DNA of 64,000 nucleotides from an uncultured Pseudomonadales bacterium (GTDB taxonomy: Bacteria > Pseudomonadota > Gammaproteobacteria > Pseudomonadales > Pseudohongiellaceae), in contig CALSTS010000002.1 of the NCBI GenBank assembly GCA_943789335.1, positions 62,001-126,000 of the forward strand. The letters are read 5' to 3'. Shown piece by piece: positions 1 to 64,000 of this stretch. A program made the translations under genes and the position numbers. A model generated the notes under the pieces. It was not told the DNA's origin. It worked only from the letters and a program-made list of their open reading frames with translations, and ran no database searches. Numbering within the stretch: the first letter of the stretch is position 1; every line of letters starts with the position of its first letter.

Positions 1-828
1 ATGATCCAGAAAGAAAGCGTAAAACAGCGTATAGAGCGTGAAGGGGAAGGTATCTCCTTTACGGAATTCACATATATGATTTTACAATCTTACGATTTTG
101 CTGAATTAAATCGTATGTTTGACTGCACAGTGCAGATTGGTGGAAGCGATCAGTGGGGGAATATCACTGCAGGCATAGACCTTACGCGTCGAATGAATCA
201 ACAGCAGGTTTATGGCCTTACTTTACCTCTGGTTACCAAGTCTGATGGTGGCAAGTTCGGTAAAACCGAAGAAGGCACTATCTGGCTTGATCCAGCAAGA
301 ACGTCTTGCTATGCCTTTTATCAGTTCTGGATTAATACGGCTGATGCTGATGTGTATAAATTTTTAAAATATTTCACTTTTTTAGATGTGGAAGAAATTG
401 ATGCTATTGAAGAAAAAGATAAACATGCTCAGGGCAGACCAGAAGCGCAAAGTATATTAGCCAAAGAAGTCACCAGACTCGTTCATGGTGAAGAAGGTCT
501 AGTAGCAGCAGAACGTATCTCCGAGGCGTTATTCAGTGGTGATATTTCAGCTATGACGGAAAGTGACTTTGAGCAATTAAAACAAGATGGCATGCCATCG
601 TCCTATTCCTCTGTCACTACATTGCCGCTGATACAGGCTTTGGTTGATAGTGAACTAGCTAGCTCCAATAAAATGGCTCGTGAATTTATTGGAAACGGAG
701 CGGTTGTAGTTAATGGTGAAAAAGCTTCAGATAATGCTGCTGAACTTAATTGGGATTCAGCATTTTTCGGTAAATACTTTCTTTTAAAGCGTGGCAAAAA
801 ACTTTTTCACCTACTTTATAAAGCATAA
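1..828 (+). CDS. tyrS: Tyrosyl-tRNA synthetase (TyrRS), C-terminal part, cut by the window start
   Basis: Class I aminoacyl-tRNA synthetase that charges tRNA-Tyr in the cytoplasm. The visible 275 residues cover the second half of the Rossmann catalytic domain (the [11 protein letters not shown] tyrosine-site region), the KMSKS-equivalent loop written as KFGKT, and a C-terminal S4-like RNA-binding domain ending near LKRGKK. Full-length bacterial TyrRS is about 420 residues, so roughly 150 N-terminal residues with the HIGH motif lie before base 1; the ATG at base 1 aligns to an internal methionine and is not the start. In several gammaproteobacteria, for example Pseudomonas, a tyrosyl-tRNA synthetase gene lies directly upstream of an rRNA operon, which fits the rrn-type promoter that follows here. 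Confidence 0.95.
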
Positions 829-896
829 GTTAGATTCAGTTAGTAAGATTCAAATAGCTAATTAGGACAGTTTTGATTTCCTGGGAATTAAAGCTC

Positions 897-924
897 TTGT
901 CTGCAAATGCTGACTCTGTATAAT
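897..924 (+). promoter_or_regulatory. rrn P1-like sigma-70 promoter
   Basis: A -35 box TTGTCT (897-902), a 16-bp spacer and a perfect -10 box TATAAT (919-924) are followed by a GC-rich discriminator GCGCG. The 16-bp spacer and GC discriminator are hallmarks of growth-rate and stringently controlled rRNA/tRNA promoters. It faces the tRNA-like repeats and tRNA-Ile. The promoter is read directly from sequence; the link to an rRNA operon is inference. Confidence 0.7.
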
Positions 925-975
925 GCGCGTTCCTCGTTTTTGAGAACTACCACTTTGGTTGCTATTTGAAAATTT

Positions 976-1183
976 GGGTCTGTAGCTCAGTTGGTTAGAG
1001 CATACCCCCCGCTTAAGGGTTTAGAGGAGGGTGAGGTCGGTTATCGACCTGGTTAGAAATATTCCAGACGTTAAAGTTTGGGTCTGTAGCTCAGTTGGTT
1101 AGAGCATACCCCCCGCTTAAGGGTTTAGAGGAGGGTGAGGTCGGTTATCGACCTGGTTAGAAATATTCCAGACGTTAAAGTTT
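976..1183 (+). repeat. Two identical 104-bp tandem tRNA-Ile-like repeats (tRNA pseudogenes)
   Basis: Units at 976-1079 and 1080-1183 are identical. Each begins with the same 26 bases as the intact tRNA-Ile downstream (acceptor 5' strand and whole D arm), then diverges. The anticodon loop is expanded to about 20 nt. The T arm is replaced by a perfect AGGTCG/CGACCT hairpin. The 3' acceptor strand matches only partly (CAGACG) and there is no CCA. They cannot fold as normal tRNAs. A third, intact copy begins exactly where the second unit ends, so all three lie in register with a 104-bp period. Confidence 0.75.
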
Positions 1184-1260
<77 letters not shown>

Positions 1261-1401
1261 GTTTTTATAATATATTCAACCTGTTGGATATTTAAAAATT
1301 GTAGGCTGATTCATTATTTATACGTTTTCTTTTTTGTGTGACCATTACAAGCTGCCACAATTACCCTTATGTCCTCTATTGGCCGAAAGCAGACATTACT
1401 C

Positions 1402-2013
1402 TTAGCTATTGATAAATCTAAACGTTAGATTAATTCTAGGTTCAGTAATCTTTAATTGCTTCGGCACTTGATGTTCCCAAAATTGTTGAAAATCTCCCCG
1501 CATAATTAAGAGTGTACCGGCATGCAGTTCAATGCGTTGTTTGCTATTACTCTTGCCTTTTAGGCGGTAGTCAAAATAACGAGAAGCACCTAGCGATAAG
1601 GAGAAAATTATAGGCTGTTTGCCTAACTCTCTTTCTGAATCCGCATGCCAGCCAACTGAATCTTTTCCATTACGGTAGAGATTGGTGAGAACACTATTAA
1701 TAGGGGCATTGAATTCGGAAGTTAATTTGCTTTTAATTTCCTGTAGCCCAGGGTGCCAGGGTAAAGCTTTGTAGCTTGTTCCGGAATAGCGATAAATTTT
1801 ACCCTCGTCACCATACCAAGCGACCAAACGAGGTGATTGGATAGTTTTGCCGGCCATCAATAGGGTTTCTGTGTTCCATGCGAGTTCTTTTGACAAAAGC
1901 TGAAAAAAACGGCCGCTTTCCGAAGAGTTTAACCAGTCGGGATAACAGCTCAATTCTCCCTTGTCTTTAGTAAGTGTAATTGTTTGCTGGTGTTGAGAAA
2001 ATAGATCTTCCAT
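1402..2013 (-). CDS. AlkB-type alpha-ketoglutarate-dependent dioxygenase (DNA/RNA alkylation repair)
   Basis: Fe(II)/2-oxoglutarate oxygenase of the AlkB family, closest in style to the ALKBH2/3-like group of about 200 residues. The iron-binding triad is visible as H123-x-D125 (WHADSE) and H181 (FWEHQVPK). The 2-oxoglutarate-binding arginines lie in the C-terminal RINLTFR motif (R193 and R199), and NLYRNGKDSVGWH is the usual substrate-pocket lead-in. Family role: oxidative removal of methyl groups from 1-methyladenine and 3-methylcytosine. It is monocistronic, read toward the tRNA-Ile and divergent from the zinc-ribbon membrane gene. No Ada-type regulator is nearby, so nothing indicates adaptive-response control. 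Confidence 0.9.
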   Translation of the reverse strand: MEDLFSQHQQTITLTKDKGELSCYPDWLNSSESGRFFQLLSKELAWNTETLLMAGKTIQSPRLVAWYGDEGKIYRYSGTSYKALPWHPGLQEIKSKLTSEFNAPINSVLTNLYRNGKDSVGWHADSERELGKQPIIFSLSLGASRYFDYRLKGKSNSKQRIELHAGTLLIMRGDFQQFWEHQVPKQLKITEPRINLTFRFINS

Positions 2014-2099
2014 AGTGTAATTAACACAGAAATATTGAACTCTTATATAGTGCTCTTAGAAATAGTGTCCTTATAGCTCAGTGTTTTATACTTACCCTC

Positions 2100-2837
2100 A
2101 TGATTTGTCCTAAATGCCAATATGAAGCTCAGAACCATGATAGTGACATGCCTGAAGGCATTTGTCCTGCTTGTGGTATCGCTTATGCAAAGTGGAGTGA
2201 GGATGCTAAAGAAAATAGTATTGAAAGATTAAATAAAGAAGCTAAAGAGCCTCTACTGTCGCGGCTTTATTATTACATTTTTTTTATGCCAAGCGACCGT
2301 GATGAAAGTGCATTTTGGGGCCATAGCATTTTGTTTGTTTGGTTTTTTATCTGGGGCTGGAGTTTTATTCTGCATGGTATTGACTGGAACTATATCGGCG
2401 GCTCTTTTTTACATTATGTAAATTTACCTTTTCATGAATACGGGCACATTTTTTTTCGGCCTTTTGGAACCGTCTGGATATTTATGGGCGGTAGTTTTTT
2501 TCAAATATTAGTGCCTTTAGCTCCTCTAGCTTATTTTATGATTTGGAAGCGAGATAATTTCGCGGCGTCTTTAATGCTTTGGTGGAGTGGACAAAACTTT
2601 ATAGATGTTTCTCCTTATATTGCTGATGCGCCAACGCGATATTTACCGTTAATATCAGGTATAGATACTTCACATGATTGGTGGAACGCACTTAATATGA
2701 CAAATAACATGGACAATGCTGTGTTTTATGCCAGAATTTATTTTTTCCTAGGCGCCCTCGTGATCGTATTAAGTCAGCTTTGGGGAGCGAAACTTTTACT
2801 GGTGGAATTAAAGGGCAGGATTGCGAATCCTGATTGA
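2100..2837 (+). CDS. Zinc-ribbon membrane protein with HExxH motif, putative metallopeptidase-like
   Basis: 245 residues. The N-terminus holds a four-cysteine zinc ribbon (C3, C6, C22, C25), a charged linker follows, then about four to five hydrophobic segments from residue 73 onward. Within the membrane part lies H112-E-Y-G-H116, an HExxH pattern as in site-2-type (M50) membrane proteases. A later NFIDVSPYIAD stretch could supply a third metal ligand, as the acidic motif does in M50. I do not recognise a named family; protease activity is inference from the motif only. It ends in a TGA that overlaps the next reading frame's upstream codons, so it is probably co-transcribed with the secreted hydrolase. 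Confidence 0.65.
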   Translation: MICPKCQYEAQNHDSDMPEGICPACGIAYAKWSEDAKENSIERLNKEAKEPLLSRLYYYIFFMPSDRDESAFWGHSILFVWFFIWGWSFILHGIDWNYIGGSFLHYVNLPFHEYGHIFFRPFGTVWIFMGGSFFQILVPLAPLAYFMIWKRDNFAASLMLWWSGQNFIDVSPYIADAPTRYLPLISGIDTSHDWWNALNMTNNMDNAVFYARIYFFLGALVIVLSQLWGAKLLLVELKGRIANPD

Positions 2838-2842
2838 TAAAA

Positions 2843-4147
2843 ATGCTGATAAAAAAAATATTAATAATAATTTATACCTTTGCACTAAATTCTCATCTAT
2901 ATGCACAGCAGTCAGAATATGAGCAGTTATTTAATGAGTTTTGGAATTCAACTAATACGCAAGATGCTGAAGCCGGTATTGATGAGATTATTGAAAGTGG
3001 CATCAGTTTTGATGAAGCCTATCAGGTGCTTCATACAGGCAAGGTTTATGAGCTGGCAGAAACAGGCGTAGTTTTACGATCTTATGCGGCAGCCGATGGG
3101 ACTGAATATTTTTACCATTTAAATGTTCCAGAAAATTATGATCCTTCTAGAAAATATCCAGTTCGTTTTGAGTTGCATGGAGGCCTAGGTGGTAGAACAA
3201 GTAATGAGCCGGGTGGTCGTGAAAGCCGTGACAACGGAAGAACTCGTCTGGAGGGTGCAGAGCAAATCTATATTATGCCTTATGCCTCAATTAATCAGCC
3301 TTGGTGGGATGTTAGTCAGGTCGAAAATATTCGAGAAATTCTTGATCTAGTTAAGCGGGAATATAACGTGGATGAGGATCGGGTAGTACTTGGTGGAATT
3401 TCAGATGGAGGTACCGGCGCATGGTATGTCGCCATGCATGAAAATACACGCTTTGCTTCATTCTATTCATTTATTGGTTACACCATGGTACTGGCGAATC
3501 CATCCATATCAGATGGAACCTCTTATTTGCATAATTTATTAGGCAAGTCTTGGTATGCAATTAATGGCGGACGAGATCGACTTTATCCAACGTCACGGGT
3601 CACGCCTTTCATCACTTATTTGCAGACCAAAGGTATCGATATAGATTATCACCCCTTACGCAATGGCGAACACAATACCCGATGGTGGCCAGAGTGGAGG
3701 GACAATTTCGAAGATTTTGTTGCATCACATCCTAGGGAATCTAACCCTGCTTCAATTAGTTGGAAAGCAGCACAAGGATCGAATATGCGTTCTCATTGGT
3801 TGGTGATAGAAGAAGTAGATTTTGAAAAAGTCAGCCCGATTCCATTGTTTGAAGTTGGTGTTGATCCAGCTGATGGATCGACTGTTCTCACTATGGACGA
3901 AGCGGGTCGAGTGGATTTAGTTAGAGAAGGAAACAATATACAGGCCATTAGTGATGGCGTTGGTTCGTTCCGCCTATTGCTTTCTCCAGATGTTATTGAT
4001 TTTTCTCAAATAGTAACAATAACCGTGAACAATGATGTGGAATTTCAGGGGATACTAGAACCCAGCCTGGTAACTTTATTGAGCTGGGCTGCCAAAGATA
4101 ATGACCGACAGATGTTATATGCGGCAGAAGTACTTATAGAACTTTGA
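2843..4147 (+). CDS. Secreted alpha/beta-hydrolase (putative esterase/peptidase)
   Basis: 434 residues from the ATG at 2843; a TTG at 2834 in frame would add three residues, but the ATG places the signal peptide (MLIKKILIIIYTFALNSHLYAQ) conventionally. The mature protein has an alpha/beta-hydrolase core: the nucleophile elbow GGISDGG (S187), an acid candidate D245 in GGRDRLYP, and a histidine candidate H277 in NGEHNT. RFELHGGLGG resembles an oxyanion-hole segment. This resembles secreted polyhydroxybutyrate-depolymerase-like or S9-like hydrolases, but the substrate cannot be told. The C-terminal ~130 residues look like a separate beta-rich domain. It follows the HExxH membrane gene by 5 bp, suggesting translational coupling. 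Confidence 0.75.
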   Translation: MLIKKILIIIYTFALNSHLYAQQSEYEQLFNEFWNSTNTQDAEAGIDEIIESGISFDEAYQVLHTGKVYELAETGVVLRSYAAADGTEYFYHLNVPENYDPSRKYPVRFELHGGLGGRTSNEPGGRESRDNGRTRLEGAEQIYIMPYASINQPWWDVSQVENIREILDLVKREYNVDEDRVVLGGISDGGTGAWYVAMHENTRFASFYSFIGYTMVLANPSISDGTSYLHNLLGKSWYAINGGRDRLYPTSRVTPFITYLQTKGIDIDYHPLRNGEHNTRWWPEWRDNFEDFVASHPRESNPASISWKAAQGSNMRSHWLVIEEVDFEKVSPIPLFEVGVDPADGSTVLTMDEAGRVDLVREGNNIQAISDGVGSFRLLLSPDVIDFSQIVTITVNNDVEFQGILEPSLVTLLSWAAKDNDRQMLYAAEVLIEL

Positions 4148-4163
4148 GCGTTTATTGCTAAGT

Positions 4164-4634
4164 CTAGAGCTGTTTTAACTTGTTTACGTTTAATGCTAGC
4201 CACTGTATGGCAATAATGCTCATGGCATTATTGATTTCACCATCACTGACAGCAGCTTCAGCACTTGCCCTGTCTATTATAATGCTTCGTATATTTTCAG
4301 ATTCACTTTCCAGTCCGAAAATTCCCTCCTCAATACTGGATAAATCAATTAATGCACAAAATATGCTGAGTTTTTCTGAACTGCCACCAGGGCTATTAAA
4401 GTATTCACAAATCGGAAGCAGTTCATTTATATTGATTCCGGCTTCTTCTTGAGCCTCTCTTCTGGCTACATCTTGACTGTTTTCACCTTCTTCTATTAAG
4501 CCTGCTATAAGTTCTAATGCCCATGGGCCATTTTGTTGGTCCTGCAAACAGCCAACTCTAAATTGCTCCACCATTAGTAATTTATCCAGCTTAGGATCAT
4601 ATAGCAGCACCCCAACACCAGGGGTACGTTGCAT
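4164..4634 (-). CDS. Nudix hydrolase, ADP-ribose pyrophosphatase-like (short form)
   Basis: 156 residues with a complete Nudix box at residues 45-67 (G45, E51, R59-E60, E63-E64, G66). The downstream NSPGGSSEKLSIF stretch is typical of NudF-type ADP-ribose pyrophosphatases, which split ADP-ribose into AMP and ribose-5-phosphate. E. coli NudF has 209 residues; here the N-terminal domain of about 50 residues that builds the dimer is absent. A stop codon (TAA) lies directly before the ATG at 4634, and I found no matching N-terminal sequence in the other frames upstream. The gene is convergent with the secreted hydrolase, with only 16 bp between stops. Confidence 0.85.
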   Translation of the reverse strand: MQRTPGVGVLLYDPKLDKLLMVEQFRVGCLQDQQNGPWALELIAGLIEEGENSQDVARREAQEEAGININELLPICEYFNSPGGSSEKLSIFCALIDLSSIEEGIFGLESESENIRSIIIDRASAEAAVSDGEINNAMSIIAIQWLALNVNKLKQL

Positions 4635-4648
4635 TTATTGAGCTGAGA

Positions 4649-4867
4649 ATGTCAGACTTTGAAGTATTACAGGAAACAGTCAATGAGGCGGTCATTCAGT
4701 TTAGTCTTGAATATCGCTCAGACTATTATGCAGACAGAACGCTTAAGGAAGTTATATTGACCAGAGATGGCAATGGCAACTTTCAGATCTCCAATGAGCT
4801 TAATCGCCAGATTGAAACTCTACCTATCTACAGACGAATTAATATTGCAGTAAGCTCTATCTTTTAA
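4649..4867 (+). CDS. Small hypothetical protein (uncertain)
   Basis: A 72-residue frame of mixed, soluble-looking composition (MSDFEVLQETVNEAV and onward), starting 14 bp from the divergent Nudix start. The ribosome-binding sequence is weak and I recognise no family. It fills the only stretch between the Nudix gene and the DUF2272 gene, so it may be real, but it could equally be a chance frame in the region where the Nudix N-terminal domain would be expected. Confidence 0.3.
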   Translation: MSDFEVLQETVNEAVIQFSLEYRSDYYADRTLKEVILTRDGNGNFQISNELNRQIETLPIYRRINIAVSSIF

Positions 4868-4967
4868 GCAAGCTAGACGTTAATAAACTATCAAATAGCA
4901 GACATCACTAGATTTTAGTGAGCAGTACGATTATGCTTTTCACCTAAAGAATAATCAGAGCGCTACA

Positions 4968-5981
4968 TTGAAAAAACACCACACTATTTTTATTTCTTGT
5001 CTCTTGTTTTTACCTGCAAGTATGCAAATTTTTGCTCAGCAGTTAACGGCTTATGAACGCTTGCCGCTTGAAGTTTTGGCAGTAGACCCCCCATCTTCAA
5101 GAGTAAGCGGAGATCCTGGCGAGATGCAGATTGTTAATCGGAGTTGTAACTCGCTACCTAGAACTGAGCAGCGTCGTCGAATGGTAGATATAGCCGTTCA
5201 GGAATGGGCATATTTTGGCCTTAGTGTGGAAGATATGACCAACATTAGTGAATCTGAATTATCCCCTCGAGATGCTAATGGGCGTAGACGTTTTTATCGG
5301 CCAAGTTATGAAGAAGCATCACGAGTAGCTGATTCTATTGCTGGTTACTGGTCTGCTGCACCGGATAGTAGTTGGATTTTGGCAAAACAAAATCAAAATT
5401 GGCAACGAGATGGATTAGGTGCCCGGTGGCGTGACTTCTGGTCTGCTGCATTTGTTTCGTGGGTTGCTTGCGAGAGTGGTATGGGAGAAATGGGAGAGTT
5501 TTCACGCGCTATAGCTCATCATACTTATATTGATCAAGCCATTCTGTCACGAGATGGCATTATTGATAATTCTGCCTATATTGCTTTTGATGTAGGTGAA
5601 GCTGAAATAAATCCAGGCGATTTGCTTTGCAGAGGGTCGCGACCGGAATACAGAAACCTTGAACAGCGTAGAGAGCATCTCGGCGAAGGAGCGCGGACAC
5701 ATTGTGATATTGTGGTTGCTGTTGATGAATCAGTAGGAGAAATTAAAGCCATTGGGGGGAATGTAAGAGCATCTGTTCGGCTTAAAATATTTCCTGGAGC
5801 TACCGAAGAGGGTGATTATTTTGCCCCCTTGCCATATGCGGGACGACAACTTTTTGCTCATCTTCAATTACAAGCGGATCCAATTGAAGGGAATGCTATG
5901 AATAATAGTCCAACTATTAAAAATCTAGATACACTTACATCGACGATAATACCGAATAGGACACTAGCACTAAGACCGTAA
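4968..5981 (+). CDS. DUF2272 domain-containing secreted protein
   Basis: 337 residues starting at TTG 4968, with a lysine-rich start and hydrophobic signal peptide ending near IFAQ. The body matches the DUF2272 pattern: RPSYEEASRVADSIAGYW, WSAAFVSWVACESG with the cysteine, and NPGDLLCRG followed by HCDIVVAVDE and IGGNV. The cysteine, histidine and aspartate order recalls CHAP/NlpC-P60 cysteine peptidases, which suggests a periplasmic cell-wall role, but this is inference. The C-terminal ~40 residues look unstructured. It stands alone, and no ATG with a better ribosome-binding site lies between the signal peptide and the upstream stops. Confidence 0.75.
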   Translation: MKKHHTIFISCLLFLPASMQIFAQQLTAYERLPLEVLAVDPPSSRVSGDPGEMQIVNRSCNSLPRTEQRRRMVDIAVQEWAYFGLSVEDMTNISESELSPRDANGRRRFYRPSYEEASRVADSIAGYWSAAPDSSWILAKQNQNWQRDGLGARWRDFWSAAFVSWVACESGMGEMGEFSRAIAHHTYIDQAILSRDGIIDNSAYIAFDVGEAEINPGDLLCRGSRPEYRNLEQRREHLGEGARTHCDIVVAVDESVGEIKAIGGNVRASVRLKIFPGATEEGDYFAPLPYAGRQLFAHLQLQADPIEGNAMNNSPTIKNLDTLTSTIIPNRTLALRP

Positions 5982-6136
5982 TATTAGGCAACCGCCATTC
6001 CAACAATTTTATTATCGCTCTAAGCGTTGGACCTTGATTATTAGACCTTTTGTTGGGGAATGTAGTGGGCATTAGGCAACAAAAGTCTCTAAACGATTTA
6101 CCCCTCCATAAAGGCTTTCGGATGCGAGGTGAAAGT

Positions 6137-6796
6137 ATGTCTCGCCTCGAGGTTTTTTCTGATGCGGCTTTTGCCTTTACAGTAACTACCTTAGTTGTTA
6201 CTTCTGGTGAGATACCTGGGGATTACCAGGAATTAATAACCGCCCTAAAAAAGTACCCAGTTTCGCTTTAAGTTTTGCTCAAATTATTGTGTTTTGGATT
6301 ACTCATCGTTCCTGGATTAGGCGTTATGGTTTAGAAAATGTTTGGACCACTTTTTTAACCATGGTAATGATTTTCACGATTCTTGTGTATGTATTCCCCT
6401 TACGCTTAATGTTTTCTATGATTATGAGCTTTGTCGTAACTCCAGAATGGATACCGTCAGAATTTGAAGTGAATAGTGCAGCTGAAGTATTAGGACTTTT
6501 TATTATCTATGGTATTGGCTTTGCTATTCTTAGTGCCGTGTTAATGTTGTTATATTGTAGAGCGTATTTTTGTAGGCAGTTACTTGCTTTGAATAAGCAT
6601 GAAGAAATACTTCCTAAGCAAGGTATCGGAATCTGGGCTATTCAATTCTTTACTGGCTTAATTTCAGCTCTTTCTGCCTGGCTTCTTCCAGCACAGGTAG
6701 GAATGTTTGCACCTTTTATTTATTTTACCTTTAGCAATTCCTATCTGTGCTAAATATTACTCTAAGCAAGCTAAACAACCAGATCTGGCTATTTAA
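6137..6796 (+). pseudogene. TMEM175-family (DUF1211) potassium-channel-like protein, two frameshifts
   Basis: The N-terminal MSRLEVFSDAAFAF carries the RxxxFSD filter signature of bacterial TMEM175 channels; the ATG at 6137 has an AGGTGA ribosome-binding site. The frame is lost near 6255 (stop at 6271) but the protein continues one frame over (SFALSFAQIIVFWITHRSW), then shifts back near 6725 to end as LPLAIPICAKYYSKQ with a stop at 6794-6796. Ignoring the two single-base shifts gives about 219 residues with six hydrophobic segments, the usual family size. The shifts compensate each other and sit in short runs of C and T, so they may be sequence errors rather than true decay. Confidence 0.75.
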
Positions 6797-6980
6797 ATTA
6801 ATAAAAAAGCTTTATTTAAAAGTATAGATATTTAAAGCCTTGTACCTAGTTTTGTAGTAAATTCAGAAATTAATTTCATAAATAGATTCGTTTAGGCAAA
6901 GCTTAAGGTAATAGCTAAGTAGTAAGCGCCTTGAATCGAAAAGCTAGATCACTTTAGTTTTTGAGTTAACTGTCTACATA

Positions 6981-8081
6981 ATGAATAAACCCTTCAAATT
7001 TAATTCAGATGATCCGCTATGGGCGGTTCCAGCAAGTGTATCTGAGCGATTGCAATCTAGAATAAAAAACACCGAATACGCAGCTTTTGTATTTTGTGGT
7101 ATTTATTGCGCAGTTGCGATTGTAATTCTGATTGTCTTTGGTATTGCCGCTCTAGCTAGAGAAGAGGTTGTTTATGCCAATGTCATATTTGGCTTTGCTT
7201 TTGCAACAGCTTTTCTTTACGGCGCTATTTGGTTTACGCATTACTATTTTTTAGCAAAACATCTTATTGCTGGCTTAATGGGAGCGCTTTGTATTTACCT
7301 TTTTTATACAGGCGGAACCGAGGGTACAGGGCCGGTTTTTTATATGGCTTTCCCGATGGTCGCAGTCTTTTTACAAGGCTTTGCAATTGGGAGTATGTAT
7401 ATACTGATTCTGGCCATCTTAACGGTTTTTATATACACCGCTTCGTTATTTGGTTTTGACAGAGAGTTATATACCTTTGTATTTATAAGCAGGATTGCTA
7501 GGGTTTTCATAATTACGGCTTTTTTAGCTGCCTTCTATTCTTATTACAAATATCTGTCTGAAAGAGAATTAATACTTATTTATGAGGATCTGGAGCAAAT
7601 TACATTTGCAGATCAAAACACAGGAATGGCGAACAGGAATTTAATGGAGAAATTACTAAATACAGAATTTAAACGATATAGCCGTTATGGTTTTAAGTTT
7701 AGCATGATGCTTATCAGTATTAATTCTTATGGCAGAGTAAGCTCCCATTATGGCCAAGAAGCTGGCGATCTGATGTTTAAAGATGCAGCCGAAATAATAC
7801 AGGCTGAAATAAGGGAGCCTGATGTCCCTGCATTATGGGAAAGAGAGATGTTTTTGATATTACTGCCTTATACAGCTCTAGAAAGTGCGCGATTAGTTGC
7901 CAATAGAATTTGTAATAAAATTTCCGAGCATGATTTTTTTATGGGAAGTAAGGTGGAAAGGGCAATAGCAAGTGTGGGGCTTGTTGAGGTGGATGAAGAA
8001 GGCTTAACTAACAATATTCAGAAATTGGAGCTAATCCATTATGAAGCCACAAAGAAGCCAAATAGCAGTGTGGTAAGTTAA
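6981..8081 (+). CDS. Membrane protein with degenerate GGDEF domain
   Basis: 366 residues. Residues ~30-190 form about six hydrophobic segments in pairs, a membrane sensor module. They are followed by a GGDEF-type domain opening with DQNTGMANRNLMEKLL, as in diguanylate cyclases (D-LTGLPNR). The catalytic signature is gone: where RxGGDEF should stand the protein reads PALWEREMFLILLP. The domain also lacks the long C-terminal helix usual for active enzymes. It is therefore unlikely to make cyclic di-GMP and may bind a nucleotide or act as a structural signalling module. It sits 17 bp before the glycosyltransferase gene and may be co-transcribed with it. Confidence 0.8.
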   Translation: MNKPFKFNSDDPLWAVPASVSERLQSRIKNTEYAAFVFCGIYCAVAIVILIVFGIAALAREEVVYANVIFGFAFATAFLYGAIWFTHYYFLAKHLIAGLMGALCIYLFYTGGTEGTGPVFYMAFPMVAVFLQGFAIGSMYILILAILTVFIYTASLFGFDRELYTFVFISRIARVFIITAFLAAFYSYYKYLSERELILIYEDLEQITFADQNTGMANRNLMEKLLNTEFKRYSRYGFKFSMMLISINSYGRVSSHYGQEAGDLMFKDAAEIIQAEIREPDVPALWEREMFLILLPYTALESARLVANRICNKISEHDFFMGSKVERAIASVGLVEVDEEGLTNNIQKLELIHYEATKKPNSSVVS

Positions 8082-8104
8082 TAAATTATTTATCGACTTT
8101 GGTA

Positions 8105-9055
8105 ATGACTTTGAAATGCTCAATAATTATCCCTAATTTTAATGGTGAAACGTTACTACAACAAAACCTTCCTTCTGTAATCAATGAAAGTAAAAAATTT
8201 AATAATGATTGTGAAGTCATTGTAGTTGATGATGCATCAAGCGATAACAGTGTAAAAATCCTCCAGGCCCAATTCCCTTCAGTTAAATTAGTGCAGCATA
8301 AAATTAATAAAGGTTTTGCAGAGGGTATCCATTCTGGCGTTGCTGCAGCGAAATATGAATTAGTATTTTTATTAAATTCTGATGTCCAGCCCCTAGAAGG
8401 CTGTTTGAATAAGCTTGAAAAGTATTTTGAACGAGCAGATACTTTTGCCGTTAATCCTCTAATTCTTAACCAAGACAATGAAGTTAATCAAAGTTCTTGG
8501 ACGCGATCCCAATTCTCACATGGGAGGTTAAAATTAAGGCCTTGGGATACTTCTGACTTGCCTGCTATGAAACAAAGCGACGAAGCTTATCTTACGCTCT
8601 ATTGTTCAGGCGGGTCAGTAATGATGCGTAAAGAGATGTTTGAAGAGCTTGGTGGCTTTAGTGATTTGTACAAGCCTTTTTATTATGAGGACTTCGATTT
8701 AGGTCTTAGAGCATGGTATCAAGGTTGGTCTTCATATTTTTATCCATGTGCTGAAGTCATCCATGCAGATAAGGGGACTATTGAAGATCACTTTAAATCA
8801 GATCTAATTAAAAGTACTCAACGTCGAAATCGGTATTTCCTGGAATGGGTACATTTCCCTAAAACACGGCTTATATTTTCTACTATCCCATTTACATTAA
8901 TGCAATTACTCGGCGAATTAGTTTTGTTGGATAAAAAAAATATAAAAGCCTTTTATGCGGCAATAACCCAATTTAAGACAATCAGTGCTTCCAGGAAGGC
9001 GATATCCACGAAGAAATTACAGTTAAATGAGATTATAAATTTAACTGATGATTAA
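8105..9055 (+). CDS. Glycosyltransferase family 2
   Basis: About 316 residues from the ATG at 8105; an in-frame TTG at 8099 is less likely. The GT-A fold is clear: CSIIIPNFNGE at the start, VIVVDDASSDNS, the LLNSDVQP nucleotide-sugar/metal motif (a DxD equivalent), and a C-terminal YYEDFDLGLRAWYQGW acceptor/base region typical of rhamnosyl- or galactosyltransferase-like GT2 enzymes. It probably adds a sugar to a surface polysaccharide or lipid-linked glycan at the inner membrane; the sugar is unknown. A short hydrophobic stretch near residues 255-275 may anchor it. No other glycan genes are adjacent. Confidence 0.88.
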   Translation: MTLKCSIIIPNFNGETLLQQNLPSVINESKKFNNDCEVIVVDDASSDNSVKILQAQFPSVKLVQHKINKGFAEGIHSGVAAAKYELVFLLNSDVQPLEGCLNKLEKYFERADTFAVNPLILNQDNEVNQSSWTRSQFSHGRLKLRPWDTSDLPAMKQSDEAYLTLYCSGGSVMMRKEMFEELGGFSDLYKPFYYEDFDLGLRAWYQGWSSYFYPCAEVIHADKGTIEDHFKSDLIKSTQRRNRYFLEWVHFPKTRLIFSTIPFTLMQLLGELVLLDKKNIKAFYAAITQFKTISASRKAISTKKLQLNEIINLTDD

Positions 9056-9250
9056 TCATTGATTAGAATATTCAATTTGTATGCAAGCCCTATTTTGTGC
9101 CTTAGCAGTTTATTTAAAGCTTCAACTAAGGATTCAACTAATAGATTATTCAAATCTCGTCCCGCATTAAATATTTTATTATTAGCTTTGTTGACATTTT
9201 TAGGGTGCTTATACAGACTCGTAACACTTTTTTTCAACAGGTAGCGTGAA

Positions 9251-10735
9251 ATGCCAAAATCTATATTAAATTACAGCTTGTTATGTGCTGGTTTATTTAT
9301 ATCAAGTCTTAGCTGCGCTCAAATGGATTCATCTTCCTGTGAGGCATTAGTTTCACTCGGGCTTGCTGATGGGGTGATCAGCAGTGCTGAATACGTTGAT
9401 GCTGGAAGTTTTAATGCAACATCTGCAAGAGGTACGGAGGTTTACAATGATTTACAGGCATTTTGTAGAATTAGCGCTGTTCTATCACCGGTGGAAGGGT
9501 CTAATATCCAAATTGAAGTGTGGCTGCCTGTTCAAGGCTGGAATAACAAATTAGTTGCTGTAGGTAATGGAGGCTTAGCAGGTTCTATTAGTTATAGCGC
9601 TCTTGCTGGAGCGGTTGCAGAAGGGTTTGCAGCAGTTAGCACAGATACTGGGCATGAGGGCCAGAATCCTGACTTTTTAACGGACAGAGTTCTACTGACT
9701 GATTTTGCCTATCGGGCTATTCATGAAATGACAGTAACGGCTAAAGCTGTAGTGTCGAATTATTACTCCATTAATCCACGTTTTACCTATTTCAGCGGCT
9801 GCTCAACTGGCGGCAGGCAAGCATTAACAGCTGCCCAACGTTACCCCGATGATTTTGATGGCATCGTAGCTGGTGCTCCAGCTAACTCAACAGTTCGTAT
9901 GACCATGCAGCAACTATGGAATAGTCGCGTCGTAAATGAGAAGCCAAGTCTTAATTTAAGTTCAGAGGACTTTGTTAAATTAAATGATTATGTTTTGGCT
10001 TCATGTGACAGTCTGGATGGATTAGAAGATGGTTTGATAGAAAACCCTGCGTTGTGTATGGCAGACCCAGCAAATGTTGCTGAATTTAATCAAGAAGAAA
10101 TTGAAGCGTTTCTGCTTATCTACCAGGGTGCTGTGAACCCGGTTAGCGGTGAATTAATTTATCCAGGTTTTGCCAAAGGTAGTGAGCTTGCATGGACAAC
10201 AATGGTTAGAGCAGAACCCTTTGGCTATTCTAATGACATGCAAACTTTTGTGGTTAATCAAGACCCTGAATGGGATTTTATGGCTATGGATTATTCACGT
10301 GATTTAAGTATTTTGGATGATAGGGTCAACGCGCTTGGTATGCAGGCTATCAACCCTGATATCAGTGAATTTATTAATAATGGCGGTAAGCTGCTACTTT
10401 ATCATGGCTGGAACGATCCTCTAATTTCCCCTTTTAATACAATTAGTTACTATAATGAAGTGTTGTCAACTATCGATTCCGATGCACAGGAGTCAATCAG
10501 TCTTTTCATGATGCCGGGCGTTAATCATTGTGCCGGAGGTAATGGTTTCGACACCTGGAGCAAACTTCATACTATTGATGAATGGCGTGAATCAGGACAA
10601 GCTCCTCAGCGTATCAATGCAGCACATCTTGAAGGTGAAGTTGCAACCACACGGCCACTTTGTGCATATCCACAAGTTGCAGTATATACTCGTTCTGGAG
10701 ATGCTAGTGATGCTGCTAGTTTTGAATGTCGATAA
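9251..10735 (+). CDS. Tannase/feruloyl-esterase family secreted hydrolase
   Basis: 494 residues with a signal peptide ending in LSCAQ. The tannase family (PF07519) pattern is well preserved: LVAVGNGGLAG near residue 95, the nucleophile elbow SGCSTGG (S185), YPDDFDGIVAGAPA just after, the acid D389 in YHGWNDPLISP and the base H426 in PGVNHCAGG. The cysteine before the serine and the one after the histidine match the family's disulfide linking nucleophile and base. It would cleave ester bonds of phenolic or other aromatic esters in the periplasm or outside the cell. A single gene with its own ribosome-binding site. Confidence 0.88.
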   Translation: MPKSILNYSLLCAGLFISSLSCAQMDSSSCEALVSLGLADGVISSAEYVDAGSFNATSARGTEVYNDLQAFCRISAVLSPVEGSNIQIEVWLPVQGWNNKLVAVGNGGLAGSISYSALAGAVAEGFAAVSTDTGHEGQNPDFLTDRVLLTDFAYRAIHEMTVTAKAVVSNYYSINPRFTYFSGCSTGGRQALTAAQRYPDDFDGIVAGAPANSTVRMTMQQLWNSRVVNEKPSLNLSSEDFVKLNDYVLASCDSLDGLEDGLIENPALCMADPANVAEFNQEEIEAFLLIYQGAVNPVSGELIYPGFAKGSELAWTTMVRAEPFGYSNDMQTFVVNQDPEWDFMAMDYSRDLSILDDRVNALGMQAINPDISEFINNGGKLLLYHGWNDPLISPFNTISYYNEVLSTIDSDAQESISLFMMPGVNHCAGGNGFDTWSKLHTIDEWRESGQAPQRINAAHLEGEVATTRPLCAYPQVAVYTRSGDASDAASFECR

Positions 10736-10768
10736 AACATAAACAATCATAAATCTATTCATTTTGGA

Positions 10769-10792
10769 GCTTTTAGTCGAAACTAAAGCTTA
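10769..10792 (+). other. Hairpin between esterase and glutathionyl-hydroquinone reductase genes
   Basis: AGCTTT(T)AGT pairs with ACTAAAGCT around a CGAA-type loop. The T-run after it is weak (TTAAGTATTTTATTG), so it may be an inefficient terminator or an mRNA-stabilising hairpin. Confidence 0.35.
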
Positions 10793-10814
10793 AGTATTTT
10801 ATTGAGGATTAAAA

Positions 10815-11789
10815 ATGGGCTTATTAGTAAAAGGGGAGTGGAGTACAGATTGGTATGATACTGATTCTTCTGGTGGGGAATTCATACGAACAGATGCTCA
10901 ATTTAGAAATCAAATTGGCGATGAAAATTTTCCGGCTGAGGCCAACCGCTATCACTTATTTGTTTCTCTGGCCTGCCCTTGGGCGCATCGAACTTTAATA
11001 TTTCGCGCAATCAAAAAACTTAACACTATTATTGGTGTGACAGTAGTTGAAGCTGAAATGCTTGAGCACGGTTGGGTTATCAGTGACCAAGAGAGCGTTA
11101 AATATGGATTTGAGGCTTGTCCAATTCCAGATATTGAGTATATGTATCAAGTCTATACAAGCCACCAAAATGACTATTCAGGTAGGGTTACAGTGCCTGT
11201 GTTATGGGATAAAAAGAATAACTGCATCGTTAATAATGAATCTTCAGAAATTATTCGGATGTTGAATAATTCATTTAATGAGTTTACAGATGATGAGACT
11301 GATTATTACCCTAAAGCCTTACATGGGGTTATTGATGAAGTTAATGAGCTTGTGTACCACAACATTAATAATGGAGTATACAAATGTGGCTTTGCCACTA
11401 ATCAAGATGTATACGAAAAGCACTACGAAAACCTGTTTGAAGCAATGGATCAAGTTGAAAGTATTTTGGGTCAGCACAGGTATCTTGCTGGAGATCAAAT
11501 AACTGAGGCGGATTGGCGTCTTTTCACAACCTTGATTAGATTCGACTGTGTTTATTATGGTCATTTTAAAACCAATAAAAAACGCATTGAGGACTATCCT
11601 AATGTATCTAACTACGTTCGAGAGTTGTATCAGGTATCGGGCGTGAAAGAGACGGTTAGCTTTAGGCATATAAAAGTGCATTATTACTACAGTCACGACA
11701 TGATAAATCCAACGCGGGTAGTTCCTGTTGGACCTGATACTGATTATGAAAGACCTCATGACAGAGCCAACCTGGGCAGTAAACAGTAA
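10815..11789 (+). CDS. yqjG: Glutathionyl-hydroquinone reductase (Xi-class GST, YqjG-like)
   Basis: 324 residues, the usual size for the family. The catalytic cysteine is C54 in SLACPWAHRT, followed by the thioredoxin-fold strand with VPVLWDKKNNCIVNNESSEI, in which VPVLWD and NNESSEI are the glutathione-binding landmarks. The C-terminal helical domain carries the YxYxxYxR-like surroundings near RHIKVHYYYSH. The enzyme reduces glutathionyl-hydroquinones with release of oxidised glutathione in the cytosol, protecting against quinone products of aromatic metabolism. That fits the adjacent tannase-family esterase, which would release phenolics, though the functional link is inference. The ATG follows a GAGG ribosome-binding site. 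Confidence 0.9.
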   Translation: MGLLVKGEWSTDWYDTDSSGGEFIRTDAQFRNQIGDENFPAEANRYHLFVSLACPWAHRTLIFRAIKKLNTIIGVTVVEAEMLEHGWVISDQESVKYGFEACPIPDIEYMYQVYTSHQNDYSGRVTVPVLWDKKNNCIVNNESSEIIRMLNNSFNEFTDDETDYYPKALHGVIDEVNELVYHNINNGVYKCGFATNQDVYEKHYENLFEAMDQVESILGQHRYLAGDQITEADWRLFTTLIRFDCVYYGHFKTNKKRIEDYPNVSNYVRELYQVSGVKETVSFRHIKVHYYYSHDMINPTRVVPVGPDTDYERPHDRANLGSKQ

Positions 11790-11947
11790 TATTTTCATAG
11801 GGTTAAACTTCATCTGCTTGGGAATAGGAAGGCATAAACTTAGAAAGGTATAACTTTATGAAATATAAGGTTATATCGGCTTAATAACTAATCTATCTAT
11901 GCAATTGTGCAATTAATCTGCATCTTCTCATTTAAGTGTGAAAATAG

Positions 11948-11977
11948 TTGCAGTTTACGAAATTTCTAGGGCATAAT
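11948..11977 (+). promoter_or_regulatory. Possible sigma-70 promoter for the DUF1552 gene
   Basis: TTGCAG (11948-11953), an 18-bp spacer and CATAAT (11972-11977) lie 75 bp before the DUF1552 start. The rest of the 11790-12052 gap is AT-rich with no gene I can support. Confidence 0.4.
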
Positions 11978-12052
11978 CGGTGTTAGTTCAAAGTAAGACA
12001 GATTTTTACAATTTTATTAAAGAAAAATTACCAGTAAACAGGGGGTTTGAAA

Positions 12053-13396
12053 ATGTTCATAACCAAGAAATCACTACCGAGACGTTCAGTGTTAAAAGGC
12101 GCCGGTGTTACTATGGGCTTGCCCATGTTGGAAGCAATGATTCCAGCTGCAAGCGCTCAAGATTCGGCTGAGCCTCAGCTTAGATTTGCTTCTATTTATA
12201 CTCCACATGGCGTGATCCTTGATGAGTATGTACCTACTACTGAAGGTTCGGATTATGAGATGACTCAAATTCTGAAGCCTCTTGAACCTTTCCGTGATCA
12301 GATGCAGATTTTTAGCAACATGAAGCTAAATACTGCTAACACTACTGGTTCAGGCCATGCTACTTCTAGCTGTACTTGGATGAGCGGCGCAATAGCTAAA
12401 GATACTTCTGGAACTGACGTAGTAGCAGGCAAGACTATTGATCAAATGATCGCAGATCACATTGGTCAAGACACTCCACTGCCTTCTTTAGAATTAGCAA
12501 TTGAAGATGCTGGTGCAATGATTGGTGCCTGTGATGGTACTAGTAGTTGTGGTTATATCAACACAATTGCCTGGAAAGAAGATAATCAGCCTCTTCCAGC
12601 GGAAATAAACCCACGTGTCGTTTTCGAGCGTATGTTCGGATATGGTGCTACTACTGAAGATCGTTTGGTACGTGCACAAACTGATAAAAGCTTATTAGAC
12701 TCAATCATGGTATCTACTGCAAATATGGAAAGCAGACTTGGTATTCGTGATCGACGTCGTATTAATGACTTCCTAGAAAATGTTCGTGAAGTAGAGCGTC
12801 GTATTGGTAATCTTGAAGGCCGTATGAGAGAGCAAGGTTCTAACTTATCAGCTGCTCCAGTTGAGATTCCCGAGTTGTATGATGATCACGTTCGTATTCA
12901 ATTTGAATTGATGGCTTTGGCTTTCCAAACTGATACTACTCGTGTTTCTAGCATGATGCTTTCTCGTGAATTGAATCAACGTACTTATCCACAGATTGGT
13001 GTGCCTGAACAGCATCACGGTGTTTCTCATCACGGCTATAACCCTGAAAGAGAGCAACTACATGCATTAATTAACACTTATCATGCAAAACTAGTTTCTG
13101 ACTATTTAGTTGCGAAGCTAGCTGATGTTGAAGATGTTAATGGTAGCCTCCTAGACAACACTGTTATTTATTATGGTGCTGGTATGGGTGATGGTAACGT
13201 TCATAGTAAAGATCCACTATCAAATGTTGTAATTGGTGGCGGTGCTGGTCAGCTTCGTAGCGGACATCATACTGACGTTATTGCTGAGAATGGTGACTCA
13301 ACTCCAAATGCTAACTTGTTATTAAGCATCTTGGATGTATATGGCATTCACCTTGATCAGTTAGGTCACAGTACTGGACGTATCAGCATTACTTAA
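12053..13396 (+). CDS. DUF1552 family protein with Tat signal
   Basis: 447 residues from the ATG at 12053, which has a strong GGGGG ribosome-binding site; the in-frame TTG two codons earlier is unlikely. A twin-arginine leader (RRSVLKGAG, cleavage near ASAQ) implies export of a folded protein. The rest fits DUF1552: YTPHGVILDEYVP, SCTWMSG, a central helical segment rich in R and E (RLGIRDRRRINDFLENVREVERR), and the terminal YYGAGMGDGNVHS with LSILDVYGI. Members usually pair with DUF1592/DUF1588 cytochrome-like proteins of unknown role; no such partner is adjacent here. Well-balanced codons and a strong terminator suggest it is actively expressed. Confidence 0.9.
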   Translation: MFITKKSLPRRSVLKGAGVTMGLPMLEAMIPAASAQDSAEPQLRFASIYTPHGVILDEYVPTTEGSDYEMTQILKPLEPFRDQMQIFSNMKLNTANTTGSGHATSSCTWMSGAIAKDTSGTDVVAGKTIDQMIADHIGQDTPLPSLELAIEDAGAMIGACDGTSSCGYINTIAWKEDNQPLPAEINPRVVFERMFGYGATTEDRLVRAQTDKSLLDSIMVSTANMESRLGIRDRRRINDFLENVREVERRIGNLEGRMREQGSNLSAAPVEIPELYDDHVRIQFELMALAFQTDTTRVSSMMLSRELNQRTYPQIGVPEQHHGVSHHGYNPEREQLHALINTYHAKLVSDYLVAKLADVEDVNGSLLDNTVIYYGAGMGDGNVHSKDPLSNVVIGGGAGQLRSGHHTDVIAENGDSTPNANLLLSILDVYGIHLDQLGHSTGRISIT

Positions 13397-13422
13397 GTTT
13401 AGTAGCTGATAGTAAAATCTAG

Positions 13423-13457
13423 AAACCCGTTATACTTTTGGTATAACGGGTTTTTTT
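13423..13457 (+). terminator. Rho-independent terminator after the DUF1552 gene
   Basis: AAACCCGTTATAC pairs perfectly with GTATAACGGGTTT around a TTTTG loop and runs into seven T residues. Confidence 0.9.
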
Positions 13458-13757
13458 GTGCACCTTAAACTATAAACAGTTGAATTTTAGCTTTTTTAGT
13501 GCTGATTTAATTCCTTGATAAACTAAATACTTATGTCGAGTTGATACAGTCTAAGATCAAGAGAGGTTTGCGGTTTTGCAAAAGTAAAGTATGTTTTAAT
13601 CGCTATGATGGGAATATGAAATTATTAAGCCGATTAATGTGAAAGCTAAAATATATTTGTTTGATCTGTGTGCTGGAATTTAATTATTCTACTTGGCTAC
13701 TAGATATTGAATGTATATACTTTCAATCCTTGATTTAATCTTCTTTTGGAAGAAGCT
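13458..13757. other. 300-bp AT-rich intergenic region
   Basis: No gene, repeat or convincing promoter seen. It must contain the promoter for the short ribbon-helix-helix-like gene; a TATGAT near 13602 is the best -10 candidate but lacks a good -35 box. Confidence 0.4.
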
Positions 13758-13919
13758 ATGGCTAAAGAAAAAAAGAGAAAGAATAGTCAATTGATTGTTC
13801 GTCTGAATAAGGAAGAAAAAGATGCTTTCATTGATCTTTGCGATGACCTTGATACGAGCGCGGCAAGGGAAGTGCGACACTTCATCCGTAAATTTTTAAC
13901 TCAGCATGAAGAAGAATAG
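13758..13919 (+). CDS. Short ribbon-helix-helix-like protein (53 residues)
   Basis: A 53-residue protein starting at ATG 13758 behind a GGAAGAAG ribosome-binding site and ending TAG 13919. The N-terminus is a lysine-rich tail (MAKEKKRKNSQ). Then comes a beta-strand LIVRLNKEEKDAF, a helix IDLCDDLDTS, and a helix AAREVRHFIRKFL, which is the order of a CopG/Arc ribbon-helix-helix DNA-binding fold. No toxin gene is adjacent, so it is more likely a stand-alone regulator than an antitoxin. It is flanked by terminators on both sides, hence an independent transcription unit. Confidence 0.7.
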   Translation: MAKEKKRKNSQLIVRLNKEEKDAFIDLCDDLDTSAAREVRHFIRKFLTQHEEE

Positions 13920-13981
13920 GAAGAATAGAGAGAATAATGACAATAGTAAGTTAAAACTATAAAAATACTTTATTCACCAAA

Positions 13982-14018
13982 AAAACCAGATAACTTATTA
14001 GTTACCTGGTTTTTTTTT
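13982..14018 (+). terminator. Rho-independent terminator after the ribbon-helix-helix gene
   Basis: AACCAG(A)TAAC pairs with GTTA(C)CTGGTT around TTATTA, followed by nine T residues. Confidence 0.85.
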
Positions 14019-14054
14019 ACCTGCTACTTTATTGGCTTATTGAAGTTTCACTAT

Positions 14055-14096
14055 ATAGAAGTAAACTGTGATCAAATAGAAGTAAACTGTGATCAA
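14055..14096 (+). repeat. Two perfect 21-bp tandem repeats before gspE
   Basis: Two back-to-back identical 21-bp units (14055-14075, 14076-14096) contain AAACTGTGATCAA. Being a multiple of three they keep the upstream frame open, which extends the reading frame to a TTG at 14040. They most likely lie in the 5' untranslated region and could be a doubled operator or a slippage duplication. Confidence 0.7.
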
Positions 14097-14135
14097 ATAA
14101 CAAAAACCGGACATAAAGCGTTATATAATCTTCTG

Positions 14136-15605
14136 ATGTTGAATAGTCCCAAAACATTGTCTTTACTACCTTACGATTTTGCCCGCCAGAATCGAGTGCT
14201 GGTAAGACCGGATTCGGCTGAGCTTGTTCATACTCAGGCTATTGCAAATTGGGTACTAAGTGAGCTTATTCGTAATAATGATTCAAATTTATCCTTAGTA
14301 GCAGTTGATGATGAAGAGTTTGACCAACTATTAAGCCGCCTATATCAAAATCAACATTCCTCATCAGAAACGGTGATGGCCGGAATTAAGGATTTTGTTG
14401 ATTTAGAAGAGGCTGCAGCAGCACTTGAAGATTCTGCCGATTTACTAGATTCTGAAAATGATGCACCGATAATACGCCTACTTAATGCCATATTAGCTGA
14501 GGCCTTGAAGGAACAAGCCTCAGATATACACATCGAACCTTATGAAAAACAAGCCGTAGTTAGATTTCGACTAGATGGTGTTTTACGAACCGTATTAAGC
14601 CCTTCAATACAAATAGCACCTTTGCTTATATCTCGTATCAAAGTGATGTCAAGACTGGATATTGCTGAAAAAAGGTTGCCGCAGGATGGCCGTATGGCGG
14701 TTAAGCTTGGAGGTAGAAGCATTGACCTGCGTATTTCTACCATGCCTTCAAGCTATGGGGAGCGTGTTGTTATACATTTGCTGGATAATGATGCCGGCAA
14801 GATGCAAACGGATGATCTTGGCATGCCAGCTGATATTAAAGGCAGGCTAGAAGATCTAATTCATCGTCCACATGGGATTATATTAGTTACAGGCCCTACT
14901 GGTTCGGGTAAAACCACCACCTTATACGCAGCACTGCAGCAAATGAATCGCGAAGAGCGAAACATCATGACAGTTGAAGACCCGGTAGAATATGACTTAC
15001 CTGGAATCAGTCAAACCCAGATAAATATGCGGGCTGGAATGACTTTTGCAAAAGGTTTACGTGCTATTTTAAGGCAAGATCCCGATGTTATTTTAATCGG
15101 AGAGATCCGTGATGGCGAAACAGCAGAAATTGCGACGCAGGCAAGTTTAACGGGACATTTGGTTCTATCGACTTTACATACAAATACAGCTTCTGGCGCA
15201 ATCATGCGTTTACAAGATATTGGTGTTGATAGCTTTTTATTAGCGTCAACAATAAGGGGTATTGTTGCGCAACGCTTAGTCCGAAAACTCTGTGAACATT
15301 GTCGAGAAGAAAGTGTTTGTAATGAATTTCAGAGTAAGCTGCTTGGGGTAAAAGAGGGTACTAGTATCTTTCAGGCGGTTGGATGCGAGCATTGTAATAA
15401 TACCGGATTCCATGGCCGCCAGGCGCTATTTGAATTAGTCGTAATCGATATGGAATTACAGAACCTGATACATGAAAATGCCGGGGAGCTTGCTTTGGAA
15501 GAAGCAGTTCGACGCAATACGCCAAGTATCCGGGAGGCCGGTTTCGAACAAGTAAGGCTAGGGACAACGACCATTGAGGAAGTGCTGAGAGTCAGCTCTC
15601 TTTAA
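14136..15605 (+). CDS. gspE: Type II secretion ATPase GspE
   Basis: 489 residues from the ATG at 14136; the frame is open to a TTG at 14040, but that leader only encodes the 21-bp repeat. LSLLPYDFARQNRVLV is the N-terminal signature of T2SS GspE rather than pilus PilB. The ATPase core has SDIHIEPYE, Walker A GPTGSGKTTT at about residues 253-262, the Asp box, Walker B ILIGEIRDGETAEIA and the His box STLHTNTA. A C-terminal zinc finger has two CxxC pairs (LCEHC and GCEHC). GspE powers pseudopilus assembly from the cytoplasmic face. gspF follows after 6 bp, but no gspC, D or G-M genes are in the window. Confidence 0.93.
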   Translation: MLNSPKTLSLLPYDFARQNRVLVRPDSAELVHTQAIANWVLSELIRNNDSNLSLVAVDDEEFDQLLSRLYQNQHSSSETVMAGIKDFVDLEEAAAALEDSADLLDSENDAPIIRLLNAILAEALKEQASDIHIEPYEKQAVVRFRLDGVLRTVLSPSIQIAPLLISRIKVMSRLDIAEKRLPQDGRMAVKLGGRSIDLRISTMPSSYGERVVIHLLDNDAGKMQTDDLGMPADIKGRLEDLIHRPHGIILVTGPTGSGKTTTLYAALQQMNREERNIMTVEDPVEYDLPGISQTQINMRAGMTFAKGLRAILRQDPDVILIGEIRDGETAEIATQASLTGHLVLSTLHTNTASGAIMRLQDIGVDSFLLASTIRGIVAQRLVRKLCEHCREESVCNEFQSKLLGVKEGTSIFQAVGCEHCNNTGFHGRQALFELVVIDMELQNLIHENAGELALEEAVRRNTPSIREAGFEQVRLGTTTIEEVLRVSSL

Positions 15606-15614
15606 GGAATAGTG

Positions 15615-16018
15615 ATGCCAGCATTTGATTACTCAGCATATAACACTTTGGGCAAACAAGTCAGCGGTATAATTGAAGCCGAATCAGATCGTCAGGCTAG
15701 GCGTTTGCTTAAAGATCGAAAATTATTGCCACTGGATCTCAGTGAGATCAGCTTATCAAAAAAAAATCTGGAAAGTAGTTTTTGGCAGAAGAATAATCGT
15801 CTTAGTACCTTTGACTTATCGTTGCTATTGAGACAACTGGCAATTTTAATTCAGTCAGGGCTTCCTGTTGAAGAAGCCATGAAAATGACAATAGAGAAGG
15901 CTGAAACCACTAAGCAGGCAAGGATCATGCAAAGCTGGCGTAGTGAAATTGTTGAAGGAAGAAGTTTTTCAGAAGCTTTGCGGCGTTGTCCCTATAAAAT
16001 TCCAGACAGTGTCATTGC
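15615..16018 (+). pseudogene. gspF: Type II secretion inner-membrane protein GspF, truncated after ~135 residues
   Basis: The N-terminus is clearly GspF: FDYSAYNTLGKQVSGIIEAES, RQARRLLKDRKLLPL, then the first cytoplasmic domain LSLLLRQLAILIQSGLPVEEA. GspF is normally about 400 residues with three membrane helices. Here similarity stops near PYKIPDSVIA at about base 16016, and the frame ends at 16055 in sequence that is the reverse complement of a lipoprotein gene. The loss removes all membrane helices, so the product could not work. The joint is either a genomic rearrangement or an assembly chimera. The start is taken at ATG 15615; a GTG at 15612 is also possible. Confidence 0.85.
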
Positions 16019-16339
16019 GGATGCAGTGATTTCGATGATCACAGGACCTGAATAATCACCGGGAATTTCTAGGGAGTATTGTCCAGATGAATCAGTGGTG
16101 CCTGTGACAAGTGGCTCACTGTCTTTTTGGCCATCAGTGATACCAAAAATACTGACAATACCCCCTTTAATAATTCCCTTTACAGCTGACCCAGAAATAG
16201 TAACAGGAGGGGGGGCAATTACGGGTGCTGCAGGAATACTTGCAAACGAATCTGGTCTGCCAGAATCGTTACAGGCGCTAATTAAAAGTAGCAAAGCTGC
16301 TAAAACGCTTACTCTTATTAAAAATTTATTCTTAGCCAT
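16019..16339 (-). pseudogene. N-terminal fragment of a lipoprotein, truncated at the gspF junction
   Basis: Reads leftward from ATG 16339, with a lipoprotein signal whose lipobox is LISAC (cysteine at about residue 23). A proline-rich linker and a carboxypeptidase-regulatory-like beta domain follow (SGSAVKGIIKGGIVSIFG, TDSSGQYSLEIPGDYSGPVIIEITASA). Such proteins are usually several hundred residues of repeated surface domains. Here the frame ends at 15992, only nine or so codons after crossing into gspF sequence. The ribosome-binding site GGAAG sits just before the start. It would be an outer-membrane-anchored or periplasmic protein if complete. Confidence 0.7.
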
Positions 16340-16467
16340 ATTTTTCTTCCTTTTAATTCGAGGGTCTTAATAATTATGGGATCGTATTTTTAGATAGAAT
16401 GATTTTCAAGTACAAAGATTAAATGTTGAAGCCAATAAATCTTATTAATAAGAAAATTGTAATGTAC

Positions 16468-16499
16468 AAAAAAACGCCACTCATTGAGTGGCGTTTTTA
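16468..16499. terminator. Bidirectional terminator between amtB and the lipoprotein fragment
   Basis: ACGCCACTCA and TGAGTGGCGT form a near-perfect palindrome bordered by A-run and T-run, so it can end amtB transcription leftward and could act rightward too. Confidence 0.85.
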
Positions 16500-16522
16500 T
16501 TTTTTACATCTAAAGTAAAAGT

Positions 16523-17797
16523 TTAGTTGTTTACAAATTCAGGATAGGCTTCTACACCACACTCTGATAAGTCAACACCTTCGGATTCTTCTTCTTCACT
16601 GACTCGGATACCCATAATCATTTTGAGGATGAACCAAACGATGAAACTAACACCAAATACCCAGATGAAGATGGTAAGTAGCCCCACAATCTGACCACTA
16701 ATACTGGCGCCACCAGTTACACAAACTGCCATTACCCCGAAGATACCAACCACACCATGTACTGAAAGTGCACCGACTGGATCATCAATTTTGAGTTTGT
16801 CAAAAGTGATAATGCTGAATACTACAATGATGCCGCCGATCAGGCCAACGATAGTTGAAGCAAGTGGACCTGGTGAAGCCGGGTCAGCAGTAATAGCGAC
16901 TAGACCTGCTAAAGCACCATTCAGGATCATGGTTAAATCTGCTTTACCAAACAAGATGCGTGATACGATCAAGGCGCCTATCAAGCCACCAGCAGCCGCT
17001 GCATTAGTATTAAGGAATACGTTAGCTACTTCGTTCGCAACACCAATACCGCCCAGTTTTAAAGTAGAACCACCATTAAAACCGAACCAGCCCATCCATA
17101 AGATGAATGTTCCTAAAGTTGCTAGAGGCATATTGGCGCCTGGAATTGGTTTGACTGAACCATCTGCAGCATATTTACCCTTACGAGGACCAAGTAAGAG
17201 AACACCAGCAAGAGCTGCAGCAGCGCCCGCTAAATGCACAATGCCAGATCCAGCATAATCACTGTAATTTAATTCAAACATGCCAAATACAGAAGCGCCA
17301 CCCCAAGTCCAGCTACCTTCCATAGGGTAGATAAGGCCTGTCATGACAACCGCAAATAAGAGGAATGCCCAAAGTTTCATTCGTTCTGCAACAGCGCCCG
17401 ATACAATAGACATCGCTGTAGCAACGAACACAACCTGGAAGAAGAAGTCGGAAGCACCAGAATAGTCACTCATCTCACCAAAACCCGCTTCAGCAGATGA
17501 AGCAAGTACAGCGGCAACGGCTTCGTCATCCATTTCAGCAACAGTCGTAATACCACTCAGGAAAACCCCGCCATCGTACATAATTGCATAACCGCAGATC
17601 ATGTACATAGTACAAGCGACAGCAAATAGAGATACGTTTTTGGCGAGAATTTCTGTGGTGTTTTTAGAACGAACCAATCCAGCTTCAAGCATTGCAAAAC
17701 CGGCGGCCATCCACATAACTAATGCTCCAGTCACCAGGAAATAAAAGGTATCCATGGCGTACTGTAGTTCATAAATATAATTAAGATTACTTTCCAT
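16523..17797 (-). CDS. amtB: Ammonium transporter (Amt family), glnK-linked
   Basis: 424 residues, about 11 membrane segments. The Amt signature is present in FATAMSIVSGAVAERMKLWAF, LVYPMEGSWTWGG-like (IYPMEGSWTWGG), GSGIVHLAGAAAALAG with the first pore histidine, and LSVHGVVGIFGVMAVC with the second. It opens with a long YAMDTFYFLVTGALVMWMAAGFAMLEAGLVR and has no cleaved signal, unlike the second Amt in this window, so they belong to different subfamilies. The twin-histidine pore conducts ammonium/ammonia into the cell. It lies 54 bp downstream of glnK on the same strand, the conserved pairing in which uridylylation-controlled PII blocks the channel. Confidence 0.95.
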   Translation of the reverse strand: MESNLNYIYELQYAMDTFYFLVTGALVMWMAAGFAMLEAGLVRSKNTTEILAKNVSLFAVACTMYMICGYAIMYDGGVFLSGITTVAEMDDEAVAAVLASSAEAGFGEMSDYSGASDFFFQVVFVATAMSIVSGAVAERMKLWAFLLFAVVMTGLIYPMEGSWTWGGASVFGMFELNYSDYAGSGIVHLAGAAAALAGVLLLGPRKGKYAADGSVKPIPGANMPLATLGTFILWMGWFGFNGGSTLKLGGIGVANEVANVFLNTNAAAAGGLIGALIVSRILFGKADLTMILNGALAGLVAITADPASPGPLASTIVGLIGGIIVVFSIITFDKLKIDDPVGALSVHGVVGIFGVMAVCVTGGASISGQIVGLLTIFIWVFGVSFIVWFILKMIMGIRVSEEEESEGVDLSECGVEAYPEFVNN

Positions 17798-17851
17798 ACT
17801 AAGCCCTCCTAAAAGCTTGGCATAACTTTGAGTTCAAAATAGATCAATTGC

Positions 17852-18199
<348 letters not shown>

Positions 18200-18299
18200 C
18201 TACATTTAGTTTTAGCAGCTATGTCAACATTGATTAATAGTCGGACTGCTGAGAAACAAAGTTTTTATAATTAGCTCCTGAAAGCCGCATCAATGAGAT

Positions 18300-18315
18300 T
18301 GCAATCGCTATGCCA
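18300..18315 (-). promoter_or_regulatory. Sigma-54 promoter of glnK-amtB
   Basis: Reading leftward, TGGCATAGCGATTGCA matches the sigma-54 consensus TGGCAYRNNNNTTGCW at every defined position, with the invariant GG and GC at the right spacing. It lies about 110 bp before the glnK start. Confidence 0.85.
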
Positions 18316-18388
18316 ACATTTAAATAGGCATATAAAACAATTGGTTAAAAATATTAAGGCTTGTAAAAAGTGTATGCTGATATTCTTT

Positions 18389-18405
18389 TGCACAGCTTTG
18401 GTGCG
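18389..18405. promoter_or_regulatory. NtrC-type enhancer site
   Basis: TGCACAGCTTTGGTGCG closely follows the NtrC dyad (TGCAC, six bases, GGTGCA). It is about 75-90 bp upstream of the sigma-54 promoter on the glnK side, the usual enhancer distance, and 277 bp before the rightward amt gene. Confidence 0.7.
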
Positions 18406-18681
18406 TTTTAGAAAGAAATGCGCTTAAAAGATTTTATTTTTTGGGTATGAAGGTTTTAGAGCGTTTTAGATTGGAGGATATTATTCTTATTGGGGTATTA
18501 AAGATGTGTGAAAGACCAAAACGCTTGTTTTTAGATTGCTCTTTATCTTATGCTTCTACTTCTAGTTTTACTTAGCACTTACTAATGCAAAGTTGATTTT
18601 ATATCAGTCACAAACAGCTAATAAACTTAATCTAATTTTTTATTAATAAAAAAGAACCAGAAATTTCTGAAGGGGAAAATA
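18406..18681. other. Intergenic region before the second amt gene
   Basis: AT-rich, 276 bp. I found no sequence with the GG-N10-GC spacing of a sigma-54 promoter pointing rightward and no clear sigma-70 promoter. The amt ribosome-binding site AAGGGG lies just before 18682. Confidence 0.4.
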
Positions 18682-19974
18682 ATGAGAAAGATCGTTAATC
18701 CAGGTTTGTTAATTCTTGGGCTTGTATTATTGCCAGCTATCAGTTTTGCTCAAGAAATTGATGGAGCAGATACTGCTTGGATTATGACATCTACGGCTTT
18801 GGTTCTGTTTATGACAATTCCTGGCTTGTCGTTATTTTACGGTGGGCTTGTTCGGGTGCCAAATGTGCTTTCTGTCTTAATGCAATGTTTTGCCATTACC
18901 TGTGTTGCCTCTATTGTATGGCTGGTTTGTGGTTATAGCCTGGCTTTTGGTGAAGGCAATGCTTTTATAGGCGACTTTAGTAATATCATGTTTGCTGGTA
19001 TTCAAGAAGAGACGGTTGCCGGCTCTATACCTGAATCAGTGTTTGCCTTATTTCAAATGACTTTTGCCATTATTACGCCGGCACTTATTTTTGGTAGTTT
19101 TGCAGAAAGAGTGAAATTTGGTTCAGTAATGCTTTTTAGTATTTTGTGGCTTCTATTGGTGTATGTACCAATAACTCATTGGGTGTGGGGAGGAGGCTGG
19201 TTAGGCTCTATGGGCTTGTTAGATTTTGCTGGTGGTACAGTTGTTCATATTACAGCAGGTGTTGCAGCTTTGGTTTGCGCATTGACAATTGGAACCAGAA
19301 GCGGCTTTGGTAAAACTCCGATGCCTCCGCATAATATGACTATGACAGTCACCGGAGCGGGCATGCTATGGGTTGGCTGGTTCGGTTTTAATGGTGGGAG
19401 TGCTCTGGCCGCAAATGGCGATGCAGGTATGGCGATGTTGGTCACTCATATTTCTGCTGCGGCTGGTTCAATTTCCTGGATGTTAATGGAGAAACTCAAA
19501 TTTGGTAAGCCTTCAGTATTGGGTATTGTTACCGGCATGGTGGCAGGCTTGGGAACCATTACTCCTGCTTCAGGGTTTGTTGGTCCTGGTGGTGCGCTGA
19601 TTATTGGATTATGTGCTGGTGTTGTCTGTTTCTTTGCGACTCAATATATAAAACAGGTAATGAAAATCGATGACTCACTGGATGTGTTCCCTGTCCATGG
19701 TGTTGGCGGCATACTGGGAACATTCGCTGCTGGAATATTTGCTTCAGCTGGTTTGGGAGTTTTTAGCGGGCAAGGTTTTAATGAAGGCATGACTATGGGC
19801 TCTCAAGTTGGAGTGCAATTAATTGGTATAGTAAGTACCGTGGTCTACACGGCAATACTAACGTTCATTATTGTAAAAGTTGTCACAGCTTTGATTGGTT
19901 TCCGGGTTGGTGAAGAAGATGAAACTTCAGGGCTCGATATCGCACTGCATGATGAAAGAGGGTATGATCTTTAA
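18682..19974 (+). CDS. amt: Second ammonium transporter (AmtB-type with signal peptide)
   Basis: 430 residues with a cleavable signal peptide (MRKIVNPGLLILGLVLLPAI, ending SFAQ), as in E. coli AmtB. Conserved pore elements follow: WIMTSTALVLFMTIPGLSLFYGGLVR, the Phe gate in FQMTFAIITPALI, GSFAERVKFGS, HWVWGGGWLG, GGTVVHITAGVAAL with the first pore histidine, and DVFPVHGVGGILG with the second. The C-terminal GEEDETSGLD tail is the PII-docking type. It is transcribed divergently from glnK-amtB and shares their upstream region, so the same NtrC site may act on both, although no sigma-54 promoter was seen on this side. Confidence 0.95.
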   Translation: MRKIVNPGLLILGLVLLPAISFAQEIDGADTAWIMTSTALVLFMTIPGLSLFYGGLVRVPNVLSVLMQCFAITCVASIVWLVCGYSLAFGEGNAFIGDFSNIMFAGIQEETVAGSIPESVFALFQMTFAIITPALIFGSFAERVKFGSVMLFSILWLLLVYVPITHWVWGGGWLGSMGLLDFAGGTVVHITAGVAALVCALTIGTRSGFGKTPMPPHNMTMTVTGAGMLWVGWFGFNGGSALAANGDAGMAMLVTHISAAAGSISWMLMEKLKFGKPSVLGIVTGMVAGLGTITPASGFVGPGGALIIGLCAGVVCFFATQYIKQVMKIDDSLDVFPVHGVGGILGTFAAGIFASAGLGVFSGQGFNEGMTMGSQVGVQLIGIVSTVVYTAILTFIIVKVVTALIGFRVGEEDETSGLDIALHDERGYDL

Positions 19975-20034
19975 GGTTATATTTTAATTATTTCTTGTCG
20001 AAGTTTAAATTTTTAAACTGAGCAACAATCTTTC

Positions 20035-20063
20035 TTGGGAAGCTCCGGCTTCCCAATTTTTTG
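20035..20063 (+). terminator. Rho-independent terminator after the second amt gene
   Basis: TTGGGAAGC pairs with GCTTCCCAA around TCCG, followed by TTTTTT. It reaches into the TTG at 20061, which argues that birA starts downstream at ATG 20076. Confidence 0.9.
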
Positions 20064-20075
20064 TCTAAAAAAATT

Positions 20076-21116
20076 ATGCACTTTGAATTACTCAAACTTC
20101 TTGCTGACGGAAAGTTTCACTCCGGTGAAATACTTGCAAACACGCTCCAAGTAAGTCGCACATCTATTTGGAAAATGATTTTTCGGATTCAGGAGCTAGG
20201 TCTTGAGCTGCATTCTGTCAAAGGTAAGGGCTATAAATTAACTGAGCCATTAGATTTGCTTGATCAAGAAAGCATAATAAAAAATATTTCTTCTGAGTTA
20301 AGAAATCAAATTCAAGACATTAAAATATTCCAAAGCATTGATTCAACCTCTTCTTATATTATGAAGCTTGCCCAAAGTGGGGAATTAGCCTTAAGCGGAA
20401 ATAAGGTATTTGTCTGTTTAGCAGAACAACAAACTGCGGGCAAAGGAAGAAGAGGTAGGTCTTGGGCCAGTCCTTTTGGTCATAATCTTTACTTTACTGT
20501 TGCACGGCAATTCAATACTGGGATTAGCGAACTAGAAGGTTTGAGCTTAGTTATTGCTTTAGCTGTTACCAGAGTGCTAGAACGAAACAAGATTGAAGGC
20601 TTGGGTATTAAATGGCCAAATGACATTCTCTGGCAAGGTAAAAAACTGGCCGGTATATTGCTGGAAATTTCAGGTGATCCAACAGGTTTGTCTCAAGTAC
20701 TAATTGGCTTAGGGTTAAATGTTAGTGCAAATCCTCAAGCGATGACTAATGTAGATCAAGCATGGGTGGATTTGAAAACGATTTCAGGAAAAGTGCCTGA
20801 TCGGAATAAACTAGTAGCAGAATTATTGGCTGAAATTATCGAAATGATTGATGAGTTTGAAAACAAAGGTTTTGCTGCTTTTAAAAATGAATGGGGAGAT
20901 TTTGATGCTCTGCAAGGCCAGGAGGTTGAATTAAAAACGCATACTAATCAGCCTACAGGTATCTTGGGTAAAGTAATGGGCGTTAATAACCAAGGAGCAT
21001 TATTACTGCAAACAAAGGAAGGTGTCGAAACTTTCCATGGTGGGGAGTTGTCACCGAGGATAGTTCCAGGAAAACAAGGCCTAAGAAAACAAGAACAAGG
21101 AAGGCAGTCAAAATGA
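20076..21116 (+). CDS. birA: Biotin-protein ligase / biotin operon repressor BirA
   Basis: 346 residues from ATG 20076. An N-terminal winged helix (LLADGKFHSGEILANTLQVSRTSIWKMI) binds DNA. The central ligase domain has the SIDSTSSYI entry, the biotinyl-AMP loop GKGRRGRSWASPFG, the IKWPNDILWQGKKLAGIL lysine region, and a C-terminal SH3-like domain with GVNNQGALLL. It makes biotinyl-5'-AMP and attaches biotin to AccB, and represses biotin genes when holo-ligase accumulates. It overlaps coaX by 4 bp (ATGA), so the two cofactor genes form an operon. Confidence 0.95.
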   Translation: MHFELLKLLADGKFHSGEILANTLQVSRTSIWKMIFRIQELGLELHSVKGKGYKLTEPLDLLDQESIIKNISSELRNQIQDIKIFQSIDSTSSYIMKLAQSGELALSGNKVFVCLAEQQTAGKGRRGRSWASPFGHNLYFTVARQFNTGISELEGLSLVIALAVTRVLERNKIEGLGIKWPNDILWQGKKLAGILLEISGDPTGLSQVLIGLGLNVSANPQAMTNVDQAWVDLKTISGKVPDRNKLVAELLAEIIEMIDEFENKGFAAFKNEWGDFDALQGQEVELKTHTNQPTGILGKVMGVNNQGALLLQTKEGVETFHGGELSPRIVPGKQGLRKQEQGRQSK

Positions 21117-21889
21117 AAATACTAGAAATAGATGCTGGGAATACGCGTATAAAATGGCGTCTTTTGGAATATTCAAACCAACAAGTAGAAAAAATAAAAT
21201 TTGATTCCGTGCTGGCGCCAGGTCTTGTGGGTGAAATGCCGGATTCTCTTAGCCAGCAGCTGCATGAGCTAAAAGAAGAAGGTATAGAAAAAATAAGAGC
21301 ATCAAATGTGCGAGGTGATGATTTTGCAAAATTATTATCGCTTTTTTGTGAAAGCAACTTTTCAGTAAATGTTAATTATGCCCTTGTGAGTGCAGAGTTA
21401 GCGGGTTTAAAAAATGCCTATCAGGATTTTGAGACATTGGGAGTAGATCGCTGGTTAGCAATGCTGGCAGCATTTCGCTCTGCCAAATCAGCAGTTTGTG
21501 TTGTTGATTGCGGCAGTGCTATTACCATAGACTTGGTTAATGCTGATGGTCAGCATGAAGGCGGCTTTATAGTTCCAGGTTTGCAGCTTATGCAGCGTAG
21601 TTTAGGCGAGCATACCGCGAATTTAAAATATCATCCTCACTCAAATATCAATATTGAGCCTGGTACAAATACAGCAGTTGCCATAAATCATGGTGTTTTA
21701 TTGATGGCATTGGGTCTGTTGGAAAAGGTTGAGCAACATTGGGGTTTAAATAGAAGCTGGTATTTGACAGGCGGGGACGCTGCTATTTTATCTTCCTTTA
21801 TTAAATGGCAACATGAGGTTAATTCAGAACTGGTTATGGATGGCTTGGGAATCGCTGATGATAACTCTAGAAGCAGCATTAAAGACTGA
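21113..21889 (+). CDS. coaX: Type III pantothenate kinase
   Basis: 258 residues, first step of coenzyme A synthesis (ATP-dependent phosphorylation of pantothenate). ASKHA-fold landmarks: LEIDAGNTRIKWRL as phosphate-1 motif, the LGVDRWLAMLAAF substrate loop, VVDCGSAITIDLV as phosphate-2 motif, GGFIVPGLQLM, and LTGGDA near the C-terminus. CoaX is the type used by Pseudomonas and many marine gammaproteobacteria in place of CoaA. It is coupled to birA upstream and abuts the SPOR-like gene, the TGA of coaX overlapping the next ATG region by one base. Confidence 0.93.
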   Translation: MKILEIDAGNTRIKWRLLEYSNQQVEKIKFDSVLAPGLVGEMPDSLSQQLHELKEEGIEKIRASNVRGDDFAKLLSLFCESNFSVNVNYALVSAELAGLKNAYQDFETLGVDRWLAMLAAFRSAKSAVCVVDCGSAITIDLVNADGQHEGGFIVPGLQLMQRSLGEHTANLKYHPHSNINIEPGTNTAVAINHGVLLMALGLLEKVEQHWGLNRSWYLTGGDAAILSSFIKWQHEVNSELVMDGLGIADDNSRSSIKD

Positions 21890-22676
21890 TGAAAAACTTT
21901 GCGATTTGTTTATTACTTCTGAATCTGCTTTATTTATCCTGGAATATGGAGTTTTTTCCGGGGTCAGGTAGTTCAGATGAAGTCATTATTAGAGAGCCTA
22001 ATCAACAAGCGCCTCAAAGTTTGGTTTTGCTAAGTGAGATGCCTGATGATCAGCTAGAAGAAAACGCTCTAACTGCAGTCGAAGTTAGGGCAGAAGTTGC
22101 AGCAGAAGTTACGACAGAACTCACCACAGAACTCACCACAGAACTCACAACAGGTGAAATATCTCCCAAGCCCCTCTTGGAACTGAAAATAATGAAGAAA
22201 GTTTTGCCTGTCTTGCCATTGGTGATTTTGAAAATATCGCTGTAAGCAATGCTTTGGTTACTGAGTTAAGAGAACAGGGTCTGCAGGCTAGGGTAGAATT
22301 ACAAGAGCAAATTGAGTCTGAGTACCGAGTTTATATGCCACCTTTTGCATCGGATGCTGCTGCCAGGCAGACATTAGCGAGTTTGCTGGGAAATGGAATA
22401 GATAGCTTCCTCATGACGACTGGAGATCTTTCCAGGGCTATCTCCCTAGGAGTGTTTTCACAGCAAATCTCCGCATTTGCTTTACAAGAAGAACTTGCAT
22501 CAGAAGGCTATGCCACTAATATCCAAGAAACGGTCCTTAGCAATACTGAGTTTTGGATTGTAATAAGGTCTACAGCAAGCTCTGAGCTAGATGCACTATG
22601 GCTTACTTTGCTAAATTCCCAACCTTCCTTAAAACAATCAGAAAATCTCTGTCAAATCATTGCACCTGAGGACTAA
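21889..22676 (+). pseudogene. SPOR-domain-like membrane-anchored protein, one frameshift
   Basis: An N-terminal membrane anchor (FAICLLLLNLLYLSW) is followed by a low-complexity linker with three ELTT repeats and a C-terminal SPOR-like domain: C-LAIGDFENI, LREQGLQARVE, YRVYMPPFAS, ISLGVFSQQISAFAL and YATNIQE. The frame from 21889 stops at 22245, but the protein continues in another frame from about 22165 (GTENNEESFACLAIGDF) to 22676, so one base is gained or lost near CCCAAGCCCC at 22165-22175. Repaired, the protein is about 262 residues. SPOR domains bind denuded septal peptidoglycan. A small SPOR protein after coaX is common in Pseudomonas-type genomes. Confidence 0.7.
22114..22149 (+). repeat. 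Three 12-bp tandem repeats inside the SPOR-like gene
   Basis: ACAGAACTCACC occurs at 22114-22125 and 22126-22137, and with one change at 22138-22149, encoding repeated ELTT. Such short in-frame repeats can vary in number by slippage without breaking the frame. Confidence 0.8.
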
Positions 22677-22688
22677 TTCCCATAGAAT
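22660..22688 (+). promoter_or_regulatory. tRNA/tuf operon promoter
   Basis: TTGCAC (22660-22665), a 17-bp spacer and TAGAAT (22683-22688), followed by a GCCGCC discriminator typical of stringently controlled tRNA promoters. It lies about 50 bp before tRNA-Tyr and overlaps the end of the SPOR-like gene. Confidence 0.6.
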
Positions 22689-22740
22689 GCCGCCTCTGTG
22701 TAAAAGAGAGCCAGAAAAAAGCTTGTCTGATGTTCTTTTT

Positions 22741-22824
22741 GGAGGGGTTCCCGAGTGGTCAAAGGGATCAGACTGTAAATCTGACGCGTAAGCTTCGGTG
22801 GTTCAAATCCACCCCCCTCCACCA
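22741..22824 (+). tRNA. tRNA-Tyr (anticodon GTA)
   Basis: 84 nt with encoded CCA. The acceptor GGAGGGG/CCCCTCC pairs perfectly, the anticodon GTA is at 22775-22777, and a long variable arm typical of bacterial tRNA-Tyr precedes the T loop GTTCAAATCC. Confidence 0.96.
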
Positions 22825-22987
22825 GTCAGATAGGGGTTTCTGGGGAATCCATACGGGATTTAGACGTGGGATTAAACAGCAGAAAACAGTGGACCAGGAA
22901 AGTAGTGACTAACAAAGTTAATAGTTTCTGGTCCTCTGTTTTTTGTATGCGAGCCTGATTAAGGCGCGGAGAGCGAGTTGTCTGTTT

Positions 22988-23061
22988 GCGGGTATAGTTC
23001 AATGGTAGAACTCCAGCCTTCCAAGCTGATCATGCGGGTTCGATTCCCGCTACCCGCTCCA
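22988..23061 (+). tRNA. tRNA-Gly (anticodon TCC)
   Basis: 74 nt with encoded CCA. Acceptor GCGGGTA/TACCCGC, anticodon TCC at 23020-23022, T loop GTTCGATTCC. Second tRNA of the classic Tyr-Gly-Thr-tuf cluster. Confidence 0.96.
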
Positions 23062-23136
23062 GAGTCGATTTTAGGCTGTGTGTTGGGCAAAGTGTCGAAC
23101 AGAGTCGAAATAGGATGATGTGAGATCTTTGGGAGA

Positions 23137-23212
23137 GCTCGCATAGCTCAGGTGGTAGAGCGCATCATTGGTAATGATGAGGTCCCCAGTTCGACTCTGG
23201 GTGTGAGCACCA
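23137..23212 (+). tRNA. tRNA-Thr (anticodon GGT)
   Basis: 76 nt with encoded CCA. Acceptor GCTCGCA pairs with TGTGAGC (one wobble), anticodon GGT at 23170-23172, T loop GTTCGACTC. It lies 87 bp before tuf. Confidence 0.96.
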
Positions 23213-23299
23213 TCTCTTTTTGACGCAGAATTGTAAAAAGAAAGTGTATTAAAAGGTTTATAAAATACTTATTAATAAGATAGTCGGAGGCATCGTCAG

Positions 23300-24486
23300 A
23301 TGGCAAAGGAAAAGTTTGAAAGAAATAAGCCCCACGTAAACGTGGGCACGATTGGTCACGTTGACCATGGTAAAACGACATTAACAGCAGCGTTGACGCG
23401 TGTATGTGCTGAAGATCTGGGGTGGACGAGTAGACTTTGCTGAGATTGATAATGCGCCTGAAGAAAGAGAGCGCGGTATTACGATCGCAACTTCTCACGT
23501 TGAGTATGAGTCTGCCAACCGTCACTATGCTCACGTTGACTGCCCAGGTCATGCCGACTATGTAAAAACATGATTACTGGTGCTGCACAGATGGATGGCG
23601 CTATTCTGGTTTGTTCAGCAGCTGATGGCCCTATGCCTCAGACGCGTGAGCATATTCTGTTGTCACGTCAGGTTGGTGTTCCTTACATAGTGGTATTCAT
23701 GAATAAAGCCGACATGGTTGATGATGATGAGCTGCTTGAGCTTGGTTGAAATGGAAATTCGTGAGTTGTTGGACCAGTATGAGTTCCCTGGTGATGACAC
23801 GCCTATCATTATTGGTTCTGCGCTTAAAGCATTGGAAGGTGATACGTCTGATATCGGTATGCCAGCGGTTCAGAAGATTGTTGAGACTCTGGATCGTATA
23901 TCCCTGAGCCGAGACGCGATATTGAAAAGCCATTTTTGATGCCAATTGAAGATGTATTCTCTATTTCTGGTCGTGGTACGGTTGTAACTGGCCGTATTGC
24001 TCGCGGCTTGTGAAAGTTGGTGAAGAAATTGAGATCGTCGGTATTAAGGATACTCAAACTACTACCTGTACTGGTGTTGAGATGTTCCGTAAATTGCTTG
24101 ACGAAGGTCGTGCTGGTGAAAACGTTGGTGTTTTATTCGTGGTACCAAGCGTGAAGACGTTGAGCGTGGTCAGGTCTTGCTAAGCCAGGTTCAATCACTC
24201 CGCATACGAAATTTGAAGGTGAGTTTATGTTCTTTCTAAAGATGAGGGTGGACGTCATACCCCATTCTTTAAAGGTTATCGTCCTCAGTTCTATTTCGAG
24301 ACCACTGATGTAACTGGTGCTTGTGAGTTACCTGATGGCGTAGAAATGGTTATGCCTGGTGATAATGTGAAGATGGTAGTTGAACTGATTGCCCCAATCG
24401 CGATGGAAGAAGGTCAGCGTTTTGCTGTTCGTGAAGGTGGCCGTACGGTTGGAGCTGGTGTCGTAGCTAAATCATCGAATAAGTAG
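23300..24486 (+). CDS. tuf: Elongation factor Tu, with at least eight frameshifts in this sequence
   Basis: Delivers aminoacyl-tRNA to the ribosome as a GTPase. The start ([21 protein letters not shown] loop GHVDHGKT) and end ([15 protein letters not shown]) are intact, as are DCPGHADY and the NKADM GTP motifs. Between 23410 and 24235 the frame breaks repeatedly, for example GTAAAAACATG lacking one A at 23566-23576 (YVKNM), an extra G in CTTGGTTGAA near 23745 (LVEME), and missing bases near 23900, 24012, 24133, 24178 and 24226. The net length is about 7 nt short of a 397-residue EF-Tu. As tuf is essential and this is the only copy here, sequence error is the likely cause. It lies in the conserved tRNA-tuf-tRNA-secE order. 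Confidence 0.92.
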
Positions 24487-24500
24487 CTTTAAGCTTTAAG

Positions 24501-24537
24501 TTAAGCCGAGATCATGCTTGCAGTCTTCTCGGCTTAA
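24501..24537 (+). other. 11-bp stem hairpin between tuf and tRNA-Trp
   Basis: TTAAGCCGAGA (24501-24511) pairs perfectly with TCTCGGCTTAA (24527-24537) around a 15-nt loop. Only a weak T-rich tail follows, so it may be a partial terminator or an RNase processing hairpin that separates tuf mRNA from tRNA-Trp-secE-nusG. Confidence 0.6.
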
Positions 24538-24581
24538 TCGTCTTATGAAATAGGACGAGAGAACGATGATAAGAGTTGTAT

Positions 24582-24657
<76 letters not shown>

Positions 24658-24682
24658 TTAACTAAAAGTTAAAGTTAGCAAA

Positions 24683-25077
24683 ATGAACGAGAAGGTTGGA
24701 AAAGCGGCAAAACTAAAGAACCAAGGTGACAAGGAAGGTAGTTTGGACCTTGTGCTTTGGATAATCGTCCTGGTCCTAGTGGCAGCAGGGTTTATGGTAA
24801 TAGCTATTTTGCTACAGAGTCCACGCTATATCGGGTTATAGGGTTGCTAGTTTTGGCTGCAGTTGCGGGTTGGTTAGCAACACTTACTGTAAAAGGTAAG
24901 GCTTTTGTCACCTTATGCTTGGAAGCTAAAACTGAAATTCGAAAAGTAGTGTGGCCTACTCGAACTGAGACTACACAGACAACCTTAATAGTTGTTGTGG
25001 TTGTCATGATAGTGGCTTTAATTCTTTGGGCGTTAGACTCACTGTTAAGTTGGGTTATCACGTTTATTATTGGTTAG
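24683..25077 (+). CDS. secE: Preprotein translocase subunit SecE, one frameshift near the N-terminus
   Basis: SecE has three membrane helices in gammaproteobacteria. The first helix (LDLVLWIIVLVLVAAGF) is encoded from ATG 24683. The remainder (GNSYFATESTLYR, then LEAKTEIRKVVWPTRTETTQTT and the last helix) is one frame over. The shift is in GGGTTTATGG near 24790-24793, where GGGTTTTATGG would read AGFYGNSYF, so one T is missing from a short T run. The frame that opens at 24757 alone lacks helix 1 and does not represent the true start. SecE clamps the SecY channel in the inner membrane. nusG follows 12 bp later. Confidence 0.9.
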
Positions 25078-25089
25078 GAAAAAATAAGA

Positions 25090-25638
25090 ATGTCAGTCTC
25101 TGAAAATGATAAGCGTTGGTATGTTGTACATGCTTATTCAGGATATGAGCGCAAAGTAAAACTGGCGCTGGAAGAAAGAATTGCCTTATCAGGTAACCCT
25201 GAAATGTTTGGTGATGTGCTTGTGCCTACTGAAGAAGTGCTGGAAATGCGTGGTGGGCAGAAAAGAAAAAGCGAGCGTAAATTTTTCCCGGGTTACGTGC
25301 TAATAAACATGGAATTAAATGATATAACTTGGCATTTAGTAAAAGATACGCCACGGGTTATGGGTTTTATTGGCGGTAAAGCTGATAAGCCTGCGCCGAT
25401 TACTCAGCGCGAAGTGGACGAAATCGTTAATCGCTTGGAGGAGTCGGTTGATAAACCTACCCACAAGACAATTTACGAACCTGGTGAAATGGTGCGGGTC
25501 ACTGACGGCCCATTTAATGATTTCACAGGCACAGTTGAAGAAGTGAATTATGAGAAAAGTCGTGTTCGAGTTGCTGTATTAATTTTTGGTAGATCGACTC
25601 CGGTTGAATTGGAATTCTCTCAAGTAGAGAAAGGCTAG
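25090..25638 (+). CDS. nusG: Transcription termination/antitermination factor NusG
   Basis: 182 residues. The NGN domain opens [16 protein letters not shown] and contains the RNA-polymerase clamp-binding face with [10 protein letters not shown] and the GFIGG loop. A flexible linker leads to the KOW domain ([29 protein letters not shown] split by the usual turn), which contacts Rho or ribosomal S10. It acts on elongating RNA polymerase, including the ribosomal operons downstream. Confidence 0.97.
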
Positions 25639-25744
25639 ATAAGAATTTGGTGGAAGTTTCTATATAGGAACTTCTTAATTAAAAAGTCGTCTCACTTGAG
25701 ACGCCTGGGAAGTCGAAAGACGCTATTACCCAAAGGAGTATAAA
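25639..25744 (+). promoter_or_regulatory. rplK leader with two hairpins, candidate L1 control region
   Basis: GAAGTT...AACTTC (about 25652-25674) and GTCTCA/TGAGAC (about 25688-25701) can form stem-loops before the AAAGGAG ribosome-binding site. In E. coli ribosomal protein L1 represses rplKA by binding this leader; that the same applies here is inference from position. Confidence 0.35.
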
Positions 25745-26179
25745 ATGGCTAAAAAAGTCCTAGCTTATATCAAGCTACAGGTTGCCGCAGGTAAGGCTAA
25801 CCCTAGTCCTCCTGTAGGTCCGGCTCTGGGCCAACATGGTGTTAATATCATGGATTTTTGTAAGGCTTTCAATGCTGAAACTCAAAGCGTTGAACCAGGT
25901 CTACCAATTCCTGTTGTAATTACTGTCTATGCAGATAGAAGTTTTACATTTATTACTAAAACACCTCCAGCTGCAGTGTTATTACAAAAAGCAGCGGGTC
26001 TGAAAAAAGGCAGCGGTCGTCCTAATACTGAAAAAGTTGGCAAAGTAACTCGTGCTCAGCTTGAAGAAATAGCGACTCTAAAAATGCCTGATCTCACGGC
26101 AGCTGATATGGATGCTGCAGTACGTACACTGGCGGGTAGTGCCAGAAGTGCTGGGATTGAAACTGAGGGGGTCATCTAA
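25745..26179 (+). CDS. rplK: 50S ribosomal protein L11
   Basis: 144 residues (E. coli 142). The N-terminal domain has [37 protein letters not shown] with the thiostrepton-site prolines; the C-terminal rRNA-binding domain ends [12 protein letters not shown]. Part of the GTPase-associated centre of 23S rRNA. Its TAA shares one base with the ATG of rplA, implying translational coupling. Confidence 0.98.
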
Positions 26180-26874
26180 TGGCCAAATTAACTAAAAAAG
26201 CAAAATCAATTGCAGAAAAGCTGGAAGCCGGCAAGCCTTATTCAATAAGTGAGGCTGTTGCCTTAATTGCAGAGTTTTCAAGCTCTAATTTTAAAGAATC
26301 AATAGACGTCAGTATTAATCTTGGCATTGATGCACGTAAATCTGATCAAGCCGTAAGGGGTGCAACTAGTTTACCTCACGGAACAGGCAAGGATGTTCGA
26401 GTAGCAGTATTTGCTCAAGGTGAAAATGCCGATAAAGCAAAAGCTGCTGGCGCTGATGTAGTCGGATTTGAAGATCTTGCTGAAAGTATTAAAGGCGGCG
26501 ATCTTAATTTTGACGTCGTGATAGCGAGTCCAGATGCTATGCGAGTGGTGGGTCAATTAGGGACAATTCTTGGCCCTAAAGGCTTGATGCCTAATCCTAA
26601 AGTGGGAACTGTTACACCTGATGTTGAGGGTGCGGTTAAAAATGCTAAATCTGGCCAAGTAAGATACCGAACTGACAAAAACGGCATCATCCATGGCGGA
26701 ATCGGTAAAGCAGATTTTGATGTTAATGCTGTTAAGGGTAATTTAGAAGCATTACTGGTTGATCTAAAGAAAGCTAAACCAGCTTCTGCCAAAGGCTCCT
26801 ATGTTAAGAAGATTGTATTATCTTCAACTTTGGGACCGGGCATTCTGATAGATCAGTCTACACTAGAATTTTAA
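26179..26874 (+). CDS. rplA: 50S ribosomal protein L1
   Basis: 231 residues. The two-domain L1 fold is seen in [32 protein letters not shown], the second-domain hinge [21 protein letters not shown], and the [15 protein letters not shown] strand. L1 forms the mobile stalk at the E site and is the expected translational repressor of the rplKA mRNA. Confidence 0.98.
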
Positions 26875-26884
26875 AAAAAATTTT

Positions 26885-26906
26885 GGCGGTGAGTTAACTC
26901 GCCGCC
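26885..26906 (+). other. Palindromic hairpin after rplA, start of the L10 leader
   Basis: GGCGGTGAGTT and AACTCGCCGCC form an almost perfect palindrome. No T run follows, so it is not a simple terminator. The 26875-27105 gap before rplJ is the position of the L10(L12)4-binding autoregulatory leader in E. coli; the remaining leader can also pair but I cannot fold it reliably by eye. Confidence 0.55.
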
Positions 26907-27105
26907 GAATAACGACTTTGGGGTGTTGTTTTCTTAGAAAACAAGACTATCAAAGACCGCAGGTGTTTACCTAAGTTGATATTTGGCTTGTAAACTTAAT
27001 TTCCTGCGCAGATGGTGAAACCCGGTTCAATGAGAGTTATTGAGCTATTCACCGAATAAGAGCTTGTTTTGCTGTATTGCAAAGCATAACTAAGGAGTAA
27101 ATAAA

Positions 27106-27636
27106 GTGGCTATTCGTATTGAAGACAAAAGGCAGATTGTTGCCGAAGTCAACGAAGCTGCTAAAGGTGCTTTATCTGCAGTACTTGCCGACTATAGGGG
27201 AGTTACTGTTAGTGAGCTTACTGAACTGCGTAAAACTGCACGTGAAAATAATGTTTATCTAAGAGTTGTTAGAAATACATTGTTAAAACGCGCTGTGGAA
27301 GGGACTGATTATGAGTGCCTGAATGAAGCATTGGTAGGCCCGACAATTTTAGCATTTTCTCAGGGAGATCCAGGCTCAGCAGCACGTGTGCTTAAAGATT
27401 TCTCTAAAGGGAATGATGATTTTGATGTTAAAGCACTTGCTGTTGGTGGAAACCTGCTAGCTGCAGACCAGATTGATATTTTGGCGAAACTGCCGACATA
27501 CGATCAGGCTATCGCGACCTTAATGAGCGTGATGTTAGCACCGGTGACTAAACTGGTAAGAACAGTAAACGAGGTGCCGACTAAGGCTACTCGTGTTGTA
27601 GCTGCTGTTCGAGATCAGAAACAGGAAGCAGCTTAG
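27106..27636 (+). CDS. rplJ: 50S ribosomal protein L10
   Basis: 176 residues starting at GTG 27106 behind AAGGAG. The rRNA-binding N-terminal domain has [33 protein letters not shown] and [13 protein letters not shown]; the C-terminal helix that carries L7/L12 dimers is at the end. The C-terminus is about ten residues longer than E. coli L10. It forms the stalk base and represses its own operon together with L12. Confidence 0.97.
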
Positions 27637-27711
27637 GCGTAAAAGACACGTAACAACATAGTTGTTATTTTAATTAATTTAACAAAATTGAAAAATTAAA
27701 AGGAGAGCATT

Positions 27712-28095
27712 ATGTCTCTATCTAAAGAAGAAATATTAGAAGGTATCGCTGAACTGTCGGTCATGGATGTGGTCGAATTAGTCTCAGCTATGGAAGAAAA
27801 ATTTGGTGTTTCTGCTGCTGCAGCAGTTGCAGTTGCAGCTCCAGCTGCTGGCGGTGATGCAGGTGGTGCCGCCGCTGCTGAGAAAGACGAGTTTGATGTA
27901 ATTTTGGCATCTGTTGGTGAAAAGAAAGTAAATGTCATTAAAGCAGTTCGTGGAATTACTGGACTTGGACTTAAAGAAGCTAAAGATCTGGTTGATGGCG
28001 CTCCATCTCCGATCAAAGAAGGTGCAAGTAAAGACGAAGCAGAAGACTTCAAAAAGCAGCTTGAAGAAGCTGGCGCGACAGTCGAGCTTAAATAA
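27712..28095 (+). CDS. rplL: 50S ribosomal protein L7/L12
   Basis: 127 residues. The N-terminal dimerisation helices ([20 protein letters not shown]), an alanine/glycine-rich hinge ([18 protein letters not shown]), and the C-terminal factor-binding domain with [20 protein letters not shown] and [12 protein letters not shown] are all present. It recruits elongation factor GTPases. A strong AGGAGAG ribosome-binding site agrees with its four-copy stoichiometry. Confidence 0.98.
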
Positions 28096-28120
28096 GTCAG
28101 CTATAAAAGTTGATTTAGAA

Positions 28121-28156
28121 GGTGGAAGTCCATTGCATTAAAATGGCTTCCGCCTT
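28121..28156 (+). other. rplL-rpoB intergenic hairpin (attenuator / RNase III-type site)
   Basis: GGTGGAAGTCCATT pairs with AATGGCTTCCGCC around GCATTAA with one bulge. A T-poor tail makes it a leaky attenuator at best. A hairpin at this place in E. coli reduces rpoBC relative to rplJL and is cut by RNase III. Confidence 0.6.
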
Positions 28157-28291
28157 TCTGCGCTTTATCAATATGCTTACTAGTATTAGAACTAGCGTAT
28201 TAGAAAGAGCAATAGAAAATGCTGGGGTTACTTTTTTTATATAAGGTTAAAAGTAGCAAGATTCAGAAAATTCGCTGATTAGGGACCACTG

Positions 28292-32375
<4,084 letters not shown>

Positions 32376-32402
32376 AACCAATTTTTCCTGACTGGTTGCT
32401 AA

Positions 32403-36648
<4,246 letters not shown>

Positions 36649-36687
36649 TTAGTTGATATAGTCGCAACTGCTGAAATGCTGAAGAGA

Positions 36688-36715
36688 GTGGAAGCCAAAG
36701 ATAGTCGGCTTCCAC
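36688..36715 (+). other. 9-bp perfect hairpin after rpoC
   Basis: GTGGAAGCC (36688-36696) pairs with GGCTTCCAC (36707-36715) around a 10-nt loop. No T run follows, so it is probably a partial or factor-dependent end of the rpoBC transcript. Confidence 0.55.
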
Positions 36716-36762
36716 GACAGCAGCAAAATATGCACTGAGTAGCCTGATTTTGCTTACTACGG

Positions 36763-36791
36763 TTGACTATAGAGGTGGGGCTCTTTAAAAT
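36763..36791 (+). promoter_or_regulatory. str operon promoter
   Basis: TTGACT (36763-36768), a 17-bp spacer and TAAAAT (36786-36791) followed by CGCGCC. It lies about 100 bp before rpsL in the rpoC-rpsL gap and would make rpsL-rpsG-fusA a separate unit. Confidence 0.65.
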
Positions 36792-36894
36792 CGCGCCTCT
36801 TTGTATAGATAGACGTAATAATAGACTTAAAAAGAGAAGAAAATATTTTTAATGATGCGTTAGTTTTCGCATTAAAATAGTGCAGGAGTTATGA

Positions 36895-37269
36895 ATGGCA
36901 ACTGTTAACCAATTGGTTAGAAAGCCTAGAAGAAGTAAAATTGAAAAAAGTGACGTGCCAGCCCTTCAAGGTTGTCCACAACGTCGGGGTGTGTGTACTC
37001 GTGTTTATACGACCACGCCTAAAAAACCCAACTCTGCACTACGAAAAGTTTGTCGTGTACGTCTCACCAATTCTTATGAAGTAACATCTTATATTGGTGG
37101 TGAAGGCCATAACCTACAAGAGCATTCCGTGGTATTAATTAGGGGTGGCAGGGTAAAAGATTTACCTGGTGTTCGGTATCACACTGTTCGAGGCAGCCTG
37201 GACACTTCAGGTGTTGCTGATCGTAAACAAGGTCGTTCCAAATACGGAACTAAACGGCCTAAATCTTAA
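36895..37269 (+). CDS. rpsL: 30S ribosomal protein S12
   Basis: 124 residues, same as E. coli. The decoding-centre loops [12 protein letters not shown] and [13 protein letters not shown] are wild-type at the two lysines where streptomycin-resistance changes arise, and the aspartate that is methylthiolated in E. coli is present. First gene of the str operon. Confidence 0.98.
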
Positions 37270-37351
37270 AATCAACTTTAACGTAAATTTATAACAGTAA
37301 GGCCAGGTAAGAATACCATTCTAATCCTGGATAACCTGAAGAGAGGAAAGC

Positions 37352-37822
37352 ATGCCTAGAAGACGAGTCGTCGCCAAGCGCGAAATTCTGCCTGATCCAA
37401 AATTCGGTAATAAAATTCTTGCTAAATTCATGAACCATGTAATGGTTGATGGTAAGAAATCTGTTGCTGAAAAAATTGTTTATGGTGCTTTAGATGTGGT
37501 TACTGAAAAAGCCGGAACTGAAGCGCTTGAAACCTTTGAAACTGCTTTAGATAATATTGCCCCCCTAGTCGAAGTAAAATCCCGTCGTGTCGGTGGTGCT
37601 ACTTATCAGGTGCCAGTAGAAGTAAGACCTGAGCGTCGAAATGCATTAGCAATGCGCTGGTTGGTCGAACATTCACGTAAACGTGGTGAAAAATCTATGG
37701 CACTGCGACTTGCTGGTGAGATTATGGATGCTTCTCAAGGTCGCGGCAGCGCTGTGAAAAAACGTGAAGATGTACATCGCATGGCTGAAGCCAATAAAGC
37801 GTTCTCACATTATCGTTTCTAA
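37352..37822 (+). CDS. rpsG: 30S ribosomal protein S7
   Basis: 156 residues. The opening [20 protein letters not shown], the [19 protein letters not shown] beta-hairpin and the [15 protein letters not shown] helix are typical. It nucleates assembly of the 30S head, and in E. coli represses translation of its own operon. An AGAGAGGAAAG ribosome-binding site precedes it. Confidence 0.98.
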
Positions 37823-37861
37823 TTTTTTTTGTAATCAACTTAATTATTGAGGTCCTAGACT

Positions 37862-39952
37862 GTGGCTAGAAAAACCCCCATCAATCGCTATCGTAATATT
37901 GGTATCGTTGCTCACGTAGATGCCGGAAAAACCACGACAACTGAACGTGTGCTTTTTTATACTGGTATTTCTCACAAAATTGGTGAGGTTCATGATGGTG
38001 CTGCAACAATGGACTGGATGGAACAGGAACAGGAACGTGGGATTACCATTACCTCTGCTGCTACAACGTGTTTCTGGCAAGGTATGAACAAGCAGTTTGA
38101 TGAATACCGTATCAATATCATCGATACACCAGGACACGTTGACTTTACAATTGAAGTAGAACGTTCATTGCGTGTACTTGATGGCGCAGTAGTGGTGCTA
38201 TGTGGAAGTTCTGGAGTGCAGCCTCAAACTGAAACAGTTTGGCGTCAGGGCAATCGTTATGAAGTGCCTCGTATGGTGTTTGTTAATAAAATGGATAGAG
38301 CTGGTGCAGACTTTCTAAAAGTTGTGCAGCAAATGAAAGATAGGTTGGGTGCTAACCCTGTGCCTATCCAATTAGCTATTGGTGCCGAAGACGAGTTTAA
38401 AGGTGTAATTGACCTGGTAAAAATGAAAGAAATTCGCTGGAATGAAGATGACCAGGGGGCAACATTTGACTACGCAGAAATTCCTGAAGAAATGAGAGCA
38501 GAAGCTGATAAATGGCATGACGAAATGGTTGAAGCTGCTGCTGAAGCTACAGATGAATTGATGAATAAGTACCTTGAAGGTGAAACTTTAACTGAGGATG
38601 AAATTAAATTAGGCCTGCGTACTCGTACTCTGGCTAATGAGATCGTTCCAACATTGTGTGGTTCTGCTTTTAAAAATAAAGGTGTTCAAGCTGTATTGGA
38701 TGCAGTTATTGAATATCTACCTTCACCAACTGAAGTGGCAGCGATTCAAGGTGTATTAGAAGATGAAGAAACCATTGAAACACGTGAAGCAAAAGATGAT
38801 GCGCCATTTGCTGCATTAGCCTTTAAAATTGCGACTGACCCTTTTGTGGGTACTTTGACTTTCTTCCGAGTTTATTCAGGCACACTGAAGTCAGGGGACA
38901 CAGTCTACAATCCTTTGAAACACAAAAAAGAACGGATTGGTCGTATGGTGCAAATGCACGCCAACTCTCGTGAAGAAATCAAAGAAGTATTAGCCGGCGA
39001 TATTGCTGCTGCTATTGGCTTGAAAGACGTCACCACTGGTGAGACTTTATGTGCTGAAGATAAAAAGATCACATTAGAAAAAATGGACTTCCCGGAGCCG
39101 GTAATCTCGGTTGCGGTTGAACCTAAGACCAAAGCTGACCAGGAAAAAATGGGTATTGCTTTGGGTAAACTGGCTCAAGAAGATCCTTCTTTCCGAGTTG
39201 AAACTGATGAAGAGTCAGGTCAGACTATTATATCCGGAATGGGTGAGTTGCACCTTGATGTACTTGTCGATCGTATGCGTCGCGAATTCAGTGTTGAAGC
39301 TAATATTGGTAAACCACAAGTAGCCTATCGTGAAACCATTCGTAAAATCGTGGAAGTTGAAGGTAAGCACGTTAAACAATCTGGTGGTCGCGGACAGTAC
39401 GGCCATGTATGGCTTAAACTTGAACCATTGCCGGCTGATTCTGAATATGAATTTGTTAATGAAATTGTCGGTGGGACGATTCCCCGAGAGTACATTCCTG
39501 CAGTCGATAAAGGCGTACAAGAGCAGATGAAAAATGGCTGTTTAGCTGGTTACCCTTTATTAGCGATGAAAGTGACTTTGTATGATGGTTCATTCCATGA
39601 TGTCGACTCTTCTGAAATGGCATTTAAGATTGCTGGGTCTGTGGCACTAAAAAAAGGCGCTATAGATGCTGATGCTGCTCTGCTAGAGCCTATTATGAAA
39701 GTAGAAGTGGTAACCCCAGAAGAATATATGGGTGATGTGATGGGAGACCTGAACCGTCGTCGAGGTATTGTTCAAGGTATGGAAGATACTGCAGCAGGTA
39801 AGGTAATTGACGCTGAAGTTCCTCTGGCTGAGATGTTTGGTTATTCCACTGATTTGCGCTCTGCTACACAAGGTCGAGCGACTTACACTATGGAATTCAC
39901 TAAGTATGCTGAAGTGCCAAGTAACGTAGCTGAAACCGTCATGAAAGGCTAA
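37862..39952 (+). CDS. fusA: Elongation factor G
   Basis: 696 residues starting at GTG 37862. The G domain has [19 protein letters not shown], the switch [29 protein letters not shown] and NKMDRAGAD. Domain II follows near [15 protein letters not shown], then domains III-V with [19 protein letters not shown] and [14 protein letters not shown]. It drives translocation and, with RRF, ribosome recycling. The gene is clean, with no frameshift. In most gammaproteobacteria tufA follows immediately; here the next 280 bp hold only an inverted repeat and a terminator. Confidence 0.98.
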
Positions 39953-39958
39953 TCACTT

Positions 39959-40078
39959 AGAGATTGTTCTTTTACACTTATATGTCATTAAAAATGTGCT
40001 CAAGTGGTCACATACTATAATGTATGCTCCTTTCTTTACCGCATGTTTGACTTATCTAAGAGTAAAAGAACAATCTCT
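39959..40078. repeat. 120-bp element with 22-bp terminal inverted repeats after fusA
   Basis: The arms at 39959-39980 and 40057-40078 are complementary at 21 of 22 positions (core AGAGATTGTTCTTTTAC). The 76-bp interior contains CATACTATAATGTATG, including a TATAAT without a good -35 box. It starts 7 bp after the fusA stop, exactly where tufA is expected. It could be a long mRNA hairpin, a small non-autonomous inverted-repeat element or a scar of rearrangement. Confidence 0.7.
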
Positions 40079-40120
40079 ATTGTTAGTTAACTTGATAGTT
40101 TGGATTGAAAAGTAAAGTAT

Positions 40121-40148
40121 AAAAAAGCCCTCCAAAGAGGGCTTTTTT
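40121..40148. terminator. Bidirectional terminator between fusA and the PQQ dehydrogenase
   Basis: AAAAAAGCCCTC pairs with GAGGGCTTTTTT around CAAA. The A run and T run make it usable by both the rightward str operon and the leftward dehydrogenase gene. Confidence 0.9.
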
Positions 40149-40233
40149 ATGTATTGCTTATTTTACTTTGTATTGCTATTTTTCTGGCCGGGTTAGGTGC
40201 TGGAGTGATAGCTCCAACACCTAAGCAAAGCTT

Positions 40234-42393
40234 TTATTGATTAGGTAATTCAAATACCCATACCGATGAACTCGACTCTGCCGGTAAAGTGATTTCAGGC
40301 ACCAAGCCACCAAAAGAAGCTGTTTGAGCGCCGCCATAACCAACCACAATAGCAATATACTGCTTACCATCTACTGCAAAAGATACTGGATTAGAATTGG
40401 GCACATCTGAAAGTCTTACTTGCCATAATGGTTCACCGCTCATATCATCATAAGCAGTTAGATTTCGATCAAGTGCGCCAGCAAAAACTAAACCACCAGC
40501 AGTGGCTAATACGCCGGTAGACTGAGGAGCACGTTGGCGTTCAGTCCATGCCTGAGTCATATTTTCATTAACATTGATAGCTTGAATATGACCATATAAT
40601 CCATCACTGTCGGGGCGCGGTCGAACCATCCAATTATATCCAGCAGAGAGCGCTCCAGAACCCAAGCCTTCACCCGTAGGAATAAGATCCATACAAACTT
40701 CCACAGCAGGGACATACATCATTTGAGTTTCTGGGTTATAAGCTCCTGGGATCCAACTCCTTCCTCCACCAGCATGAGGACAAACCATTTTACGTTCACC
40801 ATCTGGATACAGTGCCATATCAACTATCTTCTTACCTGATTCAAGATCTACGCCAAGAATAAAATTTTGTAGACCCATATCGTAAGAGAGCAGGTATTCG
40901 CCGGTTTCTGCATCATTGGCATCATAAAAGCCTTGTTTACCCGCTGTCATGGAAACTCTTCTGTTTCTGCCGTCTATATTAATATCCATGATGATGCGCT
41001 CAAAAATCCAGTCCGCATCAAATTGGTCATTGTTCATATGTTGGAAATACCAGACCAGTTCTCCTGTTTCAGGCCTTAAAGCTAGAGTTGAGTTGGTGAA
41101 CAAAGCATCATTTGTAATGCCAGGCTGATTCACAGGATTTACCGTTAAAGCTGTGTCATAAGTTGGTGAAGGTGCGAAATATGCTAGCTTGGTTTCAGGA
41201 TCATAAGAACCTGCTACCCAAAAGGAACCCCCATTTCTTTCATCATAAGGGACACCATTCCAAGTATTACCACCTAATTCATCTGGCTCTGGAATTGAAT
41301 TGAAGCGCCAGAGTTTCTCTCCGGTCTCTGCATCAAGACCTTGAACGAAGCCACCGCCAGGCACAACATTAGGCTTTCGAGTCATCATGGTGCCTTGCAT
41401 AACCACACCATTTGCAACCGTTGGTCCCCCGGATATGGCACCATCTATTTCAGTTTCCCACACCAAGTTACCAGTACGCATATTGAGAGCAATAACTTTT
41501 CTATCTGAAGTCGCTGCGTATATTTTGTCTCCATAAATGGAAATATTGCGCATTAGTCTAGTGTTAATATCGTCAGCCATATCGTGACGATAATGCCAAA
41601 GTTCATCTCCTGTAACGGCATTTAAGGCCATAATGTTGTCGCCATAGCTATGGACAAACATTACACCTTCATGGATGAGGGGGGTTGATTCATTCGGACC
41701 AGCTGGTAGAGCCAGGCTCCAGGTAACACGCAGGTCTCCAACATTATCTTTATTGATTTGATTCAGAGGGCTGTATCCCGTGGCATTAGCTGTCCCACGC
41801 CAAGTCAACCATGATTCTGCGGGAGGACTATCAAGTAAGCTTTGTGTTACATCAGAAATATCGGCCAATGGATTTGGGGCTGACTGCCATTCGGGTATCA
41901 CGACGCCCGGTGCAAAACCACCTGCTGGGCCACCTCTTCTCCTAACTGCCTGACCAGAATTCAGTGTGCTGCCAGGTAGAAATAAAGCAGCCAGCTCTGC
42001 TGACTCTTGAGGTAGGGGTTCTTCGCCAGCAGCAACATCATTTTCTTGCAGGATAAAAGCGATCATATCTGCATATTGCTGTCCGCTAAACCTATTAGCC
42101 TGCCCAGGAGGCATCTCTTGGGTTTGCTCAAGTAAGGCGTCCATACTGGTACCTGCCCAACGAATTGAGAAAGAAGTCCCTTTTAAGGGCGCACCAAATT
42201 CTCCATCATTTAAATTTTCACCATGGCAGATAACACAGTTTTGTTGATAAAGCTCTTCTCCACGTTCAGCTTGGTCAGTAGTGTAATGAGCTGGATCTTC
42301 AGGCAATGGGCCTGGTTGAGCTGTAGCAGCATAGGGAGCACTGATCAAAATGAGGCTGGCTAACAGCAAAGGGTAAGATGTTATTTTTTTCAC
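40234..42393 (-). CDS. PQQ-dependent dehydrogenase with N-terminal cytochrome c domain
   Basis: 719 residues with a signal peptide ending near TAQP. A class I cytochrome c domain comes first: heme site C53-V-I-C56-H57 and an MPPGQANRF methionine region. Residues ~180-719 form an eight-blade PQQ quinoprotein propeller with W-docking repeats such as NVGDLRVTWSLALP, GELVWYFQHMNNDQFD and GEPLWQVRLSD. The order cytochrome-then-propeller is the reverse of quinohemoprotein alcohol dehydrogenases. It would oxidise an alcohol or sugar in the periplasm and pass electrons through its own heme. No pqq biosynthesis gene is nearby. It is read leftward into the fusA terminator and divergently from the next secreted protein. 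Confidence 0.85.
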   Translation of the reverse strand: MKKITSYPLLLASLILISAPYAATAQPGPLPEDPAHYTTDQAERGEELYQQNCVICHGENLNDGEFGAPLKGTSFSIRWAGTSMDALLEQTQEMPPGQANRFSGQQYADMIAFILQENDVAAGEEPLPQESAELAALFLPGSTLNSGQAVRRRGGPAGGFAPGVVIPEWQSAPNPLADISDVTQSLLDSPPAESWLTWRGTANATGYSPLNQINKDNVGDLRVTWSLALPAGPNESTPLIHEGVMFVHSYGDNIMALNAVTGDELWHYRHDMADDINTRLMRNISIYGDKIYAATSDRKVIALNMRTGNLVWETEIDGAISGGPTVANGVVMQGTMMTRKPNVVPGGGFVQGLDAETGEKLWRFNSIPEPDELGGNTWNGVPYDERNGGSFWVAGSYDPETKLAYFAPSPTYDTALTVNPVNQPGITNDALFTNSTLALRPETGELVWYFQHMNNDQFDADWIFERIIMDINIDGRNRRVSMTAGKQGFYDANDAETGEYLLSYDMGLQNFILGVDLESGKKIVDMALYPDGERKMVCPHAGGGRSWIPGAYNPETQMMYVPAVEVCMDLIPTGEGLGSGALSAGYNWMVRPRPDSDGLYGHIQAINVNENMTQAWTERQRAPQSTGVLATAGGLVFAGALDRNLTAYDDMSGEPLWQVRLSDVPNSNPVSFAVDGKQYIAIVVGYGGAQTASFGGLVPEITLPAESSSSVWVFELPNQ

Positions 42394-42776
42394 TAGTAAA
42401 AACTCCTTAATAAGGGATGCTTGGTTTTAGTCGGACAAGCATACCAATTCTAGGGTTTTGTTCAATATGAATTTTTTTTATTCCTTTAAATTTAAACAAT
42501 TCTAGGCTTGATTATTTTGGTTAATGGTTTGATGATTAGTGTCTTAGGTAATAACAATAATAAAAATTAGTATTTTGCCTAGAAAAAGCGCTTAATTCGA
42601 GATCGGCTTATTAGTTGAAGCCGTTGGATAAAGCTGAAAATATGATAAAAAAAATAAGTTAAAAAATATAAGAAGAGAATATTTAAAATTGCAACTTGCT
42701 TAATAAGCTCGTTTAATTTTGTTTAAGCTTAATAAAAACAACTAAATACTATAAGTCGATTTTCACAGGGGGAAAT
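42394..42776. other. 383-bp AT-rich divergent intergenic region
   Basis: Separates the leftward PQQ dehydrogenase from the rightward secreted protein, so it should hold both promoters. It is about 75 % A+T; I see no convincing -35/-10 pair or operator dyad by eye. The GGGGGAAAT just before 42777 is the ribosome-binding site of the rightward gene. Confidence 0.45.
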
Positions 42777-43811
42777 ATGACGCTATCTAAACATTTTAAA
42801 ACTATTTTTTTGAGTGTATGCCTTGCGGCATCAGGATCAGTTTTTGCTCAGCCAGGACAAGGTAACTTGCCTGATGCAATTCCGTTCCCAATGGAATTTG
42901 AAACTTCCAGAGAGCACTATGATTACTTAATGGATCACTATAAGGGTGGCGTCCAACATGATTATTTGAGCGTGCCTAAATGGGAAGGCCTTTGGTCGAC
43001 TTCGGCACATCAGGCTAGGAATAACCTATTATTTATGGATGAAGATAATGAAATTATTCCAGGTATATTGACGGAAGAATATGAAGCTGCTTTTCGTTAT
43101 CGTCTTGATCTGGGGAATCAAGCCTTTAATGCTGGTGTTGACTATGACCGCTTAACCACATGTGAGCCAGCTGGTATCCCACGTTGGTTCAGAGAGCCTT
43201 ATGTCCGTGAGTTTTTAAACACGCCAACTTATTCTCTATGGCATAACGATTTGGCTAACGACACACGTCGTATTTATATTAACCAAGAACATGTAAATAT
43301 TGATGGAACACATTTTGCTGCTGGAGATAGCATAGGTTTTTGGGCTGAAGATGAAGAATTAGGTGATGTATTAGTGGTACATGCTGAAGATATTTATCCA
43401 GCTGATTTTTTTCGTGGTATGCCGCCTACCAGCAATCAGGCAGAAACAGTTGAAATTTGGTATGAATGGTGGGATGCAGAAAGTAACGAGATGAAAATAG
43501 CGGTCAATGTCTACTTTTATGATGCCTTGATGCTAGAAGAGCCTTTAAATATTATTTATACCTATCGTTATCGTCAGGATATGGAAGATGCTGGCTTAAG
43601 AATACGATATTGGGAATGCGCTCAAAACCAAAATACTTATTTAACTTTTGATGAAGAAGGTAGACCGAATACACAGTATCGACTACCAGGTGATCCTGGC
43701 TATCTAGATCCTCGAGGCACGCCTTCAACTCGCAACCCAGATTTACCTCCAGGTTTAACAGGTCAGGAAAAAAGCCCTGTATTTGATGATCAGTTTGATT
43801 TTGCCTTTTAA
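42777..43811 (+). CDS. Secreted protein of unknown function, upstream partner of DUF6152 gene
   Basis: 344 residues with a signal peptide ending VFAQ. The mature part contains WEGLWSTSAHQARN, YEAAFRYRLDLGNQAFNAG, CEPAGIPRWFREPYVREF, RRIYINQEHVNIDG, GDSIGFWAEDEELGDVLVVHAEDI and YDALMLEEPLNIIYTYRYR. This order (a 'CxPxGxPR' segment, then a GHSxGxWxxD-like segment, then a strand reporting the change) resembles a family of periplasmic proteins often seen beside PQQ dehydrogenases and DUF6152 proteins in marine proteobacteria; I know of no assigned function. It has two cysteines. A 58-bp gap to the DUF6152 gene and no terminator indicate an operon. Confidence 0.6.
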   Translation: MTLSKHFKTIFLSVCLAASGSVFAQPGQGNLPDAIPFPMEFETSREHYDYLMDHYKGGVQHDYLSVPKWEGLWSTSAHQARNNLLFMDEDNEIIPGILTEEYEAAFRYRLDLGNQAFNAGVDYDRLTTCEPAGIPRWFREPYVREFLNTPTYSLWHNDLANDTRRIYINQEHVNIDGTHFAAGDSIGFWAEDEELGDVLVVHAEDIYPADFFRGMPPTSNQAETVEIWYEWWDAESNEMKIAVNVYFYDALMLEEPLNIIYTYRYRQDMEDAGLRIRYWECAQNQNTYLTFDEEGRPNTQYRLPGDPGYLDPRGTPSTRNPDLPPGLTGQEKSPVFDDQFDFAF

Positions 43812-43869
43812 TCGGCATTGATTATTTAAATGAATGTTTTGAGTAAGAACTTATTTTGAGGAAAAACTT

Positions 43870-44343
43870 ATGAAAAATTCACTAAAAAAATTATCAGCTA
43901 TCACTCTGGCTGCTCTGACATTTGGTGCTGTAAATTACGCCTCTGCGCATCATAGCTTTGCGATGTTTGATAGAGCTACTGAAGAAGTTATCAGCGGACA
44001 AGTGGTTCGCTGGGCTTTTAACAGTCCGCATGTTGCGCTTTATATTAGAGACGACGCTGGTACAGTCTTCGCTTTTGAAGGTGCTGCGCCACCAAGAATG
44101 ATCGAAAGTACTCCATCTATGACTGGATATACTTTTCAACCCGGCGATCAAGTAACAATTGTTCAATGTCCTTTGCGTGATGGCAGGAACGGTGGAGCAG
44201 TAGGTCTGGTGTTAAAAGATGATGTTTGGTATGACCCCAGCGATGGTGGTTGCGGTGCAGATAGGGATGCCTGGCAAGATTGGTATGCAAAAGGTTATAT
44301 GTCCAAGCAGGAAGCAATGGATGCAGGCGAAGAAATGCCTTAG
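43870..44343 (+). CDS. DUF6152 family secreted protein
   Basis: 157 residues with a signal peptide ending YASA. The mature N-terminus HHSFAMFDRATEEVISGQVVRWAFNSPH is the DUF6152 signature: a histidine pair at the very N-terminus followed by a small OB-like beta barrel (VALYIRDDAGTVFAFEGAAPPRM, GDQVTIVQCPLRDGRNGG). N-terminal histidines exposed after signal cleavage can bind copper, as in histidine-brace or CopC-like proteins, but that is speculation here. The second gene of a two-gene unit closed by a strong terminator. Confidence 0.8.
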   Translation: MKNSLKKLSAITLAALTFGAVNYASAHHSFAMFDRATEEVISGQVVRWAFNSPHVALYIRDDAGTVFAFEGAAPPRMIESTPSMTGYTFQPGDQVTIVQCPLRDGRNGGAVGLVLKDDVWYDPSDGGCGADRDAWQDWYAKGYMSKQEAMDAGEEMP

Positions 44344-44381
44344 TAACACTCTATTAAGGTGCTTTGCAGTATGCAAACTTT

Positions 44382-44408
44382 AAAGGGCTTCCAAAGAAGC
44401 CCTTTTTT
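44382..44408 (+). terminator. Rho-independent terminator after the DUF6152 gene
   Basis: AAAGGGCTTC pairs with GAAGCCCTTT around CAAA, followed by a run of T. Confidence 0.92.
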
Positions 44409-44465
44409 ATATTCGGCCAAGCGAACAACATGCTAGTATTTTACCTTTCAGGCTAAATTAGACTG

Positions 44466-45383
44466 ATGTTTAACAAAAAATATTTCCAATTGTGTTTTGT
44501 ATCCTGCCTTTATGCAGCTGCTGCGCTAGCCTATGGTGCAAACTTTACCTACGATGGTATTAATAGACGTGATCCCGTTAATGAACTTGAACGAAACGTT
44601 ATTGGAGCTACTGGACAAATATTCTGTAAAGATACCAAGACAGGGGGGCAAAGAGTAAGCACTGGTTTTTTTCTTGATATTGGACAAGGTAGCGAGAATT
44701 CTCTATTGATCGCATCTGGACATAGTTTTCGAGATGCCAGTAATAATGAGTTTCACAATGAATGCAGATTCAAGTCTTATGGCTCAGAACAGATGATTGC
44801 TTTAGAAAATAATGTTACAGGTGATCTAGTTCAGCCAAACCCTGCGGATTATATTAAAAATGATTGGGGGCTTAGTGTTTTATCTGCTGATACAACTATA
44901 ACTAGCAAGGCTATCCTCTTAAGTAACAGAACTTATCAAGAATTGCACAGTCTACTTCAAGCGGGGCTTGGCGAAATTAAGTTCTATGGGGGGAATTTAA
45001 TTCCCGATCAGGGAGAAGCAAGAATTCAGATTTCTGACAACTGTTCTATTTGGCAACCTACTCCCAGAGCAATTTTAGGTGCGGGCCATTCACTTTATAC
45101 GAATTGTGACTCTACTGGGTCAAGTTCAGGAGGCGCGTTAGTTATTGAGCTCCATGATGGCTCTGTTGAAGCAATTGGTATTATGTTCGGCGGGATCCAC
45201 ACAGTTACAACGGTTAACCGTATACTAGGAGAAAATGCGTCAACAATGACAATCAAAGATGTCGAATACGCTATTGACATGATCCCTAGTCCAGAAACTA
45301 TTATAAATATTGCTGTCCCGTTGATTCCAGGGATGCGAGAACAAAGTTTGAATGATCTTTTTGATGAATTCTTGAATTTTTAA
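44466..45383 (+). CDS. Secreted trypsin-like serine protease
   Basis: 305 residues with a signal peptide ending AYGA. The chymotrypsin-fold triad is visible as H86 (IASGHSF), D133 (KNDWGLSVL) and S221 (SSSGGALV, in place of GDSGG). GFFLDIG is the usual strand before the histidine, and GIMFGGIHT the one after the serine. Five to six cysteines in the mature part allow disulfides, consistent with export. It is monofunctional with no PDZ domain, so not DegP/DegS-like. It is the last gene of the block inserted between fusA and rpsJ and has no obvious partner. Confidence 0.85.
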   Translation: MFNKKYFQLCFVSCLYAAAALAYGANFTYDGINRRDPVNELERNVIGATGQIFCKDTKTGGQRVSTGFFLDIGQGSENSLLIASGHSFRDASNNEFHNECRFKSYGSEQMIALENNVTGDLVQPNPADYIKNDWGLSVLSADTTITSKAILLSNRTYQELHSLLQAGLGEIKFYGGNLIPDQGEARIQISDNCSIWQPTPRAILGAGHSLYTNCDSTGSSSGGALVIELHDGSVEAIGIMFGGIHTVTTVNRILGENASTMTIKDVEYAIDMIPSPETIINIAVPLIPGMREQSLNDLFDEFLNF

Positions 45384-45444
45384 GAGTTTTTACCCGAAAT
45401 CGCCCTAAAGCCTGAAAATATTCACTCCTAACAGTATTCAATGC

Positions 45445-45473
45445 TTGACAGTGGTATAGCGCATCTTTACAAT
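45445..45473 (+). promoter_or_regulatory. S10 operon promoter
   Basis: A perfect -35 TTGACA (45445-45450), a 17-bp spacer and TACAAT (45468-45473). It lies about 90 bp before rpsJ and would drive the S10-spc transcript independently of the str operon. Confidence 0.85.
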
Positions 45474-45530
45474 TTGCGCTCTTTTTTCGAGGTGGAAAAG
45501 GGTCTTCCCTGTGCCTCCGTATGAAAAATA

Positions 45531-45543
45531 GTTCTTTAACAAT
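45531..45543 (+). promoter_or_regulatory. boxA-like antitermination element in the S10 leader
   Basis: GTTCTTTAACAAT resembles the NusB-S10 boxA TGCTCTTTAACA and sits in the leader just before the rpsJ ribosome-binding site. A GAGG...CCTC hairpin-forming stretch lies upstream (45489-45518). Since S10 itself is NusE, a boxA before its gene would be a sensible feedback point; this is inference. Confidence 0.4.
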
Positions 45544-45563
45544 AAACAGGAGATGTTGGTCGC

Positions 45564-45875
45564 ATGCAGAACCAGCGAATCAGAATACGTCTAAAAGCCT
45601 TTGATCATGGGCTTATTGATAAGTCTACTCTGGAAATAGTAGAAACTGTAAAACGTACTGGAGCACAAGTGAAGGGTCCTATTCCTTTACCGACTCGAAA
45701 AGAGCGTTTTACTATATTAGTTTCTCCGCATGTAAATAAAGATGCTCGTGATCAGTACGAGATTAGAACGCATAAACGCCTCCTGGATATTGTAGAACCA
45801 ACGGAAAAAACCGTTGATGCTTTGATGAAGCTTGATTTGGCTGCCGGTGTTGAAGTGCAGATCAGCTTGGGTTAA
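45564..45875 (+). CDS. rpsJ: 30S ribosomal protein S10 (NusE)
   Basis: 103 residues, same as E. coli. [44 protein letters not shown] and the loop [12 protein letters not shown] are conserved. It binds in the 30S head and, with NusB, the boxA antitermination signal. A 222-bp gap separates it from rplC, longer than in most gammaproteobacteria. Confidence 0.98.
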
Positions 45876-46098
45876 TCACAAGCAATTTATTAAAAATTAT
45901 AAGAATTATAAGAATTATTAAGAACGATAAAGATTTTAGAAGTGAGTGTCTGTTTTCTCATAAGCTGGCACTTTAAATACAACGATTTGTTATTCCGGCT
46001 GTACTAATAAATTAGTACAAGGGGTGCAAAACATAACATGGTGTAATGCGTAAGCAGCCATAGTGGGTTAAAGCCCCATACACGATGAGGTTAATATA
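45876..46098 (+). other. rpsJ-rplC spacer with short tandem repeats and a hairpin
   Basis: About three copies of the 10-mer AAGAATTATA occur around 45899-45925, and an 8-bp perfect hairpin GTACTAAT/ATTAGTAC lies at 46001-46018. There is no open gene. It may hold an internal promoter or leader for rplC onward, but none is clear. Confidence 0.5.
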
Positions 46099-46758
46099 AT
46101 GTCGATTGGCTTAGTCGGTCGGAAAAGCGGGATGACCCGCATTTTCACCGAGACAGGGTCCTCTATACCCGTAACAGTTGTGGAAGTACTTCCCAACCGA
46201 GTAACGCAGATTAAAACCGTAGAAACTGATGGCTATAGTGCTATTCAGGTTACTGCTGGTTCGGTCAAAACTTCGCACGTCTCAAAATCAGAAGCAGGTC
46301 ATTTCGCAAAAGCTGGTGTGGATGCTGGTCACGGACTTTGGGAATTTCGCGCAGAAGAGGCTGAGCTTTCTGAGCAGGAAATTATCGCCGGGGCTGAGCT
46401 TACAGTAGAGAAATTTGAAGAAGGTCAGATGGTTGATGTGACTGGCACTTCTAAAGGTAAGGGTTTTCAAGGCGTAATTAAGCGTTATAACTTCCGTATG
46501 CAAGATGCTACTCATGGCAACTCTCTTTCTCATAGAGCGCCGGGATCTATCGGTCAATGCCAAACGCCAGGTAGAGTGTGGAAAGGTAAAAAAATGGCAG
46601 GCCAAATGGGTAACGTTAAAGTCACTACTCAAGGGCTAGAGATTGTTAAAGTCGATTCAGAAAACAATCTCCTTATGATCAAAGGTGCAGTGCCTGGTGC
46701 AACTGGGACTGATGTGATCATTCATCCAACAATCAAAGTTAAGTCTTCAAGGGGGTAA
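46099..46758 (+). CDS. rplC: 50S ribosomal protein L3
   Basis: 219 residues (E. coli 209). [18 protein letters not shown] at the start and the long loop [24 protein letters not shown] reaching the peptidyl-transferase centre, including the glutamine that PrmB methylates in E. coli. One of the two proteins that start 50S assembly. It is followed by rplD after 3 bp. Confidence 0.98.
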
Positions 46759-46761
46759 GCA

Positions 46762-47379
46762 ATGGATATTAATGTTGCAGGGCCCGGCAAGAAGACCGGT
46801 AAAAAAGTTTCCGTTTCTGATGAGAGTTTCGCTAAAGAATTTAACGAAAGTCTAGTTCATCAGGTAGTAGTGACCTACATGGCAGGCGCTCGCCAAGGTT
46901 CCGTTAAGCAAAAGACTCGTGCTGAAGTGAATGGCGGTGGTAAAAAACCATGGCGTCAAAAAGGTACAGGTCGTGCTCGCGCAGGAACCACAAGAGGCCC
47001 AATTTGGCGTTCAGGCGGCGTTACCTTTGCTGCAAGACCTCAAGATCACTCAAAGAAAATTAATAAAAAAATGTATCGCGGCGCTCTTCGTTGCATCCTT
47101 TCAGAATTAATCCGCCAGGAAAGACTTCTAATCGTTGACGATTTCACTCTAGAAGATCATAAGACTAAAGGTCTTGTTCAAAAGTTATCAGAATTTGATT
47201 TAAAAGATGTGTTAATTGTCAGTGAAGAAATTGATAAGAACCTATATTTAGCATCTCGTAACTTATACAAAGTTGACGTGCGTGATGCGGCCGCAGTTGA
47301 TCCTGTGAGTCTAATTGGGTTCGATAAGGTGTTGATGACAGTGCCTGCACTGAAGAAAGTAGAGGGAATGCTGGCATGA
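46762..47379 (+). CDS. rplD: 50S ribosomal protein L4
   Basis: 205 residues. The exit-tunnel loop ([35 protein letters not shown]) is complete. In E. coli L4 also represses the S10 operon through the leader. It overlaps rplW by 4 bp (ATGA). Confidence 0.98.
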
Positions 47380-47675
47380 ATCAGGAACGCATATTAACAA
47401 TTATTTATGGTCCACATATTTCTGAAAAAACCTCGATTATTTCTGAAAAAAATAATCAGGTGACTTTCAAAGTGGCTAATGATGCAACTAAACCTGAAAT
47501 TAAAGAGGCTATTGAAAGCTTGTTTGATGTGCAGGTAAAAGATGTGCAAGTTTTGAATGTTAAAGGCAAAACCAAAAGAACAGCGCGTGGAAAAATTCGC
47601 AGCCGTTCGGATTGGAAGAAAGCCTATATTAGATTAGAACAAGGTCAAGAAATTGACTTTGCAGAACTGGGTTAA
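47376..47675 (+). CDS. rplW: 50S ribosomal protein L23
   Basis: 99 residues. [22 protein letters not shown] and [26 protein letters not shown] with the tunnel-exit acidic loop that docks trigger factor and SRP. Confidence 0.98.
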
Positions 47676-47691
47676 GGGGTAGGAGAAGATC

Positions 47692-48522
47692 ATGCCAGTT
47701 GTAAAGAGTAAACCTACTTCACCAGGCCGTCGCTTTGTAGTTAAGGTTGTTAATCCTGACCTACATAAAGGTAAGCCTTATGCGCCACTGCTTGAGAAAA
47801 AGTCTAAGCATGGTGGTCGCAATAATGCCGGGCGTATTACTACGCGTCATATTGGTGGTGGGCATAAACAAAAATATCGTGTTATCGATTTCAAACGTAA
47901 TAAAGATGGCGTTCCAGCAGTGGTTGAGCGGCTTGAATATGACCCTAATCGCACTGCTAATATTGCATTGCTGAAATATGCAGACGGTGAGCGTCGTTAC
48001 ATTATTGCACCAGCTAAAGTGGGTCCTGGGGATGAAATAATTTCTGGCTCTACAGCCCCAATTAAGCCGGGAAACTGTCTCGCTTTGCGTGATATGCCGG
48101 TTGGTAGCACAGTTCATTGTATCGAATTGAAGCCTGGAAAAGGTGCTCAAATGGCTCGCAGTGCTGGCACATCAGTACAGCTGGTGGCTAGAGAAGGGCA
48201 GTATGCAACCTTGCGTTTACGTTCAGGTGAAATGCGTAAAGTATTGTCTGATTGTCGTGCTGTATTGGGTGAAGTATCAAATGGTGAGCACAGTTTACGC
48301 TCATTAGGTAAAGCTGGCGCTAAACGCTGGAGAGGTGTTAGACCAACAGTTCGTGGTGTTGCTATGAACCCGGTTGATCATCCTCATGGCGGTGGTGAAG
48401 GTAGAACTTCAGGTGGACGTCATCCTGTTTCTCCATGGGGCACGCCTACTAAAGGTTACAAAACAAGAACTAACAAGCGCACGAACAACATGATTGTTCG
48501 TCGCAGAAACGCTAATAGATAA
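47692..48522 (+). CDS. rplB: 50S ribosomal protein L2
   Basis: 276 residues. The OB and SH3-like domains ([34 protein letters not shown]) and the conserved C-terminal peptidyl-transferase loop [17 protein letters not shown] with the key histidine are present. Required for subunit joining. Confidence 0.98.
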
Positions 48523-48536
48523 GGGTAGGTATAACT

Positions 48537-48809
48537 GTGCCAAGATCGCTAAAGAAAGGGCCTTTTATTGATCTTCATTTATTGAAGAAAGTACAAGTTG
48601 CCGCTGATAAAAATGACAGAAGACCAATTAAAACCTGGTCTAGACGCTCTATGGTTTCTCCGGAAATGTTAGGCTTGACGATTGCTGTTCATAATGGTCG
48701 CCAGCATGTACCAGTTTTGATCTCTGAAGATATGGTTGGTCATAAATTGGGTGAGTTTGTGGTCACTCGTACTTATCGCGGTCATTCAGCAGATAAGAAA
48801 GTAAGTTAA
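48537..48809 (+). CDS. rpsS: 30S ribosomal protein S19
   Basis: 90 residues starting at GTG 48537. [19 protein letters not shown] and [29 protein letters not shown] are standard. Forms the 30S head with S13. Confidence 0.98.
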
Positions 48810-48839
48810 GTATTAATACGTTTTGAGGCTTAGAAGATA

Positions 48840-49181
48840 ATGGAAGTAACAGCGAAACTAAAAGGTGCAAACCTTTCAGCACAAAAAGCGCGACTGGTAG
48901 CAGACCAGATTCGGGGTCTTGGTGTTGAAGCCGCGCTGGAAATATTGACCTTTAGTCCTAAAAAAGGCGCTGAGGTTATTAAAAAAGTTTTGGATTCTGC
49001 TATTGCTAATGCTGAGCATAATGAAGGGCTTGATATTGATGAGCTTCGCGTCAGCACAATTTTTGTAGATGAAGGAACAACGTTGAAACGTATTAGCCCA
49101 CGCGCTAAAGGGCGGGCAGATCGAATTTTAAAACGTTACTGTCATATTACCGTAAAAGTCGCTGACGATAGCGCCAACTAG
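48840..49181 (+). CDS. rplV: 50S ribosomal protein L22
   Basis: 113 residues. [16 protein letters not shown], the tunnel beta-hairpin [18 protein letters not shown], where macrolide-resistance changes arise in other species, is wild-type in length. Confidence 0.98.
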
Positions 49182-49205
49182 AATAACAGGAAAGAAGAGG
49201 CAAAT

Positions 49206-49877
49206 ATGGGGCAAAAAGTACACCCAACAGGTATAAGACTCGGTATTGTTAAAAAGCATACTTCAGTCTGGTATGCCAGTGGTAAAGATTATGCGGATCA
49301 TTTGTTGCAAGACATGGAAATTCGCGACATGGTGAAAAAGAAACTTGCTGCAGCTTCTGTTTCGCGTGTAGAAATTGAACGCCCGGCTCAAACAGCCAGA
49401 ATTACTATTTATACTGCTCGCCCCGGCATTGTGATTGGTAAAAAAGGTGAAGATGTTGAAAAGCTGAGAACCGAACTTACAGCAAAAATGGGTGTGCCAG
49501 TAAACATTAATATTGAAGAGATTCGTAAGCCTGATTTAGATGCGCAATTAGTCGCTGATAATGTTGCCCAGCAGTTAGAACGTCGAGTGATGTTCCGTCG
49601 TGCAATGAAGCGAGTTATGCAAAATGCAATGCGTCAAGGTGCTGAAGGAATTAAAGTACAGGTTAGTGGTCGTTTAGGTGGAGCTGAAATTGCTCGTTCT
49701 GAACGTTATCACGAAGGCCGTGTCCCTTTGCATACCTTACGTGCAGACATTGATTATGCCACTAGTGAAGCATTAACTACTTACGGCATCATTGGTGTAA
49801 AGGTGTGGATATTTAAAGGTGAAGTTTTCAGCTTTGCTGAAGAAACTGCTGCAGCGGCGTTAGAAGAGACCAAGTAA
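49206..49877 (+). CDS. rpsC: 30S ribosomal protein S3
   Basis: 223 residues. [16 protein letters not shown], the KH domain with [15 protein letters not shown], and the C-terminal [30 protein letters not shown]. It lines the mRNA entry tunnel and has helicase-associated lysines. Confidence 0.98.
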
Positions 49878-49921
49878 GACTGGATTAGTAAGATAAGAAT
49901 TGAGTAAGAGGTAGGCAAGAG

Positions 49922-50335
49922 ATGTTACAACCGAAGCGAACAAAATTCCGTAAGCAGATGAAAGGCCGTAATCGCGGACTTGCTCATCGCGGTAGTACAG
50001 TGAGTTTTGGCGAATATGGTCTGAAAGCAATTACGCGTGGTCGTTTAACAGCTCGTCAGATTGAATCGGCTCGTCGTGCCTTAACTCGTCATGTAAAACG
50101 TGGCGGAAAAATTTGGATACGAGTATTTCCAGACAAACCAATTACCAAGAAGCCTTTGGAAGTGCGTCAGGGTAAAGGTAAGGGTAGTGTTGAATATTGG
50201 GTAGCCCAAATTCAGCCAGGTAAAGTGTTATTTGAAATTGAAGGTGTGAGCGCAGAATTAGCTGAAGAGGCATTTAACTTGGCAGCTGCAAAATTACCGT
50301 TCGCAACCAAGTTTGCTAAAAGGGTGGTGATGTAA
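49922..50335 (+). CDS. rplP: 50S ribosomal protein L16
   Basis: 137 residues. [19 protein letters not shown] at the start, [23 protein letters not shown] with the arginine hydroxylated by RoxA in E. coli (visible in [12 protein letters not shown]). Its TAA shares a base with the rpmC ATG. Confidence 0.98.
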
Positions 50336-50535
50336 TGGCCGGGTTAGATGCGACAGAATTAAGAGAAAAATCTGTTGAAGAACTTAACGAGATTTTGCTT
50401 GGCTTATTGCGTGATCAGTTTAATCAAAGAATGCAGAAATCGACTGGTCAATTGAATCAGACTCATCTGCAGTCTGTGGTAAAAAAAGATATTGCCAGAG
50501 TTAAAACTCTGTTAACTGAAAAAGCGGGTTCTTAA
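50335..50535 (+). CDS. rpmC: 50S ribosomal protein L29
   Basis: 66 residues, two long helices ([26 protein letters not shown] and [16 protein letters not shown]). Located beside L23 at the tunnel exit. Coupled to rplP by a one-base overlap. Confidence 0.97.
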
Positions 50536-50538
50536 GAG

Positions 50539-50814
50539 ATGTCAGAAACGAATTCAGAAGCAAAACGTGCACGAACAGCTACCGGTAAAGTGGTTAGCAA
50601 TAAAATGGACAAAACAGTGACTGTTTTGGTCGAGAGGCGTGTGAAGCATCCTGTTTACGGGAAATACCTCACAAAGTCTTCAAAATTACATGCGCATGAT
50701 GAAAGTAATGAGTGTATGCCTGGTGATTCAGTAACCATTAAAGAAGTAAGACCTATTTCTAAAATGAAAACATGGGCTTTGGTTTCTGTTGATGAAAAAG
50801 CAGTTCAGGTTTAG
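50539..50814 (+). CDS. rpsQ: 30S ribosomal protein S17
   Basis: 91 residues with an N-terminal extension relative to E. coli (84). OB fold with [29 protein letters not shown] and KLHAHDE. Primary 16S rRNA binder. Confidence 0.97.
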
Positions 50815-50885
50815 GAATTAAGAAACAAGCATTAAATAGTATTAATAGCAGGATTGAGAGGCGCGGAGAAGCGCGGAGAAGTTAG

Positions 50886-51254
50886 ATGATTCAAACACAA
50901 TCTTATTTAGATGTGGCAGATAACAGTGGTGCAAGACGTGTTATGTGTATCAAGGTTTTGGGCGGCTCTCATAGACGTTATGCCAGAGTGGGTGATGTTA
51001 TTAAAGTCACTGTAAAAGAGGCTATCCCTCGTGGCAAAGTAAAAAAAGGTCAAGTGCTGACCGCTTTGGTTGTTCGTACGAAAAGTGGTGTTAGAAGGCC
51101 GGATGGTTCTTTAATTAAATTCGACGATAACGCTGCAATTTTATTGAATGCTCAAGATGCGCCAATTGGTACTCGTGTTTTCGGACCAGTTACTCGTGAA
51201 TTGAGAAATGAGAAATTTATGAAAATAATTTCTTTAGCACCAGAAGTTTTATAG
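50886..51254 (+). CDS. rplN: 50S ribosomal protein L14
   Basis: 122 residues, first gene of the spc segment. [27 protein letters not shown] and [29 protein letters not shown]. The 71-bp gap before it has a duplicated GGCGCGGAGAA-type sequence (GCGCGGAGAA twice) giving a doubled ribosome-binding region; S8 represses the spc mRNA at this region's downstream rplE start in E. coli. Confidence 0.98.
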
Positions 51255-51289
51255 TTAAGAATTAAAAGTTAGAGGTTGAGAACAGGTTA

Positions 51290-51604
51290 ATGCAGAAGCT
51301 GAAAAGAGATGATGAAGTGATTGTAATTGCTGGCCGTGATAAAGGTAAGCGTGGCAAGGTCACTCGTGTATTAAATAATGGCCGTTTAATTATCTCTGGG
51401 ATAAATATGGTTAAGCGTCACACACGCCCAAACCCTAATATTGGTCAGCAAGGCGGCATAGTTGAAAAAGAAGCTGGAATTCAGATTTCTAATGTTGCGA
51501 TTTTCAATCCTAAATCAGAAAAAGCGGATCGAGTAACTTTTAAAATTGAAGACGACGGTACCAAAGTTCGCATTTTTAAATCAGACAGTTCGCTGATTGA
51601 CTAA
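51290..51604 (+). CDS. rplX: 50S ribosomal protein L24
   Basis: 104 residues. KOW motif [19 protein letters not shown] and [12 protein letters not shown]. An assembly initiator of the 50S subunit. Confidence 0.98.
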
Positions 51605-51632
51605 TAGATAGCAGGGTAAGAGAGATTAAGAC

Positions 51633-52199
51633 ATGGCTCGAATGAAAGATGTATATAAAAACGAAGTAGTGCCAGAACTAACTAAACAGTTCGCCTATAA
51701 GAACCCTATGGAAGTACCAAAAATTACTAAAGTGGTACTGAACATGGGAAATGGTGATTTTGGTGACAAAAAAATTCTGGAAAATGCTTTGAGAGATTTA
51801 ACGCAGATCAGTGGGCAGAAGCCTATTGTTATTAATGCTCGAAAATCTGTCGCGGGTTTTAAAGTTCGCGAGGGTTGGCCTGTTGGTGCAAAAGTTACAT
51901 TGCGTGGTGTTCGTATGTATGAGTTTTTGGACCGCCTAGTTAGTATCGCTATTCCACGTATCCGTGATTTCCGAGGTCTAAATCCGAAATCATTTGATGG
52001 CCGCGGCAACTATGCATTAGGTGTAACTGAGCAAATTATTTTTCCGGAAATTGATTACGACAAAATTGACACTTTGAGAGGCATGGATATTACGATTACT
52101 ACCACTGCCAAAACAAATGATGAAGGCAGAGCCTTGTTACGAGCAATGCAGTTTCCGCTTAAGGGTGGCGAAATGGCTGCTGAAACAGCTCAGGCATAA
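51633..52199 (+). CDS. rplE: 50S ribosomal protein L5
   Basis: 188 residues with a short C-terminal extension ([12 protein letters not shown]). [45 protein letters not shown] and the P-site loop. Binds 5S rRNA. Confidence 0.98.
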
Positions 52200-52226
52200 G
52201 CGATAAAAAAGCAGAGGATAGTTTAG

Positions 52227-52532
52227 ATGGCTAAGACATCAATGATCGCAAGAGAAGATAAACGTACCAAGCTAGTTGCTCGCTACGCTGAAAAGCGTGC
52301 TGCGTTGAAAGCAATTATTAACAGTACGACTGCTTCTGATGACGAGAAATGGGAAGCGCAGATTAAACTGCAAAAAATACCTCGTGATGCTAGTCCTGTA
52401 AGACAAATGCGTCGCTGTGAGATTACTGGACGCCCACATGGTGTTTATAGGAAATTTAAAATGTGTAGAAATAAAATACGCGAAGCCGCAATGCGCGGTG
52501 ATATTCCAGGTTTAACTAAGGCCAGCTGGTAA
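52227..52532 (+). CDS. rpsN: 30S ribosomal protein S14 (zinc-free form)
   Basis: 101 residues, the long C-minus type: the CxxC zinc pairs are absent. [26 protein letters not shown] and a final LTKASW are characteristic. Confidence 0.98.
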
Positions 52533-52554
52533 GCGTTTAGGAGATATAAAAAGC

Positions 52555-52950
52555 ATGAGTATGTCTGACCCAATAGCGGACCTTCTGACCAGAGTCAGAA
52601 ATGCCCAGTTAGTACAAAAAGAAAGTGTTGATTGTCCTGCTTCGAAAATCAAGCTGGCCATTCTGGATGTGCTACAACAAGAAGGTTATATCAATGGTTA
52701 TCAGGTCAGTGAAGATCTGGTTAAGCCCATAGTAACAGTCGATCTTAAATATTTTAAAGGTAAAGCTGTTATTGAAGAATTGCACAGAGGCAGCCGACCA
52801 GGCCTGCGCCATTATGTAGGTAATGAAGATTTACCAGAAGTAAGAGCTGGTTTAGGTGTGGCAATAGTGTCAACCAATAAGGGCGTGATGACAGGTAAAG
52901 CTGCAAGTCAGGCTGGTATTGGCGGTGAAATTCTTTGCACCGTTTTTTAA
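52555..52950 (+). CDS. rpsH: 30S ribosomal protein S8
   Basis: 131 residues. [28 protein letters not shown] and [12 protein letters not shown]. Binds helix 21 of 16S rRNA and is the spc operon repressor in E. coli. Confidence 0.98.
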
Positions 52951-52978
52951 TTTTAAAAAGATTTAATAGAGCAAGCTT

Positions 52979-53512
52979 ATGTCCAGAATAGCAAATAGCC
53001 CAGTTGATTTACCTAGTGGTGTTGAAGCCAATGTCGCTAATGGTTTGGTTTCTATCAAAGGAAGTCAGGGCGCACTTGAAATCTCATTACATGAGCAGGT
53101 AGATATTGTTAATGAAGATAACCAACTGAAGTTAAAAGCTAAAACAGATGCAAAAGACTCTGTAGCGCTTACTGGTACTTATCGTTCACTTATTAATAAT
53201 ATGGTTATAGGTGTGAGTCAGGGGTTTGAAAAAAAACTTACCTTAATTGGCGTTGGATATCGTGCCAAGGCTCAAGGTAAAACGTTAAACCTTATTGTCG
53301 GCTATTCTCATCCTATTGATTATAACTTGCCAGAAGGTGTTACAGCTGAAACGCCAACTCAAACAGAGATTGTAATTAAAGGCGCTGATAAGCAATTAGT
53401 AGGTCAGGTAGCCGCTGAGATTAGAGAATTTAGACCACCTGAGCCATACAAAGGTAAAGGTATTCGTTACGAAGATGAATTTGTCTATCGTAAAGAAGCT
53501 AAGAAGAAATAA
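52979..53512 (+). CDS. rplF: 50S ribosomal protein L6
   Basis: 177 residues. VDLPSGVEANVANGLVSIKGSQG, LIGVGYRAKAQGKTLNLIVGYSHP and IREFRPPEPYKGKGIRYEDEFV. Sits near the sarcin-ricin loop. Confidence 0.98.
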   Translation: MSRIANSPVDLPSGVEANVANGLVSIKGSQGALEISLHEQVDIVNEDNQLKLKAKTDAKDSVALTGTYRSLINNMVIGVSQGFEKKLTLIGVGYRAKAQGKTLNLIVGYSHPIDYNLPEGVTAETPTQTEIVIKGADKQLVGQVAAEIREFRPPEPYKGKGIRYEDEFVYRKEAKKK

Positions 53513-53551
53513 TTAGTAGCTTGTAGCTAATATTGAGGCAATAGAAGAACA

Positions 53552-53887
53552 ATGAACGAAAAGAAAAAATCGCGTCTGCGTCGAGCTAAAAGAACGCGGG
53601 CTAAGATTAGCGAATTACGCGTTAATCGATTAACTATTTATCGCAGTCCGCGACATATTTATGCGCAGATTATTTCGCCTGACAATCAGATTCTGGCTGC
53701 TGCTTCTTCTTTGGGCGGTAAGAAAACTGGAAATGTTGAGTCTGCTACTGAAATTGGCAAGCAGATAGCCGAGAAAGCAAAAACTGTGGGCGTTACTAAG
53801 GTGGCTTTTGACCGCAGTGGGTATCAGTACCATGGCAGAGTTAAGGCATTGGCCGATGCAGCACGAGAAGGTGGACTGGAGTTTTAG
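53552..53887 (+). CDS. rplR: 50S ribosomal protein L18
   Basis: 111 residues. [34 protein letters not shown] and [26 protein letters not shown]. Binds 5S rRNA with L5. Confidence 0.98.
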
Positions 53888-53890
53888 GTT

Positions 53891-54400
53891 ATGGCATATA
53901 AAAACGAACAAAATAAAAACGATGAAGGTTTACAGGAAAAGTTAATCCAGGTTAACCGTGTCGCTAAAGTAGTTAAAGGTGGACGAATCTTTGGTTTTAC
54001 CGCCTTGACAGCAGTTGGTGACGGTAATGGGCGAGTTGGCTTTGGTCGTGGTAAAGCGCGTGAAGTGCCATTAGCAATTCAGAAAGCTATGGAAGCAGCT
54101 CGTCGCAATATGATTTCTGTAAAACTTGATGGTGGAACATTGCAATATCCGGTAAAAGCTCGTCACGGAGCTTCCAATGTTTATATGCAACCTGCTTCTG
54201 AAGGTACTGGAGTTATTGCTGGTGGCGCAATGCGGGCCATTCTAGAACTTGCAGGTGTCCATAATGTGCTGGCTAAGTGTTATGGCTCTACTAATCCGGT
54301 AAATGTCGTAAGGGCAACTTTCAAAGGTTTACAGCATATGCGTTCACCTGACGAAATCGCAGCAAAACGTGGTAAAAAAATTGAAGAGATCGTTAGTTAA
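53891..54400 (+). CDS. rpsE: 30S ribosomal protein S5
   Basis: 169 residues. [53 protein letters not shown] and the C-terminal lobe. The spectinomycin-site loop (AKVVKGG) is wild-type. Confidence 0.98.
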
Positions 54401-54446
54401 TTTAAGTAACAAATAGCAAAAAATAGTTAAGAACAGGTAAGTAGTG

Positions 54447-54632
54447 ATGGCAGCAAAAACAGTGAAAGTGACTTTAGTGAAAAGCCCTATTGGGGCTTTA
54501 CCAAATCACAAGGCTTGTGTAACAGGCCTTGGCTTGCGCCGAATTCGTCACCAGGTTGAAGTGGAAGATACTGCTTCTGTTCGAGGTATGATTAATAAAA
54601 TCCGTCACCTGGTTCAGGTGGAGGGAGAATAG
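54447..54632 (+). CDS. rpmD: 50S ribosomal protein L30
   Basis: 61 residues from ATG 54447; the adjacent GTG 54444 is possible. [28 protein letters not shown] and [14 protein letters not shown]30 is missing from many reduced genomes, so its presence is informative. Confidence 0.97.
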
Positions 54633-54634
54633 TA

Positions 54635-55069
54635 ATGAGATTAAACACAATAAGTAATGTGCCTGGGGCAACCCAAACTAAGAAACGTGTAGGTCGAGGA
54701 ATTGGCAGTGGTCAAGGTAAGACTGCAGGTCGAGGACATAAAGGGCAGAAATCACGTTCTGGCGGTACTGTAAAACCAGGTTTTGAAGGTGGACAAATGC
54801 CTTTGCAAAAACGTTTACCTAAGTTTGGTTTTACTTCGCGCATAGGCATGGTAACGGCGGAAGTTCGAACTTCTGAGTTAAATAAAGTAGATGCTGATGT
54901 GATTGATATTGTTGCATTGGAAAAAGCCGACATTATTAACCGTAATATAAAGCGTGTGAAAGTTATGTTGTCTGGTGATGTGACTAAAGCAGTCACGGTT
55001 AAAGGTTTGCGAGTAACAAAAGGTGCCAGAGCTGCTATTGAAGCTGCTGGTGGAAAAATTGAAGAGTAA
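54635..55069 (+). CDS. rplO: 50S ribosomal protein L15
   Basis: 144 residues, same as E. coli. [27 protein letters not shown] and [17 protein letters not shown]. Follows rpmD by 2 bp and precedes secY by 20 bp. Confidence 0.98.
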
Positions 55070-55089
55070 GTAATAAAAATACTACTAAA

Positions 55090-56415
55090 ATGGCAAAAAA
55101 AGGCTTAGCACAAGCAGGAATGCAAGCAGGTAAAGGAGACGGTCTGGCAGAACTTAAAGCCAGAATGTTTTTTGTTCTGTTTGCTATTTTTGTATACCGT
55201 ATCGGTACGCATATTCCTGTTCCAGGTATTAACCCTGATCAGCTACAAGCTCTATTTAACCAAAACCAAGGAACCTTTCTAGGTCTTTTTAATATGTTCT
55301 CTGGTGGCGCTATTGAGCGTATGAGTATTTTTGCTCTAGGTATCATGCCTTATATTACTGCATCTATCATTATGCAGTTATTAACAGCGACTACTCCTTC
55401 TCTTGAGCAGTTGAAAAAAGAAGGCGAATCTGGACGCCGTAAAATCAGTAAATACACTCGTTACGGCGCTTTGGTATTTGCCAGTGTTCAGTCTGTAGCT
55501 ATTACCACTGGTTTATTGGCGCCAATTTCTTTTGATCCTAATTTTAGTTTCTACTTTACTGCGATTGTTTCTTTGATTACCGGGGCAATGTTCCTGATGT
55601 GGCTTGGAGAACAAATTACCGAGCGTGGTGTTGGTAACGGCATTTCACTGTTAATTTTTGCCGGTATTGTTGCCAGCTTACCTGCTGCAGTTGGTCAAGC
55701 ACTTGAGCAGGCTGCAGAAGGTCAAATACAACCTTTGGCATTATTTGTAGTTGCAGTTATTGGTGCAGCTGTTATTGCTTGTGTTGTTTTTGTTGAAAGA
55801 GCTCAGCGCCGTATTACTGTTAATTATGCGCCAAGGCAACAGGGTCGCAAAATGTATCAAGGTCAGTCGAGCCATTTACCTTTGAAGGTTAATATGGCTG
55901 GGGTGATACCAGCAATTTTTGCTAGTTCATTCTTGTTATTCCCTCAATCATTGGGTACTTGGTTTGGCAATAATGATGGTTATGAGTTTTTGGCTGATGT
56001 GGCTCTTGTTCTTGGCCCAGGACAACCTCTAAACATACTATTATTTACAGTTTTAATTGTGACCTTTTGTTTCTTCTATACATCATTAGTATTTAATCCA
56101 AAAGAAATAGCTGAAAATTTAAAACGTTCTGGCGCTTTTATCCCAGGAATTCGTCCGGGTGAGCAGACCGCTAATTATGTTGATAGTGTGATGACTCGAC
56201 TCACTATGTTTGGCGCCGCATACATTACTTTAATTTGTTTGATGCCACAGTTTTTACAGACCTCAGCCAATGTTCCGTTTCAATTAGGCGGTACTTCATT
56301 ATTGATTGTGGTAGTGGTATGTATGGATTTTATGGCGCAAGTGCAATCACATTTGATGTCTCATCAATACGAATCCTTGATGAAGAAATCCAATATTGGC
56401 TCGTTTAAGCGCTAA
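55090..56415 (+). CDS. secY: Preprotein translocase channel subunit SecY
   Basis: 441 residues with ten membrane helices. [26 protein letters not shown], the plug region after [67 protein letters not shown], and the cytoplasmic loop [26 protein letters not shown]. The central protein channel, partner of SecE at 24683. Confidence 0.98.
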
Positions 56416-56456
56416 AAAACAGGCGCTATGCCATATAAGAATTTAGGAGTAGAACC

Positions 56457-56570
56457 ATGAAAGTTAGAGCTTCAGTAAAAAAGATTTGCAGAAACTGCAA
56501 AGTTGTTAAACGTAATGGCACTGTACGGGTGATCTGTAAAGAACCTCGCCACAAACAGCGTCAGGGTTAA
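56457..56570 (+). CDS. rpmJ: 50S ribosomal protein L36
   Basis: 37 residues, below the usual length cut-off of gene finders. [21 protein letters not shown] with zinc ligands C11, C14, C27 and H32, the zinc-binding form. Sits between secY and rpsM as in E. coli and closes the spc operon. AGGAG ribosome-binding site at about 56446. Confidence 0.97.
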
Positions 56571-56582
56571 TAGAGCTCGTGC

Positions 56583-56609
56583 TTGATTTTGCTAAGTACA
56601 GGGTATAAG
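56583..56609 (+). promoter_or_regulatory. Possible alpha operon promoter
   Basis: TTGATT (56583-56588) and TATAAG (56604-56609) with a short 15-bp spacer, in the rpmJ-rpsM gap where E. coli has the alpha promoter and the S4-binding leader. The spacing is poor, so this is tentative. Confidence 0.3.
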
Positions 56610-56711
56610 CTATCGCGCCTTTTAACACTGTGTTAGCAATGATTTAAGTTTTAAGTAATTGATTTTATTTATAAAAAGTAACGAAGATTAAAAGAGAATT
56701 GGAGTAGAAAT

Positions 56712-57068
56712 ATGGCCCGTATTGCCGGAGTCAACATACCAGATAATAAACATGTAGTGATTTCACTAAGTTATGTTTATGGCATTGGTTCGACCATTGC
56801 TAAACAGCTTTGTGAAACTACTGGCATTGCGCCGAATACTAAGGTTAGTGAGTTAAGTGAAGAATCATTGGATTCTCTGCGTAGTGAAATAACCAAGCTG
56901 AATGTTGAAGGCGATTTACGTCGTGAAATTTCTATGAATATCAAACGATTGATGGATTTAGGTACATATCGAGGTATTCGTCATCGCCGTAGTTTGCCGG
57001 TGAATGGACAACGCACAAAAACTAACGCCAGAACCCGTAAAGGTCCGCGTAAACCAATTCGCAATTAA
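56712..57068 (+). CDS. rpsM: 30S ribosomal protein S13
   Basis: 118 residues. [25 protein letters not shown] and the C-terminal [28 protein letters not shown] tail that reaches the P-site tRNA. First gene of the alpha operon. Confidence 0.98.
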
Positions 57069-57094
57069 CAGGATTTAATAAAGGTAATAAGTTA

Positions 57095-57490
57095 ATGGCT
57101 AAACCTGCTGCAGTACAAGGGCGTAAAAAAGCAAGAACACCAGTTTCAGATGGTGTTGCTCATATTCATGCGTCTTTCAATAACACTATTATTACAATCA
57201 CCGATCGTCAGGGGAATGCCCTAAGTTGGGCGACTTCTGGTGGTTCTGGCTTTCGTGGTTCAAGGAAAAGTACACCCTTTGCCGCGCAGGTTGCTGCAGA
57301 GAGAGCTGGAAATACAGCTGTTGAGTTGTATAGTTTGAAAAATGTGGATGTCAGGGTAAATGGTCCAGGACCAGGACGTGAATCAGCAGTTCGTGCATTG
57401 AATTCCTGTGGTCTGAAAGTAAGCAACATTACTGATGTTACCCCTATTCCTCATAATGGTTGCAGGCCTCCTAAAAGACGCCGCGTATAA
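57095..57490 (+). CDS. rpsK: 30S ribosomal protein S11
   Basis: 131 residues. [43 protein letters not shown] and [15 protein letters not shown]. Lines the mRNA exit on the 30S platform. Confidence 0.98.
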
Positions 57491-57533
57491 GCAATCAGAT
57501 AGAAGTCGAAATTAGTAGACAGGAGAAGAACTT

Positions 57534-58154
57534 ATGGCCCGCTATATAGGCCCAAAATGTAAATTATCTAGAAGAGAAGGCACTGATCTTTTTCTCAAAA
57601 GTGGTGTTCGTTCTTTAGAAGATAAATGTAAAGCTGAAACTATACCGGGTCAGCATGGCCAACGTCGCACTCGTCTTTCAGACTATGGTGTGCAGCTGCG
57701 TGAGAAGCAAAAAGTACGTCGTATGTATGGCGTATTGGAAAAACAATTCCGTGCTTATTATAAAGAAGCTGCGCGTTTAAAAGGTGCTACTGGTGAAAAC
57801 TTATTACAACTATTAGAGAGCCGTCTTGATAATGTGGTGTATCGAATTGGTTTCGGATCAACTCGTTCTGAATCAAGACAGTTAGTTTCTCATAAATCAA
57901 TACTGGTAAATGGAGAAGTCGTTAATATTGCTTCTTACCAGGTGCAGGAAGGTGATGTTATTTCAGTACGCGAAAAAGCCAAAGAGCAATTGCGTATTAA
58001 ATCGGCGTTAGATTTGGCTGCAACTCGTGCACCATCAGAATGGATTGATGTGAATGTCAGTAAGTTGGAAGGCCAATTTAAACAAAAACCAGAACGCACT
58101 GAGTTACCAGCAGAAATAAACGAGAGCTTGATTGTAGAGCTTTACTCGAAGTAA
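57534..58154 (+). CDS. rpsD: 30S ribosomal protein S4
   Basis: 206 residues, same as E. coli, zinc-free type. [28 protein letters not shown] and the S4 domain with [25 protein letters not shown]. Starts 30S assembly and represses the alpha operon in E. coli. Confidence 0.98.
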
Positions 58155-58218
58155 GCCTGATAACTAAATAAAGAACAAAAATTTTAATATTAACTAAGCC
58201 AAATAAAAGAGGAACTAC

Positions 58219-59217
58219 ATGCAGATTTCGCTAGCAAACTTTCTGACCCCTCAAGTAATCCAGGTAGAGGAATTAGATAAGTATCGTTCCAAGGTAGTTC
58301 TGGAGCCACTAGAAAGAGGGTTTGGCCATACATTGGGCAACGCTCTTAGAAGAATTTTACTTTCCTCCATGCCGGGTTTTGCGGTTGAAGAAGTGGAAAT
58401 TGATGGTGTGGTCCATGAATACAGTACCATCGAAGGTGTACAAGAGGATGTTATTGAAATCATCCTTAACCTTAAAGGTCTGGCTATTACTTTGAATACT
58501 CAAACTGAAGTAGTACTGAGTTTAAGTAAATCAGGTAAAGGACCAGTTACTGCTGCAGACATTACCTTAGATCATGATGTCGAGATCGTAGATCCTGAGC
58601 ATTTGATTTGTAATCTAAATGAAAACGGCTCTATTAATATGCGCATTAAAGTCGGATCTGGTCGAGGATATTCTCCTGCTGATTCGCGCTTAAGCGAAGA
58701 TGATGAGACTCGTTCGGTTGGGAAATTGCAGTTAGATGCATCTTATACTCCCGTCAATCAAGTGACCTATACTGTTGAAAACGCCCGTGTAGAACAACGT
58801 ACTGACTTGGATAAACTTATTCTTGAATTAGAAACCAATGGCACAATGGATGCTGAAGAAGCTATTCGTCAAGCTGCAACTATTATGCAACACCAGCTTA
58901 GCGTATTTGTTGATTTACAGAGTGATGTCGTTAGTGAGCCAGAGGAAGCTGAAGATAAAATTGATCCGATATTGTTACGTCCAGTTGATGATTTAGAGCT
59001 TACTGTGCGTTCAGCTAATTGCTTAAAAGCAGAAAATATATATTACATTGGTGACTTGATTCAGCGTACTGAAGTAGAACTCTTGAAAACTCCGAATCTT
59101 GGTAAAAAATCATTAACTGAAATTAAAGATGTACTGGCTTCACGTGGTTTGTCTTTAGGTTTACGTTTAGAGAATTGGCCGCCGTCATCGCTTAAAGGCG
59201 ACGATCGAGCTGCATAA
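58219..59217 (+). CDS. rpoA: RNA polymerase alpha subunit
   Basis: 332 residues. The N-terminal dimer domain has [26 protein letters not shown]; the linker is EEAEDKIDP; the C-terminal domain ([34 protein letters not shown]...[10 protein letters not shown]) keeps the UP-element arginine and the helices contacted by CRP. Conservation of this surface fits the CRP homologue encoded 600 bp downstream. Confidence 0.98.
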
Positions 59218-59244
59218 AATAGATATTAATTAGGGATAGTAGTC

Positions 59245-59763
59245 ATGCGTCATCGTCATTCAGGACGTCAACTTAACAGAAATAGTAGTCATCGTAAGGC
59301 CATGTTCCGTAACATGACTACATCTCTGGTTGAGCACGAAATTATTAAAACAACTTTGGCTAAGGCTAAAGAATTAAGGTCTTATGCAGAGCCTTTAATC
59401 ACTCTTGCGAAAGAAGACAGTGTAGCAAATCGACGCTTGGCTTTTTCCCGAGTACAGGATAAAGCTGCTGTAGGTAAGTTGTTTTCAGAGCTAGGGCCAC
59501 GTTATCAAAAGCGTCCAGGAGGCTATCTCCGTGTAATTAAATGTGGGCTTCGTACCGGTGATAAAGCACCAATGGCTTATGTTGAACTAGTTGATCGCCC
59601 AGTTGTAGATATTGATGATGAAGATTATATTGATCAAGCTGAAGAGCTGGTGGCGGAAGAAGAAGTTGCTGAAGTAATAGAAGAAACTGCTGAAGAAGTA
59701 GTAGAAGAAACTGTAGAAGAAGTTACAGAAGAGCCTTCTGAAGAAAAAAAAGAAGATAAATAA
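59245..59763 (+). CDS. rplQ: 50S ribosomal protein L17 with long acidic tail
   Basis: 172 residues against 127 in E. coli. The first ~120 ([66 protein letters not shown]) are ordinary L17. The last ~50 are almost entirely Glu, Val, Thr and Asp in short repeats (EEVxEE). Similar but usually shorter acidic extensions are known in some gammaproteobacterial L17 proteins. The tail is low complexity and likely disordered. Last gene of the alpha operon. Confidence 0.95.
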
Positions 59764-59782
59764 AAAATATAAGTCTATTAGG

Positions 59783-59810
59783 AAAAACCGCTAATTTAGC
59801 GGTTTTTTTT
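59783..59810 (+). terminator. Terminator of the alpha operon
   Basis: AAAACCGCTAA pairs with TTAGCGGTTTT, followed by eight T residues. crp is convergent and ends 8 bp beyond, so the hairpin may serve both directions. Confidence 0.92.
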
Positions 59811-59818
59811 TGATAAAA

Positions 59819-60454
59819 TCACCGCGTTCCATAAATTACTATAGTTTTTCCTGACACTTCTACTAAGCCTTGAGCTTGTAAATCTTTTAGAATACTACCG
59901 ACCATTTCACGCGAACAATTCGTTATTTTTCCTAACTCTTGTCGAGTTAATTTAATTTGCATGCCATCGGGGTGTGTGATGGCACTGGGATCTTTGCTTA
60001 AATTTAGTAAAGCACTAGCAATTCGGCCAGTGTCATCAAGAAAAGATAAGTCAGCAACTTTTTGGGTCGTATTACGCAAGCGCTGAGCCATTTGCCGGCC
60101 CAGAATGTAGAGTATTTGAGGGTGGGTTTCTGCATAAATTTTAAAATTTTCATAATTTATTTCAGCCAGCACTGTACTTTCTTTAGTACGAACACTGGTA
60201 CTCCTACCCATATTTATGTCAAACAAACTCATTTCACCAAAAAAGTCACCAGGGTTAAGGTAGGCAATAATGATTTCTCGATTATTGTCATCATGTAATA
60301 CCACACTTATTGAGCCGATTAGAATGAAATAAAGTGTTTCTGAAATGTCGCCTTCTTTAAATATTAGGGTGTTAGCGGGGTATGAATACTTTTTAGTCTT
60401 GCTTAAGAAATTATCAAAATCAGGGAAATTGCTTTGATTTAGCAATACAGACAT
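59819..60454 (-). CDS. crp: cAMP receptor protein (CRP/Vfr-type regulator)
   Basis: 211 residues, about 210 in E. coli. The cyclic-nucleotide pocket keeps the key residues: GD70-FFGEMSLF (E74), R84-S85 in NMGRSTSVR, and T129/T130 in RNTTQKV where E. coli has T127/S128. The C-terminal helix-turn-helix is TRQELGKITNCSREMVGSILKDLQAQGLV, with RE and R at DNA-contact positions, and GKTIVIYGTR closes the protein exactly as in CRP. A cAMP-dependent global regulator. It faces the alpha operon terminator. Confidence 0.95.
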   Translation of the reverse strand: MSVLLNQSNFPDFDNFLSKTKKYSYPANTLIFKEGDISETLYFILIGSISVVLHDDNNREIIIAYLNPGDFFGEMSLFDINMGRSTSVRTKESTVLAEINYENFKIYAETHPQILYILGRQMAQRLRNTTQKVADLSFLDDTGRIASALLNLSKDPSAITHPDGMQIKLTRQELGKITNCSREMVGSILKDLQAQGLVEVSGKTIVIYGTR

Positions 60455-60583
60455 TGATAATTCCTAAGATGAATTGTTTAACTTCAGCAAGCTCTTGTTG
60501 ATGGCTGAGTATATGGCCATGAAGAGACTTAATCTACTTTGCTTTCTAATTTTCTGATATAAGAATTCAAGCTCAATAGAAAA

Positions 60584-61747
60584 TTATTCTTTATGAAGGT
60601 AATCCCTGGTAATTGGTACCGGGCCATGCTTTTTAGCTAATTGGAACTGATAAACTACAAGATCGGAGAATACAAAGGCGACTTCACTGACAGCGAGATA
60701 AAACTCCCACATCAAACAGAACTCTTCACCAAGAATCTGTGCTATTTCTTGACGGTTTTGTTGGAATCTCAAAAGCCAATGATGCAAAGTTTTAGCATAA
60801 TGTAAGCGAAGGACTTCAATATCTGTGACTCTTAAATTACTTACTTCAAGGGCTTTTGTAATTTGTGAAAGGGAAGGGTTTACCCCTCCTGGAAATATAT
60901 ATTTATGGATCCATGGGTTGGTAGTACGTGGCGGACCAGTTTTACCAATAGTATGAATTAGTGCTACACCATCTTCAGTCAACATCTCTGCTATTTTGTT
61001 GAAATAAGTAGTATAGAAAGGCGTTCCCACATGTTCGAACATTCCAATACTTACAATTCTGTCATAAGAACCTTGATGTTCACGGTAATCTTCCAGATGG
61101 AAGTGAGTATTGTCTAATTGGCGTTTTTGAGCTTCAGCTTGAGCAGCAGAAAATTGTTCTTTGGAGAGTGTGATGCCACTAACATCAATATTATAGTTTT
61201 GAGCCAGGTAAAACATCATGCTACCCCAGCCACATCCTATATCGAGCACTTTTTGATTAGATTGCAGCAATAATTTATTAGCTATATGCCTAGCCTTGCT
61301 GGTTTGTGCTTCTTCGAGTGATGCATCATCTGATTCAAAATAGGCGCAAGAATAGAACATTTCCTTGTCTAAAAAACGTCTAAATACATCTTCATGGATA
61401 TCGTAGTGATGGGAGATATTATTATAAGCGCGTGAAATTTCATTCCATTGTTGAATTGCACCCTGTATGGGTTTAAGCCAGCTGTTTTTTTTGGGTTTGA
61501 AGTTGGTTCTCAGTAATCCCAGCAGATTGAAAAGAGAGCCATTTCCTGTATGCCACAAGCCTTCAATATAAGTCTGTCCTAATTGAAATTCCCAATCCAG
61601 CGCTATACGCTTGATGGCTTTTTCACTTGTGAAGTGCCAGTTCACCTCAGTACCACTCGAGCCAAAGGTATAAACCTTATCTTGAGGTAGATGCAGATGA
61701 AGAATCCCTTCTTTTATGTGTTTTTCTAGTAATTTGAGATACATCAC
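60584..61747 (-). CDS. cfa: Cyclopropane-fatty-acyl-phospholipid synthase
   Basis: 387 residues. SAM-binding motif VLDIGCGWGS at residues 167-176, GITLSKEQFSAAQ just after, DYRE, FDRIVSIGMFEHVG (YDRIVSIGMFEHVG here), and the catalytic bicarbonate-pocket glutamate/tyrosine region HYAKTLHHWLLRF. It transfers a methylene from SAM to the double bond of membrane phospholipid acyl chains, usually on entry to stationary phase or acid stress. Its N-terminus carries the lipid-binding domain with a WHFTSEKAIKRI start. A lone gene divergent from the peptide transporter. Confidence 0.93.
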   Translation of the reverse strand: MMYLKLLEKHIKEGILHLHLPQDKVYTFGSSGTEVNWHFTSEKAIKRIALDWEFQLGQTYIEGLWHTGNGSLFNLLGLLRTNFKPKKNSWLKPIQGAIQQWNEISRAYNNISHHYDIHEDVFRRFLDKEMFYSCAYFESDDASLEEAQTSKARHIANKLLLQSNQKVLDIGCGWGSMMFYLAQNYNIDVSGITLSKEQFSAAQAEAQKRQLDNTHFHLEDYREHQGSYDRIVSIGMFEHVGTPFYTTYFNKIAEMLTEDGVALIHTIGKTGPPRTTNPWIHKYIFPGGVNPSLSQITKALEVSNLRVTDIEVLRLHYAKTLHHWLLRFQQNRQEIAQILGEEFCLMWEFYLAVSEVAFVFSDLVVYQFQLAKKHGPVPITRDYLHKE

Positions 61748-61929
61748 TTATTTTTTCATACCAAAGATTTATGCCATTTCCTTGATCCTGTGGAAATATA
61801 GATACTCAAACTATACTTGTAAATACTTTATAAGCCTAAATGAGCAAGCATAGCTTACATGATATGTTGATTTTATCTCTAGGCCTCTTTATTCTGCATT
61901 AAATCCATATCAATACAACAGGAGCAAGT

Positions 61930-63678
61930 ATGACTGAAGTAGTAGATTCGGCAGAGGTGCTTGGGGCACCTTCTTCAGACAAAACTATCTTTGGGCATCC
62001 TCGAGGCCTATACATTCTGTTTTTCACAGAAATGTGGGAACGCTTTTCATATTATGGAATGCGTGGCTTATTAATATTTTATCTCACTGAACACTTCTTA
62101 TTCAGCCAAGAACGTTCTTCAATTATATATGGTGCCTACACTGCATTGGTTTACGTTATGACGATAATTGGTGGCACCCTGGCTGACAAGTACCTAGGTT
62201 CAAGAAAGGCAGTGACATTCGGTGCGATACTATTAGTTATAGGCCACTTAGGCATGGCTTTCGAAGGCAGTGGTTCGAGTGAGATTCTGACCTATAACGG
62301 CACTGATTTTGAGATCGGACTTGATGCCAGAGGAGGAGATGGCAATCAAATCATTACGTCTGAGCAAGGTGTTTCTTTGATTTCATTTAATGCTGGTGCT
62401 ACACAGATGTTAATAGCAGATCCAGATAACGTTGGCTTGCCAGCAATCCTAGCAGTCACTGATTATAGTCTACGTACAGAAACAGAAGCGCTTTATATTA
62501 ATGGTTTATATCTGTCCTTGGCCCTTATTATTGCAGGAGTAGGTTTCCTTAAAGCCAACATCTCATCCATAGTGGGGGCTCTTTATGGCTTTGGAGATAC
62601 ACGTCGTGATTCAGGGTTTACAATATTTTATATGGGTATCAACCTGGGTGCTTTCCTATCATCAATATTGTGTGGGTATTTGGGTATTACCTATGGTTGG
62701 AAATACGGCTTCGGCCTTGCTGGTATCGGAATGATCTTTGGCCTAACAATATTCTTGAAATACCAGCACTGGCTAGAAGGTAAAGCAGAACCACCGAATA
62801 GCGAAAAACTGAAAGAAAAGGTCTTGGGTCCTTTAAATATTGAAGCTATGTGTTATTTAGCTGGTTTAGGGATCATTGCTATATCAATGCTTATGGTGAT
62901 GAATGCGCATCTAATCGATGAAGCTTACGTGGGTATCCTAGGTGTTTTAGTGTTTGCTTTTATGGTGGCTTATGCATTCTTAGGTTGTGATAAAACTGAA
63001 AGAAATCGCATGCTGGCGGCGATTTATATCATTCTCGCGCAGATTCCATTCTGGGCCTTATTTGAGCAAGCGGGAACGTCGTTAAATTTATTTGCTGGAA
63101 GTTTAGTTGATAGAACCATGCTGGGTTTAACGGTTCCTGCTCCTATATTTCAGTCTCTAAATGCCATGTTTATTATCTTATTTGCCCCATTAATGGCAAT
63201 GCTGTGGATTAAACTCGCCAAACATAAGGTCAATCCATCGAGCCCGGTGAAATTTGCCTTAGGTGTGTTTATGGCTGGCTTAGGGTTTCTGGTATTAGTT
63301 GCTGGCATGAAGGTTTCGGGTGGCTCTGGTCTAACAGCAGTATATTTTATTTTCCTGATTTATTGGTTTCATACCATTGGGGAGCTAATGGTATCGCCAG
63401 TTGGTTTGTCGGTGGTGACCAAATTAGCACCAACGAGAGTGGTTGGTATGACTATGGGAGCATGGTTTCTTTATAGTGGTTTATCAAACTATTTGGCAGG
63501 GGTGATTGCATCAACCACTGGTGCGGAAACTATAGGCGGTCAGCTTACAGATGTTGTAGCAGCTAAAGCAAACTACATTAGTGTTTATACTCAGGTTGGA
63601 TATATAGCGATGGGGATTGCAGTATTAATGTTGTTAATTTCACCAGTGATCAAGAAAATGATGGAAGGGGCAGAGTAG
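61930..63678 (+). CDS. Proton-dependent oligopeptide transporter (POT/PTR family)
   Basis: 582 residues, about 14 membrane helices. The first helix has the ExxERFxYYG proton/peptide motif (EMWERFSYYGMRG). GGTLADKYLGSRKAV is the POT signature, KANISSIVGALYG and DSGFTIFYMGINLGAFLS the second signature, and the helix-7/10 peptide-binding residues lie in FWALFEQAGTSLNLF and HTIGELMVSPVGLSVV. An insertion of ~75 residues after helix 3-4 (SSEILTYNGTDFEIG to TETEALY) is unusual compared with E. coli DtpA (500 residues). Di- and tripeptide uptake with protons. Confidence 0.92.
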   Translation: MTEVVDSAEVLGAPSSDKTIFGHPRGLYILFFTEMWERFSYYGMRGLLIFYLTEHFLFSQERSSIIYGAYTALVYVMTIIGGTLADKYLGSRKAVTFGAILLVIGHLGMAFEGSGSSEILTYNGTDFEIGLDARGGDGNQIITSEQGVSLISFNAGATQMLIADPDNVGLPAILAVTDYSLRTETEALYINGLYLSLALIIAGVGFLKANISSIVGALYGFGDTRRDSGFTIFYMGINLGAFLSSILCGYLGITYGWKYGFGLAGIGMIFGLTIFLKYQHWLEGKAEPPNSEKLKEKVLGPLNIEAMCYLAGLGIIAISMLMVMNAHLIDEAYVGILGVLVFAFMVAYAFLGCDKTERNRMLAAIYIILAQIPFWALFEQAGTSLNLFAGSLVDRTMLGLTVPAPIFQSLNAMFIILFAPLMAMLWIKLAKHKVNPSSPVKFALGVFMAGLGFLVLVAGMKVSGGSGLTAVYFIFLIYWFHTIGELMVSPVGLSVVTKLAPTRVVGMTMGAWFLYSGLSNYLAGVIASTTGAETIGGQLTDVVAAKANYISVYTQVGYIAMGIAVLMLLISPVIKKMMEGAE

Positions 63679-63774
63679 AAAGAGTTATAAGCATAAATAG
63701 TTATTAGGCTGTTACTTATTGGGTTGTTAAACATGATAAGACGAAGAGCCTTAGATAACGCTGAGTGAAACTTT

Positions 63775-64000
63775 TTAATCTTTGTCCAAGTAGGGATTAA
63801 GTCTCTTCTTTAGCAAACCTTTTAATATTTTGGTAGGAAAGCCATCAATAGAGTGTTGGTTTTTTTCTTGCCAGTATTCTTGGATTCCTGCGTCACCTTT
63901 CGGTCCTGACCACTTCACAAGTGCTTTACGGTCTTCTTTATACTCATAAAAGGGCACAGCGAAGCCGCAAGATGTCTGTACTAAATCGATGTCCATGCTG
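63775..64000 (-). CDS. PNPOx-like flavin-dependent protein, C-terminal end, runs off the window
   Basis: The visible C-terminal 75 codons include MDIDLVQTSCGFAVPFYEY and WSGPKGDAGIQEYWQEKNQHSIDG, typical of the last third of a pyridoxamine-5'-phosphate-oxidase-like (split-barrel) family. The frame is open to base 64000, and the methionine at 63996 aligns to an internal position, so the start lies outside the window. The function of the full protein is likely flavin or heme related but cannot be judged from this piece. Confidence 0.75.
   Translation of the reverse strand, partial: SMDIDLVQTSCGFAVPFYEYKEDRKALVKWSGPKGDAGIQEYWQEKNQHSIDGFPTKILKGLLKKRLNPYLDKD

Follow-up and report, generated by a model that had tools for sequence, protein, structure and literature searches.

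The tuf gene usually occurs in two copies, one of which is missing at the locus described here. Differential loss of duplicate tuf genes was reportedly described by Lathe and Bork in 2001, and those cases resemble ours in that one of two ancient copies has gone, but at this locus other genes now occupy the vacated place. Insertions between the str and S10 operons have been documented in Gammaproteobacteria (Brandis 2021, PMC8046335), where the P38 insertion carries no sign of transfer from distant species. Those insertions likewise place a few unrelated, clade-inherited genes between the two operons, whereas the present locus has lost tufA as well and has cargo of secreted type. Here we show that in a 64,000-nucleotide stretch of an uncultured Pseudomonadales genome (the window) the two operons lie less than 10 kb apart (5,611 bp) with intact flanks, that the insertion is shared by descent within the clade (five of five genus genomes), and that the one tuf found stands at the tufB position beside secE and tRNA genes, the latter viewed in the window. 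It is very probable that the locus represents a rearrangement of this known kind, inherited genus-wide, in which tufA was lost and its slot was filled later.

The str operon ends here with fusA (EF-G; 37862..39952, forward strand; TIGR00484, 1209.5 bits) and the S10 operon opens with rpsJ (45564..45875, forward; TIGR01049, 149.6 bits). The 5,611 bp from the fusA stop to the rpsJ ATG hold four genes and no tuf: one for a PQQ/cytochrome protein on the reverse strand (40234..42393; PF13442, PF01011) and, all on the forward strand, genes for a 344-aa secreted-type protein that is multi-copy in the genus (42777..43811; open frame, paralogues), a DUF6152 protein (43870..44343; PF19649, 49.8 bits against a cut-off of 27) and a 305-aa secreted-type protein, putatively a trypsin-like protease (44466..45383; H86/D133/S221 motif). 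Both flanks of the block are intact, with fusA, rpsJ and rplC as open frames, and an ORF check found each block gene open as well. An earlier note on this DNA had placed four accessory genes at 39953-45470, where tufA would be expected, and had named the PQQ/cytochrome and DUF6152 products; all of this was borne out on re-examination, together with the reading frames and their coordinates, the identities by profile matches to PF01011, PF13442 and PF19649.

The remaining tuf occupies the tufB position (23301..24487, forward), within the order tRNA-Tyr/Gly/Thr, tuf, tRNA-Trp, secE as seen in the window, and is the sole tuf found in the assembly. Across the 2.36-Mb, 91.4% complete genome, tuf-like matches fall solely at window positions ~23,300-24,490, and the remaining matches to tuf are read, by score and length, as other translational GTPases. 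A whole-genome count gives one locus in this 91.4% complete assembly, in agreement with the claim that only the tuf next to secE remains, although a second copy could lie in the missing part. Its frame is disrupted by about ten private 1-bp indels, which are probably sequencing or assembly error. The interval between fusA and rpsJ yielded no tuf remnant by tblastn (best match 24% over 80 positions, E 0.42) and no match by blastn.

Synteny of this interval in relatives, a comparison that the earlier note had proposed, reveals the same kind of arrangement genus-wide and a tufA-less sister genus. Among five genus genomes (G000, this genome; G001 to G004, other members from separate public assemblies), none has tuf between fusA and rpsJ; all five, at 91-97% completeness, have a single tuf locus on the secE side, genes in the fusA-rpsJ slot, and the 305-aa gene among them. 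The interval measures 5611 bp in G000, 5238 in G001, 1197 in G002, 5577 in G003 and 3867 in G004; G001 and G003 carry all four block genes in the order of G000, G004 the PQQ and 305-aa genes, and G002 the 305-aa gene alone. A sixth locus, L079, reads DUF6152, 305-aa, rpsJ, rplC. Within the sister genus tufA is missing from the slot in 5/5 genomes surveyed (G062 left out), with fusA and rpsJ 234-275 bp apart. Because the sister genus also lacks tufA and its slot is short, the loss would predate the genus and the filling would have come later. A wider survey of 57 genomes, our own included, found 24 with tuf adjoining rpsJ and/or after fusA and 10 with linked fusA and rpsJ without tuf, all ten from these two genera, while 23 gave no call either way.

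A 21-genome tree joins the genus and its sister (support 100) and recovers the genus itself (100), with the tufA-bearing genus g8 as the next branch (63); it replaced a first ten-gene tree in which frame-broken rpoB, rpoC and tuf pieces were included and G000 was misplaced. In a weakly resolved fusA-rpsG-rpsL tree, G031, a sister-genus member placed solely by a part of fusA, stands outside its genus. Both trees have G002 as the first branch of the genus, with the remaining four grouping at 98 (fusA-rpsG-rpsL) and 67 (21-genome). G004 lies outside G000/G001/G003 in the former (85) and with G001 in the latter (90).

Directly 3' of fusA stands a 26-nt inverted repeat (39958..40079; arms 92% complementary with 70 nt between; RNA fold z -6.34). 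It was considered as a mobile repeat and rejected as such: G000 shows its own site alone on both strands, with no second copy, and the search gave a single 28-bp match in G002. Further on lies a bidirectional terminator pattern, AAAAAAGCCCTC-loop-GAGGGCTTTTTT (40117..40152), that follows fusA in 5/5 genus members and is absent from the intervals of the other genomes checked (0/10); when 37000-46300 was searched against Rfam with an E limit of 1, six sub-threshold matches came back, all at this hairpin. Together with a terminator-like hairpin 3' of the DUF6152 gene (44382..44405, forward), it agrees with the terminators described earlier. The S10 operon is preceded by a promoter-like consensus match, TTGACA-17-TACAAT (45445..45473, forward). 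This had been taken as a promoter newly gained by S10, a view contradicted by promoter-like sites upstream of rpsJ in 13 of 14 tufA-bearing relatives; such sites also occur in relatives that lack tufA.

The PQQ/cytochrome protein combines an N-terminal cytochrome c domain with a C-terminal beta-propeller of PQQ-dehydrogenase type (PF01011 score 210.3, cut-off 26.7), and it reaches 349.8 bits against TIGR03075 (PQQ-dependent methanol/ethanol dehydrogenase), below the curated cut-off of 480.05. Its propeller can be aligned with that of PDB 4cvb, a quinoprotein alcohol dehydrogenase whose chain A is the best PDB sequence match (propeller residues 181-718, E 3.3e-77). In type II quinohaemoproteins the propeller precedes the cytochrome domain, whereas the block protein has the opposite order, cytochrome first. 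PqqE had no match in 5/5 genus genomes, in a search whose controls held no PQQ producer. Within its gene tree the slot gene groups with a G002 copy (support 100). The nearest PQQ relative in G002 lies on a different contig from the G002 slot. The gene trees comprise 26, 22 and 15 sequences out of 34 chosen loci, are midpoint-rooted and leave out matches spanning <70% of the query.

Pfam, NCBIfam and PDB sequence searches with the 344-aa protein gave no match, nor did Foldseek at E<=0.001 with its model (pLDDT 64); VIA-align 2 paired the model solely with FABP/lipocalin-like barrels at Z ~6, which may reflect just a common arrangement. Its slot copies form a clade (96), which is nested in a larger one made up of paralogues from the genus (100). 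The DUF6152 gene tree has the same shape at lower support, and DUF6152 genes often adjoin members of the 344-aa family. The two genes most likely arose by duplication of a gene pair of which the genus has additional copies at other sites. Literature searches on DUF6152 or PQQ, and on UBA5109, found nothing about the block, and nothing with DUF6152, among the papers listed.

For the 305-aa protein, Pfam was without a match in all five members, NCBIfam without one for the window's copy, and PDB sequence searching without a useful one; its AlphaFold2 model (pLDDT 37.8) was unusable. H86, D133 and S221 are invariant in 5/5 genus proteins and follow one another in the order His-Asp-Ser, with GH, D and SGG as their respective contexts, which are those of PA-clan (trypsin-like) catalytic residues. 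It is on this motif that the putative label 'trypsin-like protease' rests. The protein occurs in 5 of 137 family genomes, all five of this genus, and none was found outside the genus in a 390-genome sample of the order, which evidently did not include the other members of the genus. The named genomes hold five loci, none in a different gene context where context is visible, and the gene stands immediately upstream of rpsJ in 6/6 known loci. No terminator-like site was found between it and rpsJ in the window. It is conceivable, as a long shot, that the gene has been incorporated into the ribosomal-protein gene cluster, its read-through feeding S10 expression; if so, a genus-specific secreted putative protease would be a partner of the translation operons.

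All four cargo genes evolve under purifying selection (dN/dS 0.04-0.09). Cargo dS is at least that of fusA for the same genome pair in 9/10 comparisons, the exception being the PQQ gene between G000 and G004 (1.30 against 1.54).

On the reading that we favour, the common ancestor of the genus and its sister would by parsimony have lost tufA and kept the tufB copy, the loss being a local deletion in the stretch from fusA to the S10 promoter. On the stem of the genus the str-operon terminator and the 305-aa gene were gained, as their distribution shows, and this would have been the second step. The gene content shows further that the PQQ/cytochrome gene and the 344-aa/DUF6152 pair entered between fusA and the 305-aa gene, the two trees giving different orders of gain and loss within the genus. 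The str operon would now stop at a terminator of its own and S10 transcription start from the ancestral promoter, and the block would therefore lie between two separately transcribed operons, breaking neither. It is possible, if rather unlikely, that the block instead reached the genus ancestor as a whole, with later pruning in G002 and G004: the grouping of G004 with G001 in the 21-genome tree implies that its missing 344-aa/DUF6152 pair is a loss, but first-branching G002 has the 305-aa gene alone in its 1,197-bp interval, and its nearest PQQ relative sits on another contig.

The earlier note had instead proposed a recent capture of outside genes at the site of tufA loss, with the two tuf copies as recombination target. 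Loss of tufA and gene insertion survive from that account; the recent date, outside origin, tuf-by-tuf route and new promoter are not supported. The 305-aa gene at least could be foreign, because searches of the family set and the order sample gave its protein from no genus but this one. Foreign genes freshly captured into a tufA scar in one species are nevertheless very improbable, since related species carry the same genes in the same place with fusA-like synonymous divergence and the sister genus was already without tufA, so that the arrangement is common to relatives, which the note itself had named as the sign of a lineage-typical one. The 344-aa and DUF6152 genes moreover nest among genus paralogues. 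As to the route, the tuf copies would be direct repeats flanking secE-rpoBC-str, so recombination of one with the other would remove essential genes, rpoBC included. Misassembly, with the fusA-block join a chimera at a tuf repeat, is more improbable still: the assembly has error-rich patches, tuf among them, and tuf repeats seem to break relatives' short-read assemblies (several str-operon contigs of ~16 kb), but the fusA-PQQ and 305-aa-rpsJ neighbourhoods recur in the separate assemblies G001, G003 and G004, rpsL, rpsG and fusA are free of private frameshifting indels, and no block gene is frame-broken.

The genus-wide rearrangement that we prefer would be a clear example of the opening of a gene cluster that is among the most conserved in bacteria. 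The order of events would be that a duplicate gene was deleted first and the gap filled later, partly by the lineage's own duplicates, with the flanking operons left undisturbed; the case serves as an illustration of what has been published and does not alter it.

In the window, which is contig C2:62001-126000, four genes separate the fusA stop (39952) from the rpsJ start (45564). The first, a PQQ/cytochrome gene, lies on the minus strand; the other three are on the plus strand and encode a 344-aa protein of secreted type, a DUF6152 protein and a protein of 305 aa. We found no tuf remnant in this interval (one tblastn match at E 0.42, zero by blastn), and the single tuf gene found across the assembly (2.36 Mb, 10 contigs, 91.4% complete) occupies the tufB position, with tRNA-Thr and tRNA-Trp on either side. 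The earlier note had described the slot accurately in both respects; it is a true, well-described feature, ordinary in kind: an old change, shared across the genus, in which other genes took the place of tufA.

rpsJ, tuf and fusA were located in 57 genomes (our own and 56 relatives) and their arrangements tallied. A tuf gene lay at most 2.5 kb upstream of rpsJ and/or at most 1.5 kb after fusA in 24/57; in ten, a single contig spanned fusA and rpsJ without an intervening tuf, and 23 were unplaced, with the two genes on separate contigs or one not found. In several relatives the str operon sits on a contig of about 16 kb (16,064, 16,068, 16,078, 16,136, 16,147, 16,152 and 16,164 bases), as would result if short-read assemblies broke at two near-identical tuf copies. 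The ten tuf-less intervals, all on contigs unbroken from fusA into rpsJ, belong to the five genomes of the genus (G000, our own, to G004) and the five surveyed genomes of its sister genus g2 (G005, G012, G021, G026 and G031; a sixth, G062, was seen later and lies outside the survey). The gap measures 234-275 bp in g2, and 5611, 5238, 1197, 5577 and 3867 bp in G000 to G004, respectively. Among other relatives, G033 (locus L019) keeps tufA but with rpsJ set about 1 kb further away, the added stretch holding no long open frame, and tufA of G018 (L021) is frame-broken in its assembly.

In a tree of ten proteins, nusG to fusA, from 21 genomes (omitting our rpoB and rpoC), the genus is monophyletic (support 100) and forms a clade with four g2 genomes (100), the tufA-bearing genus g8 being the next branch (63). 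Parsimony favours one tufA loss, before the split of the two genera. G031, with only a partial fusA, is absent from this tree; in a second one it fell outside g2, with g8, at support 19. Both trees make G002 the earliest branch of the genus but differ on the position of G004.

Slot content varies across the genus. G001 and G003 (JAQWMX010000013.1 and JAURLP010000019.1) carry all four genes in unchanged order and orientation, G004 (NVWI01000002.1) the PQQ and 305-aa genes, and G002 (DHZH01000006.1) the 305-aa gene alone. In a MAG labelled Neptuniibacter, a contig of 3.8 kb (JASBRM010000254.1, L079) reads DUF6152, 305-aa, rpsJ, rplC; it is probably mis-binned. Because four separate assemblies carry the arrangement in some form, it is, by the standard that the earlier note set, not a recent insertion, and misassembly as the source of the slot is strongly disfavoured. 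Relative to G001-G003, private one-base indels number ten in tuf (23301-24487), where two at the same position may count as one event, nine in rpoB and thirteen in rpoC (30081-34044), with one 5-base insertion at the end of rpoC. None occurs in nusG, rplK, rplA, rplJ, rplL, rpsL, rpsG or fusA. The indels in tuf, rpoB and rpoC probably mark spots where read errors went uncorrected rather than pseudogenes.

The slot genes show dN/dS of 0.04-0.09 (G000 against G001, G003 or G004), and the PQQ gene of G004 (L013) has one in-frame stop. Their dS (1.07-2.30, against 1.05-1.54 for fusA) equals or exceeds that of fusA of the same pair in 9/10 comparisons, the exception being PQQ in G000 versus G004 (1.30 against 1.54); rpsG gave 0.65 (G000 versus G003) and the 305-aa gene was saturated against G002. 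Since these values approach saturation, recent arrival is excluded and fine dating is not possible.

As to origin, genomes of the genus each hold 4-6 matches to the 344-aa family (E<=1e-8, a count that takes in distant matches and one copy split in two), non-slot loci including G000:C6:103000-116000 (L082) and G002:C6:166000-180000 (L084). A DUF6152 gene adjoins 8/12 non-slot copies examined in the genus, being absent beside 4/12, and 5/5 copies from g2 and g8. The slot 344-aa copies form a clade (96) nested within nine genus sequences (100); the DUF6152 tree repeats this shape at lower support, with 47 for the slot copies as a group and 92 once a G002 copy joins them. By this nesting, the pair most likely arose by duplication within the lineage. 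The PQQ protein groups (100) with a G002 protein encoded elsewhere, about 60% identical, and the 305-aa protein occurs in 5/137 family genomes, namely the five of the genus, and in 1/390 sampled order genomes, our own (other genus members being evidently not in the sample). Of the proposed capture of outside genes, the gain of genes stands; an outside origin is disfavoured for at least two of them, which most likely came from the lineage itself.

The PQQ protein joins an N-terminal cytochrome c domain to a propeller akin to that of quinoprotein alcohol dehydrogenases. PqqE was not found at E<=1e-20 in any of the five genus genomes, in a search that had no positive control and in which 0/14 controls rose above the family cut-off; if this absence is true, the enzyme would either need PQQ brought in from outside the cell or do without it. 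PQQ import has been reported for Gram-negative bacteria (PMC12124388). An invariant His-Asp-Ser set is the sole point in favour of the 305-aa protein as a putative protease, and the structural model of the 344-aa protein, which falls into no assigned family, gives a weak hint of a lipocalin-like barrel.

A terminator (AAA-GCCCTC-loop-GAGGGC-TTTT) follows fusA in 5/5 genus members; the pattern was found in 0/10 other intervals searched, five of which have tufA after fusA. At 39958-40079, right after fusA, lies a strong 26-nt inverted repeat (fold z -6.34) with no second copy in our genome; in G003 a loop of similar sequence is flanked by different arms, and G004 has a hairpin of its own in the same interval. 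Upstream of S10, a promoter-like site scores 11/12 in 6/6 loci of the genus, and g2 has one at the corresponding place in 5/5 (9-10/12, a level reached by 9-77/200 shuffles of the stretch). The S10 promoter had been thought a gain, yet 13/14 tufA-bearing relatives (all except G018) already have a site scoring at least 10 (shuffles 0-8/200), further upstream in G007 (-196) and G044 (-161), and it is therefore most likely ancestral. A separate S10 promoter exists in Escherichia coli as well. Over the whole interval, 10 promoter-like matches compare with a higher mean of 17 in its shuffles, so the others mean nothing; terminator-like sites number 8 against a mean of 5.0. The S10 leader (45468-45563), with blocks TTTGCGCTCTTTTTTCG and GTTCTTTAA conserved across the genus and g2 and no Rfam match, possibly serves S10 autoregulation.

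Recombination between the two tuf copies had been proposed as the route of loss. Gene positions make tufB and tufA direct repeats on either side of secE-rpoBC-str, and recombining the two would delete rpoB, rpoC and fusA and should be lethal, so tufA would more likely have been lost through local deletion. Brandis 2021 (PMC8046335) describes operon pairs of this cluster as generally first separated by insertion of a few genes, gives the example of one gammaproteobacterial clade in which bfd-bfr entered between str and S10, and regards duplication followed by loss as a likely route. In E. coli, 66% of EF-Tu comes from tufA (PMC5574714), and the surviving tufB therefore presumably had to compensate for the lost output.
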